Assembly (NCBI GenBank): GCA_019359395.1
Contig: JAHHHK010000007.1
Span: forward strand, 62,001 to 126,000
Reading direction: 5' to 3'
Length of the DNA stretch: 64,000 nucleotides
DNA from: Komarekiella atlantica HA4396-MV6
GTDB lineage: Bacteria > Cyanobacteriota > Cyanobacteriia > Cyanobacteriales > Nostocaceae
Shown piece after piece: positions 1 to 64,000 of the stretch. The position numbers and the translations under genes are program-made. A model generated the notes under the pieces. The model worked only from the letters and a program-made list of their open reading frames with translations, had not been told where the DNA came from and did not search any database. How positions within the stretch are numbered: the stretch's first letter is position 1; every line of letters begins with the position of its first letter.

Positions 1-165
1 ACTTAATCCGGGACGGAATTCAACTACTTGACAACAAGTATCATATAAGCTGTTGCGGAATCTTTGAATTTTGTCAAAACCTTTATTGTTATACGATACC
101 TCTAAATTTTCTGGAGTTTCCTGTTCAATTTGATTGATTTGGTCTTCCGTCAGGATATTTGTCAT
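1..165 (-). CDS. N-terminal part of a small protein truncated by the window edge (MTNILTEDQINQIEQETPENLEVSYNNKGFDKIQRFRNSLYDTCCQVVEFRPGLS...)
   Basis: Open frame on the minus strand from ATG at 165 to the window edge; family not recognised. Confidence 0.5.
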   Translation of the reverse strand, partial: MTNILTEDQINQIEQETPENLEVSYNNKGFDKIQRFRNSLYDTCCQVVEFRPGLS

Positions 166-605
166 GTTTTAAGGGCTAAAAGAATATCAAGTTCGAGATA
201 AAAGAAGTCTAACCCGACATTTTATCTCTTGTGTCAGAAATCTTTTTATACTTGCGTCAACATCAACCGAGAAATCTTTGGCAAGAAGTAGTGATTTATC
301 CCAGCAAGAATATAGATATAAATGAGCAAGAATATTTTCTAGAATTCTTCCTAATATGAGTCAAGAGGAGATAGATTAAAATCCTGATATGATCAAGTGC
401 GATCGCCTGCCATAATATCAACATCGCCAGTCTTATCCTCAAAACCCAATAGCTTAATGTCCCGATAGCAATTTAATAACAGCTGATTGACATAGTTCAA
501 AGACTCATTGACGAGTATCTATTAACTAACAAAAGCCTCAAACCTAGATACAGTATCTTAAGACAGTCCTGATAACTGTGAATCGATAATATTAGGAGTA
601 ATTCT

Positions 606-1394
606 ATGGTTCTACAAGTTAAACCCAGCCACAAAGAACCAACTGTTACCTGGGAGACACTTCCAGCCGACTTTATTTTACCTGACGATCCAGTGGAAAA
701 TATTCAGCAACCCTCTCTCGCTGCGGCGCTTACTGATGCTTTGGGTAGCGCAGGACGCATTCAACCCCAAATGCTGATTGGTTCTAATTTTGGACTGGTA
801 GCCACAGTCAACAAAAAAATCGTTGTTAAAGCACCTGACTGGCTTTACGTCCCTCAAGTGAAACCTGTAGCAGATAATGTAATTCGTCGTAGTTATACCC
901 CGAATTTAGAAGGCGCTGCTGTGGCTGTGGTGATGGAGTTTCTATCAGACACCGAGGGTGGAGAATTATCAGTGCGCTCAACTCCACCCTATGGCAAACT
1001 CTATTTTTACGAACGGATTCTTGAGGTTCTAGCCTACGTAACCTACGACCCCTACGAACCCAGTTTAGAAGTACGATGCTTGCAAAATGGACAATATATT
1101 TTACAGCAAGTAGATGCCAATGGACGTTTCTGGATTTCTGAGTTAGAGTTATTTCTCGGAATTTGGTACGGTGAAAGACTTTGCCAAACCACAAATTGGC
1201 TGCGTTGGTGGGATAGAGAAGGAAACTTACTGTTGTGGAGCGACGAACAAGCTGAACAAGAACGTCAGCGTGCTGAACAAGAACGTCAGCGTGCTGAACA
1301 AGAGCGTCAACGTGCTGAACAAGAACGTCAGCGTGCTGATATTTTAGCAGCTAAGTTACGCGAGCTAAATATTGACCCGGATGCGATCGCATAA
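606..1394 (+). CDS. Uma2-family (DUF820) putative restriction endonuclease-like protein with C-terminal AEQERQR heptad repeats
   Basis: Uma2-like composition (YDPYEPSLEVRCLQNGQY, WWDREGNLL, C-terminal coiled coil ending AKLRELNIDPDAI). Confidence 0.8.
   Translation: MVLQVKPSHKEPTVTWETLPADFILPDDPVENIQQPSLAAALTDALGSAGRIQPQMLIGSNFGLVATVNKKIVVKAPDWLYVPQVKPVADNVIRRSYTPNLEGAAVAVVMEFLSDTEGGELSVRSTPPYGKLYFYERILEVLAYVTYDPYEPSLEVRCLQNGQYILQQVDANGRFWISELELFLGIWYGERLCQTTNWLRWWDREGNLLLWSDEQAEQERQRAEQERQRAEQERQRAEQERQRADILAAKLRELNIDPDAIA
1249..1338 (+). repeat. 21-bp in-frame tandem repeat (gctgaacaagaacgtcagcgt, ~4 copies) encoding AEQERQR
   Basis: Direct reading of sequence. Confidence 0.9.
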
Positions 1395-1471
1395 AAAGAA
1401 TAAAGGGGTAATAAACTTTGCAAGAAAGGGTGTGTGCTGAGTACATTAGTACTTAGTTACTTAGCACATAC

Positions 1472-2341
1472 GTGTATTCAAGTTTCATGAAACAGCAAAA
1501 AAATCAATTTAGTCATCTCACGGCAATAGAAAGAACTTACCTATCATTCCCTGCCCAGTTTTTATTTAATCAAAACTTGCTACACGGCAAAATCCTAGAT
1601 TTTGGTTGTGGTTTTGGTAACGATGTTAAATTGTTGCGCCAAAAGGGTTGTGATATTACAGGTTATGACCCTTATTATTTTCCACAGTATCCTGATGATA
1701 AATTTGATACAATTATTTGCTTTTATGTTTTAAATGTATTGTTGCTTGAAGAACAAGCTAATGTTCTTATGGAAGTATCACACTTATTAAAACCAGGCGG
1801 TAAAGCTTATTATGTTGTGAGAAGGGATCTTAAAAAAGAAGGTTTTAGAGAACATTATATACATAAAAAACCTACATATCAATGTATTGTAAAACTTCCC
1901 TTTCAATCAATTTATTTAGATGAAAATCGAGAATTTTATGAATATATCCATTATAATCATCAGCATAATTCATCTAATAAGTGTATATTTTGCAATCCTT
2001 ATAAAAATCTAAAATTATTAACTGAGTCTGCAACTGCCTACTCTATTTTTGATGGTTATCCTCTAAGTAAAGGGCATGTTTTGGTGATTCCTAAACGTCA
2101 TGTTAGCAGTTATTTTGAGTTACCCTTTAAAGAACAATCTGCTTGCTGGCTTATGGTGAACAAAGTTCAAAAAGTTCTCAAAACCGAATTTAAACCTGAT
2201 GGTTTCAATGTAGGAATGAACATCAATAGAGAAGCAGGTCAACATATTATGCATACCAGTATTCATATCATCCCTCGTTACAAAGGTGATACTGTTAGCA
2301 CTAAAAGTGGAATCAGGAACGTCATTCCTAAAAATAAATAA
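1472..2341 (+). CDS. Bifunctional class I SAM-dependent methyltransferase / HIT-domain protein
   Basis: N-terminal ILDFGCGFGNDVKLL SAM motif; C-terminal HIT-like CIFCNP...GYPLSKGHVLVIPKRH...GQHIMHTSIHIIPR. Confidence 0.8.
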   Translation: MYSSFMKQQKNQFSHLTAIERTYLSFPAQFLFNQNLLHGKILDFGCGFGNDVKLLRQKGCDITGYDPYYFPQYPDDKFDTIICFYVLNVLLLEEQANVLMEVSHLLKPGGKAYYVVRRDLKKEGFREHYIHKKPTYQCIVKLPFQSIYLDENREFYEYIHYNHQHNSSNKCIFCNPYKNLKLLTESATAYSIFDGYPLSKGHVLVIPKRHVSSYFELPFKEQSACWLMVNKVQKVLKTEFKPDGFNVGMNINREAGQHIMHTSIHIIPRYKGDTVSTKSGIRNVIPKNK

Positions 2342-2482
2342 TTTGTCTTCACTAACAGTTTGCACCAAGTAAAAAATCTGGGGACTGAGGACAAGAGAAT
2401 AATTACTAAACCCTTGACTCTTGATCAATCCCTTTTACGATCTTGACTTTGCGGTTTTGTTGAAATAGTCCAAGTTATTCAG

Positions 2483-3193
2483 TTAACTAGGATTATCTGG
2501 ATCTATTCCTAGCGCTTTTAATTGTTCCACTAGTTGTTGAGCGCGTTGTTTTGCGGCTTGGGCGCATTTTTGTGCTTCTTTAATCTGTTCTTGGGGTGTG
2601 GGATATCGTTTTCCTTGCTCATCATACCAATAAAGCCATTCTCTTGTTACACCCGAATAATTGCCGCGATCGCAACCTATTCCCAAACCGATTTCTGATA
2701 GCCAAATGGGGTTTCCCTCTTGCAATTCATACTTGCCATTAACCAACTTATGTACTTCCAAACGAGGTTTGCGGCGACGGCGAGAAGAATAAATTACGTA
2801 GTAAAGTACACCTAATGCTGCATATTCATCTGATTTAGTGCTGTACTCTTGACGATAATTTTGGGAAACTACTTCTAGCACCACAATAGGCACAACATTT
2901 TCATCCCACAGCACATAACTAGGACGCAGTTCCTCATCATAAAACCGCTCTACACCTAAGCTCAAAAAATCATCCGGGACAATGGGCGGTTTATCGGGAT
3001 GATAATAAATACCCATATCTATCCCAAAAAACCAGTCCATGCGTTCTGCCCAAAATATCAGAAGTATTGCTTTCAGCAAGCCTGGTATCAATTCTTGTAG
3101 TTCATTGTCTACAGGCGTCTCATCATCGGGTAGTTCCTCGGCAGAGAGCAAGTACCTCGGCAAGTTGTACTTTAATATGGCTGGTTTCCCCAA
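2483..3193 (-). CDS. Uma2-family (DUF820) putative endonuclease-like protein
   Basis: PDKPPIVPDDFLSLGV...VVLEVVSQNYRQEYSTKSDEYAALGVLYYVIY...WLYWYDEQGKRYPTPQEQ, typical of cyanobacterial Uma2 proteins. Confidence 0.85.
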   Translation of the reverse strand: MGKPAILKYNLPRYLLSAEELPDDETPVDNELQELIPGLLKAILLIFWAERMDWFFGIDMGIYYHPDKPPIVPDDFLSLGVERFYDEELRPSYVLWDENVVPIVVLEVVSQNYRQEYSTKSDEYAALGVLYYVIYSSRRRRKPRLEVHKLVNGKYELQEGNPIWLSEIGLGIGCDRGNYSGVTREWLYWYDEQGKRYPTPQEQIKEAQKCAQAAKQRAQQLVEQLKALGIDPDNPS

Positions 3194-3853
3194 AACTCAA
3201 AGCATAATAGACTCTATTTGGCTCACCAGAATTATAGCGATTTCATAGTTAGTACACTACCAAACTGATATCTGGGATTAATCCCAAAAACCGCCACAAG
3301 TTATAAACCTAAGCAAAGCTGTTACCCTTGCTGGCGTCGGCGTAGCCTGCCGGAGACATTGCACTCACTAAGTAGGTAAACACAAATAAATTAAAGTTCG
3401 TGGTTTGTGCTGTCTTAGAAGATAGCGTAAACTACGAGCCACAAAGTATCTTCAGCTTAATTATGCCTACTTACTTATGTCAATATTTGCACTCTTATAG
3501 GCTGAGTATCCTTCTAGTAATACATGACACACAAATCTGATAAAGTACCAGTCGGGGAAATCTCGGTAACTCTTAGCTATTAATAAACATATATACTATT
3601 TGTCGCTACTTATGATTTATATTTAGCGATGGGGTAGTACAAACAGCTACTTATTTTTAGATACTTGGAGGCAGTGCCATATTACCTTTGCAACTGATAC
3701 TCTGATACTATCAGCATAAAGCAGAGTTAAAGTTAAGTTGATATTAAAGGTTAGCTTGATATTAAAACAAATAATTTTTGCTGAATTGCGACGGATAAAG
3801 ACTAAACTAAAAGGTCTTGTGCAGCAAAACCTGTAGCTTTAAATGAAGTAATC

Positions 3854-5434
3854 ATGTCTAAGGTTCTTGTCTCCGATACTGTTGATCAAGCGGGAATTGA
3901 CATTCTTTCCCAAGTTGCTACTGTTGATGTCAAAACAGGCTTAAAACCAGAAGAACTGGTAGAAATCATTGGTGAGTATGACGCGCTGATGATTCGTTCT
4001 GGTACACGTGTTACCAAAGAAATCATCGATGCTGCTACCCAGCTAAAAGTCATCGGCCGTGCTGGTGTAGGTGTGGATAATGTGGATGTTCCCGCAGCTA
4101 CACGTCGAGGAATTGTAGTAGTCAATTCTCCAGAAGGAAATACCATCGCCGCCGCAGAACACGCCCTCGCTATGATGCTAGCTTTGTCCCGTCACATTCC
4201 TGATGCGAATGCTTCAGTGAAACGCGGTGCGTGGGATCGCAATAGCTTTATTGGCGCGGAAGTTTACAAAAAAACTCTAGGCATTGTCGGTTTAGGTAAA
4301 ATTGGTTCCCATGTTGCCGCTGTGGCTAAGACAATGGGGATGAAACTACTAGCTTATGATCCGTTTATTTCCACAGAACGAGCTGAACAAATTGGCTGTC
4401 AGTTAGTGGAGCTGGATTTGCTTTTCCAGCAAGCAGACTATATTACCCTACACATTCCCAAAACCCCAGAAACCACTCACTTAATCAACGCCATAACCTT
4501 GGCTAAGATGAAACCCACAGCCCGGATTATTAACTGCGCTCGTGGTGGCATCATTGAGGAACAGGCTTTAGCAGCAGCGATCAAAGAAGGTAAAATAGCG
4601 GGTGCAGCCTTGGATGTGTTCGAGTCAGAACCACTAGGAGAATCTGACTTGCGATCGCTAGGAAAGGAAATTATCCTCACCCCCCATTTGGGAGCTTCCA
4701 CGACAGAAGCCCAGGTAAATGTAGCAATTGACGTTGCCGAACAAATTCGAGATGTGCTTTTAGGACTCCCGGCGCGTTCAGCGGTGAATATTCCTGGACT
4801 CGGCCCTGATGTGTTGGAAGAACTCAAACCTTACATGCAGCTAGCAGAAACCCTGGGGAACCTGGTGGGACAGTTAGCTGGCGGACGCGTGGAAGTACTC
4901 AACGTCAGAATGCAAGGCGAACTGGCAACCAACAAGAGTCAGCCTTTGGTAGTAGCTGCCCTTAAAGGACTACTTTACCAAGCTCTGCGGGAACGAGTAA
5001 ATTACGTCAATGCCAGCATAGAAGCCAAAGAACGAGGAATTAGGGTGATTGAAACACGCGACGCCTCAGTTCGAGACTATGCCGGATCGTTGCATTTGGA
5101 AGCCACGGGTACTTTAGGTACTCATTCTGTCACAGGCGCTTTACTGGGTGAGCGGGAAATCCACCTAACTGATGTTGATGGTTTCCCGATTAACGTTCCA
5201 CCCAGTAAATATATGCTGTTTACCCTGCACCGCGATATGCCAGGAATTATCGGCAAACTTGGTTCTTTACTCGGCAGTTTTAATGTCAATATTGCCAGTA
5301 TGCAGGTAGGCCGCAAAATCGTCCGTGGTGACGCGGTAATGGCTCTTAGCATTGATGATCCCTTACCTGATGGAATCTTGGATGAGATTATCAAAGTGCC
5401 AGGTATCAGGGACGCGTATACAGTAACTTTATAA
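3854..5434 (+). CDS. serA: D-3-phosphoglycerate dehydrogenase (526 aa, C-terminal ACT domain)
   Basis: LGIVGLGKIGSHVA Rossmann motif, NCARGGIIEEQAL, ASTTEAQ, ACT-like end MPGIIGKLGSLLGSFNVNIASMQVGR. Confidence 0.95.
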   Translation: MSKVLVSDTVDQAGIDILSQVATVDVKTGLKPEELVEIIGEYDALMIRSGTRVTKEIIDAATQLKVIGRAGVGVDNVDVPAATRRGIVVVNSPEGNTIAAAEHALAMMLALSRHIPDANASVKRGAWDRNSFIGAEVYKKTLGIVGLGKIGSHVAAVAKTMGMKLLAYDPFISTERAEQIGCQLVELDLLFQQADYITLHIPKTPETTHLINAITLAKMKPTARIINCARGGIIEEQALAAAIKEGKIAGAALDVFESEPLGESDLRSLGKEIILTPHLGASTTEAQVNVAIDVAEQIRDVLLGLPARSAVNIPGLGPDVLEELKPYMQLAETLGNLVGQLAGGRVEVLNVRMQGELATNKSQPLVVAALKGLLYQALRERVNYVNASIEAKERGIRVIETRDASVRDYAGSLHLEATGTLGTHSVTGALLGEREIHLTDVDGFPINVPPSKYMLFTLHRDMPGIIGKLGSLLGSFNVNIASMQVGRKIVRGDAVMALSIDDPLPDGILDEIIKVPGIRDAYTVTL

Positions 5435-6041
5435 AGTGCTGAGTGCTGAGTGATGAAGCGCGGTAGCGGGGCATTGAGCCCGTGCTGAGTGAAGAAATAA
5501 AGTTAGGAGTTAGGAACAACAGATAGTAAGGGCACAACAATGTTCATACGTGTCAACTTAACATGAAAGGGAACTCTTAACAGGGAATAGGGAACAGGGA
5601 AAACTAAGCCGCCCACGAACGCGAGTGCGTCTCGCACAGAGGAGACGGGGTTTCAACCTACCCTATGAGATGAGGATTTTTGGACGAAGTACGGCTTTAA
5701 ACCTTTACCTCTTTTCGTGAAATCCATATCCCGCAAGAAACTGAAGTTACTTGCTCATAGCAAAAGTCATCTAAAATATGACTAAAATATTCCCAAAATC
5801 CTGAGTCTACTAAAGTAGACTTTCGCTCATCCGCCAGAAAATTTATTCTCTGGCGGGCGAGGAGGCCAACAGTAAAGCTATTTGTAGCTGAAGTTGACAC
5901 CAATGAACAATGTTGTGCCCCGATGAAAGGCCCATATCCTATGCAACTGAAAAACACCATATCACTTACAACTCATAACTCTCTCAAACTCATCACTCAG
6001 CACAGGCTAAACCATAGCTATCCGCACTTCAGCACTGAAAT

Positions 6042-6956
6042 ATGGCAAACACTTGGTGGGAACTAAAGATTTTATGTGAGCCAGATCTGGAAGATTCTAT
6101 CTTTTGGCGACTAGAAAATTTTGGCTGTCGTGGTACAGCTAGTGAAAGCAAAGGAAATTCTTCTCTAGTAAAGGCTTACCTGCCGAATTTTCAAGCACAG
6201 CTACTAGATTTAGCCGCACTATCGCTGTGGCTGCGTCAAGATGCTCTGTGTATAGGACTGTCATCGCCGACACTGCACTGGAAGTTGATTGATGAAGAAG
6301 ATTGGGCGAGTAGTTGGAAACAATATTGGCATCCCCAAGAAATAGGCGATCGCTTCTTAATTAACCCCGCATGGCTACCTTCACCAGAAGCATCGGAACG
6401 GTTAATCATTCGTCTTGATCCTGGTGTAGCATTTGGTACAGGCAATCACGCCACTACTCAGCTATGTTTGGAATCTCTAGAAATGCGTCTGGGTGAAGTT
6501 CCTCAATCTTTCGTTGGTAATAGTGACAATCAACAAGCGATCGCGGATATTGGCTGTGGTTCCGGTATCCTTTCCATTGGGGCAATACTGCTGGGAGCAG
6601 AGAAAGTCTATGCAGTGGATACTGATCCTCTAGCAGTAAAATCAACTATTAGCAATCGCGCACTTAACGACATCAGTCCAGAACGCTTGATACCAACGCA
6701 AGGAAGTGTAGACATTTTGACAAAACTGGTTGAGAATCCAGTAGATGGTATCGTCTGCAATATTTTAGCTAATGTGATTATTGAGTTGGTTCCAGAAATG
6801 AGTGCGATCGCTAAACCCACCACTTGGGGTATATTCAGTGGAATTTTACTTGATCAATCCAAAGCTGTAGCTGATGCCTTAGAAAAACATGGTTGGGTAG
6901 TTGCTACCCTATGGAAAAGGAAAGAATGGTGTTGCTTAAATGTACGGCGCTCCTAA
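6042..6956 (+). CDS. prmA: Ribosomal protein L11 methyltransferase
   Basis: [55 protein letters not shown]. Confidence 0.95.
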
Positions 6957-7462
6957 GAAAATTTTCCACAAAAATCAAGCACATTTGAAATCGAATTTAG
7001 TATGTCAAGGTCGGTAGCCCTAAAGTTTGATTCTTGCTGTAACTAAGATTAAGGACAGTCACGCTGTAGATACCTTAATTATTTCTTTTGCCTGGGCTTC
7101 CAAGTTTAGTGCAAAGTTCATACTTTTGTATGACCTGCTCAATCTTGAAAGTTACTGTATTTATTCTGTGTTTAACCTTATCAAAATCAATATTCGCCCA
7201 AATACTGACTTTGGCAGGCATTTTGTGATTCCCATTCATAGCTTGCTTCACTCGTCAAGATATTTTTATATATCTACAATATCAATCGCCTCAATTCCTA
7301 AACTACTTACTCAAGACATATAAGCACATATACTTAATATTTGCTTAAGGTTTTATAAAAAGAAAGCAAAGGGGTAAAGATGAAAAGCAAGTGGAATTGT
7401 AGAGCAAGTGGCATGGCGACCTAATCCATTCCTTTGCCTTTTACCCTTTCCCCTTTACCCGT

Positions 7463-7789
7463 TTATAAAATTGTTTGTAGATGTTCTACCAACTGTTGTG
7501 CTTGCATTACACCTTCAATTCGTTCTACGGGTTGACCCTGCTTAAATAGTACTAAGGTTGGTAAAGCATAAATTTGATACTGAGTTGCCAACTCAGCGTA
7601 TTTTTCAGTGTCAATCTTGACTATACGCAGGCGGTCTTGAAGTTGGGCATTGACTTGCTCTAAAATTGGCACCATCATCTGACAAGGGCCACACCAGTCA
7701 GCATAAAAATCTACCAACACAGGTACATTAGAACTAGACAACATCTCTTCAAAGCTGTTGAATTGCTTTTTAGTAGCCATGTAATACAC
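7463..7789 (-). CDS. trxA: Thioredoxin
   Basis: VLVDFYADWCGPCQMMVPIL active site; 108 aa. Confidence 0.92.
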   Translation of the reverse strand: MYYMATKKQFNSFEEMLSSSNVPVLVDFYADWCGPCQMMVPILEQVNAQLQDRLRIVKIDTEKYAELATQYQIYALPTLVLFKQGQPVERIEGVMQAQQLVEHLQTIL

Positions 7790-8120
7790 ACCGATTTTTT
7801 ATTGTTTGATTTCAATAGTAATGCGTGCTATCTAGAATCGGTGTAACATCATTTTGTTTTTATTGTTGCTCTAAGTTGGAAAATAAGAATTGTCGGATAA
7901 GCACTTCTGATCTGCCTGTACTTTGGGAAAAGGTCAAGGGGTAAAGGGTAAAGGGTAAATTCAATCCTTTTATCTTGAACCTTTCTGCTTTAACCGACGA
8001 AAAGTATGGGTCGAGAACACCTACAGCGATCTAAGAGTCGCTAACGTTTTGCAATTACAACTTTCGGCAAAACCTTATAAGTTCTAGGTACTAATCACCA
8101 TAAGATCATTAGCGTGGTGA

Positions 8121-8909
<789 letters not shown>

Positions 8910-8926
8910 ACAGCACTCAGCAATCA

Positions 8927-10006
8927 TTACTGCTGCCGCATCCTTTGCCAGACAGTAAAACCTAACAGAATGATAATGCTACTGGCGGTAGTAAGCATCA
9001 CAACTCCGCTCATGCCTTGTATTCTCATAGCCAGCAAGTTGCAAACCAAAGTAATTGACCACAGAGTGTACGCAGCGTGACGCTGGGAGAGTCCCCAAGC
9101 AAGTAAGCGGTGGTGCAGGTGGTCTTTGCCAGGAGTACTCAGAGGATTATTTCCCGCCAGTAACCGCCGCACAAATACTTGAGTAGTGTCCAGCACTGGC
9201 AACAGCAGAAATAAAACCGTCGGTATAAGGGCATAAACTGTATTTTGTTGAAGTTTGCCTAAAATGCTGGTCGCTGCTAGTACATAGCCAAAAAAGTATG
9301 CTCCGGCATCACCCATAATGATGCGCGAGGGGTGAAAGTTGTGGCGTAAAAAGCCCAATGCCCCACCCCCCAAAGCTGCCAAAACTAAAGTTGCCGCCGC
9401 ACGATTGTCAAACTGGGCTGAAACTCCTAACAAACTCATGGCAGTGATAAAGCTGATTCCACCCGCCAAACCATCCATTCCGTCCATTAAGTTGATGGCA
9501 TTGGTAATACCTACTACCCAAAGTACCGTCAGCGACATCGACAGAAGCGAGTCAATTGGAGTGCCAAAAGCGACTTTAATGCTGATGCCATTAGCAACTA
9601 GCAAAAGTGCCGTGATAATTTGCGCCCATAAACGAACAGAGGGAGGTAAGCCGAACTGGTCGTCGATAAAGCCAACAAGTACTAATATCGAACCCCCCAA
9701 CAAAATAGTTAAAACCTGAGCCAATACGTTTTGGAGTTCGATTGGCCGTAAAAGGCTAGCTAGTACGAGTGCGGCAATCACTCCCGCATAAATAGCTAAC
9801 CCCCCTGCATTGGGTAAAGGTTCGCGGTTGAGTCGCCGTGCGTTGGGTTGGTCAGCCCAACCCACCCGCAAGGCAAATTTGCGTACTGTGGGAATCAAAC
9901 GCCACGTTACAAGCCAAGCCAAGAGAAATGTAAATACTACTGCCAACCAGCCGGTGCCGCTAGGATCGGCAATACCAAGGGATTTAAGGGAGTTGTCTAG
10001 ATTCAT
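8927..10006 (-). CDS. MraY/WecA-like undecaprenyl-phosphate N-acetylglucosaminyl 1-phosphate transferase
   Basis: Multi-TM; LPNAGGLAIY, VGFIDDQFGL, NAINLMDGMDGLAGG, MGDAGAYFFGY, DHLHHRLL. Confidence 0.88.
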   Translation of the reverse strand: MNLDNSLKSLGIADPSGTGWLAVVFTFLLAWLVTWRLIPTVRKFALRVGWADQPNARRLNREPLPNAGGLAIYAGVIAALVLASLLRPIELQNVLAQVLTILLGGSILVLVGFIDDQFGLPPSVRLWAQIITALLLVANGISIKVAFGTPIDSLLSMSLTVLWVVGITNAINLMDGMDGLAGGISFITAMSLLGVSAQFDNRAAATLVLAALGGGALGFLRHNFHPSRIIMGDAGAYFFGYVLAATSILGKLQQNTVYALIPTVLFLLLPVLDTTQVFVRRLLAGNNPLSTPGKDHLHHRLLAWGLSQRHAAYTLWSITLVCNLLAMRIQGMSGVVMLTTASSIIILLGFTVWQRMRQQ

Positions 10007-10104
10007 CTCCCAATTTAGGCATTATTGCCAGTATTTAATATGAGCATCAACTGTATATTAATCAATTTTTTTGTTTCTATTTGTAACTTGAGTTGGTGAG
10101 AAAA

Positions 10105-10131
10105 TTAGCACTCTTGACCTGTGAGTGCTAA
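10105..10131. promoter_or_regulatory. CIRCE operator (TTAGCACTC-N9-GAGTGCTAA), HrcA binding site
   Basis: Perfect 9-bp inverted repeat with 9-nt spacer, 32 nt upstream of the groL ATG. Confidence 0.96.
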
Positions 10132-10160
10132 ATTGTCTAATGGAAGCGCTTGAGAAATGA

Positions 10161-11843
<1,683 letters not shown>

Positions 11844-12043
11844 TCCATCAGCGATTAAATTTGGCAGCCATTTTTATACCCGCCAGAATTAATACAAGTA
11901 CTTTATGCAGTTTGTCTTGCCAAGGCAAACTGTTTTTTTATACCGTTGCTGTTTCAGAAGCAATCTAGTACATTGTCATCCAAGTTGCATTCAAAATATA
12001 AAAAGCTTCTAACTTCTAACCAATGCCTATTAAGTAAAACTTT

Positions 12044-13186
12044 ATGGCACGAAAACTACGCCGCCTTGCCAGATTGGTAACTAAGCAACATGCAGATGAG
12101 TTCTATCACTACCCAGGGACTTTACCAGGAACCATCATCGTTGATGCAGATGCTCCACCACCGATCATTTTTTTGATTGACTACAACCAAACTAATGTCA
12201 TCCGCCACCAAATAACATCCCCGGAGGAGTGCATCCCCTATTTGGATACGGAATCCGTTTCTTGGGTGGACGTACAAGGTTTAGGCAGTCAAGATATATT
12301 ACAAAGATTGGGTCAAGTTTTTGATTTACATCCTCTGGTTTTAGAAGATGTGGTGAATGTGCCAGAGCGTCCCAAAGTAGAGGATTATGAAGACCAATTG
12401 CTGTTTATTGCCCGCATGGTAGTACCAAAGGAAAGAACATGTGGTTTTTACAGCGAACAAGTAAGTTTGATATTGGGGAAACATTACTTACTGACTGTGC
12501 AAGAAGAACCAGAGCATGACTGCTTTGAAGGGGTGCGATCGCGAATTGAAAAAGGTAAAGGCATCATCCGTAAACAAGGAGCCGATTATTTAGCTTATGC
12601 TCTATTAGATGCAATCATTGATGGCTTTTTCCCAGTACTAGAACTTTATGGCGATCGCATCGAAGAATTAGAGGAAGAAGTAATCGCTAACCCCACCCGG
12701 CAAACACTACAAAATATTTATCAAATTCGGCGAGAGTTACTACAATTGCGCCGCTCAATCTGGCCCCAACGAGATGCAATTAATTCCTTAATTCGAGATG
12801 GTAGTGAACTCATTAGTGAAGAGGTAAGCATCTATCTACGAGACTGTTATGACCATGCAGTGCAAGTAATGGACATGGTAGAAACCTACCGAGAATTGGC
12901 ATCTGGATTAATGGATGTATATCTTTCGGCAGTGAGTAACAGAATGAATGAAGTCATGAAACTGCTAACAGTGGTTTCGGCAATTTTTATTCCACTGACT
13001 TTTGTTGTTGGTATATATGGGATGAACTTTAATACTGAAAAGTCGCCATATAATATGCCTGAATTGAATTGGTATTGGGGCTACCCGATTTGTTTAGGAG
13101 TAATGGCGGTAATTGGATTTGGTTTGCTATTCTTATTCTGGCAGCGGGGCTGGCTCGAAAATTCTTCGACAATTAAGCGTGATTGA
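12044..13186 (+). CDS. corA: CorA-type magnesium/cobalt transporter
   Basis: C-terminal two-TM region with YGMNF motif: FIPLTFVVGIYGMNF. Confidence 0.93.
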   Translation: MARKLRRLARLVTKQHADEFYHYPGTLPGTIIVDADAPPPIIFLIDYNQTNVIRHQITSPEECIPYLDTESVSWVDVQGLGSQDILQRLGQVFDLHPLVLEDVVNVPERPKVEDYEDQLLFIARMVVPKERTCGFYSEQVSLILGKHYLLTVQEEPEHDCFEGVRSRIEKGKGIIRKQGADYLAYALLDAIIDGFFPVLELYGDRIEELEEEVIANPTRQTLQNIYQIRRELLQLRRSIWPQRDAINSLIRDGSELISEEVSIYLRDCYDHAVQVMDMVETYRELASGLMDVYLSAVSNRMNEVMKLLTVVSAIFIPLTFVVGIYGMNFNTEKSPYNMPELNWYWGYPICLGVMAVIGFGLLFLFWQRGWLENSSTIKRD

Positions 13187-13248
13187 AGATTGGCGATCGC
13201 ACTCTGAGTAGAATACACAAAATCATCAGATGGAGTTTATATATTTGA

Positions 13249-13959
13249 ATGCAAAATAATAGCAGTGACCAGAATTTAGTAGTTTTGACACTTTATATTA
13301 TTGGTGTCTCTTATGTCTTCAACCGGATGATTGAATCAATCGACGATCAAGTTAAGTTTGAGTTTAAAAAAGGAGACGTCGATGAACAACTCAAAGAACA
13401 AAATCTTCAAGACCAAATAGGGATTTCCTGTAAACTTAAGTCCTCATACCCAATTGACGATCTCAAAGACTTACTGATTAGTATTGAAAATAAATCCGAA
13501 AATATTGCTGTATACGTTGATTGGGATAATAGCTCTTTGGTAGTCGAACATACCAAAGAATCGCGCCGGGTGATTCGGAAATCACCAGACTTAACTCGCG
13601 ACTTAGCTGTACCACAAAGTCCCAGCTTAATTGTTCCTAAAAAAACACTTACGGAAACGGTGACATCAGAAAATGTTTTCGAGCGCGATCAAGCAACTGG
13701 AACTTACACAGCAAAAAAACCCATAGTTAATATTACTGGGCTGAAATCTGGTAGCCCACCGCAAAAAAAGTTATACAACAACTTCATAAATAGAAGAGAG
13801 GAGTTAAAATTTTCTCTACAACTAGTATTGCGAATATCTGAGGTGCGTGTCGGTTTAGTACCAGGTGTTAATGTTCCCCCGATGTGCATTATCAATTGTC
13901 CTTTCACTATTAGGAAACTACCTTGGACATACGCCCTACCTTGGAATAAAAAGAAATAA
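13249..13959 (+). CDS. Conserved hypothetical protein, probable N-terminal membrane segment
   Basis: 236-aa ORF, intact, no recognised family. Confidence 0.55.
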   Translation: MQNNSSDQNLVVLTLYIIGVSYVFNRMIESIDDQVKFEFKKGDVDEQLKEQNLQDQIGISCKLKSSYPIDDLKDLLISIENKSENIAVYVDWDNSSLVVEHTKESRRVIRKSPDLTRDLAVPQSPSLIVPKKTLTETVTSENVFERDQATGTYTAKKPIVNITGLKSGSPPQKKLYNNFINRREELKFSLQLVLRISEVRVGLVPGVNVPPMCIINCPFTIRKLPWTYALPWNKKK

Positions 13960-14009
13960 CCCCAACCAGACGCACAATGCTATCCAAAGATTACACTGGA
14001 TCTTGGGAA

Positions 14010-14415
14010 GGAGTAGGCGCAGGCAGTTGCAGATCAGTCATAGTTACTGATTTGAGGAAAGTCCGGGCTTCCGAAAGACCAAACTTGCTGGATAACGTCC
14101 AGTGCGAGCGATCGTGAGGATAGTGCCACAGAAAGATACCGCCTTTTCAGTGAACAGTTATCAGTAAACAGTAAACAGTTAATACTTGATAACTGATAAC
14201 TGAATAGGGTAAGGGTGCAAAGGTGCGGTAAGAGCGCACCAGCAGCGTCGAGAGGCGCTGGCTCGGTAAACCCCGGTTGGAAGCAAGGCGAAAGGAACTA
14301 CGGTTGGTCTTTTACCAGTTCCGCTAAAAAAGAGCCGCTTGAGGCGTCTGGTAACAGATGTCCCAGATAGATAACTGCCCTCGAAAGAGAACAGAACCCG
14401 GCTTATGTCCTGCTC
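14010..14415 (+). ncRNA. rnpB: RNase P RNA (type A, cyanobacterial) with an STRR insertion
   Basis: GAGTAGGCGCAGGCAGTTGCAG 5' end, GAGGAAAGTCCGGGCT, CACAGAAAGATACCGCC, GGTAAACCCCGGTTGGAAGCAAGGCGAAAGG, 3' ACAGAACCCGGCTTATGTCCTGCTCTTTCC. Confidence 0.94.
14152..14204 (+). repeat. STRR (CAGTAAA/CAGTTAT heptamers) inside rnpB, with self-complementary halves
   Basis: cagttatcagtaaacagtaaacagttaatacttgataactgataactg. Confidence 0.85.
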
Positions 14416-14530
14416 TTTCCTTTAATGGATTATGGAGGCTTTTGCTTTTGTAATCCATTATTTATTTGTATGAATTTTGTGAGATGGGAATTTACCCTGC
14501 TTATCTACTGCTCAAATCAACAGCAGGCGC

Positions 14531-14572
14531 GTTATCAGTAAACAGTAAACAGTAAACAGTAAACAGTTATCA
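14531..14572 (+). repeat. STRR: tandem CAGTAAA heptamers
   Basis: gttatcagtaaacagtaaacagtaaacagtaaacagttatcag. Confidence 0.9.
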
Positions 14573-14604
14573 GTCAAGATAAGTGAGTTTAAGGAGAACT
14601 ACTA

Positions 14605-14783
14605 AGCTCGACTTTATTTAAAATGGATAACTCGGTTTTTCTTATTCGGCAAAAATCCTGGTTTTTTGGCAAATACTGTTTCCATATTCTTGATTCACGA
14701 TGAAGTCGAAAAACTAAAACTACTCTCCCGCGATGCTTTCAGCGTCAGGTTTTGGGTTTTGTAAAAATGGATAAAGTCGAGCT
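14605..14783. repeat. MITE-like element bounded by a 13-bp perfect inverted repeat (AGCTCGACTTTAT / ATAAAGTCGAGCT)
   Basis: Inverted repeats at 14605-14617 and 14771-14783; AAAATGGATAA also recurs as a direct repeat inside. Confidence 0.6.
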
Positions 14784-14852
14784 CAGAGAGCGAGTACTGA
14801 CAACTGAAAACTAATACATTAGCAGGCAATATCTGGCGGGTTTAAATCCCCC

Positions 14853-14885
14853 AACTGTTTACTGTTTACTGTTTACTGTTCACTG
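14853..14885 (-). repeat. STRR in inverted orientation (TTTACTG heptamers)
   Basis: aactgtttactgtttactgtttactgttcactg. Confidence 0.9.
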
Positions 14886-14927
14886 ATTTAAGTATTTATA
14901 TTAATTAAAACTAAGCTTCTAAAATAA

Positions 14928-15884
14928 ATGAACCTTAAGAGTATCGGGTTAAAAAATATTAAAATACAACAAAGTTCTCTTTCACAGAAAATTTTCAATT
15001 CAACTTCAAAATCTACCATAGATTCTGCTCAAATGTATCAAATAATCCAGATTTTAGTAGGAGCAGTAACAACCATTGAACAAATATGTTTTAATCAACA
15101 AGCCACTCCAGCCAATCTGACTCGCTCATCTCGTAAAATTTACTCCTGGATGAAATTTTTGACGGATGAGCGCAATCTAAAGCTTCACCTGACAAGTACT
15201 TTTCGTATGCAGCAAATTTCTAAAGAAATTCTTAGCAAATATGGTCAGAAATCGATTCAACTAATGATTGAGTTCACTAATTTAGAACTTTTATATAAGG
15301 TGAAAAAGTCTAGCGGCGTTGTTAATATTATTATTAATGAAGGATTTATTAATGCATCAGATGAGGTTTTGCAAGCGTTGGTAAAATCCACTCTTTTTGG
15401 GAAAAGTCAAGATAATACACGACTCATCAGGTCATTTGCTAACTCAGAAGAATACAGTGATGTACTGCTGGAGCTTGATTTAATTGCTGAAGTAAGCGCA
15501 GAAAACCCACAAGGTAATTTTTATAACCTGAATGAGTTGTTTGATAAACTGAACCGTGAATATTTTGCTGCAAATCTTGCTAAACCGCGTCTTGCATGGA
15601 GCCAAATTAACACCTACCGTAAGTTTGGACACTATGAGCCAGCTAAAGATAGGGTGGTGATTAGTTTGACCCTTGACGATGCAAATATACCTGAATTTGT
15701 GATTGAGTTTGTCTTGTATCACGAATTGCTGCACAAGTACCACGGCGCAAAGTGGGTTCAGGATAGGAAAATTTTTCACACAAAAGACTTTCGTGTCAGT
15801 GAAAGCAAGTTCAAATTTTATCAAGAAGCATTGAGATGGCTGGATAAATTGGCGTCTGTCAAAGCCAGTAAACGACAGCCTTGA
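14928..15884 (+). CDS. SprT-like zinc metalloprotease-domain protein
   Basis: EFVIEFVLYHELLHKYHG (HExxH), preceded by LNELFDKLNREYFAANLAKPRLAWS. Confidence 0.72.
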   Translation: MNLKSIGLKNIKIQQSSLSQKIFNSTSKSTIDSAQMYQIIQILVGAVTTIEQICFNQQATPANLTRSSRKIYSWMKFLTDERNLKLHLTSTFRMQQISKEILSKYGQKSIQLMIEFTNLELLYKVKKSSGVVNIIINEGFINASDEVLQALVKSTLFGKSQDNTRLIRSFANSEEYSDVLLELDLIAEVSAENPQGNFYNLNELFDKLNREYFAANLAKPRLAWSQINTYRKFGHYEPAKDRVVISLTLDDANIPEFVIEFVLYHELLHKYHGAKWVQDRKIFHTKDFRVSESKFKFYQEALRWLDKLASVKASKRQP

Positions 15885-16071
15885 CATTAGCGATCGCCTG
15901 AAAGACTATACGTTATAAAATACTGCAAACCTGTTGAAATGCTTATCAAACTAGGCTTTCATGTTAAGTTGACACCAATGGGCAATGCCGTGCCCCTACG
16001 AAAAATCTATATGTATCGAGATTTTCGTGAATTGGTATGAAAACAAAGTTCCGAGTTCTGAACAATATTTC

Positions 16072-19000
16072 CTATTCCCAGGACTGAAATTCATCAATGG
16101 CATTGCGAATTAGGGCAGTTAGTTGAGCACGACGTGTTTCAAAGTTGGCTGCAATTGAAATCAGCGCGATACCAACTAGCAAGCCAACGACCCATTTCAT
16201 AAAAGGGTAGCGCCAGCTTAAAATCACTGATTGATAGATACTAGTGATTAAAAATGTGGCTGTGCCAATGTAGAGAAAAGCTCGTACTCGCAAAGCTAAG
16301 CCGGCAAAAATGGCGATGAGGCTGAAAATTCCCGGTATCAAGGCTGTGTCTTGATGAAATAAAATTGCCCACCCACAAATTACACCACTACCTAATAACC
16401 GAAAGCTATGGCGAGCTATTTTATATTCTGGTAGTCTCAACTGGGGATCTATTTGAGCAATATAAAGTAGTGATAACCCGATTGGTGTTACATACCATAA
16501 AGCATCAGTGAGGTTTAAGTGATAAAACCAGCGGTAAAGTGCCCAGTTAACTAATGCCGCACTAATATAAGTAAAACGGATATTTTTACCGAATGTTGCT
16601 AGGAAGATGTAGAACCCAGCGGCAATTAGTATGGAGATTGGGTAAACTCGGAGTCTGGTTTCCCATAAAATTATCAATGGCACAATGTATGCAGCTTGTT
16701 GCCAAGGTCTTTTAGACCAACCCCAATTTTCCCAAGGCAGAATGTACAGAAAATAAGCTACCACACAAGCGATCGCACCATTCCAAGGAATTAGCGGCCC
16801 AGTCAAAAATTGTCCTACTGCTGTCTCGCGCCAGTAAATTCTCATGCCAGCTACCTCTAATAAGCCGAGGTAAACCCACATTTGGGCTACCGTTATTCCT
16901 CCCAACTTGTAGAGGGGAGTTTCGTTAACAAGTAAGGCAGTCCGTTGTGCAAATAAGTCTGAGGATTGGCTGCTTCCAACTTTCGGAATTTCTGGGGGTT
17001 CCCTTAGTTGTAGCAACTGCTGTACAATGCGCGATCGCCGTCCTTGAAAGATGGCATATCGAATCAAAAATACCCCGGTTGCCAATCCTACCAAACGGTT
17101 AACTTCAATGGGAGTAGGAATGGCAGCCATCAATAAAAAGCTACTCCAAGCCCAGTGAATATGAGCAATTTTTTTGAGTTCTTGCGAAGTCAGGCGGAAG
17201 TAACCTACAAGCCAAGGGGAAAGGATGCGATAAGCATACATGATGCCAGTGCCAAGAGCAGACATGGCAATTAACCCATCGCCTAATGCTCCTCCTCTGG
17301 CTTGTGACATTTGGTAGAGCAAAAGTTCATAAGCAGAAATTGATATGCCAATGATTCCTAAGTAAAGTAGCGGTTTGAAGTTTTCGCGGCGTCGCCCTAC
17401 ACCAATCACGATTAAAGCTACACCCAAGGAACACAAACCTGTCCAGTTGGTAAAGGTATCTAAACGCAGCAATACACTAAATGCACCATAGATAAGTGGT
17501 AAAATATGAAACCTGCTAGGAAGTCTTTCTAATTGATGTCGTCGCCGCCACCACTCTCCTAAAAGTTGAGCAATCAAACCCAAGGCGATGTTAGCGATGG
17601 CAATTCTCTGAGTTGAATATTCCCCAAATCCCAGCACTTCAGCAATTAACAACTCTAGACACCAACCGATGCTATAAAATGCCCAATCTGTTGGTTCCCG
17701 CCAACTGCGATAAGCGATCGCCCCCAAGGTGATAGCAGTGGCAGTAAAGTACAAAAATCCTGGCGAAACAATCCCCTGATAAACTAGCACGGAGTGCAAC
17801 GTCAGCATTAACAACTCAAAGCCACACAAGGCGATCGCCCATTTATTGCTTGCTGTTGCATAGATAGCTGCTAATTCGTTACCTCGCCACAACAGTGCTG
17901 TACGTGCTAACCATAAACTTAAAGTTGCGATCGCCCCTACAAGAAACCAACCTGCTAGCGCCAAGCGAGAAAAACCAGGTAAACCTGTCCACAATAGTGC
18001 CCCGATGAAACTCAGCCCAAAACCTACTGTGATTAAGGCCGCTGCTTGGTTTCGCAAATAACGAGTATTTGTAAACATCAGCCCTGTACCCACAGCCAAA
18101 CCGATTAATCTAGTTCCTGGTAGCTGCAAAGTAAGTAACTGGGCGACGCCTACAGCTAAAATGCTCAAGTAACTGTTTATAGTACGACGCTCTGTAGTTG
18201 TGCGATTGGCAACACCAGTGAGAGCTAAAGGCGTAGCTAGCCAAATGATTCCCCAATGATCTTGGCTATCAGCTACACCATACCAAGATGAGCTAGCATT
18301 TACCCACAAGAGAATAAAACTAACGGCAGCTAGTCCTAAACCAATGTACCAAGCGCTACGTCGCCATAATCCATTACCGACGCTAAATCCCCATTCTGCA
18401 ACCATTACAGCTAATAAAATGCTTGCCCAAGCTTCTTTGCTGAGAGTTGCTAGAAGCCAAGTGATGGTACAAAATGTCAGCACTCCCATGATGTGAGTTA
18501 GGTATACCAGAGAAGGAGGGGGGCAAGAGGAGCGGCGTTTGGTGATGATGGCGAGAGTGACGGTGGAAAGTAGCAGATTTAGCGATCGCAATGCGGGATT
18601 TGCTAAGGCGATCGTTGTTAAAAAAGCGCCAAATAACAGCGCTAACAGTTCGCCAAATTTAGCTAATTCTTGCTTATGAAGGCGATACAGGCTCTCATTG
18701 AGCACCACCATTAAAATTAGGTAGGGAAATAAAGCTACACCCAGTAACGCCCAAGGTTCATTTTGAGCATTGGTGAGATATGTGCTAGTTGCGATCGCCC
18801 ATTGCTGTAGTCCAGAAGGTACTAACCGCCAACCCAGCCAAATAGTCTGTAAGCCGATGACAAAAATCGCCGCTAAATCAGTCTTTAAACTGTACCGTTG
18901 TAAGCGGCTTCCCTCAAACCATAAGCCTAAACCACATACAGCTATTGCTTGCCAAGGATAAGATATTACCGAAACTAGCCAACCTAGCAATAGTAAGATT

Positions 19001-20076
19001 CCGCCGAGTTTTTCCCAGAATAGGGAAGTAGGAGTAGGGGAAGAAATAACTCCTGTCTCCTGTCTCCTTGTTCCCTGTTCTGCTAACCAAGTGACTAGCC
19101 AACCGCAAACACCAATGGCTAACCCCAACTGAGTTACATCTAGTCTGACAACGAAAATCGCCCGCACTAGCAGCACCACCAAGGCATAAATTACTACTAA
19201 AGCGGGTGAAGAAATCCCAAGTCTAATTCCTTGAACGCTACTATGCTCCCTACTGATTAGCGGGTGATGCTGAGGGTAGCGATTGTGATAAACCGTAATA
19301 ATAGCTGTGCCGATCATTGCTAAATAAACGGCAATTAAGGGAAATCCTGGGAATTTCCAACCCCAATGCAGATAACTCAGCCCCAGAATATTAATTAAAG
19401 GTAAATTGCCACTATGTAAATTAGGAAAAATAGTTCGATTATTCCAGACTAAAACAGTAATAGCTGTCAGAAGTGGCCAGGCGATCGCAACTACAATCCA
19501 GTCCAAAGGATTTTGCCACAACTGGAAGCTATCCATTGCCCAAAAATTTACTGGCACTAGTAAAAGAGTGACAATCAGCAATGTCTGAGCCGTTAATCTG
19601 AGGTTACTTTGTTTAGTTGCCCAGAAGCTTAAGCCCCAGAAACTCAAGGTATAAGCCAACAAAACCCCATACTGTCCAGAGGCGGGAAATCTCTCCCACT
19701 GACTAGCAGCCAGTACGCCAGAAGACAACACTACTAGGAATACTCCTAAAAACAGTAGCCACCGGACACTCAACTCTGCCCCTAGTGACTGCAACATCGT
19801 GCTGATGAAGCTGGTAGCTACTACCTTTTGGCGCGGCTGTTTGCGGTTCTGAGACTCTAGAACTGTCACAGGCTGCGGCACAGGATCGGAAGTTGCGGGT
19901 TGAGGTAAAGGTTGTAATATCACCTCGCAGACGAGAAACTCTCGGCATAGCTGCCTAACTTGGGTGTCAGATATCAAACCCAAGCGCAACCACATATCCA
20001 GTCCTTTTAATAACCGAGGATGGGATGATGGCAGACTAACTTCAATTTTCAGCGAGCGCTCAAGGGGCGATGACAT
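16072..20076 (-). CDS. Large (1334 aa) polytopic membrane protein of unknown function
   Basis: Dozens of hydrophobic segments; N-terminal soluble region LLKGLDMWLRLGLISDTQVRQLCREFL. Confidence 0.75.
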   Translation of the reverse strand: MSSPLERSLKIEVSLPSSHPRLLKGLDMWLRLGLISDTQVRQLCREFLVCEVILQPLPQPATSDPVPQPVTVLESQNRKQPRQKVVATSFISTMLQSLGAELSVRWLLFLGVFLVVLSSGVLAASQWERFPASGQYGVLLAYTLSFWGLSFWATKQSNLRLTAQTLLIVTLLLVPVNFWAMDSFQLWQNPLDWIVVAIAWPLLTAITVLVWNNRTIFPNLHSGNLPLINILGLSYLHWGWKFPGFPLIAVYLAMIGTAIITVYHNRYPQHHPLISREHSSVQGIRLGISSPALVVIYALVVLLVRAIFVVRLDVTQLGLAIGVCGWLVTWLAEQGTRRQETGVISSPTPTSLFWEKLGGILLLLGWLVSVISYPWQAIAVCGLGLWFEGSRLQRYSLKTDLAAIFVIGLQTIWLGWRLVPSGLQQWAIATSTYLTNAQNEPWALLGVALFPYLILMVVLNESLYRLHKQELAKFGELLALLFGAFLTTIALANPALRSLNLLLSTVTLAIITKRRSSCPPPSLVYLTHIMGVLTFCTITWLLATLSKEAWASILLAVMVAEWGFSVGNGLWRRSAWYIGLGLAAVSFILLWVNASSSWYGVADSQDHWGIIWLATPLALTGVANRTTTERRTINSYLSILAVGVAQLLTLQLPGTRLIGLAVGTGLMFTNTRYLRNQAAALITVGFGLSFIGALLWTGLPGFSRLALAGWFLVGAIATLSLWLARTALLWRGNELAAIYATASNKWAIALCGFELLMLTLHSVLVYQGIVSPGFLYFTATAITLGAIAYRSWREPTDWAFYSIGWCLELLIAEVLGFGEYSTQRIAIANIALGLIAQLLGEWWRRRHQLERLPSRFHILPLIYGAFSVLLRLDTFTNWTGLCSLGVALIVIGVGRRRENFKPLLYLGIIGISISAYELLLYQMSQARGGALGDGLIAMSALGTGIMYAYRILSPWLVGYFRLTSQELKKIAHIHWAWSSFLLMAAIPTPIEVNRLVGLATGVFLIRYAIFQGRRSRIVQQLLQLREPPEIPKVGSSQSSDLFAQRTALLVNETPLYKLGGITVAQMWVYLGLLEVAGMRIYWRETAVGQFLTGPLIPWNGAIACVVAYFLYILPWENWGWSKRPWQQAAYIVPLIILWETRLRVYPISILIAAGFYIFLATFGKNIRFTYISAALVNWALYRWFYHLNLTDALWYVTPIGLSLLYIAQIDPQLRLPEYKIARHSFRLLGSGVICGWAILFHQDTALIPGIFSLIAIFAGLALRVRAFLYIGTATFLITSIYQSVILSWRYPFMKWVVGLLVGIALISIAANFETRRAQLTALIRNAIDEFQSWE

Positions 20077-20506
20077 AAGCCACAGTTGTATAAGTATATA
20101 CTTAAATAATTTGGTTTAATTAAAGTATATTTTGACTCTATCTGTGTCACTTATTTAACTGACTCATGTTAATTTTTTTAAGCGCTAAGTAGTGTACTTG
20201 CTGATTTTACGCTATTGACCTTGACAAGTAATCAGCAATGCGTTGTGTAATTAGCCCTTTCAAAGGGAGTAAAAATCTCAGAAAATTTTGCCCAATTGTG
20301 GGCTTTTCACTTTTGTGTCTATGTGGTGTGGTGAAAAATTTGACTTTTAAAACACAAAGACACTGCGAAAAGTATGAGCGCCGGAAACCGGCGCTCATAA
20401 CTTTTCAAGACAAAGACACTAAGAAAAATACATCTTTTTAATTTAGCTCTTGAAAAGACTGGCGTTAGATAATAGACTTCTATGAAAATAAAACGGGTGG
20501 TAGTGG

Positions 20507-21310
20507 CTAGGACAATCCTTTGCCTTTAATTTGTTTGGATGTAGCTTCCATAAAGTCAATAAAAACTTGTATGAGCTTATGAATTCCCTCGCTACCTCCA
20601 GCAATTAAACCACCTGTTAACAATGCATCTAAACAACGGAAAAGAATTACTTGCATTGTATTATCTGAATCAATAATTACTAGTGGTTCGATTGAGCGAA
20701 TACCTATTGCACTGATTAAAAGACCAAATAAAAGGGATGTCCATAACGCAATTATTCGTGTATCAGACTTATAAGCTACTCTTTTACGCTCTTTTTCAGT
20801 TAGCTCATGAATTTTGTGATTTAAATTATCAATCTGTAATTTGGTTGTGCTGGGTAATTCTTGATTTTGGGTGAGGTTTTGGAGAATTTGCTGCTCTAAA
20901 CTCATCCCTACAGGTGGAAGTTCATTGATTTGATTATATTCTAAATAAGCTAGAGGATTTTGTTGTTGTTGCGTTTCTAGAAAATTTCTATGTTCATGAA
21001 CTAAAAGCTTCTGTTGTTGAACACTAATATTTAATTGCTCTGCGACTGGGCCTCGCCAAGTAGTTATAAAAACTTCTAAAGAACGCTCCAGCAATAAAGA
21101 AATAAAAAATGGTAATGCGAGTAGCTGTATAATATCATTGAATCCAAATTGTTTGATAACAAATGGTTTAGATGATAACCAAGTAGCTAAAGTTACTATT
21201 AAGAAACTAATAATAATCAACAAAATAAATAGAGGAGATTCTGGTGAAAGCTTTAGCAACTTGTTTATACTCCTGTGCGAACAACATTTAATCCAACGTT
21301 GACGAGCCAC
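20507..21310 (-). CDS. Hypothetical membrane protein
   Basis: 267-aa ORF with several predicted TM segments. Confidence 0.6.
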   Translation of the reverse strand: MARQRWIKCCSHRSINKLLKLSPESPLFILLIIISFLIVTLATWLSSKPFVIKQFGFNDIIQLLALPFFISLLLERSLEVFITTWRGPVAEQLNISVQQQKLLVHEHRNFLETQQQQNPLAYLEYNQINELPPVGMSLEQQILQNLTQNQELPSTTKLQIDNLNHKIHELTEKERKRVAYKSDTRIIALWTSLLFGLLISAIGIRSIEPLVIIDSDNTMQVILFRCLDALLTGGLIAGGSEGIHKLIQVFIDFMEATSKQIKGKGLS

Positions 21311-21669
21311 AACTCATATTAGAGAACGTTAAACTTAATCAGAGGCTCACCTCTCAAACTTGGTTTAACAGCCTTTTAATCAGTAGACCTCTCGCAAAAG
21401 TCCGAAAATTATTAGTGTCATTCTGACCAGAACGTAGTAGAGGAAAGAATCTCACTCAGTCACTCAGATGTTTCGCTCCGCTCAACATGACAATTTAAGC
21501 ATTTATGCAGTAGGTCTAGTCTTTCCCGTTTTACTGAGAGTTTTTGTGGCAGCAGGATAAAAAACAAGACTGTATGTGTAATTTATGAGTTAAAAAGCCT
21601 GAAAACAATACACAGAGGTTGATTGAGACGATTTAATTGGCAGGATTTTGAGTTTGGACTTTTTGCTAT

Positions 21670-22197
21670 TCACTTAAAGGTTGGATAGGAGTAGATCGAG
21701 GTCAAAATAATATTGCTGTTGCTGCACTCCCGAAGGGGTTTGGCAAGTTTTGGAAAGGTGGACGAGTTAAAGCGTTAAGACGACAGTTTCAACGCACTCG
21801 CAAACAACTACAAAGTGCCAAGCAACTGAAGGAAGTCAAGCGACTAGAGCAACGTGAAAGGCGTATCATCACCCATATCAATCACGTCATTTCAAAAGAA
21901 TTGGTACAGTTTGCCAAGGACTTTGGGATGGGATTGCGGTTTGAGGATTTGTCTGGATGCAGACAAACAATGAAGCAGAAGAAGAAAACAAAATCTGACG
22001 CTGCGAATAACCGCGACCATTGGGCGTATTACCAGTTAGAGCAATTCACGCGATACAAGGCTATCAGTGAAGCCGTGCCAGTCGAGTCTGTGCCAGCGCC
22101 ATATACCAGTAAATCCGACCATCGAAACGGTGTGTTAGGAGTACGAAATGGTGATTGGTTCAGAGGATATGACGGGTATCGTGCTAACGCCGACTAA
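21670..22197 (+). pseudogene. 5'-truncated, decayed TnpB (IS200/IS605 OrfB) transposase/RNA-guided nuclease relative
   Basis: Continuous frame: SLKGWIGVDRGQNNIAVAALP...MGLRFEDLSG...DHWAYYQLEQFTRYKAISEAVPVESVPAPYTSKSDHRNGVLGVRNGDWFRGYDGYRANAD*; RuvC-like D and E motifs recognisable, N-terminus missing. Confidence 0.85.
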
Positions 22198-22213
22198 AAA
22201 CGCTTACTGCTGC

Positions 22214-22466
22214 GATCGCTGAAATAGCAAATGCGAGCGCTGAAATAGCAAATGCAGTCGCTAAAATAGCAAATGCGAGCGCTGAAATAGCAAATGCGAG
22301 CGCTGAAATAGCAAATGCAGTCGCCGAAATAGCAAATGCGAGCGCTGAAATAGCAAATGCAGTCGCTAAAATAGCAAATGCGAGCGCTAAAATAGCAAAT
22401 GCAGTCGCCGAAATAGCAAATGCGAGCGCTGAAATAGCAAATGCAGTCGCCGAAATAGCAAATGCG
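22214..22466 (+). repeat. 21-bp tandem repeat, ~12 copies, two alternating flavours (gcgagcgctgaaatagcaaat / gcagtcgcYRaaatagcaaat)
   Basis: Direct reading; plus strand open in one frame as (AEIANAS/V)n. Confidence 0.95.
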
Positions 22467-22513
22467 TAGGCGTAGCCAGCCGTAGGCATCGCTGAAGAGG
22501 AAAATCCTAGACT

Positions 22514-22715
22514 TTAGAGGATGTCTGAGAAGTCAAAATTGTCATGCTGAATGAAGCGATAGCGTAATGTACCCCTATGGGGAAGCAAGCTACGCGGAGC
22601 GTCTCGTAGAGAAGCATCTCAGAAATTAACGGATAATAGAGATTCTTCCTTCCGCTCTGCAAAGCGTCAGAATGACAAAATATACCATTACCTAGCTTTT
22701 CAGACATCCTCTTAT
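22514..22715. mobile_element. MITE-like element, termini GAGGATGTCTGAgAAG...CTTtTCAGACATCCTC, flanked by TTA
   Basis: Imperfect terminal inverted repeats; related copy at 57135-57303. Confidence 0.7.
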
Positions 22716-22811
22716 ACCAATTCACGAAAATCTTGATACATATAGATTTTTTGTATGGGCATTGCCGTGCCCCTACCAACGTATTTGTATCATTTTTAAA
22801 GTTAAATGGGA

Positions 22812-24278
22812 TTACTCAGCACCACTAAAAGCTTTTTGCTGCTGATAACGCTGTTTAAACTGCTGCTGCTGTATTTTATGATCAACGATTGGGTCAGGAT
22901 AGCCAACAGCATGACGTTCCAAAGGTGAAATTTTACCAGTAACCAAATATTCTGTATCCATAGACCGCAATTCGGGTATCCATTGGCGGATATATTCCCC
23001 TTCTGGATCAAACTTTTGCGATTGACTGGCTGGGTTAAAAATCCGCACGGGTTTGGGATCCATCCCGCTAGAAGCACTCCATTGCCAACCGCCATTATTG
23101 GCAGATAAATCACCGTCAATGAGATGCTGCATAAAATATTTTTCACCCAATTGGGGATTAATCAGCAAATCTTTGGTCAAGAAACTAGCGACAATCATCC
23201 GACAGCGGTTGTGCATCCAGCCGATTTCATTCATCTGGCGCATCGCTGCATCTACGATGGGATAGCCAGTTTTCCCTTCACACCAAGCTTGGAAATGTTC
23301 TTCATTAGTTTCCCAAGGGAAGCTTTTGAAGGTTTCGCGGTAAGCACCATCAGCCAATTCGGGGAAGTTATACATTGCGTGTTGATAAAATTCTCGCCAC
23401 GCTAATTCTTGTTGCCATGTGCGGATATTGGCTGCTGTTTCATCGCTGCGGCTGTTTTCTAACACTTCTATTGTGGCTTGCCAAACATGACGAATGCCAA
23501 TGACGCCAAATTTTAAAGCTGCGCTCAGTTGCGATGTCCCATCTACTGCGGGAAAATTGCGCTGTTCTTGATATTCAGTAATTGCTCTTGTAGTAAATTC
23601 TTCTAACCTGGCTTGGGCCGCTGCTTCTCCTGGTGAGATGATCAATTCTCCATCCCAGATAAATCCTAAATCTTTAGCTGAGGGTAGAGCGATCGCTCCT
23701 GTTTGTTTGGCAATTTCCTGTTCTTTTGCCGTTAAACCCTCGGTATTTTGCAGAGTTTCTACTGGATTCGCCTTCGGTTTGCTAATCCAATTTTTCCAGA
23801 AGGGGGTATAAACAGTGTAGCGACCGTTGGAACCTGTACGAATTTCTTCGGGAGAGTGGAGAATCTGATCCCAGTTTTGGTCAAGAAACTGAATGCCATT
23901 TTCACTGAGGGCATCGATAACGGTGCGATCGCGTTCTTGCGAGTACGGTTCTACATCCCAATTCCAAAAAACCGCTTTGGCTCCCAAAGCCACTGCTAAG
24001 GCTGGTATCGCTTGCACAGGATTGGCGTGGAGTATTAACAACTCGCTACCCACTTGGGCATATCGCTCCTGTAATTTCTGCAAACAGCCGATCATATAAG
24101 TTACTCTCACCGGAGCAACATCATCTCGTTCTAGCAAATTCGGATCAAGGCAAAAAACACCCACCACTTTTGGACTTTGCTGTCTTGCAGCAGCTAGTCC
24201 CGTATTGTCAGAAATACGTAAATCACGGCGATGCCAAAACAGAATTAAGTTAGACATTCCACACTTATGGCAGTTCAC
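22812..24278 (-). CDS. phr: Deoxyribodipyrimidine photolyase
   Basis: [96 protein letters not shown]. Confidence 0.95.
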
Positions 24279-24629
24279 TTGTACTAGCTTAGACGTTAAT
24301 CATACCCTGAGCATCATTCTGCCGATAAATTTTATTGAAAGCAGCAGCAAAACCTTCCTTGTGGCGTTGTCGGAAAGCCGCCCCATCCCCAAAAGCTTAA
24401 TGCTCCAATACTTTTCGGTTAAGCCTAAAAATCTCCCTTCTGGTCTGGCAAAAGGTTAAGGGGTAAATTCAAACCTTTTCCCTTTAACCGAGAAGTCTTG
24501 ACTTAATGCCTCATGCCCAAAAACCACATGTGCCAGTTTAAAGAGCGGAATGTGAGGTAATAAATTGACCAAAAGTGTATGGGATATTTACTGTGTATTT
24601 TGTTATCTGGTGCTTCTTCGGTAGAAATT

Positions 24630-25505
24630 ATGAGATTCCAACTTAAATCTTTTATTGCTTTTACATTGTTTGCTATTAGCGCAAATTTATCTATTTCTCC
24701 ATTTGCTCAAGCCGCAAACTTCAAGACTAATTTGACTCCAGAGAAATATAATTCTCAAGAGGATATTTGGTTAAATTCTATTACTCAAAATCAAAAAACA
24801 TTTGATGATTTCTCATTAGTTAAATCAGCCGAAATCCTATATAATACACCAATCACAGGTGTTCGACCTGGAGCTAGCAGCATACCTGGGCCAGGCAACA
24901 ACAATACTGGAGCTGCCAGTACAGAAAAAGGAGATTCTGCCAATTCTCCTGTGCCTATTTCTGGGTTAAATAATCCAACTAATAGCGAAATTGCCGCTAT
25001 ATTAGGTAATCGCAATTTAAATAATATTATTGATACAGAGGATAATGGTGCTTCTAAAATAAACTTATTCTTCGACAGTTCTATCGAACAAGATAATACT
25101 GGGTTAGATAACTTGTTCTTTTGGGAACGAGGCATGAACAGTGACTTAGGTGTGCAAGCGATTGATAGCAGTGGAAAATTACTTGGTAATTTCTTAAAAC
25201 TCTCTAGAACTGAGCAAAAAAGCGCTGGCTATTCAATTGACACTACAGAAATTTCTGCTTCTCAACAAGTTGGCTATTGGGGAGTTAACCTTAGTCAATT
25301 GGGTGTCGATTCTCTGAGTGGGATTCAAGTTATAGCCAAGAGTCAAGCTAATAATGATTCCGAATATTACAATGGCCCTGATTACAAGGTATTAGCTAGA
25401 AAAACAACTAGAAGAGTGCCTGAGCCAGGTGCTATGTTGGGTTTAGGAATGATTGCTGGGACTATCGGCTTACTACGCCGTGGTCATTCTACTCGTGTTC
25501 AATAA
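24630..25505 (+). CDS. PEP-CTERM sorting-domain secreted protein
   Basis: Signal peptide; C-terminal RRVPEPGAMLGLGMIAGTIGLLRRGHS. Confidence 0.85.
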   Translation: MRFQLKSFIAFTLFAISANLSISPFAQAANFKTNLTPEKYNSQEDIWLNSITQNQKTFDDFSLVKSAEILYNTPITGVRPGASSIPGPGNNNTGAASTEKGDSANSPVPISGLNNPTNSEIAAILGNRNLNNIIDTEDNGASKINLFFDSSIEQDNTGLDNLFFWERGMNSDLGVQAIDSSGKLLGNFLKLSRTEQKSAGYSIDTTEISASQQVGYWGVNLSQLGVDSLSGIQVIAKSQANNDSEYYNGPDYKVLARKTTRRVPEPGAMLGLGMIAGTIGLLRRGHSTRVQ

Positions 25506-25643
25506 TTTTAGGACTCACGCACAGTGATGAAAAACTAAGGATTTGGGCAGGAGAAAATCAATCAACACTTTGTCTATCGGAAAGAGTGGCTTATTGACTA
25601 AAAGTTAAGTATACTCTTCTTAACAGTTAATCAATGTTTTGTT

Positions 25644-26198
25644 ATGGCTACTCTACTACTTGACGATGGCAAAATCGAGAGCGATTTAGGCGAAATAGTT
25701 CGTGAACTTGCCCCTCTCAGCATCCAACTCAGACACTACGACCCAGGAACATCGCTTCTATTTGCGAATTTGCTAGACCAAGATGTTGTAACTGAGTCTG
25801 AGAAACACTACATTGTAGAGCTCCATAACAGCGTATTTGAATTTCTTCAGCAAGAAAATGGCTTTCTCTGGTGTGACCTGCTGAATGTGCATCCAGGTTC
25901 GGCGAATCTTCACCAACTGATAACGACCTATGGCCGCTACCATACTCACACTGCTGCTGAACCCCTCTATGTTTTGGCGGGAGAAATGATTTATGGGTTC
26001 GTGCGGCCTGATGGTAGTCAAGTACAGCTTTTAGTTGAGGCACAAGACTATCTCTGCATTCCAGCCGGAATTGAACATTGGTGTAGCCCGACTGCATCAT
26101 TGCATTTTAAGGCAGTACGCTACTTTGCGATCGCTGATGGCTGGGTTCCCAATTATACAGGAACTCAGTTGAGTGACTCACTCAACAAGCCACGGTGA
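25644..26198 (+). CDS. Cupin-type dioxygenase, acireductone dioxygenase-like
   Basis: RYHTHTAAEPLYVLAGEMIYGFVRPDG...DYLCIPAGIEHWCSP...VRYFAIADGWVPNYTG. Confidence 0.7.
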   Translation: MATLLLDDGKIESDLGEIVRELAPLSIQLRHYDPGTSLLFANLLDQDVVTESEKHYIVELHNSVFEFLQQENGFLWCDLLNVHPGSANLHQLITTYGRYHTHTAAEPLYVLAGEMIYGFVRPDGSQVQLLVEAQDYLCIPAGIEHWCSPTASLHFKAVRYFAIADGWVPNYTGTQLSDSLNKPR

Positions 26199-26509
26199 CA
26201 TACTCTGAATCTCCATTTGGAATGTGGGATTTAAATTGTATGATACTAGCGATCGCTCTGTTAACTGTTGATGATTCCACTTTGCTCACAGATACTACTT
26301 TTTTGTGTAAAAATTACACATTAAAATGCATATTTTACAGCATAAATAAAGGTGTTAGCTGTAAAATATGCATTGGCACAGTAGTTAAAACTATTTGCGT
26401 TTAAAGCAAGAGGATAAGCAGAAAACTAAGAACTGTACTAGCAGTTTTCTCCTCCCTCAGCTTGCCAAGTTTAAACTACAAGACTATCTACTCTACGGGC
26501 TTTGCCAAG

Positions 26510-26725
26510 TTAGTATTTTTTGCAAGGATACCAAGAGTAGTAGCAGCAGCGGTAACGTCGTCTTTTACCGTACCTATCTCCTTTGTAGTCATCTTGTTTG
26601 TCGTAATCTTCTTTGTAGTCGTCTTTATCTTTGCCGTAATAAGAATCTTGTCCTCCAGATAGAAGCTGTTGTTCTGCTAAGGACAGTTCTCTCAAAAAGT
26701 CAGATTTGATGATTTGAATTGACAT
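26510..26725 (-). CDS. Double-glycine leader peptide 1, Tyr/Asp/Lys-rich core with CC...C
   Basis: MSIQIIKSDFLRELSLAEQQLLSGG | QDSYYGKDKDDYKEDYDKQDDYKGDRYGKRRRYRCCYYSWYPCKKY; start set by the shared upstream element. Confidence 0.8.
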   Translation of the reverse strand: MSIQIIKSDFLRELSLAEQQLLSGGQDSYYGKDKDDYKEDYDKQDDYKGDRYGKRRRYRCCYYSWYPCKKY

Positions 26726-26732
26726 AACTTTT

Positions 26733-26768
26733 AGCCCCACTTTACGTACATAGGTGCATAACACCTAT
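26733..26768 (-). promoter_or_regulatory. Shared palindrome + RBS element, copy 1 (ATAGGTGTTATGCACCTATGTACGTAAAGTGGGG)
   Basis: Near-identical to elements upstream of three other peptide genes. Confidence 0.85.
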
Positions 26769-27054
26769 GGTTCTACTTATAAGCATGTTTTTTATAAATT
26801 AAATTATCCTAAAGCTATAAATAAAAAGGTTTTATTTATAGCTTTTGGTTAACGCAAACTATATCTAATTGCTGATTAACAGTTTGTGTAATTATAGTAA
26901 GTAATAATCTAAGTTACTTAGCTTTATTTAGACGTATTTCTAGTATTAACTACCAGGTTATTTATTAGTTAACTATATTATGTTTAGTCTGTAAGTGTTA
27001 CTTTTAATTTATATACTCAGAATGTGGTATTTTTTCATAGTTTATTAAGATATT

Positions 27055-27086
27055 AAAAACCCAGTTTTTTAAGAAACTGGGTTTTT
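27055..27086. terminator. Intrinsic hairpin terminator AAAAACCCAGTTTTTTAAGAAACTGGGTTTTT
   Basis: GC stem flanked by A/T tracts, downstream of peptide gene 2. Confidence 0.85.
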
Positions 27087-27449
27087 GAGGCCTAGGTATT
27101 TTCACAACTCGAACAGAGTTGCTATAGATAGCATCTCTATTCTAGAAAATACCTTTGTAGGCACAAAATTAAACCTACGACCTTGAGTTTTTCCGTAAAA
27201 ATCTGTTTGTCAAGTAGTCAAAGCTATTTACATCAAAAATAAAGGGAGAGCAGAAAAGTAAACACTTTACTTAGCAGTCTACTTTCCTGTTCTCTAAGGT
27301 ATTAATTTAATACCTTATAAGAATAGAGAAGACTTACTAGAAACTCTCAAAATCTGATTTATTTTAAGTAAATTATAGAAGTCTTCTTTTCTCCCCATTA
27401 ATAGCAAATTTTCAACTACAAGACTACCCAGTTTTTAGGTTATACTAAC

Positions 27450-27695
27450 TTAGCTGCAACAAGATTTCGGCTTACAACATGAGGGCTTGTGTACTCTACA
27501 AACTGTGACTTTAAAAGTTTTACATTTCTTCTTAGAGCCACAGCCATTTTTACCATTATCGTCGCCGTTATCGCCGTTATCTTTACCGTTATCGTCGCCG
27601 TTATCGCCGCCTTTGTAGAAACCTCCAGATAGAAGTTGCTGCTCGTTTGTAGATAAATCTACAAGTAAATCAGACGTGATGATTTGAGATGACAT
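27450..27695 (-). CDS. Double-glycine leader peptide 2, Asn/Asp/Gly repeat region plus Cys-rich tail (7 Cys)
   Basis: MSSQIITSDLLVDLSTNEQQLLSGG | FYKGGDNGDDNGKDNGDNGDDNGKNGCGSKKKCKTFKVTVCRVHKPSCCKPKSCCS. Confidence 0.88.
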   Translation of the reverse strand: MSSQIITSDLLVDLSTNEQQLLSGGFYKGGDNGDDNGKDNGDNGDDNGKNGCGSKKKCKTFKVTVCRVHKPSCCKPKSCCS

Positions 27696-27702
27696 AATTA
27701 AT

Positions 27703-27736
27703 TCCCTCACTTACGTACATAGGTATGTTTTACCTA
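27703..27736 (-). promoter_or_regulatory. Shared palindrome + RBS element, copy 2 (TAGGTAAAACATACCTATGTACGTAAGTGAGGG)
   Basis: See copy 1. Confidence 0.87.
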
Positions 27737-28043
27737 CACTTTTCTTTATAAAGATTTTTTTTAATAATTAAACTCTCCTAAAGTGAGAGATTACAAAGCT
27801 AAAATTATAACTTTTGGATAATGTCAGATACTATCTGAAGTTACATGAGTTTTTTATAAAAGTTCTAAAGAATGAATGAATATTTTTGTTTAAGAAAGTT
27901 AACAAAACCTAACTTTTTATTGTTGGCGATCGCTTTCTCAAGTATTTATTAACCAACGGTATTAAGTTAGATGATAAAATTTGACATAAGGCATTTTTTG
28001 ATAGTTATATCCACATAACAACACTTAAAAGTTTATAAACACT

Positions 28044-28074
28044 AAAAAACCCGTTTTCCTTAAGGAAAACGGGT
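28044..28074. terminator. Intrinsic hairpin terminator AAAAAACCCGTTTTCCTTAAGGAAAACGGGTCT
   Basis: Perfect stem downstream of peptide gene 3. Confidence 0.85.
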
Positions 28075-28264
28075 CTAGGAAGCTGGCAATTTCTACAAAT
28101 ATAGTAGATTGCTGTAGATAGCATTTTATCTGGGAAAAACCTTGACAAATGCTATATTTTAGCTACCATTTTGACCAAAACCTGATTGCTTGCGAGGAAG
28201 TTATATAAGTCTTTTCCTTCACTCACGAATTACAAAGTTTAAATTTTGGAGCTACTACATCAAC

Positions 28265-28495
28265 TTAATGAGAGCAGCGAGGTTTGGGTTTGCAACATGA
28301 AGGTTTTTTGTAGACTTTGACAATGAAGATTTTGGAAGGACTCTTGTGTTTCTTACCTTTATCGTCATCGTCATCGTCATCGTCATCGTCCTCGCCGTTG
28401 TCGCCTTTGTAGAATCCACCAGATAGAAACTGCTGTTCTTCTGTGGATAAATCCATGAGTAAATCAGAAGTGATAATTTGAGATGACATAGACAT
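28265..28495 (-). CDS. Double-glycine leader peptide 3, poly-Asp core plus Cys-containing tail
   Basis: MSMSSQIITSDLLMDLSTEEQQFLSGG | FYKGDNGEDDDDDDDDDDKGKKHKSPSKIFIVKVYKKPSCCKPKPRCSH. Confidence 0.87.
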   Translation of the reverse strand: MSMSSQIITSDLLMDLSTEEQQFLSGGFYKGDNGEDDDDDDDDDDKGKKHKSPSKIFIVKVYKKPSCCKPKPRCSH

Positions 28496-28502
28496 AATTA
28501 AT

Positions 28503-28538
28503 GACCTCACTTACGTACATAGGTATGTAATACCTATA
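28503..28538 (-). promoter_or_regulatory. Shared palindrome + RBS element, copy 3 (ATAGGTATTACATACCTATGTACGTAAGTGAGGTC)
   Basis: See copy 1. Confidence 0.88.
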
Positions 28539-28829
28539 CTTTTAGTTATATAAATAATTTCTAATGATTAAATTATCCCAAAGTTATAAATTACTCAGAT
28601 CAAGCTCTAGCTTTAGACTCATGCTAAATATCTTTATTATTAATAATAAAAGATGTTTTTAAGTTCTAATAAAAAGCTTACCATTTCTATTGAAATAACT
28701 TTATTCGCTGCTTTTTGTGCTAGCGATCGCTTCCTATAATGTTTGTCTATTAAGACTATTACAAACATCATTATTTCTTATATAAATTATTGCTTATTAG
28801 TTACAAAAATAGCAATACTAATAATTATT

Positions 28830-28859
28830 AAAAAACCCGCTTTTTTTTAAAGCGAGTTT
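28830..28859. terminator. Intrinsic hairpin terminator downstream of peptide gene 4 (AAAAACCCGCTTTTTTTTAAAGCGAGTTTA)
   Basis: Imperfect stem-loop with A/T tracts. Confidence 0.65.
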
Positions 28860-28895
28860 ATAAAGTATTGCAATTTCTACAAGTCTGCCAATTAA

Positions 28896-29087
28896 CTATG
28901 AATCACGCCTAAAGCCGACAATATCGACAGGAAAACTTACGCCTTCTTTAGTGGTGAGATTACCACGAACGATAATGTCGGGACTTGACACTGTTGCAAA
29001 ATATGATCCTCGTCCTCCTGACATAAGCTGTTGTTGCTCTTTAGATAACTCTACAATTAGCTCAGATTGAATGAATTTAATAGACAT
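28896..29087 (-). CDS. Double-glycine leader peptide 4, Cys-free core
   Basis: MSIKFIQSELIVELSKEQQQLMSGG | RGSYFATVSSPDIIVRGNLTTKEGVSFPVDIVGFRRDS. Confidence 0.82.
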   Translation of the reverse strand: MSIKFIQSELIVELSKEQQQLMSGGRGSYFATVSSPDIIVRGNLTTKEGVSFPVDIVGFRRDS

Positions 29088-29094
29088 AATCGAT

Positions 29095-29130
29095 GACCTC
29101 ACTTACGTAAATAGGTGTTAAATACCTATA
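29095..29130 (-). promoter_or_regulatory. Shared palindrome + RBS element, copy 4 (ATAGGTATTTAACACCTATTTACGTAAGTGAGGTC)
   Basis: See copy 1. Confidence 0.85.
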
Positions 29131-29319
29131 TGTTTATTATTAACTATTCCTATATATTTTAAATTATTCTTTGGATAGAATTTAATGTTAAAAAAGTCAT
29201 TTATTATAGATTGTGATAGCTTTAAAAAATAATTTTTGAGTTTATATTTTGAATAAAAACAAGCATATTTTAAAGCTAATTTACTATTGGCTATTAGCTA
29301 ATCCAAATAATTATTTAGA

Positions 29320-29870
29320 ACTAGCCCTTTCAAGGTAAGTAAAAAATCCTCAAAAATTTACCAAATTTTGGGCTTTTCATCTTTGTGTTTTAGTACGGGC
29401 AGTCCGTTCAAGTCAAGCCACTGTCTTGCCCAGAGTTGTCTGTAGCTTGCTTTCCTACGGAACGCTACGCGAACCCGCAGGGTGCGGAGGTTTCTGACGC
29501 TCGTTCCTCTCTACGTGACGCTGCGCTATCCGTTGGCGCAGCCCAACCTAGGAACGCCACTTGCTACAAGCCGGGAAACCCGTCCAATGCAGTGGCTCAA
29601 CTTTTCAAGACAGGCATCAGAACTTCACCTAGCAAAGACGCTGCGCGAACGGAGGGTTCCCACGGCAGTCCGTTCAAGTCGGGAAACCCGCCCACACGGC
29701 TGCCTCCCCGTTGTAGCCAGTGGCGCGGGAAACCCGCCCACACGGCTGCACTCGCCTTATTGGTTCAAAAGTCAATTTTTTCACCACTAAGATACAGCGA
29801 AAAGTCTGAGCGGAGGCTTCCTCCGAGCAGAACTTTTCAAGAGAAAGACACCAAGAAAAATATATTACAC
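29320..29870. repeat. Dispersed repeat related to 20240-20440, interrupted by ~370 bp of nested short repeats
   Basis: AGCCCTTTCAAgg..GTAAAAA...TTGGGCTTTTCA..TTTGTGT and CGAAAAGTcTGAGCG...ACTTTTCAAGA.AAAGACAC.AAGAAAAATA shared; internal gggaaacccgcccacacggctgc twice (29681, 29727). Confidence 0.75.
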
Positions 29871-29978
29871 GTTGAAAGGGATAGTCCTATTATTATTTTT
29901 AATTCAGGGTCACGACTTGTTAATAGTTGCAGATTTTATAACTGTCTCTGCAACTTATTTTTATTCAGTTTCACAGTT

Positions 29979-32141
29979 TTATAAGAACTTTAGATGCTCT
30001 CCTTGTTGAGAGAGAAAAGTTTCTAACGTACCTTGGATTTTCACCTGACCTTTATCTAGTAGTACAATCCAATCAGCGCGATTAATGACACTGGGGCGAT
30101 GGGTGATCAAAATCGTGGTTCTGCCTTTTCGGTATTCCAAGAGCCGATCTAGTACTTGAGATTCACTCACTGGGTCTAATCCCGCAGTTGCTTCATCTAA
30201 AATTAGTACAGGTGGATCAGTGAGAATTCCTCTAGCGATCGCTAATCTTTGTCTTTGTCCACCAGAGAGATTTGCGCCAAATTCTCCTAAAACAGTTTGA
30301 TAGTTGTTGGGAAGTTGACTAATAAAGCCGTCTGCATCGGCAACATGGCAAGCTGTGACAATTTCTTCAAAGGATATATAAGGTGTTCCTAAGCGGAAGT
30401 TCTCTAAAATTGAGCGACTCCAGAAATGGGGTTCTTGGGGTACATAAACTACTTGTTGTCGTAAGCAATCCAGAGAAATATCTTGTGTGTTAAAAAAACC
30501 AATGCGGATATTACCAGAATTCGGCTGATATAAACCTGCTATCAATTTAGCTAAGGTACTTTTACCACAGCCAGATTTTCCAATCAAAGCAACAACTTTT
30601 CCGCCAGGAAGCTTGACAGAAAAATCCTCTAGTAAGTCAATTCTACCAGCATGATGAAACGTAACTTGAGAGCAACGAATATCTGCATCACCAGAGATTT
30701 GAGCGATTGGCTTTTGACTACCGCCTACCACTTCTGGCGTAGCATCAATAACTTCCAAAAGGCGAGAGACTGCTGTTTGGGAACGAAAATATTCATCCGT
30801 TAAGTTAACTAACGAGTCAATTAAATTTAGAACATTGATCTGTAGAGCGTTAAAAGCAAGCATTTGACCGATGCTTAATTCCCCCCGAATGACCAACATG
30901 CTCCCTAGTCCGAGTATTATGACACCGCCGATTGTAGAAAGGAGATCAGCAAGGGTATTATTGATAATTCCGATTTGAGTTGTGCTGAAAGAAAGATTAG
31001 CAAGGCGACCAAAACGACTCTGAAATTCATCCCAGAATTGCGGTGCAGCATTTGTAGTTTTGAGAACTTGTGCCCCTTTAAAAGTTTCCACTAAAACACC
31101 TTGATTTTCTGCACCCAAAACCAAAAGATTGCGAGTTTTTTGTTGAAGAATAGGTAAAAAAGGTAAGGTGGATAAAGTCATTAAAGCGCCAACAAGAACA
31201 ACTGCAAGTGTTAGCTGCCAGCTATAAAGCAACATGAAGCAGAAAGAAACCACTGCAACGAAAAACTGGCTGGGTAAAAGAACCACAACTTGTGATACTA
31301 ACTGGTTGACGTCACTTATATCTCGTAGTCGGCTGCTGATTTCGCCACTACGACGAGCTTCGTAGTAATTCAAGGGCAATTGCAGAATTTTGCGCCCAAA
31401 CTCTAAAACCAGCCCTAATTGCAGCCTTTGACCAAAATGAGCAATCATGATACCTTGTAATACTTGCAGACCGCTGCTAAACAAAGTCATGACTACAACA
31501 GCTGACACCACAACAGTAAGTAACTGGGTATCTCCACGCACTAAAACATCATCTGTGAGCAGTTGGATCAAGATGGGAGTACCCAGAGCAAGCAGTCCCA
31601 ACACAACATTGATCATCAAAACATGAGTTAACAGCCCACGGAAAGGCAAGATGCGCTTAAAAAAGCGTCCTATGCCACCTTTGGCTTCTTCTTTAGGCTG
31701 CTCATTAAAATGTTCTGGATCTGGCTCCAGTAGGAGCATCACCCCATTCCACGCTTCGGTCAATTCTTCTCGGCTGACATAACGGATACCTACAGAAGGA
31801 TCGGCGATCGCATACTTACTACCCAGTTTGTCGTATAAAACAACCCAGTGATAGCCTTGCCAATGTATGATAGCTGGCAAATGAACTTCTTTAATTCTGT
31901 CTATAATCGCTGGCGAAGCTTTAACTGCCCTAGCATTAAAACCCAGATTTTCAGAGCCACGTTTTAGACCCAACATGGTTGTTCCTAACTGTCCAGTCCC
32001 TACTGCTTCACGGCTGCGATTAATGCTTAGGAACCGTCCATAATGTTTGGAAATTGAAGCCAGACAAGCTGCTCCACAGTCTTCTTCACTCAACTGTAAA
32101 ACACACTGGTAATTTTTATGAGGTTGAAATAGATTAAACAT
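29979..32141 (-). CDS. Peptidase-containing ABC transporter (C39 double-glycine peptidase + TM + ATPase)
   Basis: C39 Cys (SEEDCGAACLASISKHYG), His/Asp (HWVVLYDKLGSKYAIADPSVG); Walker A GKSGCGKSTL, LSGGQRQRLAIARG, VLILDEATAGLD. Confidence 0.94.
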   Translation of the reverse strand: MFNLFQPHKNYQCVLQLSEEDCGAACLASISKHYGRFLSINRSREAVGTGQLGTTMLGLKRGSENLGFNARAVKASPAIIDRIKEVHLPAIIHWQGYHWVVLYDKLGSKYAIADPSVGIRYVSREELTEAWNGVMLLLEPDPEHFNEQPKEEAKGGIGRFFKRILPFRGLLTHVLMINVVLGLLALGTPILIQLLTDDVLVRGDTQLLTVVVSAVVVMTLFSSGLQVLQGIMIAHFGQRLQLGLVLEFGRKILQLPLNYYEARRSGEISSRLRDISDVNQLVSQVVVLLPSQFFVAVVSFCFMLLYSWQLTLAVVLVGALMTLSTLPFLPILQQKTRNLLVLGAENQGVLVETFKGAQVLKTTNAAPQFWDEFQSRFGRLANLSFSTTQIGIINNTLADLLSTIGGVIILGLGSMLVIRGELSIGQMLAFNALQINVLNLIDSLVNLTDEYFRSQTAVSRLLEVIDATPEVVGGSQKPIAQISGDADIRCSQVTFHHAGRIDLLEDFSVKLPGGKVVALIGKSGCGKSTLAKLIAGLYQPNSGNIRIGFFNTQDISLDCLRQQVVYVPQEPHFWSRSILENFRLGTPYISFEEIVTACHVADADGFISQLPNNYQTVLGEFGANLSGGQRQRLAIARGILTDPPVLILDEATAGLDPVSESQVLDRLLEYRKGRTTILITHRPSVINRADWIVLLDKGQVKIQGTLETFLSQQGEHLKFL

Positions 32142-32300
32142 TGATCACCAAACCTATCAAATTGCTTGCTATACACAAGGATTGGGTATTAAATATTGGT
32201 CATTAGTCACTAGTCATTAGTCATTGAGCATTAGTTACTCTTTCTTCACCCTGCTCCCCCTGCTTCCTAGTCCCCAGCCCCCAGTCCCCAATCAAGGGGA

Positions 32301-33977
32301 TTAAAAATCTGTAATTAATCTTGCTTTTCTGAGAATGAAGTGAAGTACTGTTTCCCGCCGGGAAATAATATCTGCTCTACCTTCCATCCCAGACTTGAGA
32401 TAGCAATGGCGATCGCTTCTACCCACATGTAGGGTTTGTGGTTCAATAGTTACCTCGTAGGTAGCAGCCTGCGGTATAGCTTGCTGCGTGCCTGGGGATG
32501 CACTATTTTTTGCACTTGAGAGGGCATCTGGTGCAATTGTTGTGACAGTTCCTTTAAGAGTGCCGTAGTCTGGATAAGGGCAAGCAGAAACCTGCATCTG
32601 GACTTTTTGACCTGCTTTTACTTTGTCAATATCTTGAGCCGGCACTTGAGCCTTGATCAGCACTGGAGCATTGAGAGGAGCAATCTGGGCAATAGCTTCA
32701 CTTGGTTGTACTACCTGTCCAGGGTTACGAAGATTTAGTTGCAACACAGTACCTTCAATTGGCGATCGAATCACACTCTGTTTTAGGTCAGTTTCTACCT
32801 GTTGCAGTTCTTTGCGATTAGTAACAAGTTGCTTTTGAAATTCTAGATTTTGCTGGAGTAGAGTCTCTCTTTCTTTTTTCAAAGCAGCTAAGGTAGCCTC
32901 ACCTTGTGCTTTTTCTTGCTTAATTTTTTCAGATGCTACGGTTACAGTAGCGTTACTAGGATTAATCGCAGTTTTAGCCTTTTCTAAATTTGTTTGCGCG
33001 ACTTGAACAGCTTGGTCTTTCTCTTCTAAAAGATTTTTAGCGTTTTCTTTAGCTTGTTCTAGCTTCGCCTCAGCAGATTTCACCGCTTGGGCTTTTTCTT
33101 CCAAAAGATTTTTAGCATTTGCTTTAGCTTGTTCTAACTTTGCCTCAGCAGATTTCACCTCTTGTTCTTTTTCCTCAAACAAAGTTCGAGAAATTGCTCC
33201 CGATGCTACTATTGGCTGCAATCGCTCTCGTTGCACCCTCGCTAACTTCAAGGCTGCTTCTGCTTCTTGCACAGTTGCCGTTAAGACTTTTTCCCGCTGC
33301 AATCTGTCTAGTTGCACCCTCGCTAACATCAAGGCTGTTTCTGCTTCTTGTATATTTGCTGTTAAGAGTTTTTCCCGCTGTAATCTGTCTCGTTGCACTC
33401 TCGCTAACGTCAAGGCTGCTTCTACTTGCGCCATATCAGCTGTAGCTTTAATTTGCTGATCTTCATAGTTGCGTTGAGTACCACCTAGCTCAGCTTGTGC
33501 AGCTATAATTGTGCGGTTAATTAAGTTTGTCTGCGCTGCAATCTGAGTATTAATTTCACCAAGCTGAGCATAAATTTGACTTAATTGTAATTGACTCTGC
33601 TGAATCGTGTTTTCTAATTGGCTCTTTTGATTTTGCAGCCGAGAATCATCAATGTAAGCAATAGCTTCCCCTTTAGTTACTACCTGATTGTCTTTAGCCT
33701 CAATCTTTTGAATGGTTCCAGTAATAGCAGACTGAACAACTCGCAGTTCTCCTACAGGTCGAATAGTTGCAGGAACTTTAACTGTAACGTTGTAATTTAG
33801 AACAGATGTAAGAGTAACTCCTGCTACAAAGATAGACAGCAGAACTCCCCCTCCGATGTTTGTCCACTTACTGATACGAGGGAGAAACTCGTTAGCTTCA
33901 ACTAAATGGAGTTGCTCTGGATTAGGTTCATCTAACCTATGCCAAACATCATTTCTTTCTTGGCGTAAGAAGCTCAC
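32301..33977 (-). CDS. HlyD-family periplasmic adaptor with duplicated coiled-coil blocks
   Basis: Single N-terminal TM, VKVPATIRPVGELRVVQSAITGTIQKIEAKDNQVVTKGEAIAYID lipoyl-like half, long coiled coil, IRSPIEGTVLQLNLRNPGQVVQPSEAIAQIAP. Confidence 0.92.
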   Translation of the reverse strand: MSFLRQERNDVWHRLDEPNPEQLHLVEANEFLPRISKWTNIGGGVLLSIFVAGVTLTSVLNYNVTVKVPATIRPVGELRVVQSAITGTIQKIEAKDNQVVTKGEAIAYIDDSRLQNQKSQLENTIQQSQLQLSQIYAQLGEINTQIAAQTNLINRTIIAAQAELGGTQRNYEDQQIKATADMAQVEAALTLARVQRDRLQREKLLTANIQEAETALMLARVQLDRLQREKVLTATVQEAEAALKLARVQRERLQPIVASGAISRTLFEEKEQEVKSAEAKLEQAKANAKNLLEEKAQAVKSAEAKLEQAKENAKNLLEEKDQAVQVAQTNLEKAKTAINPSNATVTVASEKIKQEKAQGEATLAALKKERETLLQQNLEFQKQLVTNRKELQQVETDLKQSVIRSPIEGTVLQLNLRNPGQVVQPSEAIAQIAPLNAPVLIKAQVPAQDIDKVKAGQKVQMQVSACPYPDYGTLKGTVTTIAPDALSSAKNSASPGTQQAIPQAATYEVTIEPQTLHVGRSDRHCYLKSGMEGRADIISRRETVLHFILRKARLITDF

Positions 33978-35782
33978 GGCATTGCACCTTTGTTTAGAGT
34001 GGATAAGTACGGTTATCTGATGTCATACCTGTTAATTTCCGAAGAACACTGCAATGCAGATTCTCAAAACAGGTAGATATATATAACTTGATTGCAAATC
34101 GTGCAAGGCGGAAAAATAACTATCTTTGGTAATAAGTCAGAGGGAATAGTCAAGTGAAGCATTAAACATTACAAAATATCCTGTAGATATAAGTCTTGAG
34201 TGTGTTAAATGGTGAAACGTTAACATCTGCTGCTAACAGTAGCAACAATCAAACTTTGCAATGTTATATAATTAGTAAAGGGGGCGAGAAGGGTATACGC
34301 AACATGCGAAAATTATCTTTCTCAAATCTCAAACGTGGGCAACGCGTTGAGTAAAGAAAACGGAGGAGAAAGCTCAAACTCCCTCAAAGTCCTCACTTAC
34401 GTTGAGCGAGTCATAAAAACCTCCTCCAACCCCCTTTTTTGTATACAACAAAAAAACTTCAGCAATTTATTGGCAGATTTAGTTTTGTCCGAAACATTTA
34501 GCTAGAGCGTTAGGTATACATAGAGGAAAATGGCACGAAACCTCAGAATTGCTCAGCGTCACAACCATTAAATTGTATATTTACAGTTGGGAAAGAAATC
34601 ATCAGCTTGATGTTCATGCAAAACCATATTTACTGTTGAATGATTGGCGACTCCTATTAAACTAATTTCTGCTTAAATGTGCAAAGTTTTATACTGTGAC
34701 AGAGAATTTTCTAGATTAGGTATGATGTCCAGTCAGGCTAAATAGTTTTAATTCAGAGTAAGAAGCAAGCCACGCGTAGTGTCTCCGAAAAGAGATTGAT
34801 CTACGAGATACTACCCTTTAGCAAGCAGTGTAGAGCGTGTCTATACTCCTATGCTCCACTAAGTTACGCTCAGCACGAAAGATATTTTTTGATAAGTGAT
34901 TAAACGAACTTGATACGACAATCGTTAAACAATAAGTGCAGAACCCAAGAAGCCCATAATATCTGTAGGAATGGTTGCAACCAAGCCTAATTAGTCTTGT
35001 GCTGCCATATTTATGGCTTTATTCTCAGCCAAGGAATTTACTAGTGCTGTCTTAGAACTTAGAAGTGGTTGTTCCCTGTAAAGCCGCTAGTTCTTAGAGT
35101 AATATTGCTGTTAATCCGATTAAAATCGGTACAGCCAGTCAGAATCTCCTATTGCTGATTCAGATAACGCGACAAACAACTCGATATGCAGTTATTTGAT
35201 GTAACATGATTATTAACCTCACATATGCCATTCGGTGGTTTCCCCACTTAAGTAACCAACTATAAGGACTGTTTGTCAGGAATTCATAAATCTAGAGGTA
35301 GAAATCAGACTTAAATAATTATTCCCCAAAGTAGATATACAATCTTTCATTTTTTTGAGATAAACTAATACCCTTAGAGTGGGAATGGTCGATATTCAAT
35401 GTTTTTGAAGCGATCTAATGTATTTGAAGAGATATTAACAAATTTTGGATAGTTAAAACTATAACTTTTACGTATAGTTAGTAAACACGTAGTTTCTACC
35501 TACCAAATCCAGATTCAAGATTTATCAATGATAAACTAAATCGATACTTTATACTTCGATTTTCAGATTTTTAGGCGATTTCACTGGAATTTAGCTAACA
35601 GTAATAAGCAGAAAACCATCCAAAAGTTTGCGGTGATAAACTGCTAAGCGCTGATATCAGGTAATACCGATTCAATTAATGATTGCAACAAATCCTTTGG
35701 TAGAAACGTTACATTGCAACATCTCTACATGGTCTATCTGTCACATTTTTTTAAATTGGTATAAGTTTGAAATGCAGTATCC

Positions 35783-36484
35783 TTAAAGTACCAGTTGTTG
35801 AATTAACACAAAAGCCAGTGCAGCACTACCTAAAGGAACTGTTAAATTATCAACGCCTAAAAACGAAAAAGCTTCTAAACCAGTAGCGGTAATTGCTACC
35901 ACAAGTGATATCATCCAAGTTTGCCAGTTGTTTCCTTGTGTACAAATTAAAATTAAACTACTAACAACGAAGCTAACTAGCGTCATAGTCAAAGAGCCTT
36001 CCCAACTTTTTTCTCTGCCAAAAACTTTATACTTATGTGTACCAAAGCGTTGCCCAATCAAAGCCGCTAGTCCATCTCCCCAAGACATCACCAAAATTCC
36101 TAGTGCTGCGTACTGGGGTTGTTGCAAGTGCCAAAACCAAGCAACTAAAATACCAAAACTGACAGAATAAAAAAATGTTCCAAAACTTTGGCGTCCGACG
36201 CTGTTAATACCAGGAAGAATAGGAAATCGATAGGACAATAAGGTAATGACACTCGCTAAAATTGAAGCCGTAATCCCGACAATTGCAGGAATATCTAGCC
36301 ACCAGGCGAGTAAAATTACATTGCCAGTGCCAATATGAACTATCTTCCGTACAATTTCTGGATCGCGATTAGCAAAACGATTTACCCACCATGCAATTAG
36401 GAGGATGAATAACACCCAAACTGCAACGATCGCAATTTGCAGCCATAAAAGCGGAATTGAAGTCAAATCAGGAAATGTAATCAA
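35783..36484 (-). CDS. Phytol/polyprenol kinase family membrane protein
   Basis: EIVRKIVHIGTGNVILLAWWLDIP; SWGDGLAALIGQRFGTHKYKVFGREKSWEGSLTM. Confidence 0.82.
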   Translation of the reverse strand: MITFPDLTSIPLLWLQIAIVAVWVLFILLIAWWVNRFANRDPEIVRKIVHIGTGNVILLAWWLDIPAIVGITASILASVITLLSYRFPILPGINSVGRQSFGTFFYSVSFGILVAWFWHLQQPQYAALGILVMSWGDGLAALIGQRFGTHKYKVFGREKSWEGSLTMTLVSFVVSSLILICTQGNNWQTWMISLVVAITATGLEAFSFLGVDNLTVPLGSAALAFVLIQQLVL

Positions 36485-36547
36485 CAGAGATGCAACAAAA
36501 TAGAAATTATTACCATTGTTACTAATTTATAAGATTTGGGTGACGCA

Positions 36548-36871
36548 ATGAAAATATTATTAATTTGGCTGATTCGCGGCTACCGAATGTTTATTTCGCC
36601 GCTGTATCTCCCGACTTGTCGCTTTCAACCTACTTGTTCAATGTATGCAATCCAAGCAATTGAACGATTTGGCGTATTACGTGGCGGGTGGATGGCAATT
36701 TGGCGTATTTTGCGCTGTCATCCCTTTCATCCAGGTGGTTACGACCCAGTTCCAGAGGCGGCTGGGGGAGTAGGGGAGCAGGGGAGCAGTGCTTCTCTAC
36801 GAGAAGCTACGCCAACGACTTTGCTCAGTAACCGGGGCAGGGGAGCAGGAGAGCAGGCAAATAACAAATGA
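36548..36871 (+). CDS. yidD: Membrane protein insertion efficiency factor
   Basis: [60 protein letters not shown]. Confidence 0.95.
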
Positions 36872-37116
36872 CAAATGACTGATAATCATATTTCAGTCAA
36901 TTAAAGTTTTACAAAAGACATCTCTCGGCGTCATCTGGAATGGTGTAATTTCACTTTGTAGTTCCTCATATCTTAATCAAAAATTGGTATCAAGATAGAC
37001 AATTATATAGTGGTTCTCAACGCATTAAATAAATTCATCGAACCTGTTGCATCACGATACCTAGAACCTGTTACGATTCGATTTTTAGATGCATTGGATA
37101 AACGGCAGCAAAGTAA

Positions 37117-37815
37117 ATGAGACCTTATCACCAAATCCCTATTTATGAATGTGGTGAACCTTTAGTAGAGATTCCTTTAGAATTGTTTGCAGTGGAATCG
37201 CCTCACCCTTATGAAAAACTAGGTGCGCCTTATGGGAAAAATTCCCCTTACTATCTCCGTCAAAGTGTTGTTGACAATTTGAGCCAAGCCCAAAATTATC
37301 TTCATTGCTTGCATCCTAACTGGCGCATCCAAATCTTTGATGCCTATCGCCCGATCGCTGTACAACAGTTTATGGTAGATTACAGCTTCACGGTAGCGTT
37401 GCAACAAAGAGGACTAACTGAGGCTGAGTTATCACCACACCAACGCCAAGAGATTTGGAAAGCAGTTTATGAAATCTGGGCTGTACCAAGTTTGGATGAA
37501 AAAACTCCTCCCCCCCATAGTACAGGTGCAGCTGTAGATGTGACGTTAGTAGATGATGCAGGGCAAATAGTAAATATGGGTTCGCCAATTGATGAAATGT
37601 CAGAGCGATCGCATCCTAATTACTATGCTAATAATCACCATCCAGAAGCACAACAATATCATGCTTACCGTGAGTTATTGCGGGATGTGATGTTAAAGGC
37701 GCAATTTCAACGCAATCCCAGAGAGTGGTGGCATTTTTCTTTTGGTGATCAAATGTGGGCTTGGCTAAATAATCAATCTAATCCAGCTAATCCAGTGACA
37801 GCACGTTATGGGTAG
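37117..37815 (+). CDS. D-Ala-D-Ala dipeptidase (VanX/DdpX-type M15 peptidase)
   Basis: HSTGAAVDVTLVD, PREWWHFSFGDQMWAW. Confidence 0.9.
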   Translation: MRPYHQIPIYECGEPLVEIPLELFAVESPHPYEKLGAPYGKNSPYYLRQSVVDNLSQAQNYLHCLHPNWRIQIFDAYRPIAVQQFMVDYSFTVALQQRGLTEAELSPHQRQEIWKAVYEIWAVPSLDEKTPPPHSTGAAVDVTLVDDAGQIVNMGSPIDEMSERSHPNYYANNHHPEAQQYHAYRELLRDVMLKAQFQRNPREWWHFSFGDQMWAWLNNQSNPANPVTARYG

Positions 37816-38043
37816 GGTGTTAACTTTGTACCATTTTAGGTGTTCAAAATTCATGCAAAATATATGCCAGTAGTTCTAATTAAGCGGACTACGAACAGCC
37901 TTACCACCCCGGTTAAAAACATGGGTATAAATCATCGTCGTTTTTACATCCTTGTGTCCCAATAATTCCTGTACCGTGCGGATGCCAAATTAATTGCTTT
38001 TCTACCTACAATGTAGTACTTTGTATTATCAAAAACTCTAGGG

Positions 38044-38736
38044 ATGAAAGTTGGCAATATGATCATTCGACATGACGTTCCAGATCAAAGCGCTCTTGTT
38101 AATGAAGGCGATTATCCAGGCATTATTACCTTCTTTAATGGCGATGGTGCAGGAACGCTGATTTCCCCAGTCTGGATTCTTACTGCTGCACATACAGCCA
38201 GAAACATCCCAGACCATCACACTATCTCGATCGCCAATGGTAACTACACGATTGAGCAAGTTGTTCCACACCCAAATTTTGTCGGAGAAGAACCCGGAGA
38301 TGTAAACGATATTGCGCTGGTTAAACTGAATTCACCTGTCAATTATGTTGCAACCTTTGACCTATACGAAGGCGAAGGCGAACTAGGTCAGGAGATATTA
38401 TTGCTCGGTCGAGGAGATTACGGAAACGGGCAAATCGGCACAATTGGCACAGACAAGAAACTCCGCAAAGCGACGAATTTGATTGATGAAGTGAATGAGC
38501 ATTGGATCAAATTTCGCTTTGATGCCCCACCTAATTGCACCTCGTTAGAGGGAGTATCTGGGATTGGGGATAGTGGTAGTCCGGCACTCATTGATGAGCA
38601 AGGCAAACTTGTAATTGCGGGTGTGAGTTCTTGGCAAGACCACGAAGACGAAGCGTATGGGCTTTACGAAGCAGTTGAATATTACACAAGAGTTTCACAG
38701 TATGTTGCATGGATTCGCTCGGTGTGTGAGAAATAG
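38044..38736 (+). CDS. Trypsin-like (S1) serine protease
   Basis: WILTAAHTARN, NDIALVKL, GIGDSGSPALID. Confidence 0.85.
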   Translation: MKVGNMIIRHDVPDQSALVNEGDYPGIITFFNGDGAGTLISPVWILTAAHTARNIPDHHTISIANGNYTIEQVVPHPNFVGEEPGDVNDIALVKLNSPVNYVATFDLYEGEGELGQEILLLGRGDYGNGQIGTIGTDKKLRKATNLIDEVNEHWIKFRFDAPPNCTSLEGVSGIGDSGSPALIDEQGKLVIAGVSSWQDHEDEAYGLYEAVEYYTRVSQYVAWIRSVCEK

Positions 38737-38919
38737 CTGAATTTGCATGAACTTTTTTGAGGGATTTTCCCACAAAGTCAACACCCTACGTTATGGGCGT
38801 CTTGTATAGAGGAGGGAGTGGGGGAGTGGGGGAGAAGTTGCAGTAAGTCTTTCTCCTCTGCCCCTCTGCCTTCTAACTCTTGACCCTTGACCAAATAATT
38901 ATGAATTAGGTTGACTCCT

Positions 38920-39393
38920 CTACGCATCTTGAGGATTTAACTCTTTCAATTCGTCGGTGGTATAAGTTCCAATTGGACTCCAAATTAGATAAGGAGCGAG
39001 TAACAGCGCCGCTAGTCCAGAAATCGGCAGAACGCAGATTGCTAGGACAACGCCTAAAATTAAACCGGTGAACCCAATAATTTCCCCAGCTTTTAGACTG
39101 CGAAATCTCAGCATTAGAGGTATATAGGCGACGGTGATAATTTCCAGTAGGAGGTAGAAACCCATTAGCAGCCAGGTGATGAGGCTTCCGGGATTTTTTT
39201 GCCAGACGATATTAGCTGAAATTGCACCGCAAATAAAAATTACAGTCCAAATAATCGGGATAAGCGGCTCAAAAACTAGCCATTTAGGGCGTCTCAACTG
39301 TGCAAACCATTTGACATCGCGCGGCGTAATCAAGAAACTACCAAATTCGATTAATAAAGTTATAGCCGCAATCACCATCCAAGATTTAATCAT
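38920..39393 (-). CDS. tspO: TspO/MBR-family protein, copy 1
   Basis: 157 aa, 5 TM; FAQLRRPKW...PIIWTVIFICGA. Confidence 0.82.
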   Translation of the reverse strand: MIKSWMVIAAITLLIEFGSFLITPRDVKWFAQLRRPKWLVFEPLIPIIWTVIFICGAISANIVWQKNPGSLITWLLMGFYLLLEIITVAYIPLMLRFRSLKAGEIIGFTGLILGVVLAICVLPISGLAALLLAPYLIWSPIGTYTTDELKELNPQDA

Positions 39394-39482
39394 GCTGAAT
39401 TCTTGCTTGTGTATTTTGTCAAGTTATACACTGCAAGTTTGACAATTTAGGGCATAAGTTGAATCATTCGCTAGTTGGAATA

Positions 39483-39956
39483 TCAGGTATCTTGAGGATT
39501 GAGACTAGCCATCTGCCAAGTGGTATAAGTGCCAATAGGACTCCACAGCAAATAAGGAACTAGTAATAATGCCGCCCAACCAGAAATAGTTAATACTGCA
39601 AGTATCAACAAAATACTGATAATAAAACCTGTACCACCGAGAATTGTTCCTACTTTAAGACTGCGAAGCCTGAACATTACAGGCGTATAGGCAATGGTAA
39701 CAATTTCTAGAAGCAGGTATAAACCCATCATTAACCAAGTTGTGGTGCTTCCTGGGTCATTTTCCCAGACAATATAAGCTGACCAAGCACCACAAATAAA
39801 GATTACAGTCCAAATAATTGGAATTGCTGCCTCAAAAGTTAGCCATCTAGGTCGTTGTAGGCGCTTGAACCATTGGCGATCGCTTGGTGTAATCAAGTTA
39901 GCCGCTAGAGCAACTAAGAAAGCCACACCCCCAATCACCATCCAAGATTTAATCAT
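39483..39956 (-). CDS. tspO: TspO/MBR-family protein, copy 2
   Basis: 157 aa, same length and clearly homologous to the 38920-39393 protein. Confidence 0.82.
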   Translation of the reverse strand: MIKSWMVIGGVAFLVALAANLITPSDRQWFKRLQRPRWLTFEAAIPIIWTVIFICGAWSAYIVWENDPGSTTTWLMMGLYLLLEIVTIAYTPVMFRLRSLKVGTILGGTGFIISILLILAVLTISGWAALLLVPYLLWSPIGTYTTWQMASLNPQDT

Positions 39957-40238
39957 ACCCCTTATCCTTTGCTATCGCTGCCTATCGCTTAAATATCACG
40001 CTTTATGGTGCAATTTTGTCAATTTAATTGCTGATTGCTGATCATCCCTAAGTTTGATAAGTTTCTATTATTTAGAAGTATTTCAGAAGTCAGTCGCTAC
40101 GCTCCTATTCCAAATTAAAAATTAAAAATGTTGAGATTTTATTCCCCAAGATTTTGAGGTAATTATGTCTGGGGATGGGGGTATACAACGAGCCATGAAA
40201 ATATTGTTAGAGATTGGGAGATAGGCCAATTAGACTTA

Positions 40239-40820
40239 ATGGAATTTAATATGCAAACAGAATCAGAAGCGCGATCGCTAGCACCAGAAACTCGCTCAAT
40301 TGGGAATACTATACGTCTTACAGGCTGGATTACTTTTTGGGTACAATTGGGACTTGCAGTAGTTTCTGGCTTAGTATTGTTATTTGCCTATACTGGTCGT
40401 GGTTTGACTGAGCAACCAAATGCCGGACTTGGGGTTGGCATATTTTGGGCTGTATGCGGTGTCGTAGTATTGTTATTCAGTGTGTATTGGGATTTTCGTT
40501 ACACCCGTATAGGTAAAAGTCTAGAAAATCCTAATCCGGCTCTGCATTCTAGTAAGGCGGATACTACTAAAATCATTCGACTAGGGGTATTTTTAAGTTT
40601 AGTGGGGGTATTATTAACCCTTTTGGGTGCTGGAGCAACTGTAGCGGTGCTAGTAGCAAAATCTATATCCCAACCTCCAGGAGTCGCAATCACCGATCCC
40701 TACAAGATTATTCGAGCACTCGATGTTTTTGTGGTACTAGCAAACATCAATGGGATTGCTGCTCACTTTATTGGTACTGTTACTTCGCTGTGGTTGCTGG
40801 AGCGAGTACATCAACACTAA
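40239..40820 (+). CDS. DUF3611-like membrane protein
   Basis: IRLTGWITFWVQLGLAVVSGLVLLFAYTGRGL; 4 TM; cyanobacterial/plastid-type family from memory. Confidence 0.65.
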   Translation: MEFNMQTESEARSLAPETRSIGNTIRLTGWITFWVQLGLAVVSGLVLLFAYTGRGLTEQPNAGLGVGIFWAVCGVVVLLFSVYWDFRYTRIGKSLENPNPALHSSKADTTKIIRLGVFLSLVGVLLTLLGAGATVAVLVAKSISQPPGVAITDPYKIIRALDVFVVLANINGIAAHFIGTVTSLWLLERVHQH

Positions 40821-40891
40821 CTAGATGAGTGCTGTATCACCTTTTTAAGGCAGGTCTATTGTAGCCACTCGCTACCTGCGGGAATGCTATT

Positions 40892-42187
40892 TTAAGGTTG
40901 CCGCGCTACTAGGATTCGTACATCAGGGTCGGGTAGCCCAATACCAGCTGCTTTCAAAGTAGACACAACTTCTTGTCGCACAGCTGAAGTAGTTGCAACA
41001 AAGTCAGAACGACGAGAGTCAGTCCAGAAATGTACTTCGATTACAATGTCGTCCTGTCCTAGTTCCCGTATCCGCACAGAAGCAGCAGGTTTATCCAGTA
41101 CTCCAACAGTAGCTTGGGTGGCATTTTGGAGTACAGTTACGGCCTTTTGTAAGTCGCTATCGTAGCCAATAAACAGTTCTACACTGCCGCGCCTAATGGG
41201 AGCTGCGGTGTTGTTAACAATTCGTGAAGTGAATAATTCAGCATTGGGGACGAGTACTACCCGTCCGTCATATGTGCGGAGTTGGGTCGCTCGTAACTCA
41301 ATGCGCTCAACGTTTCCTTCGGTTTCACCTACAATAATCTGATCACCTAGCTCAAAAGGACGCAGGACGAGAATTAAGATGCCACTAACGAAGTTTGAGA
41401 GAATGTCTTTGAGTGCGAAACCAAGAGCGAGACTAGTTAAGCCAAGACCTGTAGCAACGGTCTGTGGATCAAAGCCAAACGCGTCGAGTGCAACAATAAT
41501 TCCTAGCATCCAAACAGCGTAGTAAGCAACCTGTTTAACCAGGTTCTCAACAGTTAAATCTTCAACAATATGGCGAAAGATAATCCGCATCACCCAGCGT
41601 ACTGCAACAGCGATCGCCCAAAATAACCCCATCACTAAGAGGGCTGCAAGGGCGCGGGGGATAATTGTGATGGCTGATTCTATCAGTCGTCCAAACGCGG
41701 TTTCAACTGATGCTTGAACTTCAGCTGCAAATCGTCCCCAAGTTGATAGTCTACGTTGACTCGCCCGCTTCAGAGCCGCATCAATCGCCTGTGACCATTG
41801 AGCAGCCAGCGCATTAACCGTTGTTAAATTATCTTGGGCATCTGCCTTTGTCACCGTAACTACAGGTACTCCTGCAATCGTGATTACACGTTCAGTATCG
41901 TCTGCTTCAGTGAGTTCAACACGGGGGGGTGCGATCGCTTCTGGATTTTCTAATAGCCGATTCATGCGTCGTTCAATCTGACGAGCGCGAGTACTTGCAT
42001 CTGTATTACCCACAGCACTAACACGCAAAACAGATCGTCCATCCAAGCGTACGGTCACTCGTTCATCTTGTGCGCTCACTGAGCCTGGAATAATGATTGT
42101 GACTATGGCTGTGAGTAGCATAATCAGCACCAAAATCCAGTTGATTACTTTTGGTGCTAGTCTTGTAGTTACTTTTCTGTTGATCAT
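40892..42187 (-). CDS. MscS-family mechanosensitive ion channel
   Basis: GLTSLALGFALKDILSNFVSGILILVLRPFELGDQIIVGETEGNVERIELRATQLRTYDGRVVLVPN. Confidence 0.92.
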   Translation of the reverse strand: MINRKVTTRLAPKVINWILVLIMLLTAIVTIIIPGSVSAQDERVTVRLDGRSVLRVSAVGNTDASTRARQIERRMNRLLENPEAIAPPRVELTEADDTERVITIAGVPVVTVTKADAQDNLTTVNALAAQWSQAIDAALKRASQRRLSTWGRFAAEVQASVETAFGRLIESAITIIPRALAALLVMGLFWAIAVAVRWVMRIIFRHIVEDLTVENLVKQVAYYAVWMLGIIVALDAFGFDPQTVATGLGLTSLALGFALKDILSNFVSGILILVLRPFELGDQIIVGETEGNVERIELRATQLRTYDGRVVLVPNAELFTSRIVNNTAAPIRRGSVELFIGYDSDLQKAVTVLQNATQATVGVLDKPAASVRIRELGQDDIVIEVHFWTDSRRSDFVATTSAVRQEVVSTLKAAGIGLPDPDVRILVARQP

Positions 42188-42360
42188 TACTGTCAGGTAT
42201 TATACCAATTCATAATTAAAAAATTTAGATTTAATCTGGGTTTCCAGGCTTGCATCTTTAGTCTAATTTTGGAAAATTGGTATTACCTCTTAATACTAAT
42301 TGATAACTTTTAGTGAAAGCTATCAATTAGTGATTGCATTTTTCAAAACTCCGTAAATAA

Positions 42361-42717
42361 TTAACTACAATCTCCTCCTTGCTGAGAAAGAGTGAGCAAA
42401 AATGACAAATTTTCTTCAGCCTTTAAGGCATGGGGAGCATTAGCAGGCATAAAGACAAAAACACCAGTTTCAAGTACAATATCTTTTCCTGATAAAGTAA
42501 GTAAACCTCTACCTTCTAAAACATTGATAGTAGCGTTACGATTAGAGCTATGCTCGGAGATTTCAGTGTTAGCTGCTAGACAAACTAGAGAAAAGAGAGT
42601 GGATTGACAAGTCTTATCTTTTAGCAGTAACTTGCTGATAACTCCGGTACAGGGATATTCAATTTGTTCTCGCAACTGAGCAACAAAAGATGAGCTATTT
42701 TTGATTGGAAAGGTCAT
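42361..42717 (-). CDS. Small cupin-domain protein
   Basis: NVLEGRGLLTLSGKDIVLETGVFVFMPANAPHALKAEENLSFLLTL. Confidence 0.75.
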   Translation of the reverse strand: MTFPIKNSSSFVAQLREQIEYPCTGVISKLLLKDKTCQSTLFSLVCLAANTEISEHSSNRNATINVLEGRGLLTLSGKDIVLETGVFVFMPANAPHALKAEENLSFLLTLSQQGGDCS

Positions 42718-42952
42718 AGCTTTTGAGGATTATTAAACACACATAAACGAAATTGGCGCATCCTGCGGGATTTTGTTACATACTTTTCGCAGTACTTTGG
42801 TGGTTTAAAAGTAAGTTTTTTAATCACTAAGACACCAAGAAAAATATATTACATCTGGAAAGAGTTAGTAATTTTTTGAACCTCTGAACTTGTCTTATCC
42901 CTAATTTGCCAGAAATTTATCATGCTGTCTTTGAGATAGCTCAAAGAAGGAA

Positions 42953-43846
42953 TTAACTTTTACATTTTGCACCCTGCGGAGTAGCATCGGGGTAGAAGGT
43001 AATAATCGCCTTCTCTTTCCTCACAAAAACTGTGGGAAAAGATTTACCTGATTCGCGATCGCTTCCAGCGGAGCGTAGCTCATCGCGCACATTATAAATA
43101 CACGCTCCCTCAGTATTTCCTTGTAGTTTAAATATTCGGGTTGCATCTATAAGCATTTCTTCGGCGTTGCTAAGGTAGCCATAGCCTTTAATTACATCTG
43201 TTACCGTTCGGTTTTCCTGTTTAAGCACTACACCCATTGTATAAATTACACCAGGAACAACTTCCTCTCGCCCTTGATTATTTGGTAGGCGTCCGCCAAT
43301 TCCTTCATTTTGTAGCTGTAAATATCTGCCATGAAAATGCAAGCCGCCAATATCTTTAGCGTTATATATTTCACCACAAAAAATGTGTTCAAATCCCCGA
43401 CGTTTGAACCAGATATTAGTTAAATCTTCGACAAATTGCGCTTTTTTCCGACGCCCCGGACGCAATTCGCCACCGCTAACTTGCTGAAGTTTCTGTAATA
43501 CATCCGGGTAAAAGGATAACAATTGTTTAAATTTATTGCTAGTAACTCTTGTCCCAATAGGGCCACAGATTTGTAGTACAGCTTGGTCAAAAGAATTTAG
43601 CAGCGGTGGGGATGGTGTAATGTCTAATTTCTGTCCTGCGGGGAAGCCCACAGGAACAGGGTTATCTACATTATCAAAAAATGGCAGAAGTTGTGTATTG
43701 GGCTGAGACTGCGCGTCTACTGGATTTTGCCAGTTGAGTATGGATAGCAGTAGAATCACAAACACTCTTACAAACTTATGGTTTGCAGAATTGAGATGCA
43801 TAAATTCTAGATTAATTACTGAAATAATAGTCTCACAATAATACAC
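42953..43846 (-). CDS. Secreted hypothetical protein, EndoU-like candidate
   Basis: Signal peptide; IFCGEIYNAKDIGGLHFHGRYLQLQNEGIGGR is reminiscent of bacterial EndoU domains. Confidence 0.5.
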   Translation of the reverse strand: MYYCETIISVINLEFMHLNSANHKFVRVFVILLLSILNWQNPVDAQSQPNTQLLPFFDNVDNPVPVGFPAGQKLDITPSPPLLNSFDQAVLQICGPIGTRVTSNKFKQLLSFYPDVLQKLQQVSGGELRPGRRKKAQFVEDLTNIWFKRRGFEHIFCGEIYNAKDIGGLHFHGRYLQLQNEGIGGRLPNNQGREEVVPGVIYTMGVVLKQENRTVTDVIKGYGYLSNAEEMLIDATRIFKLQGNTEGACIYNVRDELRSAGSDRESGKSFPTVFVRKEKAIITFYPDATPQGAKCKS

Positions 43847-44024
43847 AAAGGCACAAAGTTACTGAGACTTTGTGCCTTTGTGTAAATTAAACAATATTTG
43901 GATAAGAAATTAGGTGTTATGAGTAGAGACGTTGCAATGCAACGTCTCTACAGTCAACGAGAATTGGTCGTTTTACCAAAAAGAAATCGGGTTTTTGCGA
44001 TTACTCTAGTTCCCTTTACCATGA

Positions 44025-44891
44025 TTAGGTTGCTCGATCAATTTTTTGCACTTCTTCATTAGATAGTGTCACATTGATTGCATGTATCGAGTCTTCGATA
44101 CTGGAAATTTTGCTCGCACCAGGAATTGGCAAAATAGAGGGCGACTTTGAACGCAACCACGCCAAAACAATATTATACACAGATACGCCTTTTTCCTTAG
44201 CTAACTGAGCGATCGCAGGAATATCTTGCAAGTTTTGATGGCGACGACTACCACCAAAAGGACTCCAAGGCAAAAATGTCAATCCTTCCTGTTCACAATA
44301 CTTCAATACACCGTCATTTTCTGGCTGTCGTTCCCAAGGGCTGTATTGATTTTGCACTGAGACAATATCTACCACATCCCGCGCCCGCTTAATTTGTTCA
44401 ACAGAAAAATTAGAAACTCCCACAAACCGAATCAAACCTGTTTCTACTGCTTCTTTTACTGGTGCAAGAGATTCTTCAATTGTGTAATTAGAATCGGGGG
44501 AATGGTATTGCCAAACATCAATAGGTTTAGCACCGCCCAAAGCTTCAAAGCTAACTCGAATTGTTTGGCGCAAATGTTCCGGGCTACCGTTGCGTGTCCA
44601 ACTCCCATCAGGACGCATCAAACCGCCTTTAGTTGCTACAATTACTTGGCTGATATCGCCCTTGTAACTGGTAAGTGCCTTATGAATTAGTTGCTCGTTA
44701 TGGTGCTTATCCGATTCATCTTTGCAGTAAGAATCAGCAGTGTCAATAAATGTAATACCCAAATCTAAGGCACGATGAATAACTGGGATTGATTGCGATT
44801 CTGGAGGGCGATTAGAGATTGACATCGGCATTCCACCCAAACCAATCGCACTCACAAAGATACCAGTTTTTCCTAGCTGTTTGGTTTCCAT
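44025..44891 (-). CDS. Aldo/keto reductase
   Basis: LGKTGIFVSAIGLGGMPM, FIDTADSY, IRFVGVSNFSVEQI, PIPGASKISSIEDS. Confidence 0.92.
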   Translation of the reverse strand: METKQLGKTGIFVSAIGLGGMPMSISNRPPESQSIPVIHRALDLGITFIDTADSYCKDESDKHHNEQLIHKALTSYKGDISQVIVATKGGLMRPDGSWTRNGSPEHLRQTIRVSFEALGGAKPIDVWQYHSPDSNYTIEESLAPVKEAVETGLIRFVGVSNFSVEQIKRARDVVDIVSVQNQYSPWERQPENDGVLKYCEQEGLTFLPWSPFGGSRRHQNLQDIPAIAQLAKEKGVSVYNIVLAWLRSKSPSILPIPGASKISSIEDSIHAINVTLSNEEVQKIDRAT

Positions 44892-45202
44892 ATTTATAGC
44901 CGTAATTTTTTGCCCTAATTATTTACTAGCTACTCAAATATTTTTTAATAATTCATCTATCCCAGGGTTATAGATTAATACAGTTTAGTGAAAATGTTTA
45001 TTAGACTTCTTGCAAAAATCGATTTTATGAAAATCAAACCACAGATAAACACTGATGAACACCGATAATTTATCTGTGGTTCTAATAAAAAACTAGGATT
45101 TTTTCAAGATATCTATTCATTTAGTATTTAGACTTGGTGATTACTAAACAGGCTAAGAGGGGAATACTTTACTAAGAGTTAAGTATTCCATACCAAGCAC
45201 TA

Positions 45203-46000
45203 ATGAAAATTGTAGAGGAAACCCATACCAGATTGCGGCTTAAACATCGACCGTTCAGATATTGGTCTATCGGATGGTGTATTTTTACTGTCTGTTTGAG
45301 TTTTTTGATTTACTGCACAGTTTTTGATTCTGCTTCAGCTAGTCTAACTTGCGTTCGCGTAGCGTCTCCTTCGGAGAATCGCTCCTCACCCAACCAAATT
45401 AACTGTGAATTGAAGCGGTTTAATTTGCTGGGAAGCATGGATAAACTGAAGATTTTTGATCCACAAGAAGCATACATCCTCACAAGCAGCGGTAGAAAGG
45501 GTGGAAAAAGCTATCAGGTTATTATTGTGACTCCATTAAGAGATTTTGCCCTGTTATCACACGTTAGCTATCAAGAAAATCAAGAAGTTGTTTTGAAAAT
45601 TAACAATTTTATCAATTCTAACCAGACTTCCCTATCAATACAGCAAAATCAGCGAAACTATATATTTTTCTTTAGCTTATTTCTATTAATTGTAATGGCG
45701 ATCGCTGCTTTTTTCGCCACATCACCTGTAACCAACTGCACTTTTTACAAAAGTTTGAATCAGGTATTTATAGAACGCAAAAGTTTGCGTGGCAACCAAA
45801 TAATTGAGCAGCCACTAGAATCAATTCTACATCTTGATATCCAAGAAAAACAATTTAAATACTCTAAGCTTTACCGAGTTGTAATTGTGCTGAAATCTGG
45901 CAAGGAGATACCAATTAACCCACAATATGCTGATGAAAAGAGCATCCGCCATGCACTTTTTAGAATCAACTCATTCCTCAAATCAGTTATCAGTGAATAG
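45203..46000 (+). CDS. Membrane-anchored hypothetical protein (two TM)
   Basis: 265-aa ORF; TM at ~28-48 and ~155-175. Confidence 0.6.
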   Translation: MKIVEETHTRLRLKHRPFRYWSIGWCIFTVCLSFLIYCTVFDSASASLTCVRVASPSENRSSPNQINCELKRFNLLGSMDKLKIFDPQEAYILTSSGRKGGKSYQVIIVTPLRDFALLSHVSYQENQEVVLKINNFINSNQTSLSIQQNQRNYIFFFSLFLLIVMAIAAFFATSPVTNCTFYKSLNQVFIERKSLRGNQIIEQPLESILHLDIQEKQFKYSKLYRVVIVLKSGKEIPINPQYADEKSIRHALFRINSFLKSVISE

Positions 46001-46037
46001 TTATTATTTGTCATTTTAACTATCCACTGAATCACAC

Positions 46038-47060
<1,023 letters not shown>

Positions 47061-47119
47061 TCATTATTGGCAGGCTTTCGATTGTACCTCAAATTGGGTA
47101 TTGGGGATTAGTCAAGAGT

Positions 47120-47184
47120 AGAGACGCGATTAATCGCGTCTGTACAGGAGTCAAGAGTAGAGACGCGATTAATCGCGTCTGTAA
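47120..47184. repeat. Two copies of the palindromic dispersed repeat TAGAGACGCGATTAATCGCGTCTGTA
   Basis: Also at 52921-52973 (2 copies), 58661-58687 and 63391-63442 (2 copies). Confidence 0.9.
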
Positions 47185-47457
47185 TTATTCCCCAGTTCCC
47201 AGCGATGCACTAAGCTTGTCGTACCCCTGCGGGGGGAAGCAAGCTATGCGGAGCGTCTCGTAAAGCCTGCGGCATAGCTACGCTTAGGGCGCAGCCTCAA
47301 AGTAGAGAAGAGAAGTGTTTTTATTTCTTATTCTCCAGTATTCTTCATTACTTTAATCATTTTTTCACATGTGCAAAGCAATACAGAAAAATGTGACAAG
47401 TTTGATACAAATTTGTTAAGAATAGTAACAACACTCGTAACAGGGAAAATATTTCTT

Positions 47458-48819
47458 ATGGTAAATTCGTTTGATAATAACCCACCTCATAAAGTAGTCG
47501 TCATTGGCGGTGGTTTTGGTGGACTTTATGCAGCAAAAACACTCGCTAAGGCTGCGGTAGACGTTACTGTTATCGATAAACGCAATTTTCATTTATTTCA
47601 ACCACTTTTGTACCAAGTCGCTACAGGTGCTTTATCTCCCGCTGATATTTCCTCACCTTTGCGTTCTGTACTCAGTAAGAGCAAAAATACAAAAGTGTTG
47701 CTGGGAGAAGTGAATGATATTGATTCAGAAGCCCAAAAAGTGCTTGTGGGTGGCGAAGCAATACCTTACGATACGTTAATTGTTGCTACAGGCGCTAAGC
47801 ATTCCTATTTTGGTAAAGACAATTGGGAAGAGTTTGCTCCTGGTTTGAAAACGGTAGAAGATGCAATAGAAATGCGTCGCCGAATCTTTACAGCTTTTGA
47901 AGCCGCAGAGAAGGAAACAGATCCAGTAAAACGCCGTGCCTGGTTAACTTTTGTTATTGTTGGTGGTGGCCCGACTGGTGTAGAATTAGCAGGTGCGATC
48001 GCAGAGTTAGCAAATCAAACCCTCAAAGAAGATTTCCGCAACATCGACACAACAGACACCAGAATTTTGCTCCTAGAAGGGATGGATCGCATCTTGCCAC
48101 CCTTTGCACCAGAGTTATCACAAGAAGCGGAAGCATCTCTGACGCGGTTGGGGGTAATTGTCCAGACAAAAACAATGGTAACTAATATTGAAAATGATCT
48201 TGTCACCCTTAAACAAGGCGATGAAGTTAAAGAAATTGCCTCCAAAACGGTATTATGGGCAGCAGGTGTGAAAGCTTCAGCAATGGGAAAAGTGTTAGCA
48301 GAAAGCACAGGTGTTGAATGCGATCGCGCTGGACGTGTTATTGTCGAACCAGACTTGAGTATTAAGGGATATGCCAATATCTTTGTGATTGGCGACTTAG
48401 CAAATTTTTCGCATCAAAATGGCAAACCTTTACCTGGTGTTGCACCTGTAGCTAAGCAGGAAGGAGAATATGTAGCAACACTAATTAAAAAGCGGCTTGA
48501 AGATAAAATTTTGCCCCCATTTTATTACAATGACCAGGGTAGTTTAGCGATGATTGGGCAAAATCATGCTGTTGTAGATTTTGGCTTTATTAAACTTAAA
48601 GGTTTCTTGGGATGGCTGTTTTGGTTATTGATTCATATCTACTTTTTAATTGAATTTGACAACAAATTAGTAGTAATGATTCAGTGGGTATGGAATTATT
48701 TCACCCGCAATCGTGGAGCAAGATTGATTACGGGACAAGAATCACTAACGCAGTTAGAAATTGACAACAGCAGTAATTCTTACACATCAGCAAATAATAA
48801 ACAGCCGATAAACGTTTAG
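47458..48819 (+). CDS. Type II NAD(P)H dehydrogenase (NDH-2)
   Basis: KVVVIGGGFGGLYAAKTLAKAAVDVTVIDKRNFHLFQPLLYQVATGALSPADISSPLR, VIVGGGPTGVELAGA. Confidence 0.93.
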   Translation: MVNSFDNNPPHKVVVIGGGFGGLYAAKTLAKAAVDVTVIDKRNFHLFQPLLYQVATGALSPADISSPLRSVLSKSKNTKVLLGEVNDIDSEAQKVLVGGEAIPYDTLIVATGAKHSYFGKDNWEEFAPGLKTVEDAIEMRRRIFTAFEAAEKETDPVKRRAWLTFVIVGGGPTGVELAGAIAELANQTLKEDFRNIDTTDTRILLLEGMDRILPPFAPELSQEAEASLTRLGVIVQTKTMVTNIENDLVTLKQGDEVKEIASKTVLWAAGVKASAMGKVLAESTGVECDRAGRVIVEPDLSIKGYANIFVIGDLANFSHQNGKPLPGVAPVAKQEGEYVATLIKKRLEDKILPPFYYNDQGSLAMIGQNHAVVDFGFIKLKGFLGWLFWLLIHIYFLIEFDNKLVVMIQWVWNYFTRNRGARLITGQESLTQLEIDNSSNSYTSANNKQPINV

Positions 48820-49188
48820 GAATACTCGACAAAATAAACTATCCCACAGTTTCATGCTGTAGACTTATTCCAAAAGCGAAGTGAAGCATCTAATGAGATT
48901 CTGAGCTTCGCTTTTTTATGCTCAGAATGCAAATCAGGCATTTGTTGAGTTGCAGTACTCTAACTCAATCAATAAACTGAGATTTGAAATTTGTCAGAGA
49001 AAAAGTTTGATGTGTATTTGCGTTAGCGTAATGTTATACTAATTTTTGTTTTTGCAAATATTCTAAGGGAGTTACATAACAGTGACACGTTGGTAGAACA
49101 AACACACGAATCAGTTTCATCGCTTCAGTCGGGCAAAATGCTCGAAAAATCTGATTGTCTGTTTGCTGTCATTGCTTTAGGAGTCACT

Positions 49189-50085
49189 ATGAATAATATT
49201 CCTTCCTCTTATTTGGATAAAATTCGTACTGTTTACACGAATATTTCTTTTGACCATCTGGATTTCAATCAAGATGGAATGGTCAATGATGTGGTAGTGG
49301 TTAACCATCAGCTTGTCTGTCGCTTTGCTAAAAAAGATTGGGGAAAACAAGTCCTTTCCCATGAAGCCAAAGTCTTGAAAGTGGTGCAACGCTATATTGA
49401 TTTACCCGTTCCCCGCTTTGAACACTTGGAAGAAGGTTTTGTTTCTTATCAATATCTCAAAGGTGAACCGCTTTCGCGTAACACTCTGCTGAAGTTAAGC
49501 CAAACCGCACAAGCCCGTGTTATCTCTCAACTTGCAACATATCACCAACAATTACACAATATTCCAACTGAAGTTTTAGCCGAAGCTGGGATATCCTTAT
49601 CTGATGCTGCGCGATCGCTTAAAGATTGGTTGCAGTTGTACGAAGAAGTTCAGGAAACTCTCTTTCCTCACCTTTGGCGTCACCAGCAAACTTGGATAGA
49701 TGAACTATTTGCGCCTGTGGTTTCAGGGAAACTTGACCTAAGCTACACACCTGTACTTATTGACGGTGATTTGCCTATGTATCACATCCTCTTTGACCCT
49801 GAATTACAATGCATTAGCGGCATTATCGACTTTGGTGTCGCTGGCTTAGGTGACCCCGCTTGCGATATTGCCACCCAACTGGGTAATTATGGAGAAAATA
49901 TTGTGCAGCGTATGGAAAGTGACTATCCAATGTTAGGGAATGTAATCGACCGTGCACGTTTTTGGGTAGGCACACTTGAGCTGCAATGGGCGTTAATTGG
50001 AGTGAAGCACAACGATGTCTCACTGTCGTTAGCACATATTGGTTGGGCTAGGGAGGTTCAACCTGTTGGGACGATATTAAGTTGA
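49189..50085 (+). CDS. Aminoglycoside phosphotransferase-family (APH) kinase
   Basis: PVLIDGDLPMYHILFDPELQCISGIIDFGVAGLGDPACDIA. Confidence 0.85.
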   Translation: MNNIPSSYLDKIRTVYTNISFDHLDFNQDGMVNDVVVVNHQLVCRFAKKDWGKQVLSHEAKVLKVVQRYIDLPVPRFEHLEEGFVSYQYLKGEPLSRNTLLKLSQTAQARVISQLATYHQQLHNIPTEVLAEAGISLSDAARSLKDWLQLYEEVQETLFPHLWRHQQTWIDELFAPVVSGKLDLSYTPVLIDGDLPMYHILFDPELQCISGIIDFGVAGLGDPACDIATQLGNYGENIVQRMESDYPMLGNVIDRARFWVGTLELQWALIGVKHNDVSLSLAHIGWAREVQPVGTILS

Positions 50086-50159
50086 GTAGAGGTTTTACAA
50101 TCCTTCTCGGATAAACGCTTTTCACCTAAATTAGATGTAGGGTGTAAAAAATAAACTGA

Positions 50160-51473
50160 ATGAAAGCAATCGCTTCTGATCTTGCATCTATCGTCGGCGA
50201 AGAAAATGCTGTTTGCCTTTGGGAAAATATTGAACTTAGTCAGCAAAAAGGTATCCAACAGGCGATCGCTAACGAGAAGCCGCAAAGCGTCTACGCTTGT
50301 GAAAACGTTCCCAGTTGTATCGTCTATCCCCGTACCCAAGAACAACTAGCCGCAGTCATCGCAACGGCTCACCGTAATAACTGGCGTGTTCTACCCTGCG
50401 GTAGTGGTAGTAAACTCAGTTGGGGTGGTTTAGCTAAAAACATTGATGTCGTAGTTAGTACAGAACGCATCAACCAACTGATTGAACACGCTGTTGGCGA
50501 TTTGACTATCACGGTAGAAGCTGGGATGAAGTTCTCTCGTCTCCAAGCGATTTTGGCAGATTCTCGCCAATTTCTCGCTCTTGACCCTGCTAAGCCAGAG
50601 TTAGCAACCATTGGTGGTATTGTGGCCACAGCTGATACAGGTTCCTGGCGACAGCGTTATGGCGGCGTGCGCGACCAGCTGTTGGGAATTACCTTTGTGC
50701 GTGCTGATGGACAAATCGCCAAAGCTGGGGGACGAGTAGTCAAAAATGTTGCCGGATATGACTTGATGAAGTTGTTTACTGGGTCTTACGGCACATTGGG
50801 AATCATTAGTCAAGTGACGTTTCGTGTTTATCCGTTACAGGAGGCATCGGGGACAGTAGTATTGACTGGCATGGCGGAGGCTGTATCTCAAGCTGCTGAT
50901 ATTCTCCGAGGTTCGGCATTAACGCCAACCCAAGCTGATTTACTATCAATTAAACTGGTGTCTGGCTTAGGTTTGGGTAAAGGATTAGGATTAATTGCTC
51001 GTTTTCAAAGTATTGGTGAAAGTGTCAAGGAACAGTCAAATCGACTTTTAGAAGTAGGGCAAAAGTTGGGGTTAGATGGGGTAATTTATTCAGATGGGGA
51101 TGAAGCTACTCTATGGCAGAGATTGCGAGAATGTATGCATTCTTTTCCCACAAAGTCTGTAATTACTTGCAAAATAGGAGTATTACCCACTGCTGCTGTG
51201 GAGATTTTGACTCAGGTGGAGTTGGGTGTGATTCACATTAGTAGTGGTTTGGGGATTTTGCAGCTGGATAGTCAAAGTCAGGTTTTGGAAGTGCGCGATC
51301 GCATTCAAGCTAATAATGGTTTTCTAACCATTTTAGAAGCACCAGTGACGGTTAAACAACAAGTAGATGTTTGGGGTTACACTGACAATGCTTTGCCGTT
51401 GATGCGACGAATTAAGGAACAGTTTGATAGTAAGAATATTTTGAGTCCGGGTCGGTTTGTGGGTGGAATTTAA
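50160..51473 (+). CDS. glcE: FAD-binding oxidoreductase, glycolate oxidase subunit GlcE-like
   Basis: VYPRTQEQLAAVIATAHRNNWRVLPCGSGSKLSWGG...YGGVRDQLLGITFVRADGQIAKAGGRVVKNVAGYDLMKL. Confidence 0.92.
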   Translation: MKAIASDLASIVGEENAVCLWENIELSQQKGIQQAIANEKPQSVYACENVPSCIVYPRTQEQLAAVIATAHRNNWRVLPCGSGSKLSWGGLAKNIDVVVSTERINQLIEHAVGDLTITVEAGMKFSRLQAILADSRQFLALDPAKPELATIGGIVATADTGSWRQRYGGVRDQLLGITFVRADGQIAKAGGRVVKNVAGYDLMKLFTGSYGTLGIISQVTFRVYPLQEASGTVVLTGMAEAVSQAADILRGSALTPTQADLLSIKLVSGLGLGKGLGLIARFQSIGESVKEQSNRLLEVGQKLGLDGVIYSDGDEATLWQRLRECMHSFPTKSVITCKIGVLPTAAVEILTQVELGVIHISSGLGILQLDSQSQVLEVRDRIQANNGFLTILEAPVTVKQQVDVWGYTDNALPLMRRIKEQFDSKNILSPGRFVGGI

Positions 51474-51531
51474 TTTAAACGAACCGCAGAGGCGCTGAGG
51501 ACTCAGAGATAGAGAGGGGAGAGGAATAAAT

Positions 51532-52890
51532 ATGCAAGTTTCGTCGGAAAATTCTGTTAATAATACGGCTAGTTTAAAGAATTTGAAGGGGTTTGATGAT
51601 CATCATCCGCCTGAGCCGAAGTTGATTGATAGTTGTGTGCATTGTGGGTTTTGTCTTTCGACTTGTCCCAGTTATCGGGTGCTTGGTAAGGAGATGGATT
51701 CTCCTAGGGGACGCATCTATTTAATGGATGCAATTAATGAGGGTGAGATTGCTCTGAATACGGCAACGGTGGAACATTTTGATTCTTGTTTGGGGTGTCT
51801 TGCTTGTGTGACGACTTGTCCTTCTGGGGTGCAATATGATAAGTTAATTTCTGCAACTCGTCACCAAGTTGAACGGAATTATCCTCGGAGTTTATTAGAT
51901 ACACTGTTTCGTAAATTAATCTTTTCTCTGTTTCCCTATCCCAACCTTTTACGAGTTTTATTAGTACCGTTACTGGTTTATCAAAAGTTGGGTTTTGCTA
52001 AGTTCTTTCGCGCTACGGGGTTACTTAAGAAAATATCGCCTCGTTTGGCAGCAATGGAATCAATTCTGCCAGAAATTACTCTCAAATCTTTTCAAGATAA
52101 TTTGCCTACTGTTATCCCAGCGCAAGGCGAGAAGCGCTACAGAGTTGGGGTAATTTTGGGATGTGTGCAACGGCTGTTGTTCTCTCCAGTCAATGAAGCA
52201 ACGGTGCGGGTTTTAACGGCGAATGGTTGTGAAGTTGTTATCCCCAAATCTCAAGGTTGTTGTGCGGCGCTTCCTGAACACCAAGGACAAACTGAACAGG
52301 CGCAAGCTTTAGCTAGGCAGATGATTGATAGTTTTGCCAAGACTGATGTAGATTTTGTGATTATCAATGCTGCTGGTTGCGGTCATACTTTGAAAGAATA
52401 CGGTCACATATTAGAAGATGACCTAGAATATCGAGAAAGAGCTAAGGAGTTTGCAGCTAAGGTAAAAGATGCTCAAGAGTTTTTAGCAACTGTTGGGTTA
52501 ACAACTAAACTTTCACCGCTGACTGATAAACCCTTGAATTTAGTTTATCAAGATGCCTGTCATTTATTGCATGGACAAAAGATTAGTGTGCAACCACGTC
52601 AATTGTTGCGGCAAATTCCAGGGGTGAAATTACGAGAACCAATAGATGCAGCTTTGTGTTGTGGCAGTGCGGGGGTTTACAATATGCTGCAACCGGAAGT
52701 CGCTGATGAATTGGGTCAGCAAAAAGTGCAGAATTTGTTAAATACTGGTGCCGAGTTAATTGCTTCTGCAAATCCTGGTTGTACTTTGCAAATTACTAAG
52801 CATTTAAAGTTGCAGGGTAAGAAGATTTTAGTAATTCATCCGATGGAGTTGTTGGATTATGCGATTCGAGGGGAGAAGTTGAAAATTTAA
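51532..52890 (+). CDS. glcF: Fe-S glycolate oxidase subunit GlcF-like
   Basis: CVHCGFCLSTCPSY, CLGCLACVTTCPSGVQYDKLI, two CCG-type motifs. Confidence 0.93.
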   Translation: MQVSSENSVNNTASLKNLKGFDDHHPPEPKLIDSCVHCGFCLSTCPSYRVLGKEMDSPRGRIYLMDAINEGEIALNTATVEHFDSCLGCLACVTTCPSGVQYDKLISATRHQVERNYPRSLLDTLFRKLIFSLFPYPNLLRVLLVPLLVYQKLGFAKFFRATGLLKKISPRLAAMESILPEITLKSFQDNLPTVIPAQGEKRYRVGVILGCVQRLLFSPVNEATVRVLTANGCEVVIPKSQGCCAALPEHQGQTEQAQALARQMIDSFAKTDVDFVIINAAGCGHTLKEYGHILEDDLEYRERAKEFAAKVKDAQEFLATVGLTTKLSPLTDKPLNLVYQDACHLLHGQKISVQPRQLLRQIPGVKLREPIDAALCCGSAGVYNMLQPEVADELGQQKVQNLLNTGAELIASANPGCTLQITKHLKLQGKKILVIHPMELLDYAIRGEKLKI

Positions 52891-52920
52891 GGCGGGAGAT
52901 AGGAGTCAAGGGTCAAGAAG

Positions 52921-52973
52921 TAGAGACGCGATTAATCGCGTCTGTACAAAACGTGATTAATCGCGTCTGTACA
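52921..52973. repeat. Two copies of palindromic repeat GACGCGATTAATCGCGTCTGTAC
   Basis: Direct reading. Confidence 0.9.
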
Positions 52974-53060
52974 AAAGTCAAGGGTCATCATTAATAATTC
53001 TCCCTTGTCTCCCAGTCCCCCACTCCCCTAGCCCACTCCTTTGCAAAGACGGAACAGAGG

Positions 53061-56000
53061 TTATGCGCTAAAGTATTTCGCTACTGGGTGGTAGGCAATA
53101 ATCGCCGTCGTAGACTGTTCTGGATAGAGTTGTTCACTTTCATCCATATATAGGTTAATTCTATCAGTCTCCAATAACTCCAGTTGCTTATATTGGTCTT
53201 GGATATTCGGACAAGCTGGATAGCCAAAACTATACCGCGAGCCTTGATAGCGCTGTGCCAAAATATCCCGAATATTGTTCGGTTCCTCAGCAGCAAAACC
53301 CAATTCCCGGCGAATTCTGGCGTGTGTCCACTCCGCTAACGCCTCCGCTACCTGCACCGCCATACCGTGGAAATACAAGTAATCAGTGTATTGATTATCA
53401 GCAAACAGCTTTTGAGCGAACTCCGTCGCAATTTCACCCACAGTCACCGCTTGCATCGGGAACACATCAATAATTCCCGACTCCTTCGGTGCAAAGAAAT
53501 CTGCTATACATAACCTCCTCAAAGACCTTTGCCTCGGAAACTCAAAACTGATTCTTACCTCTGCGTCCTCCGCGCCTCTGTGGTTCGTTTCATAAACACA
53601 CAACGTATTACCCTCAGCCTGACAAGGAAAATACCCATAAATCACCTGCGGATGCAACAAATTCTCCTCAATAATCCGCTGCTTCCAGCTTTCCAAAACC
53701 GGATACACTTTCTCACCTAAAAAAGCCTGATATTCTTCCTTAGATTGCTCCTTCGGCTTACGGAATTGCCACTGTCCAGCAATCAAAGCTTGTAAATCCA
53801 AATGCCAAAATATTTCCTCAATAGGAATATCAGCAGGCTGCAACAACTTCGTTCCCCAAAAAGGCGGCGTAGGACGTTTAATATCTATCGCCACAGCATC
53901 AGAACGTCTAGTATCCACCTCTTTTGGTTCGGCAGATGTTTCCTCAGCAATTGTAGCTACTGATTCTTTGTTACCATTCTTCGAGACTTCAGCTGTTTCC
54001 TCCACTTCGTTCAAAAATCCCTGGAAATCATCCCAGTTACCAGCAGTCTTTGCTGGCATTAATTTATCCATGAAGTGCAAGTCAGAAAAGGCATCTTTGC
54101 CATAAACAACTTTACCTTTATAGGTGTTTTGGCAATCTTCATGCACAAACTTGGGAGTTAACGCCGCGCCACCTAAAATCACAGGGACGGTAATTCCTTT
54201 TTCGTTGAATATCTCCAAATTCTCTTTCATGAAGGCGGTGGACTTCACCAGCAAACCACTCATGGCAATACAATCAGCTTTATGCTGTTCGTAAGCTTGG
54301 ATGATATTTTCCACAGGCTGTTTAATTCCCAGGTTAATTACCTTGTAACCGTTGTTGGACAAGATAATATCTACTAGGTTTTTACCAATATCGTGGACAT
54401 CGCCTTTAACTGTGGCAATGATAAAGCTTCCCTTGGCGTTGTTGCCAGATTCCGACTTCTCCATAAACGGTTCTAAATACGCTACCGCTGCTTTCATGGT
54501 TTCCGCAGATTGCAAGACGAAGGGAAGTTGCATTTGTCCAGAACCGAATAATTCCCCGACAACTTTCATGCCATCTAGCAGAAAGGTGTTGATAATTTCT
54601 AAGGGAGGATATTCTTCTAAGGCTTTGGTTAGATGTTCTTCTAAACCAATGCGTTCGCCGTCGATGATATGGCGCTTCAGGCGTTCTGGGATGGGAAGAC
54701 TTTCGTCAAGGGAGCGATCGCGTTTCGTTGTTACCCCTGCAAACAATGTGGTAAGCTCTCCCAAGGGATCGTAAACGCAAACATTACCCTCAAATTTCCG
54801 CTCATCATAAATCAACTGGCGACAAACTTCTTGATGGCGTTCCTCAATTTTAGACAGCGGTAAAATCTTGTTTGCACTGACAATGGCTGCATCCATTCCC
54901 GCTTGTGTCGCCTCGTGCAAAAACACCGAGTTGAGGACAATCCGCGATGCGGGGGAAAGACCAAAGGAAATATTAGAAACACCCAAAATCACATGACACC
55001 CAGGCAATTCTTGACGAATCCGCCGAATTGCTTCAATTGTGGCTTTACCGTTTTCCCGGTCTTCTTCAATCCCGGTGGAAATGGGTAACGCTAGAGTGTC
55101 AAAGAATATTTCTGTGGGAGGTATGCCATATTCTACAGCTTGGCGGTATGCACGCTGAGCGATCGCAAACTTTTTATCTGCTGTCCGCGCCATCCCATCC
55201 TCATCGATAGTCCCAATGACAACACCAGCGCCATACTTTTTCGCCAACTCCAACACCTTCAAAAAGCGCGGTTCCCCATCTTCGTAGTTCGTGGAGTTTA
55301 GCAAACATTTACCACCAGCAACCTTTAAACCCGCCTCCATCTTTTCCCATTCGGTGGAGTCGAGCATCAAAGGTAATGTCACATTATTAACAATGCGCGA
55401 AACCAACTCGTGCATATCTCGCACACCATCACGTCCCACATAATCTACGTTCACATCAAGAATATGTGCGCCTTCTTTTACCTGGCTTCTCGCCATTGAG
55501 ACGAGTCCGTCCCAATCTTCAGCATTCAGCAAATCGCGGCACTTTTTGGAACCACTGGCGTTGAGACGTTCACCAACAATTAAAAAAGAATTATCTTGGT
55601 CGTAAGGTTGAGTAGTGTAAATTGATGCTGCCGCAGGTTCTAAACTTGGCTGTCTAACCTTTGGCTTCAGCTCTTTGGCGATTTCTGCCAATTGTTGAAT
55701 GTGTTCTGGACGCGTCCCACAGCAACCCCCAATCACTTGGACACCCAAATCTTCAACAAAGTGCATTAGCGACATCCGTAATTCCAACGGTGTCAATCGG
55801 TAGTGTGCTTGACCGCCGACGTTCTCAGGCAAACCTGCGTTAGGAATACAGGAAACGATAAAAGGCGAATGTTCTGCCAGATACTTGATATGTGGTTTCA
55901 TCAAGTCTGGCCCTGTGGCACAGTTTAGACCGAGAATGTCAATGGGATAAGGTTCCAAAATAGTCAGCACAGCGCTGATTTCTGAACCCACCAACATTGT

Positions 56001-56603
56001 GCCCATGCTTTCCATTGTTACAGAAACCATGAGCGGACGGCGTGCTCCCTTCTTAGCAAACACCTCTTCAATCCCATTTAGCGCCGCTTTAATTTGCAAC
56101 ACATCTTGGCAAGTCTCCACCAGAAACAAATCGACACCACCATCCCACAGCGCTTCTGCTTGTTCCGCAAAAGTAGCTTTCATCGTGTCAAAGTCAATAT
56201 GTCCCAAGGTAGGAAGTTTAGTTGTAGGGCCGATGGAACCCGCAACAAACCGAGGTTTTTCCGGTGTAGAAAATTCCGCAGCGACACGCTTCGCTAGTTC
56301 TGCGGCTGTCTTGCTGAGGTAATATGCCTTATCTGCCAAGTCATATTCTGCCAGTACAATCGACGTACTGCCAAAAGTATCCGTTTCAATGACATCTGCA
56401 CCAGCGGCGAGAAAGTCACGGTGAACCTTAGCCACAGCTTCAGGATTCGTGTGAACTAAGTATTCGTTACAACCTTCATACTGCGGGCCGCCGAAGTCTT
56501 CAGCCGTGAGGTTTTGGGTTTGTAGGTTAGTTCCCATCGCCCCATCGAAGACGAGAACTGGGCTATCTGGACTACGCAGGCGTTCAAGGAAAGAATGAGT
56601 CAT
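53061..56603 (-). CDS. metH: Cobalamin-dependent methionine synthase
   Basis: [45 protein letters not shown], activation domain C-terminus; repeat-derived insert [12 protein letters not shown]. Confidence 0.96.
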
Positions 56604-57019
56604 ATTTTCCTAGAATAAATGAGGAAATCAAGTGAGTCTTGTGATACTCGACTTACTATATTATTTTCCACAATTGCCAGAGTTGCATTATTAGGGTTTG
56701 AAAATTAGCTATGCTGGGCTATTCCCCGACTTAAGAAGTCGGGGAATAGCCCAGTGGTTCGTTCCTTTACCCATCAGCCGCAGCTTTGAAACCTTGGAAG
56801 TTCCAATTAATTGAGTCTACCGATTAACCCCAATCACAACAAAAAACACTCACCGAATGACCGGAGAGTTTTGCTTGTTTCTCTCACCCCTTGCTTCTAG
56901 CAACTTGTGAATGAACCTCTGAGCTTTGTCAATGAACCTCTAAGCTTCACGTTATGAGTGTCTCCTCTGAATAGGCGATCGCATCCTGTTAATTTAAACA
57001 TTACAGCCGTTCTTATGTA

Positions 57020-57552
57020 GATACAATGCCCGCATTATATTAGTAAGTTATTTCAATATTTAAGGTTTGCTGCACCCATAGTTGACCCTTGGCTAGGTGT
57101 AGTAGATCCTAAAGAATATGAAACGCTATTTAAAAATGACTTAGAGAATGTTTGTAAAGTCCAAGATAGTATAAAAATGTCATTCTGAGTGGAGCAAGGC
57201 GTAAGGAAGAATCTAGGTTTTTGACCACATATTGAGATGTTTCATTCCGCTACGCTGCATTCAAGATGACAGACAAAGACCCTTTTAAAACATCCTCTTA
57301 TAACTATTTAAAGAACTAGCAGCAAAATTACTTGAAATTAAAGAATCTGAAGATTTAGAATTAGCAGATAAAATTGCTAGAGGTGAATATTTAGAGCCAG
57401 AAAGCGCCGATGGGGCTGCTTTGCGTGCCTTGCGCCAACTATTAGATGAAAAATATCCACAGCAATACTGGGGTTGGTTAAAAAATATCTTAACTTCAGA
57501 AGGACATTATCTCTGGCTATGCGAACACTATGCCGCAGAGTACAAGCGCTAA
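57020..57552 (+). pseudogene. Small gene (~110 aa) split by a MITE-like insertion
   Basis: HYISKLFQYLRFAAPIVDPWLGVVDPKEYETLFK [insert] ELAAKLLEIKESEDLELADKIARGEYLEPESADGAALRALRQLLDEKYPQQYWGWLKNILTSEGHYLWLCEHYAAEYKR*. Confidence 0.75.
57135..57303. mobile_element. MITE-like insertion (169 bp), candidate 9-bp target duplication CTATTTAAA
   Basis: CTATTTAAA at 57126-57134 and 57304-57312; termini AGAGAATGTTTGTAAAG...CTTTTAAAACATCCTCT. Confidence 0.7.
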
Positions 57553-57720
57553 CACAATTGTCTATTTTATATTTTGTTTAGAAATAGCCTCTAAATAGCC
57601 CTATAGGCAGAGGAAGCACCTAAAAAAAATACTTAGAATTAAAACATATACTTGTAACCAAGTTATTACTAAAATTAAGATAATTAAGTTAATATCTACC
57701 GTTTTACAAATATTAGGATC

Positions 57721-58587
57721 ATGAAGTTTAAAGACTGGGCGACTAGAGTCATGCTAATTTCTCTAATGTTCGCTGCTTTAATTTTGGTGCTGTTTGCTGG
57801 AAAAGGGACACAATTACAAAGTAATACGCCAACATCGAATCCAGAAAATATAGCCTTGAGCCAATATCCAAAGGCACAATTGCAATCAGCGAAAAATCAA
57901 GGTAACGAGTCTAAAAAAGTTGTTAAATCACCAGTCAAGACGAATAAGGTTGTAGCAAGATACAGTACAACTGAGGCTTTTGCACAATACAGACCTAGTT
58001 ATGAAATTGCCGCCGTTAACCCCAGCAACTATGGGGAACGCTACGCCAAAGATATTAATGGCGAACCTCTCAACAACGAAGCAATTATAGTACTCCATGA
58101 AACCGGTTATTCTGCCTCCAGTGCCATTAATTTCTTTCAAGCACCCCATAATGATGAAAGTGTTCAAGCGAGTTACCACACTTTAATCAAGCTAGATGGA
58201 ACGATTATTTATCTAGTACCGCCAGAAAAGCGAGCTTTCGGCGCAGCTAACTCAGTATTTGATAGTCCTGATGGGTCTGAAACTGTGAAAACTAATCCAG
58301 ATTTACCGCCATCTGTAAATAATTTTGCATATCACGTTTCTTTAGAAACACCGCCAGATAGTTATAACGCTAGCAGCCAACAAGCCCATAGTGGCTACAC
58401 GGAAGCTCAATATAATTCTCTAGCTTGGTTAGTTGCTCAAAGTCAAGTTCCAGACGATCGCATCACCACCCATCAAGAAGTAGACCGTTCAGGTCAAAAA
58501 GTTGACCCAATAAATTTTGACTCTGACAAGTTCCTCAGCTTGCTTCATACCTATCGTCAAGCCAAACCAATTTACAGAGTCAACTAA
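57721..58587 (+). CDS. N-acetylmuramoyl-L-alanine amidase (Amidase_2/AmpD-like)
   Basis: N-terminal signal/TM; IIVLHETGYSASSAINFF, ASYHTLIKLDGTIIYLVPPEKRAFGA, DDRITTHQEVDRSGQKVDPINFD. Confidence 0.9.
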   Translation: MKFKDWATRVMLISLMFAALILVLFAGKGTQLQSNTPTSNPENIALSQYPKAQLQSAKNQGNESKKVVKSPVKTNKVVARYSTTEAFAQYRPSYEIAAVNPSNYGERYAKDINGEPLNNEAIIVLHETGYSASSAINFFQAPHNDESVQASYHTLIKLDGTIIYLVPPEKRAFGAANSVFDSPDGSETVKTNPDLPPSVNNFAYHVSLETPPDSYNASSQQAHSGYTEAQYNSLAWLVAQSQVPDDRITTHQEVDRSGQKVDPINFDSDKFLSLLHTYRQAKPIYRVN

Positions 58588-58660
58588 AAGAAGATGGGAG
58601 TTATACGTTTCTCTTTCAGATTATTACAATCAAGCAGAGCAAAGGATTTGTTGACCCTTG

Positions 58661-58687
58661 TACAGACGCGATTAATCGCGTCTCTAC
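58661..58687. repeat. Palindromic repeat ACAGACGCGATTAATCGCGTCTCTA
   Basis: Direct reading. Confidence 0.88.
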
Positions 58688-58707
58688 TTTTGACCCTTGA
58701 CCCCTGA

Positions 58708-60381
58708 CTATTTACTAAAACTATAAATTTGCTGCGTCTCCAGGCGATCGCTCAGCGATGACGGTAGTGTACCATCCAAGAATATCTGCCGATCTAGTTG
58801 GACTTGTAAATTACTCAGAGGGTCGCAACCAGAAGAAATCAGAAATTCTAGCTTTTGGACGTAAGGCAAAGTTGCGAGATTGTCTAAAATTTGGAAGATT
58901 GCTTGTAAGTAAGGATGACCACTCTGCTGATACCAATCGGTAGTAGCAACTTTTGGTTGATCAAAACCCAAGTGTACTGTCAAAGCTGGCTCGTCAAACA
59001 GTGCCAGCCCCAACGGACGCGCCTCTTCTTGCAACAATAAATCATGACTTCTCGCTAAATGCCGCAGTTTTTCTAAACGTTCATAGCGTTTCGTCACTAA
59101 CTGCGGGTCATCTTGCCAGTGAATTGCCACTGTCACTAGATAAGTCTGTAACAGCATGTGACCAAGCTTTTTCGCCTTTGTTGCCAAGTAGTACGAATTG
59201 TAGTCATTCGCTTCAATCAACAACGGTACGCGGTCAACTACTTCCAACCCATAGCCTTTAACCCCCGCTATTTTGCGAGGATTATTAGTAATCAGGCGAA
59301 TCTTTTTAATGCCCAAGTCCATGAGCATTTGCGCCCCCATCCCGTAGTCGCGCAAGTCAGCGGGAAAGCCCAAGCGCTCATTCGCCTCAACTGTATCCAG
59401 CCCCATATCCTGCAAAGAATAGGCTTTCAGCTTATTAATCAGCCCTATTCCTCGTCCTTCTTGCCGCAGGTATACAACTACACCTTGACCTGCACTTTCA
59501 ATCATTTTCAGTGCTGCCTGTAGCTGCAACCGACAATCGCAGCGCAAAGACCCCAAAGCGTCACCAGTTAAGCATTCTGAATGCATCCGCACCATCACCG
59601 GCTCATCTTTAAAGTTAGCTGGATCACCCTTGACAATGGCAACGTGTTCTGTATTATCCAAAGTGTGGCGATAGGCGTAAATTTCAAACTGGCCGAACTG
59701 ACTAGGCAGCTTAGTCACAACTTCGCGATACACTAGGCGATCGTGTTGGAGGCGATAACTAATTAAATCCGCAATACTAATAATTTTTAGATTGTGATGT
59801 TGAGCGTATTCAATTAACTGCTGCAACCGCGCCATTGAACCATCGGGGTTTTGAATTTCGCAAATTACTCCCGCTGGATATAGCCCTGCTAGTCGAGATA
59901 AGTCTACAGCTGCTTCTGTATGTCCTGCCCGTTTTAGTACGCCTCCCTCCCTGGCTCGAATCGGGAAAATATGACCAGGACGACGCAAATCTAAAGGTTT
60001 TGTAGCTGGGTTGAGAGTAACTTGGATAGTGCGGGCGCGGTCTTCCGCTGAGATGCCAGTACTAACGCCTAAATGTGGCCCGGCATCAATACTGACAGTG
60101 AAGGCAGTCTGGTTAGTATCTGTAATATTGCTCACCATTAGTGGTAAGTCTAGTTCATCGAGGCGATCGCCAGTCATCGCTAAACAAATCAACCCTCTAG
60201 CTTCCACCGCCATGAAATTAATCATGTCAGGTGTGGCAAATTGAGCAGCACAAATCAAGTCGCCTTCATTTTCTCTATTTTCATCATCAACCACTACAAT
60301 GACGCGACCAGATTTGAGGTCTGCCAAGGCGGCATCAATCGAATCAAATTTAAAAGCTTGGGTAGTCTTAGGCTGTGACAC
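58708..60381 (-). CDS. ribBA: Bifunctional DHBP synthase / GTP cyclohydrolase II
   Basis: [79 protein letters not shown]. Confidence 0.96.
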
Positions 60382-60718
60382 GAAGAATTCCAGCTACCTA
60401 ACGTAAATTTTTTTAACAATTTCTTCTTTTAGATTGTAGCTCCTTTATAAGGCAGAGAAGTAGACTAGCAATTATTTGATAATATGGCAAAAATTTCCAT
60501 CACTAAAAATTCTTGGGGCTTAGCACCAAAGTGCGGCGACATTTAAACATTCTCTGTGTTGTGTAAAGTCAAGGGTTAAGGGTCAAAAACTGTTTAACTT
60601 TGGACTTCCCGGAACAAAGTGGAGGGGTTTCAGGCGTTTTATGCACCGGGCGTCTAGTCGCTGATATTGTTGATAGCTGAGAACGAATTAACCATTCATG
60701 GGATAAGGATTTCAGATC

Positions 60719-61777
60719 ATGGGCAAATTTAGACGCGTACCCGTTGGGATTGTTGGCGCGTCAGGCTATGGCGGAGTACAGTTAGTCCGACTACTAATGG
60801 ATCATCCAGAAGTAGAACTGGTTTATTTGGGCGATGAGAACAGCGCCGGGAAACCCTTTACTAATCTGTACCCGCATCTGGCTCATGCATTTAACCTACC
60901 AATAGAAGCGATAGAGCCAGAAATAATTGCTCACCGCTGTGAAGTAGTGTTCCTCTGTTTACCAAATGGTCTGGCTTGCCAAATCGCACCCAAACTTTTA
61001 GAAAAAGGATGTAAAGTACTGGATCTGAGTGCAGACTATCGGTTCAGTGATTTAACAACTTATACAAATTGGTATGGCACACAGAGAAGCGATCGCGCAA
61101 CTGCTGCCACAGCAATTTATGGACTACCAGAACTGTATCGCGATCGCATTGCCGAAGCCCAGCTAATTGGCTGTCCCGGTTGCTACCCCACTGCCAGTCT
61201 TCTGGCGCTTTCACCGCTTCTCAAACAAGGCTTAATCGTACCAGAAACAGCCATTATCGACGCCAAATCTGGCACATCTAGCAGCGGACGGCAAGCCAAA
61301 ACCGACTTGTTGCTAGCCGAGGCAGACAACTCCTTAGCCGCCTATGGTGTCGCCCGTCATCGTCATACCCCAGAAATTGAGCAAGTTTGCAGTGACTTAG
61401 CCGGTCACGAACTCATGATTCAATTTACACCGCACCTCATCCCAATGGTGCGCGGGATTCTAGCTACTGTATATGCCACACTACGCGATCCCGGACTAGT
61501 GCGAGATGATTTAATTACTATTTTTACCGCTTTCTACCGTAACTCACCTTGGATAAAAATCTGTGAGAGTGGGGTTTATCCTCAAACCAAGTGGGCAAGT
61601 GGCAGCAATCTTTGCTACATCGGTTTAGAAGTTGATCCACGTACTGGTCGGGTGATTGTGATGTCAGCAATTGATAACCTAATTAAAGGACAAGCCGGTC
61701 AAGCAATTCAGTGCTTAAACCTCATGATGGGCTGGGATGAAACTCTGGGGTTGCCCAAGTTGGGGTTTTATCCGTAA
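60719..61777 (+). CDS. argC: N-acetyl-gamma-glutamyl-phosphate reductase
   Basis: [61 protein letters not shown]. Confidence 0.96.
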
Positions 61778-61785
61778 TTGGGTAT

Positions 61786-61880
61786 TGGGGACTGGGGACT
61801 GGGGACTGGGGACTGGGGACTGGGGACTGGGTATTGGGGACTGGGGACTGGGGACTGGGGACTGGGGACTGGGGACTGGG
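61786..61880 (+). repeat. Tandem GGGGACT heptamer array (one GGGTATT variant)
   Basis: Direct reading; lies between argC and eno stop codons. Confidence 0.95.
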
Positions 61881-61946
61881 AAAGAGAATTATTCTTTTGC
61901 TCCTCCTGCTCCCCTGCTCCCCCTGCTTTCCCTGCTTTCCCTGCTC

Positions 61947-63293
<1,347 letters not shown>

Positions 63294-63390
63294 CTAGTTC
63301 AGTGGCTAACCCAATCGCTAGCATAGGCGTTAAGGAGACTTTCTAGGCTGAGATTAAAGAAGATTTCCAATAATTGGTCAAGATTCAAAA

Positions 63391-63442
63391 GTAGAGACGC
63401 GATTAATCGCGTGTGTAGAGACGCGATTAATCGCGTCTCTAC
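63391..63442. repeat. Two copies of palindromic repeat GTAGAGACGCGATTAATCGCGT
   Basis: Direct reading. Confidence 0.9.
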
Positions 63443-63578
63443 AAGGGTCAAAAGTTATTATTTTCCCCCTTATCCTCCTTCTTCCCCACTCCCCCATTCC
63501 CAGTCCCCAGTCCCTAAGCTTTGTAAAATATTGGCAGACAGATAATAATACTGAACCGAGTACAGATAAAAGGTCAAT

Positions 63579-64000
63579 ATGCGATTACTACACACAATGC
63601 TACGAGTAGGCAACCTTGAAGAGTCCTTGAAGTTCTACTGTGAAGTTCTGGGAATGAAATTACTCCGGCGAAAAGATTATCCGGGAGGAGAATTTACCCT
63701 GGCTTTTGTTGGTTACGGTGATGAAAGCAATAACACGGTGCTTGAGCTAACTTACAACTGGGGGGTAGAAAAGTACGAATTGGGTAATGCTTACGGTCAT
63801 ATTGCTCTTGGTGTTGATGATATTTACGCCACATGTGAGGAAATCCGAAATCATGGCGGTAAAGTTGTACGAGAACCAGGCCCAATGAAACACGGTTCGA
63901 CAGTAATTGCTTTTGTAGAAGATCCAGATGGGTATAAAGTTGAACTGATTCAACTGGGTACTCAAGGGTCAGCAGCAAAACAGGAATCACAAGAACAACT
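63579..64000 (+). CDS. gloA: Lactoylglutathione lyase (glyoxalase I), truncated at the window end
   Basis: [79 protein letters not shown]...; frame open to the window edge. Confidence 0.94.

What the first reader, a model, noticed from the sequence alone, without database searches (positions are those of the whole stretch)
26405..33977. Four-peptide double-glycine export locus with hypervariable cores and its own C39 ABC/HlyD exporter
Four small minus-strand genes share a leader of the form MS.Q.I.SDLL.(D/E)LS..EQQLLSGG, followed by unrelated mature regions: Tyr/Asp/Lys-rich with CC, Asn/Asp/Gly-repetitive with 7 Cys, poly-Asp with CC, and Cys-free. They lie next to a transporter with an intact-looking C39 Cys/His/Asp set and an HlyD adaptor, all on the same strand. 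No LanM, YcaO, radical-SAM or other RiPP-modifying enzyme is recognisable nearby. The cargo may therefore be unmodified or disulfide/metal-binding secreted peptides. Double-glycine leaders with C39 exporters are established bacteriocin/peptide-export logic; the novelty would be in the cores and in this combination.
Basis: partly seen in the sequence, partly recalled or inferred. Interest (0 to 1): 0.85.

Follow-up and report, generated by a model that had tools for sequence, protein, structure and literature searches.

The report
Secreted-peptide locus with new RNA elements
This is a cyanobacterial cluster of four small secreted-peptide genes with their exporter, a kind already known from genome surveys, but its peptide genes carry two undescribed conserved RNA structures, a hairpin before the gene and a large four-way-junction fold after it, that occur almost only with such genes.

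Summary
Four minus-strand precursors share a leader ending in GG; beside them lie an HlyD adaptor and a C39-ABC exporter with intact Cys22/His98/Asp113. No RiPP-modifying enzyme was found within 10-49 kb. The reading "novel cores, novel combination" holds only in part. The layout is the published cyanobacterial "group III bacteriocin" cluster, conserved in about 80 Nostocales loci. Peptide 4's core is a family across about ten other genera. Cores 1-3 are conserved between orthologues; the variability is between paralogues.

The new part is non-coding. (1) A 5' hairpin between a -10-like box and the ribosome site precedes all four genes. A model of it hits only GG-precursor starts: 9/9 in this genome, 57/57 in 60 relatives' genomes, 93/94 in the transporter loci. 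(2) An RNA of at least 161 nt (about 230 nt with its basal stem), a covarying four-way junction absent from Rfam, follows precursor stop codons (gene 2 here) and lies upstream of hlyD (34274-34437). This genome has five copies, all at this system.

Most likely: a dedicated exporter of unmodified GG peptides, with each precursor gene an independent unit whose mRNA is bracketed by stabilising or insulating RNA structures. The RNA function is inferred, not shown.

The parts
26510..26725 (-). precursor g1, GG leader + Tyr/Asp/Lys-rich core ending RYRCCYYSWYPCKKY
   Evidence: ORF, leader HMM E 2.6e-32, orthologues with dN/dS about 0.15-0.28
27450..27695 (-). precursor g2, GG leader + Asn/Asp/Gly repeats + 7-Cys tail
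28265..28495 (-). precursor g3, GG leader + poly-Asp + SKIFIVKVYKKPSCCKPKPRCSH
28896..29087 (-). precursor g4, GG leader + Cys-free beta-hairpin core PDIIVRGNLTTKEGVSFPVDIVGF
   Evidence: AlphaFold2 strands 38-45 and 51-58, pLDDT about 88-94 there
29979..32141 (-). C39 peptidase-ABC exporter (C22/H98/D113)
   Evidence: Pfam, full-length match to PCAT1-type transporter 4ry2 residues 9-717
32301..33977 (-). HlyD membrane-fusion adaptor
   Evidence: HlyD_3 3.3e-21 and TIGR01843 9.6e-41
26723..26781 (-). 5' hairpin element of g1 (-10-like box to ATG)
   Evidence: RNA model R1, E 6.2e-6
27693..27750 (-). 5' hairpin element of g2
   Evidence: R1 E 2.6e-7
28493..28550 (-). 5' hairpin element of g3
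   Evidence: R1 E 1.9e-8
29085..29142 (-). 5' hairpin element of g4
   Evidence: R1 E 3.1e-8
27161..27451 (-). complete 3' structured RNA of g2 (four-way junction core 27238-27399, on a long basal stem)
   Evidence: fold z -7.0 for 27200-27440; covariation; R2 E 3.1e-25
26328..26472 (-). truncated relic of the 3' RNA after g1 (3' half only)
   Evidence: nhmmer model positions 142-287, E 1.5e-23
34274..34437 (-). copy of the four-way-junction RNA upstream of hlyD
   Evidence: R2 E 2.5e-6; same place in about 45 related loci
34925..35207 (-). pseudogene of a CTB-family precursor with decayed 5' element (the gene intact at this place in relatives)
   Evidence: read by eye; intact CTB precursors at this place in relatives

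Best explanation
A group III-type cyanobacterial peptide-secretion locus. Each of the four small genes is its own transcription unit: promoter, 5'-terminal hairpin, strong ribosome site, ORF, 3' structure. Shown by sequence: the leaders, the intact C39 site, HlyD, the conserved RNA structures, and the restriction of those structures to GG precursors. Inferred: the C39 domain cuts after GG, the ABC/HlyD pair (with a TolC-type outer-membrane protein encoded elsewhere) exports the unmodified cores, and the cores act outside the cell, more likely as matrix, surface or competition peptides than as modified antibiotics. Also inferred: the 5' hairpin, placed where transcription should start, and the 3' four-way-junction RNA bracket the precursor mRNA so that it is stable and separated from its neighbours. 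That would give far more precursor than exporter mRNA and would explain a copy between the ancestral CTB precursors and hlyD.
For: Locus conserved in 80 Nostocales contigs and matching the published group III layout. Purifying selection on orthologues. 5' hairpin: stems start mostly 4-7 nt after a -10-like hexamer and end 8-12 nt before the GAGG; 38 of 144 regions beat all 40 shuffles, 3.5 expected; 6 of 8 pairs have two-sided changes, 0/500 shuffles reach this. R1 hits: 9/9 in this genome, 57/57 in 18 of 60 genomes, 93/94 in the transporter loci, all on the gene strand. 3' RNA: z -7.0; 77 cells with two-sided change against 42 shuffled, 82% paired against at most 49% when slid. R2 hits: five real copies in this genome; 33/33 inspected loci lie after a GG ORF or upstream of hlyD.
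Against: No expression, peptidomic or TSS data for this strain. The promoter and transcript ends are inferred from consensus. g4 lacks the 3' RNA, g3 has only an eroded piece and g1 a truncated one, so the RNA is not needed for every gene. A conserved four-way junction is more elaborate than a plain stability element needs. The genome has at least six full-length C39 transporters, so pairing of these peptides with this exporter rests on proximity. R1 was trained on GG-precursor upstream regions, so its recall is partly built in; only its lack of hits elsewhere is independent.
Confidence: 0.6

Rival explanations
1. The 3' four-way-junction RNA is a regulatory RNA in its own right (ligand- or protein-sensing, or released as a trans-acting small RNA) that controls expression of the secretion system, including read-through into hlyD.
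For: Elaborate covarying four-way junction with a conserved P2 arm and loop; copies upstream of hlyD as well as after precursors; five copies in one genome, all at this system.
Against: Lies 3' of ORFs, unusual for a riboswitch. A pairing of the P2 arm with the precursor ribosome site was tested and is no better for cognate than for non-cognate pairs (-7.4 against -7.9 kcal/mol).
Confidence: 0.3
2. The conserved 5' and 3' sequences are the ends of a mobile or recombining cassette that spreads and reshuffles GG-peptide genes.
For: Orphan units with the same flanks at other genome places (C56, C62 tandem pair); cores differ greatly between paralogues.
Against: No recombinase linked to the units; the flanks keep compensatory base changes as RNA structure; no copies without a precursor or hlyD in the genomes searched; 5' hairpin stems change sequence while keeping pairing. 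Ordinary duplication explains the dispersal.
Confidence: 0.07
3. The peptides are true bacteriocins (antagonism), as the family label says.
For: Group III clusters are called bacteriocin clusters (PMC3140520); weak leader matches to the NCBIfam CTB family; CTB precursor mRNAs rise under phosphate limitation in Nodularia (PMC9846622).
Against: No immunity gene recognised; no activity shown for group III products in the papers read; the only tested analogues, EbfG1-4, act in biofilm and EbfG1-3 form amyloid (PMC4997328, PMC9981879).
Confidence: 0.3
4. The 5' palindrome is a DNA operator for a dimeric regulator rather than an RNA hairpin.
For: In the short-loop class the sequence ATAGGT-N5-9-ACCTAT is strongly conserved and overlaps the expected start of transcription.
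Against: Other precursors have a stem at the same place with quite different sequence and loops of 11-32 nt, pairing kept including G-U pairs; two-sided changes at 6 of 8 pairs.
Confidence: 0.2

Closest known systems
Group III cyanobacterial bacteriocin gene clusters (Wang, Fewer and Sivonen 2011, PMC3140520)
   Same: short C39-TM-ABC transporter, HlyD, several double-glycine precursors with divergent cores, no modifying enzyme
   Different: that survey as read here does not report shared non-coding elements; the phylogenetic clade of this transporter was not tested here
CTB family bacteriocin, NCBIfam NF038167 (cyan_ocin_like)
   Same: leader region; true CTB precursors lie upstream of hlyD in relatives (91.9 bits, cut-off 32) and share the 5' element
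   Different: the four window peptides score 14-21 bits, below the cut-off of 32, and match only in the leader
EbfG1-4 / PteB of Synechococcus elongatus (PMC4997328, PMC9981879)
   Same: four small GG-motif proteins exported through a C39 peptidase-transporter; mature parts without known domains
   Different: ebfG is described as a four-gene operon; here each gene has its own 5' element. No sequence comparison with EbfG was made
Intergenic inverted repeats after the structural gene in lantibiotic operons (from general knowledge, not looked up)
   Same: structured RNA between an abundant precursor message and the export genes
   Different: a covarying four-way junction in place of a simple hairpin; found after single genes and orphans too

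Membership tests
Group III cyanobacterial bacteriocin cluster | short-type C39-ABC transporter without N-terminal CAP_ED extension | tested here: met
   720 aa; Pfam finds only C39, ABC_membrane and ABC_tran as above-cut-off domains
Group III cyanobacterial bacteriocin cluster | HlyD next to the transporter | tested here: met
   32301-33977
Group III cyanobacterial bacteriocin cluster | several GG precursors nearby; no LanM, no second ABC without C39 | tested here: met
   (ORFs from 10 to 49 kb)
Group III cyanobacterial bacteriocin cluster | transporter falls in clade III of the published tree | not tested
CTB family (NF038167) | score above the curated cut-off of 32 bits | tested here: not met
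   14.0, 18.8, 21.0 and 20.5 bits
NHLP bacteriocin system | NHLM_micro_ABC1 cut-off (853) and NHLM_micro_HlyD cut-off (156) | tested here: not met
   450 and 44 bits
C39 processing exporter | catalytic Cys, His and Asp | tested here: met
   C22, H98, D113 in the expected motifs
C39 processing exporter | cleavage after GG and export of the core | not testable with these tools
   needs peptidomics
Class II lanthipeptide or other RiPP | modifying enzyme in the neighbourhood | tested here: not met
   none in Pfam scans of 10-49 kb
Known Rfam RNA family | match to any Rfam 15 model | tested here: not met
   no match up to E 1 in 24-36 kb; only RNase P in the whole window; only sub-threshold chance hits in the paralogue loci

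The most novel reading that the evidence does not exclude
Nostocaceae use a previously undescribed structured RNA class (at least 161 nt, four-way junction, about 230 nt with its basal stem) as a dedicated regulator of a double-glycine peptide secretion system: it follows precursor ORFs, sits upstream of the exporter operon, and works together with a 5'-terminal mRNA hairpin, so that a whole genome's scattered secreted-peptide genes form one RNA-marked regulon.
Probability: 0.35. Interest if true: 0.78.

Novelty: new variant of a known kind. Interest (0 to 1): 0.6.

Why it matters
Cyanobacterial GG-peptide clusters have been catalogued since 2011 with almost no known function. The two RNA elements give a sequence handle that finds precursors, including orphans and unannotated genes, without knowing the core, and tie scattered genes into one system. 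The 3' RNA is a covarying structured RNA with no Rfam family, so its role (stability, insulation, sensing, small RNA) is directly testable in genetically tractable Nostocales. The shared g4 core (a predicted beta-hairpin across about ten other genera) is a good first peptide to make and test.

Tried and rejected
1) First pattern ACCTATNTACGTAANGTGNGG was mis-spaced for g2-g4; corrected. 2) A palindrome further upstream (CAAAAGCTA..TAGCTTTAGG), perfect in g1, looked like an activator site; across 283 genes it barely exceeds shuffles (39 against 26 expected), so dropped. 3) Pairing between the 3' RNA's P2 arm and the precursor ribosome site: cognate no better than non-cognate. 4) RNAalifold with default settings gave no structure on A5 because of gaps and divergence; a structure from averaged pair probabilities was counted instead, so the structure was derived from these sequences, and the P1 and P4 covariation is the safer part. 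5) Mobile-cassette idea: no recombinase, no empty copies. 6) Nodularia operon numbers (PMC9846622) come from software prediction, so were not used as evidence for separate transcripts. 7) g4 homologues on public plasmids: none. 8) Two exoproteome papers (PMC4390845, PMC11890772) hold no mention of these peptides. 9) Literature searches for a described RNA at such loci found none, but the library holds open papers only.

Full report
WHAT IS THERE. The window holds, on the minus strand, hlyD (32301-33977), a C39-ABC exporter (29979-32141) and four small precursors g4, g3, g2, g1 (28896-29087, 28265-28495, 27450-27695, 26510-26725) with a common GG leader. The C39 site is intact: C22 in EEDCGAAC, H98 in QGYHW, D113 in IADPS; the transporter aligns over residues 9-717 with the bacteriocin transporter PCAT1 (4ry2). 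Pfam scans of ORFs between 10 and 49 kb show a photolyase, a trypsin-like protease, TspO, an MscS-type channel, an EndoU nuclease and metabolic enzymes, but no RiPP-modifying enzyme.

THE LOCUS IS WIDESPREAD. Transporter orthologues were fetched from 80 Nostocales contigs. The usual order is: CTB-family precursors (NF038167, 91.9 bits against a cut-off of 32), hlyD, C39-ABC, a protein of about 100 aa with a weak GG leader, then one to four small GG peptides. The window has lost the first part: at about 34925-35207 a CTB precursor pseudogene remains. This layout (short C39-ABC, HlyD, several precursors, no modification enzyme) is group III of Wang et al. 2011 (PMC3140520). The window peptides themselves fail the CTB cut-off (14-21 bits).

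THE CORES. Between close relatives cores are 78-93% identical, with whole-gene dN/dS mostly about 0.1-0.4, so they are real genes under constraint. g4's core is a family: PDI-x-V-x-G-x-L..G..(F/I)PV-x-I-x-GF in about ten loci outside the genus (best 3.4e-9); AlphaFold2 gives a confident beta-hairpin there (pLDDT about 88-94). g1-g3 have only weak matches outside the genus, and low-complexity composition explains part of these.

ELEMENT 1: 5' HAIRPIN. Each precursor is preceded by TATAAN or TAATAAT, 4-7 nt, a hairpin (ATAGGT..ACCTAT in the window), 8-12 nt, GAGG, ATG. Among 144 such regions 38 beat all 40 of their shuffles (3.5 expected); stems of other sequence and with loops of 11-32 nt occur at the same place. 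On 54 aligned sequences, six of eight pairs show two-sided changes (0/500 shuffles) and 82% of cells pair against at most 47% when slid. The covariance model R1 finds nine places in this genome up to E 1, all nine directly before GG-leader ORFs found independently by the leader HMM. In 60 relatives' genomes it finds 57 places in 18 genomes; 55 lie before leader-HMM hits and the other two are GG precursors by reading. In the 80 transporter loci, 94 hits, all on the gene strand, 93 at GG-precursor starts. Because the model was trained on such genes, recall is partly built in; the absence of hits elsewhere is the informative part. Since the hairpin begins where transcription from the -10-like box should start, I infer a 5'-terminal mRNA stem-loop, a known way to slow mRNA decay (general knowledge, e.g. 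ompA).

ELEMENT 2: 3' FOUR-WAY-JUNCTION RNA. A stretch of about 290 nt following the stop codon of g2 recurs after precursors in other genera (nhmmer to 1e-34). The window copy folds with z -7.0 (0/200 shuffles); one orphan copy has z -3.2. On 22 sequences an 81-pair structure (basal stem, P1, and three hairpins P2-P4) shows 77 cells with two-sided changes against 42 in shuffles (0/500), 33 pairs with such changes (1/500), and 82% paired against 41-49% when slid; in P1, seven of eight pairs covary. The structure was derived from these sequences, which inflates the percentage paired but not the two-sided changes against shuffles. Model R2 (161 positions), built only from copies after precursors, finds an additional copy just upstream of hlyD in about 45 loci and at 34274-34437 here. 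In this genome it has five real hits, all at this system. In 60 genomes it hits 16, and all 33 loci inspected lie after a GG ORF or upstream of hlyD. Neither element matches Rfam 15. g1 keeps a truncated copy, g3 an eroded piece, g4 none.

HOW IT PROBABLY WORKS. Cleavage after GG by the C39 domain and export through ABC/HlyD follow from the family (inferred). The two RNA structures most plausibly bracket each precursor message, keeping it stable and separate from its neighbours. That fits their placement around precursors and between the ancestral CTB genes and hlyD, where much more precursor than exporter is needed. A regulatory RNA is the main rival. Whether the peptides kill competitors, build matrix or bind metal is open; the only tested analogues, EbfG1-4, act in biofilm and EbfG1-3 form amyloid (PMC4997328, PMC9981879), and CTB precursor mRNAs respond to phosphate limitation in Nodularia (PMC9846622). 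The genome has at least six full-length C39 transporters, so orphan peptides need not use this one.

VERDICT. The locus is a member of a known kind; its paired RNA elements make it a new variant and are the reason for the score.

Noticed in passing
G000 contigs C56, C62 (two), C21, C72, C75 (loci L020, L017, L018, L019, L016, L025): Orphan GG-peptide units away from this locus; five of the six give 5'-element model hits (C72 only by eye) and three carry the complete 3' RNA. Cores range from Arg/Asp repeats to Gly/Trp/Arg repeats and a poly-His run.
   Followed up: partly
L021, L022, L023, L024 (G000 contigs C47, C47, C9, C24): Further GG-leader peptides in this genome without either RNA element, apparently a separate set (several share an upstream TTTTGGAATATTTGCG..TTCGTT stretch).
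   Followed up: no
window 42953-43846 (-): EndoU-family nuclease domain (Pfam 3.2e-30), often a toxin domain in bacterial conflict systems.
   Followed up: no
window 38920-39393 and 39483-39956 (-): Two tandem TspO/MBR genes.
   Followed up: no
window 24579-25505 (+): Exosortase-dependent surface protein XDP2 with PEP-CTERM tail (NF041929, 220 bits).
   Followed up: no
window 29400-29830: Repeat-rich non-coding stretch (GGGTTTCCCG, GCGTAGCG-type repeats) between g4 and the exporter gene, where relatives have a gene of about 100 aa with a weak GG leader.
   Followed up: no
window 14010-14420 (+): RNase P RNA, class A (Rfam 257 bits).
   Followed up: no
L067 14609-14665: Single R1 model hit (1 of 94) not followed by a recognised GG-leader ORF.
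   Followed up: no
alignment A5 columns 285-323 (downstream end of the 3' RNA): A further conserved hairpin UUUACGGC..GCCGUAAA with loop motif AUAACUCAA, resembling the P2 arm; possibly the terminator of the unit.
   Followed up: no
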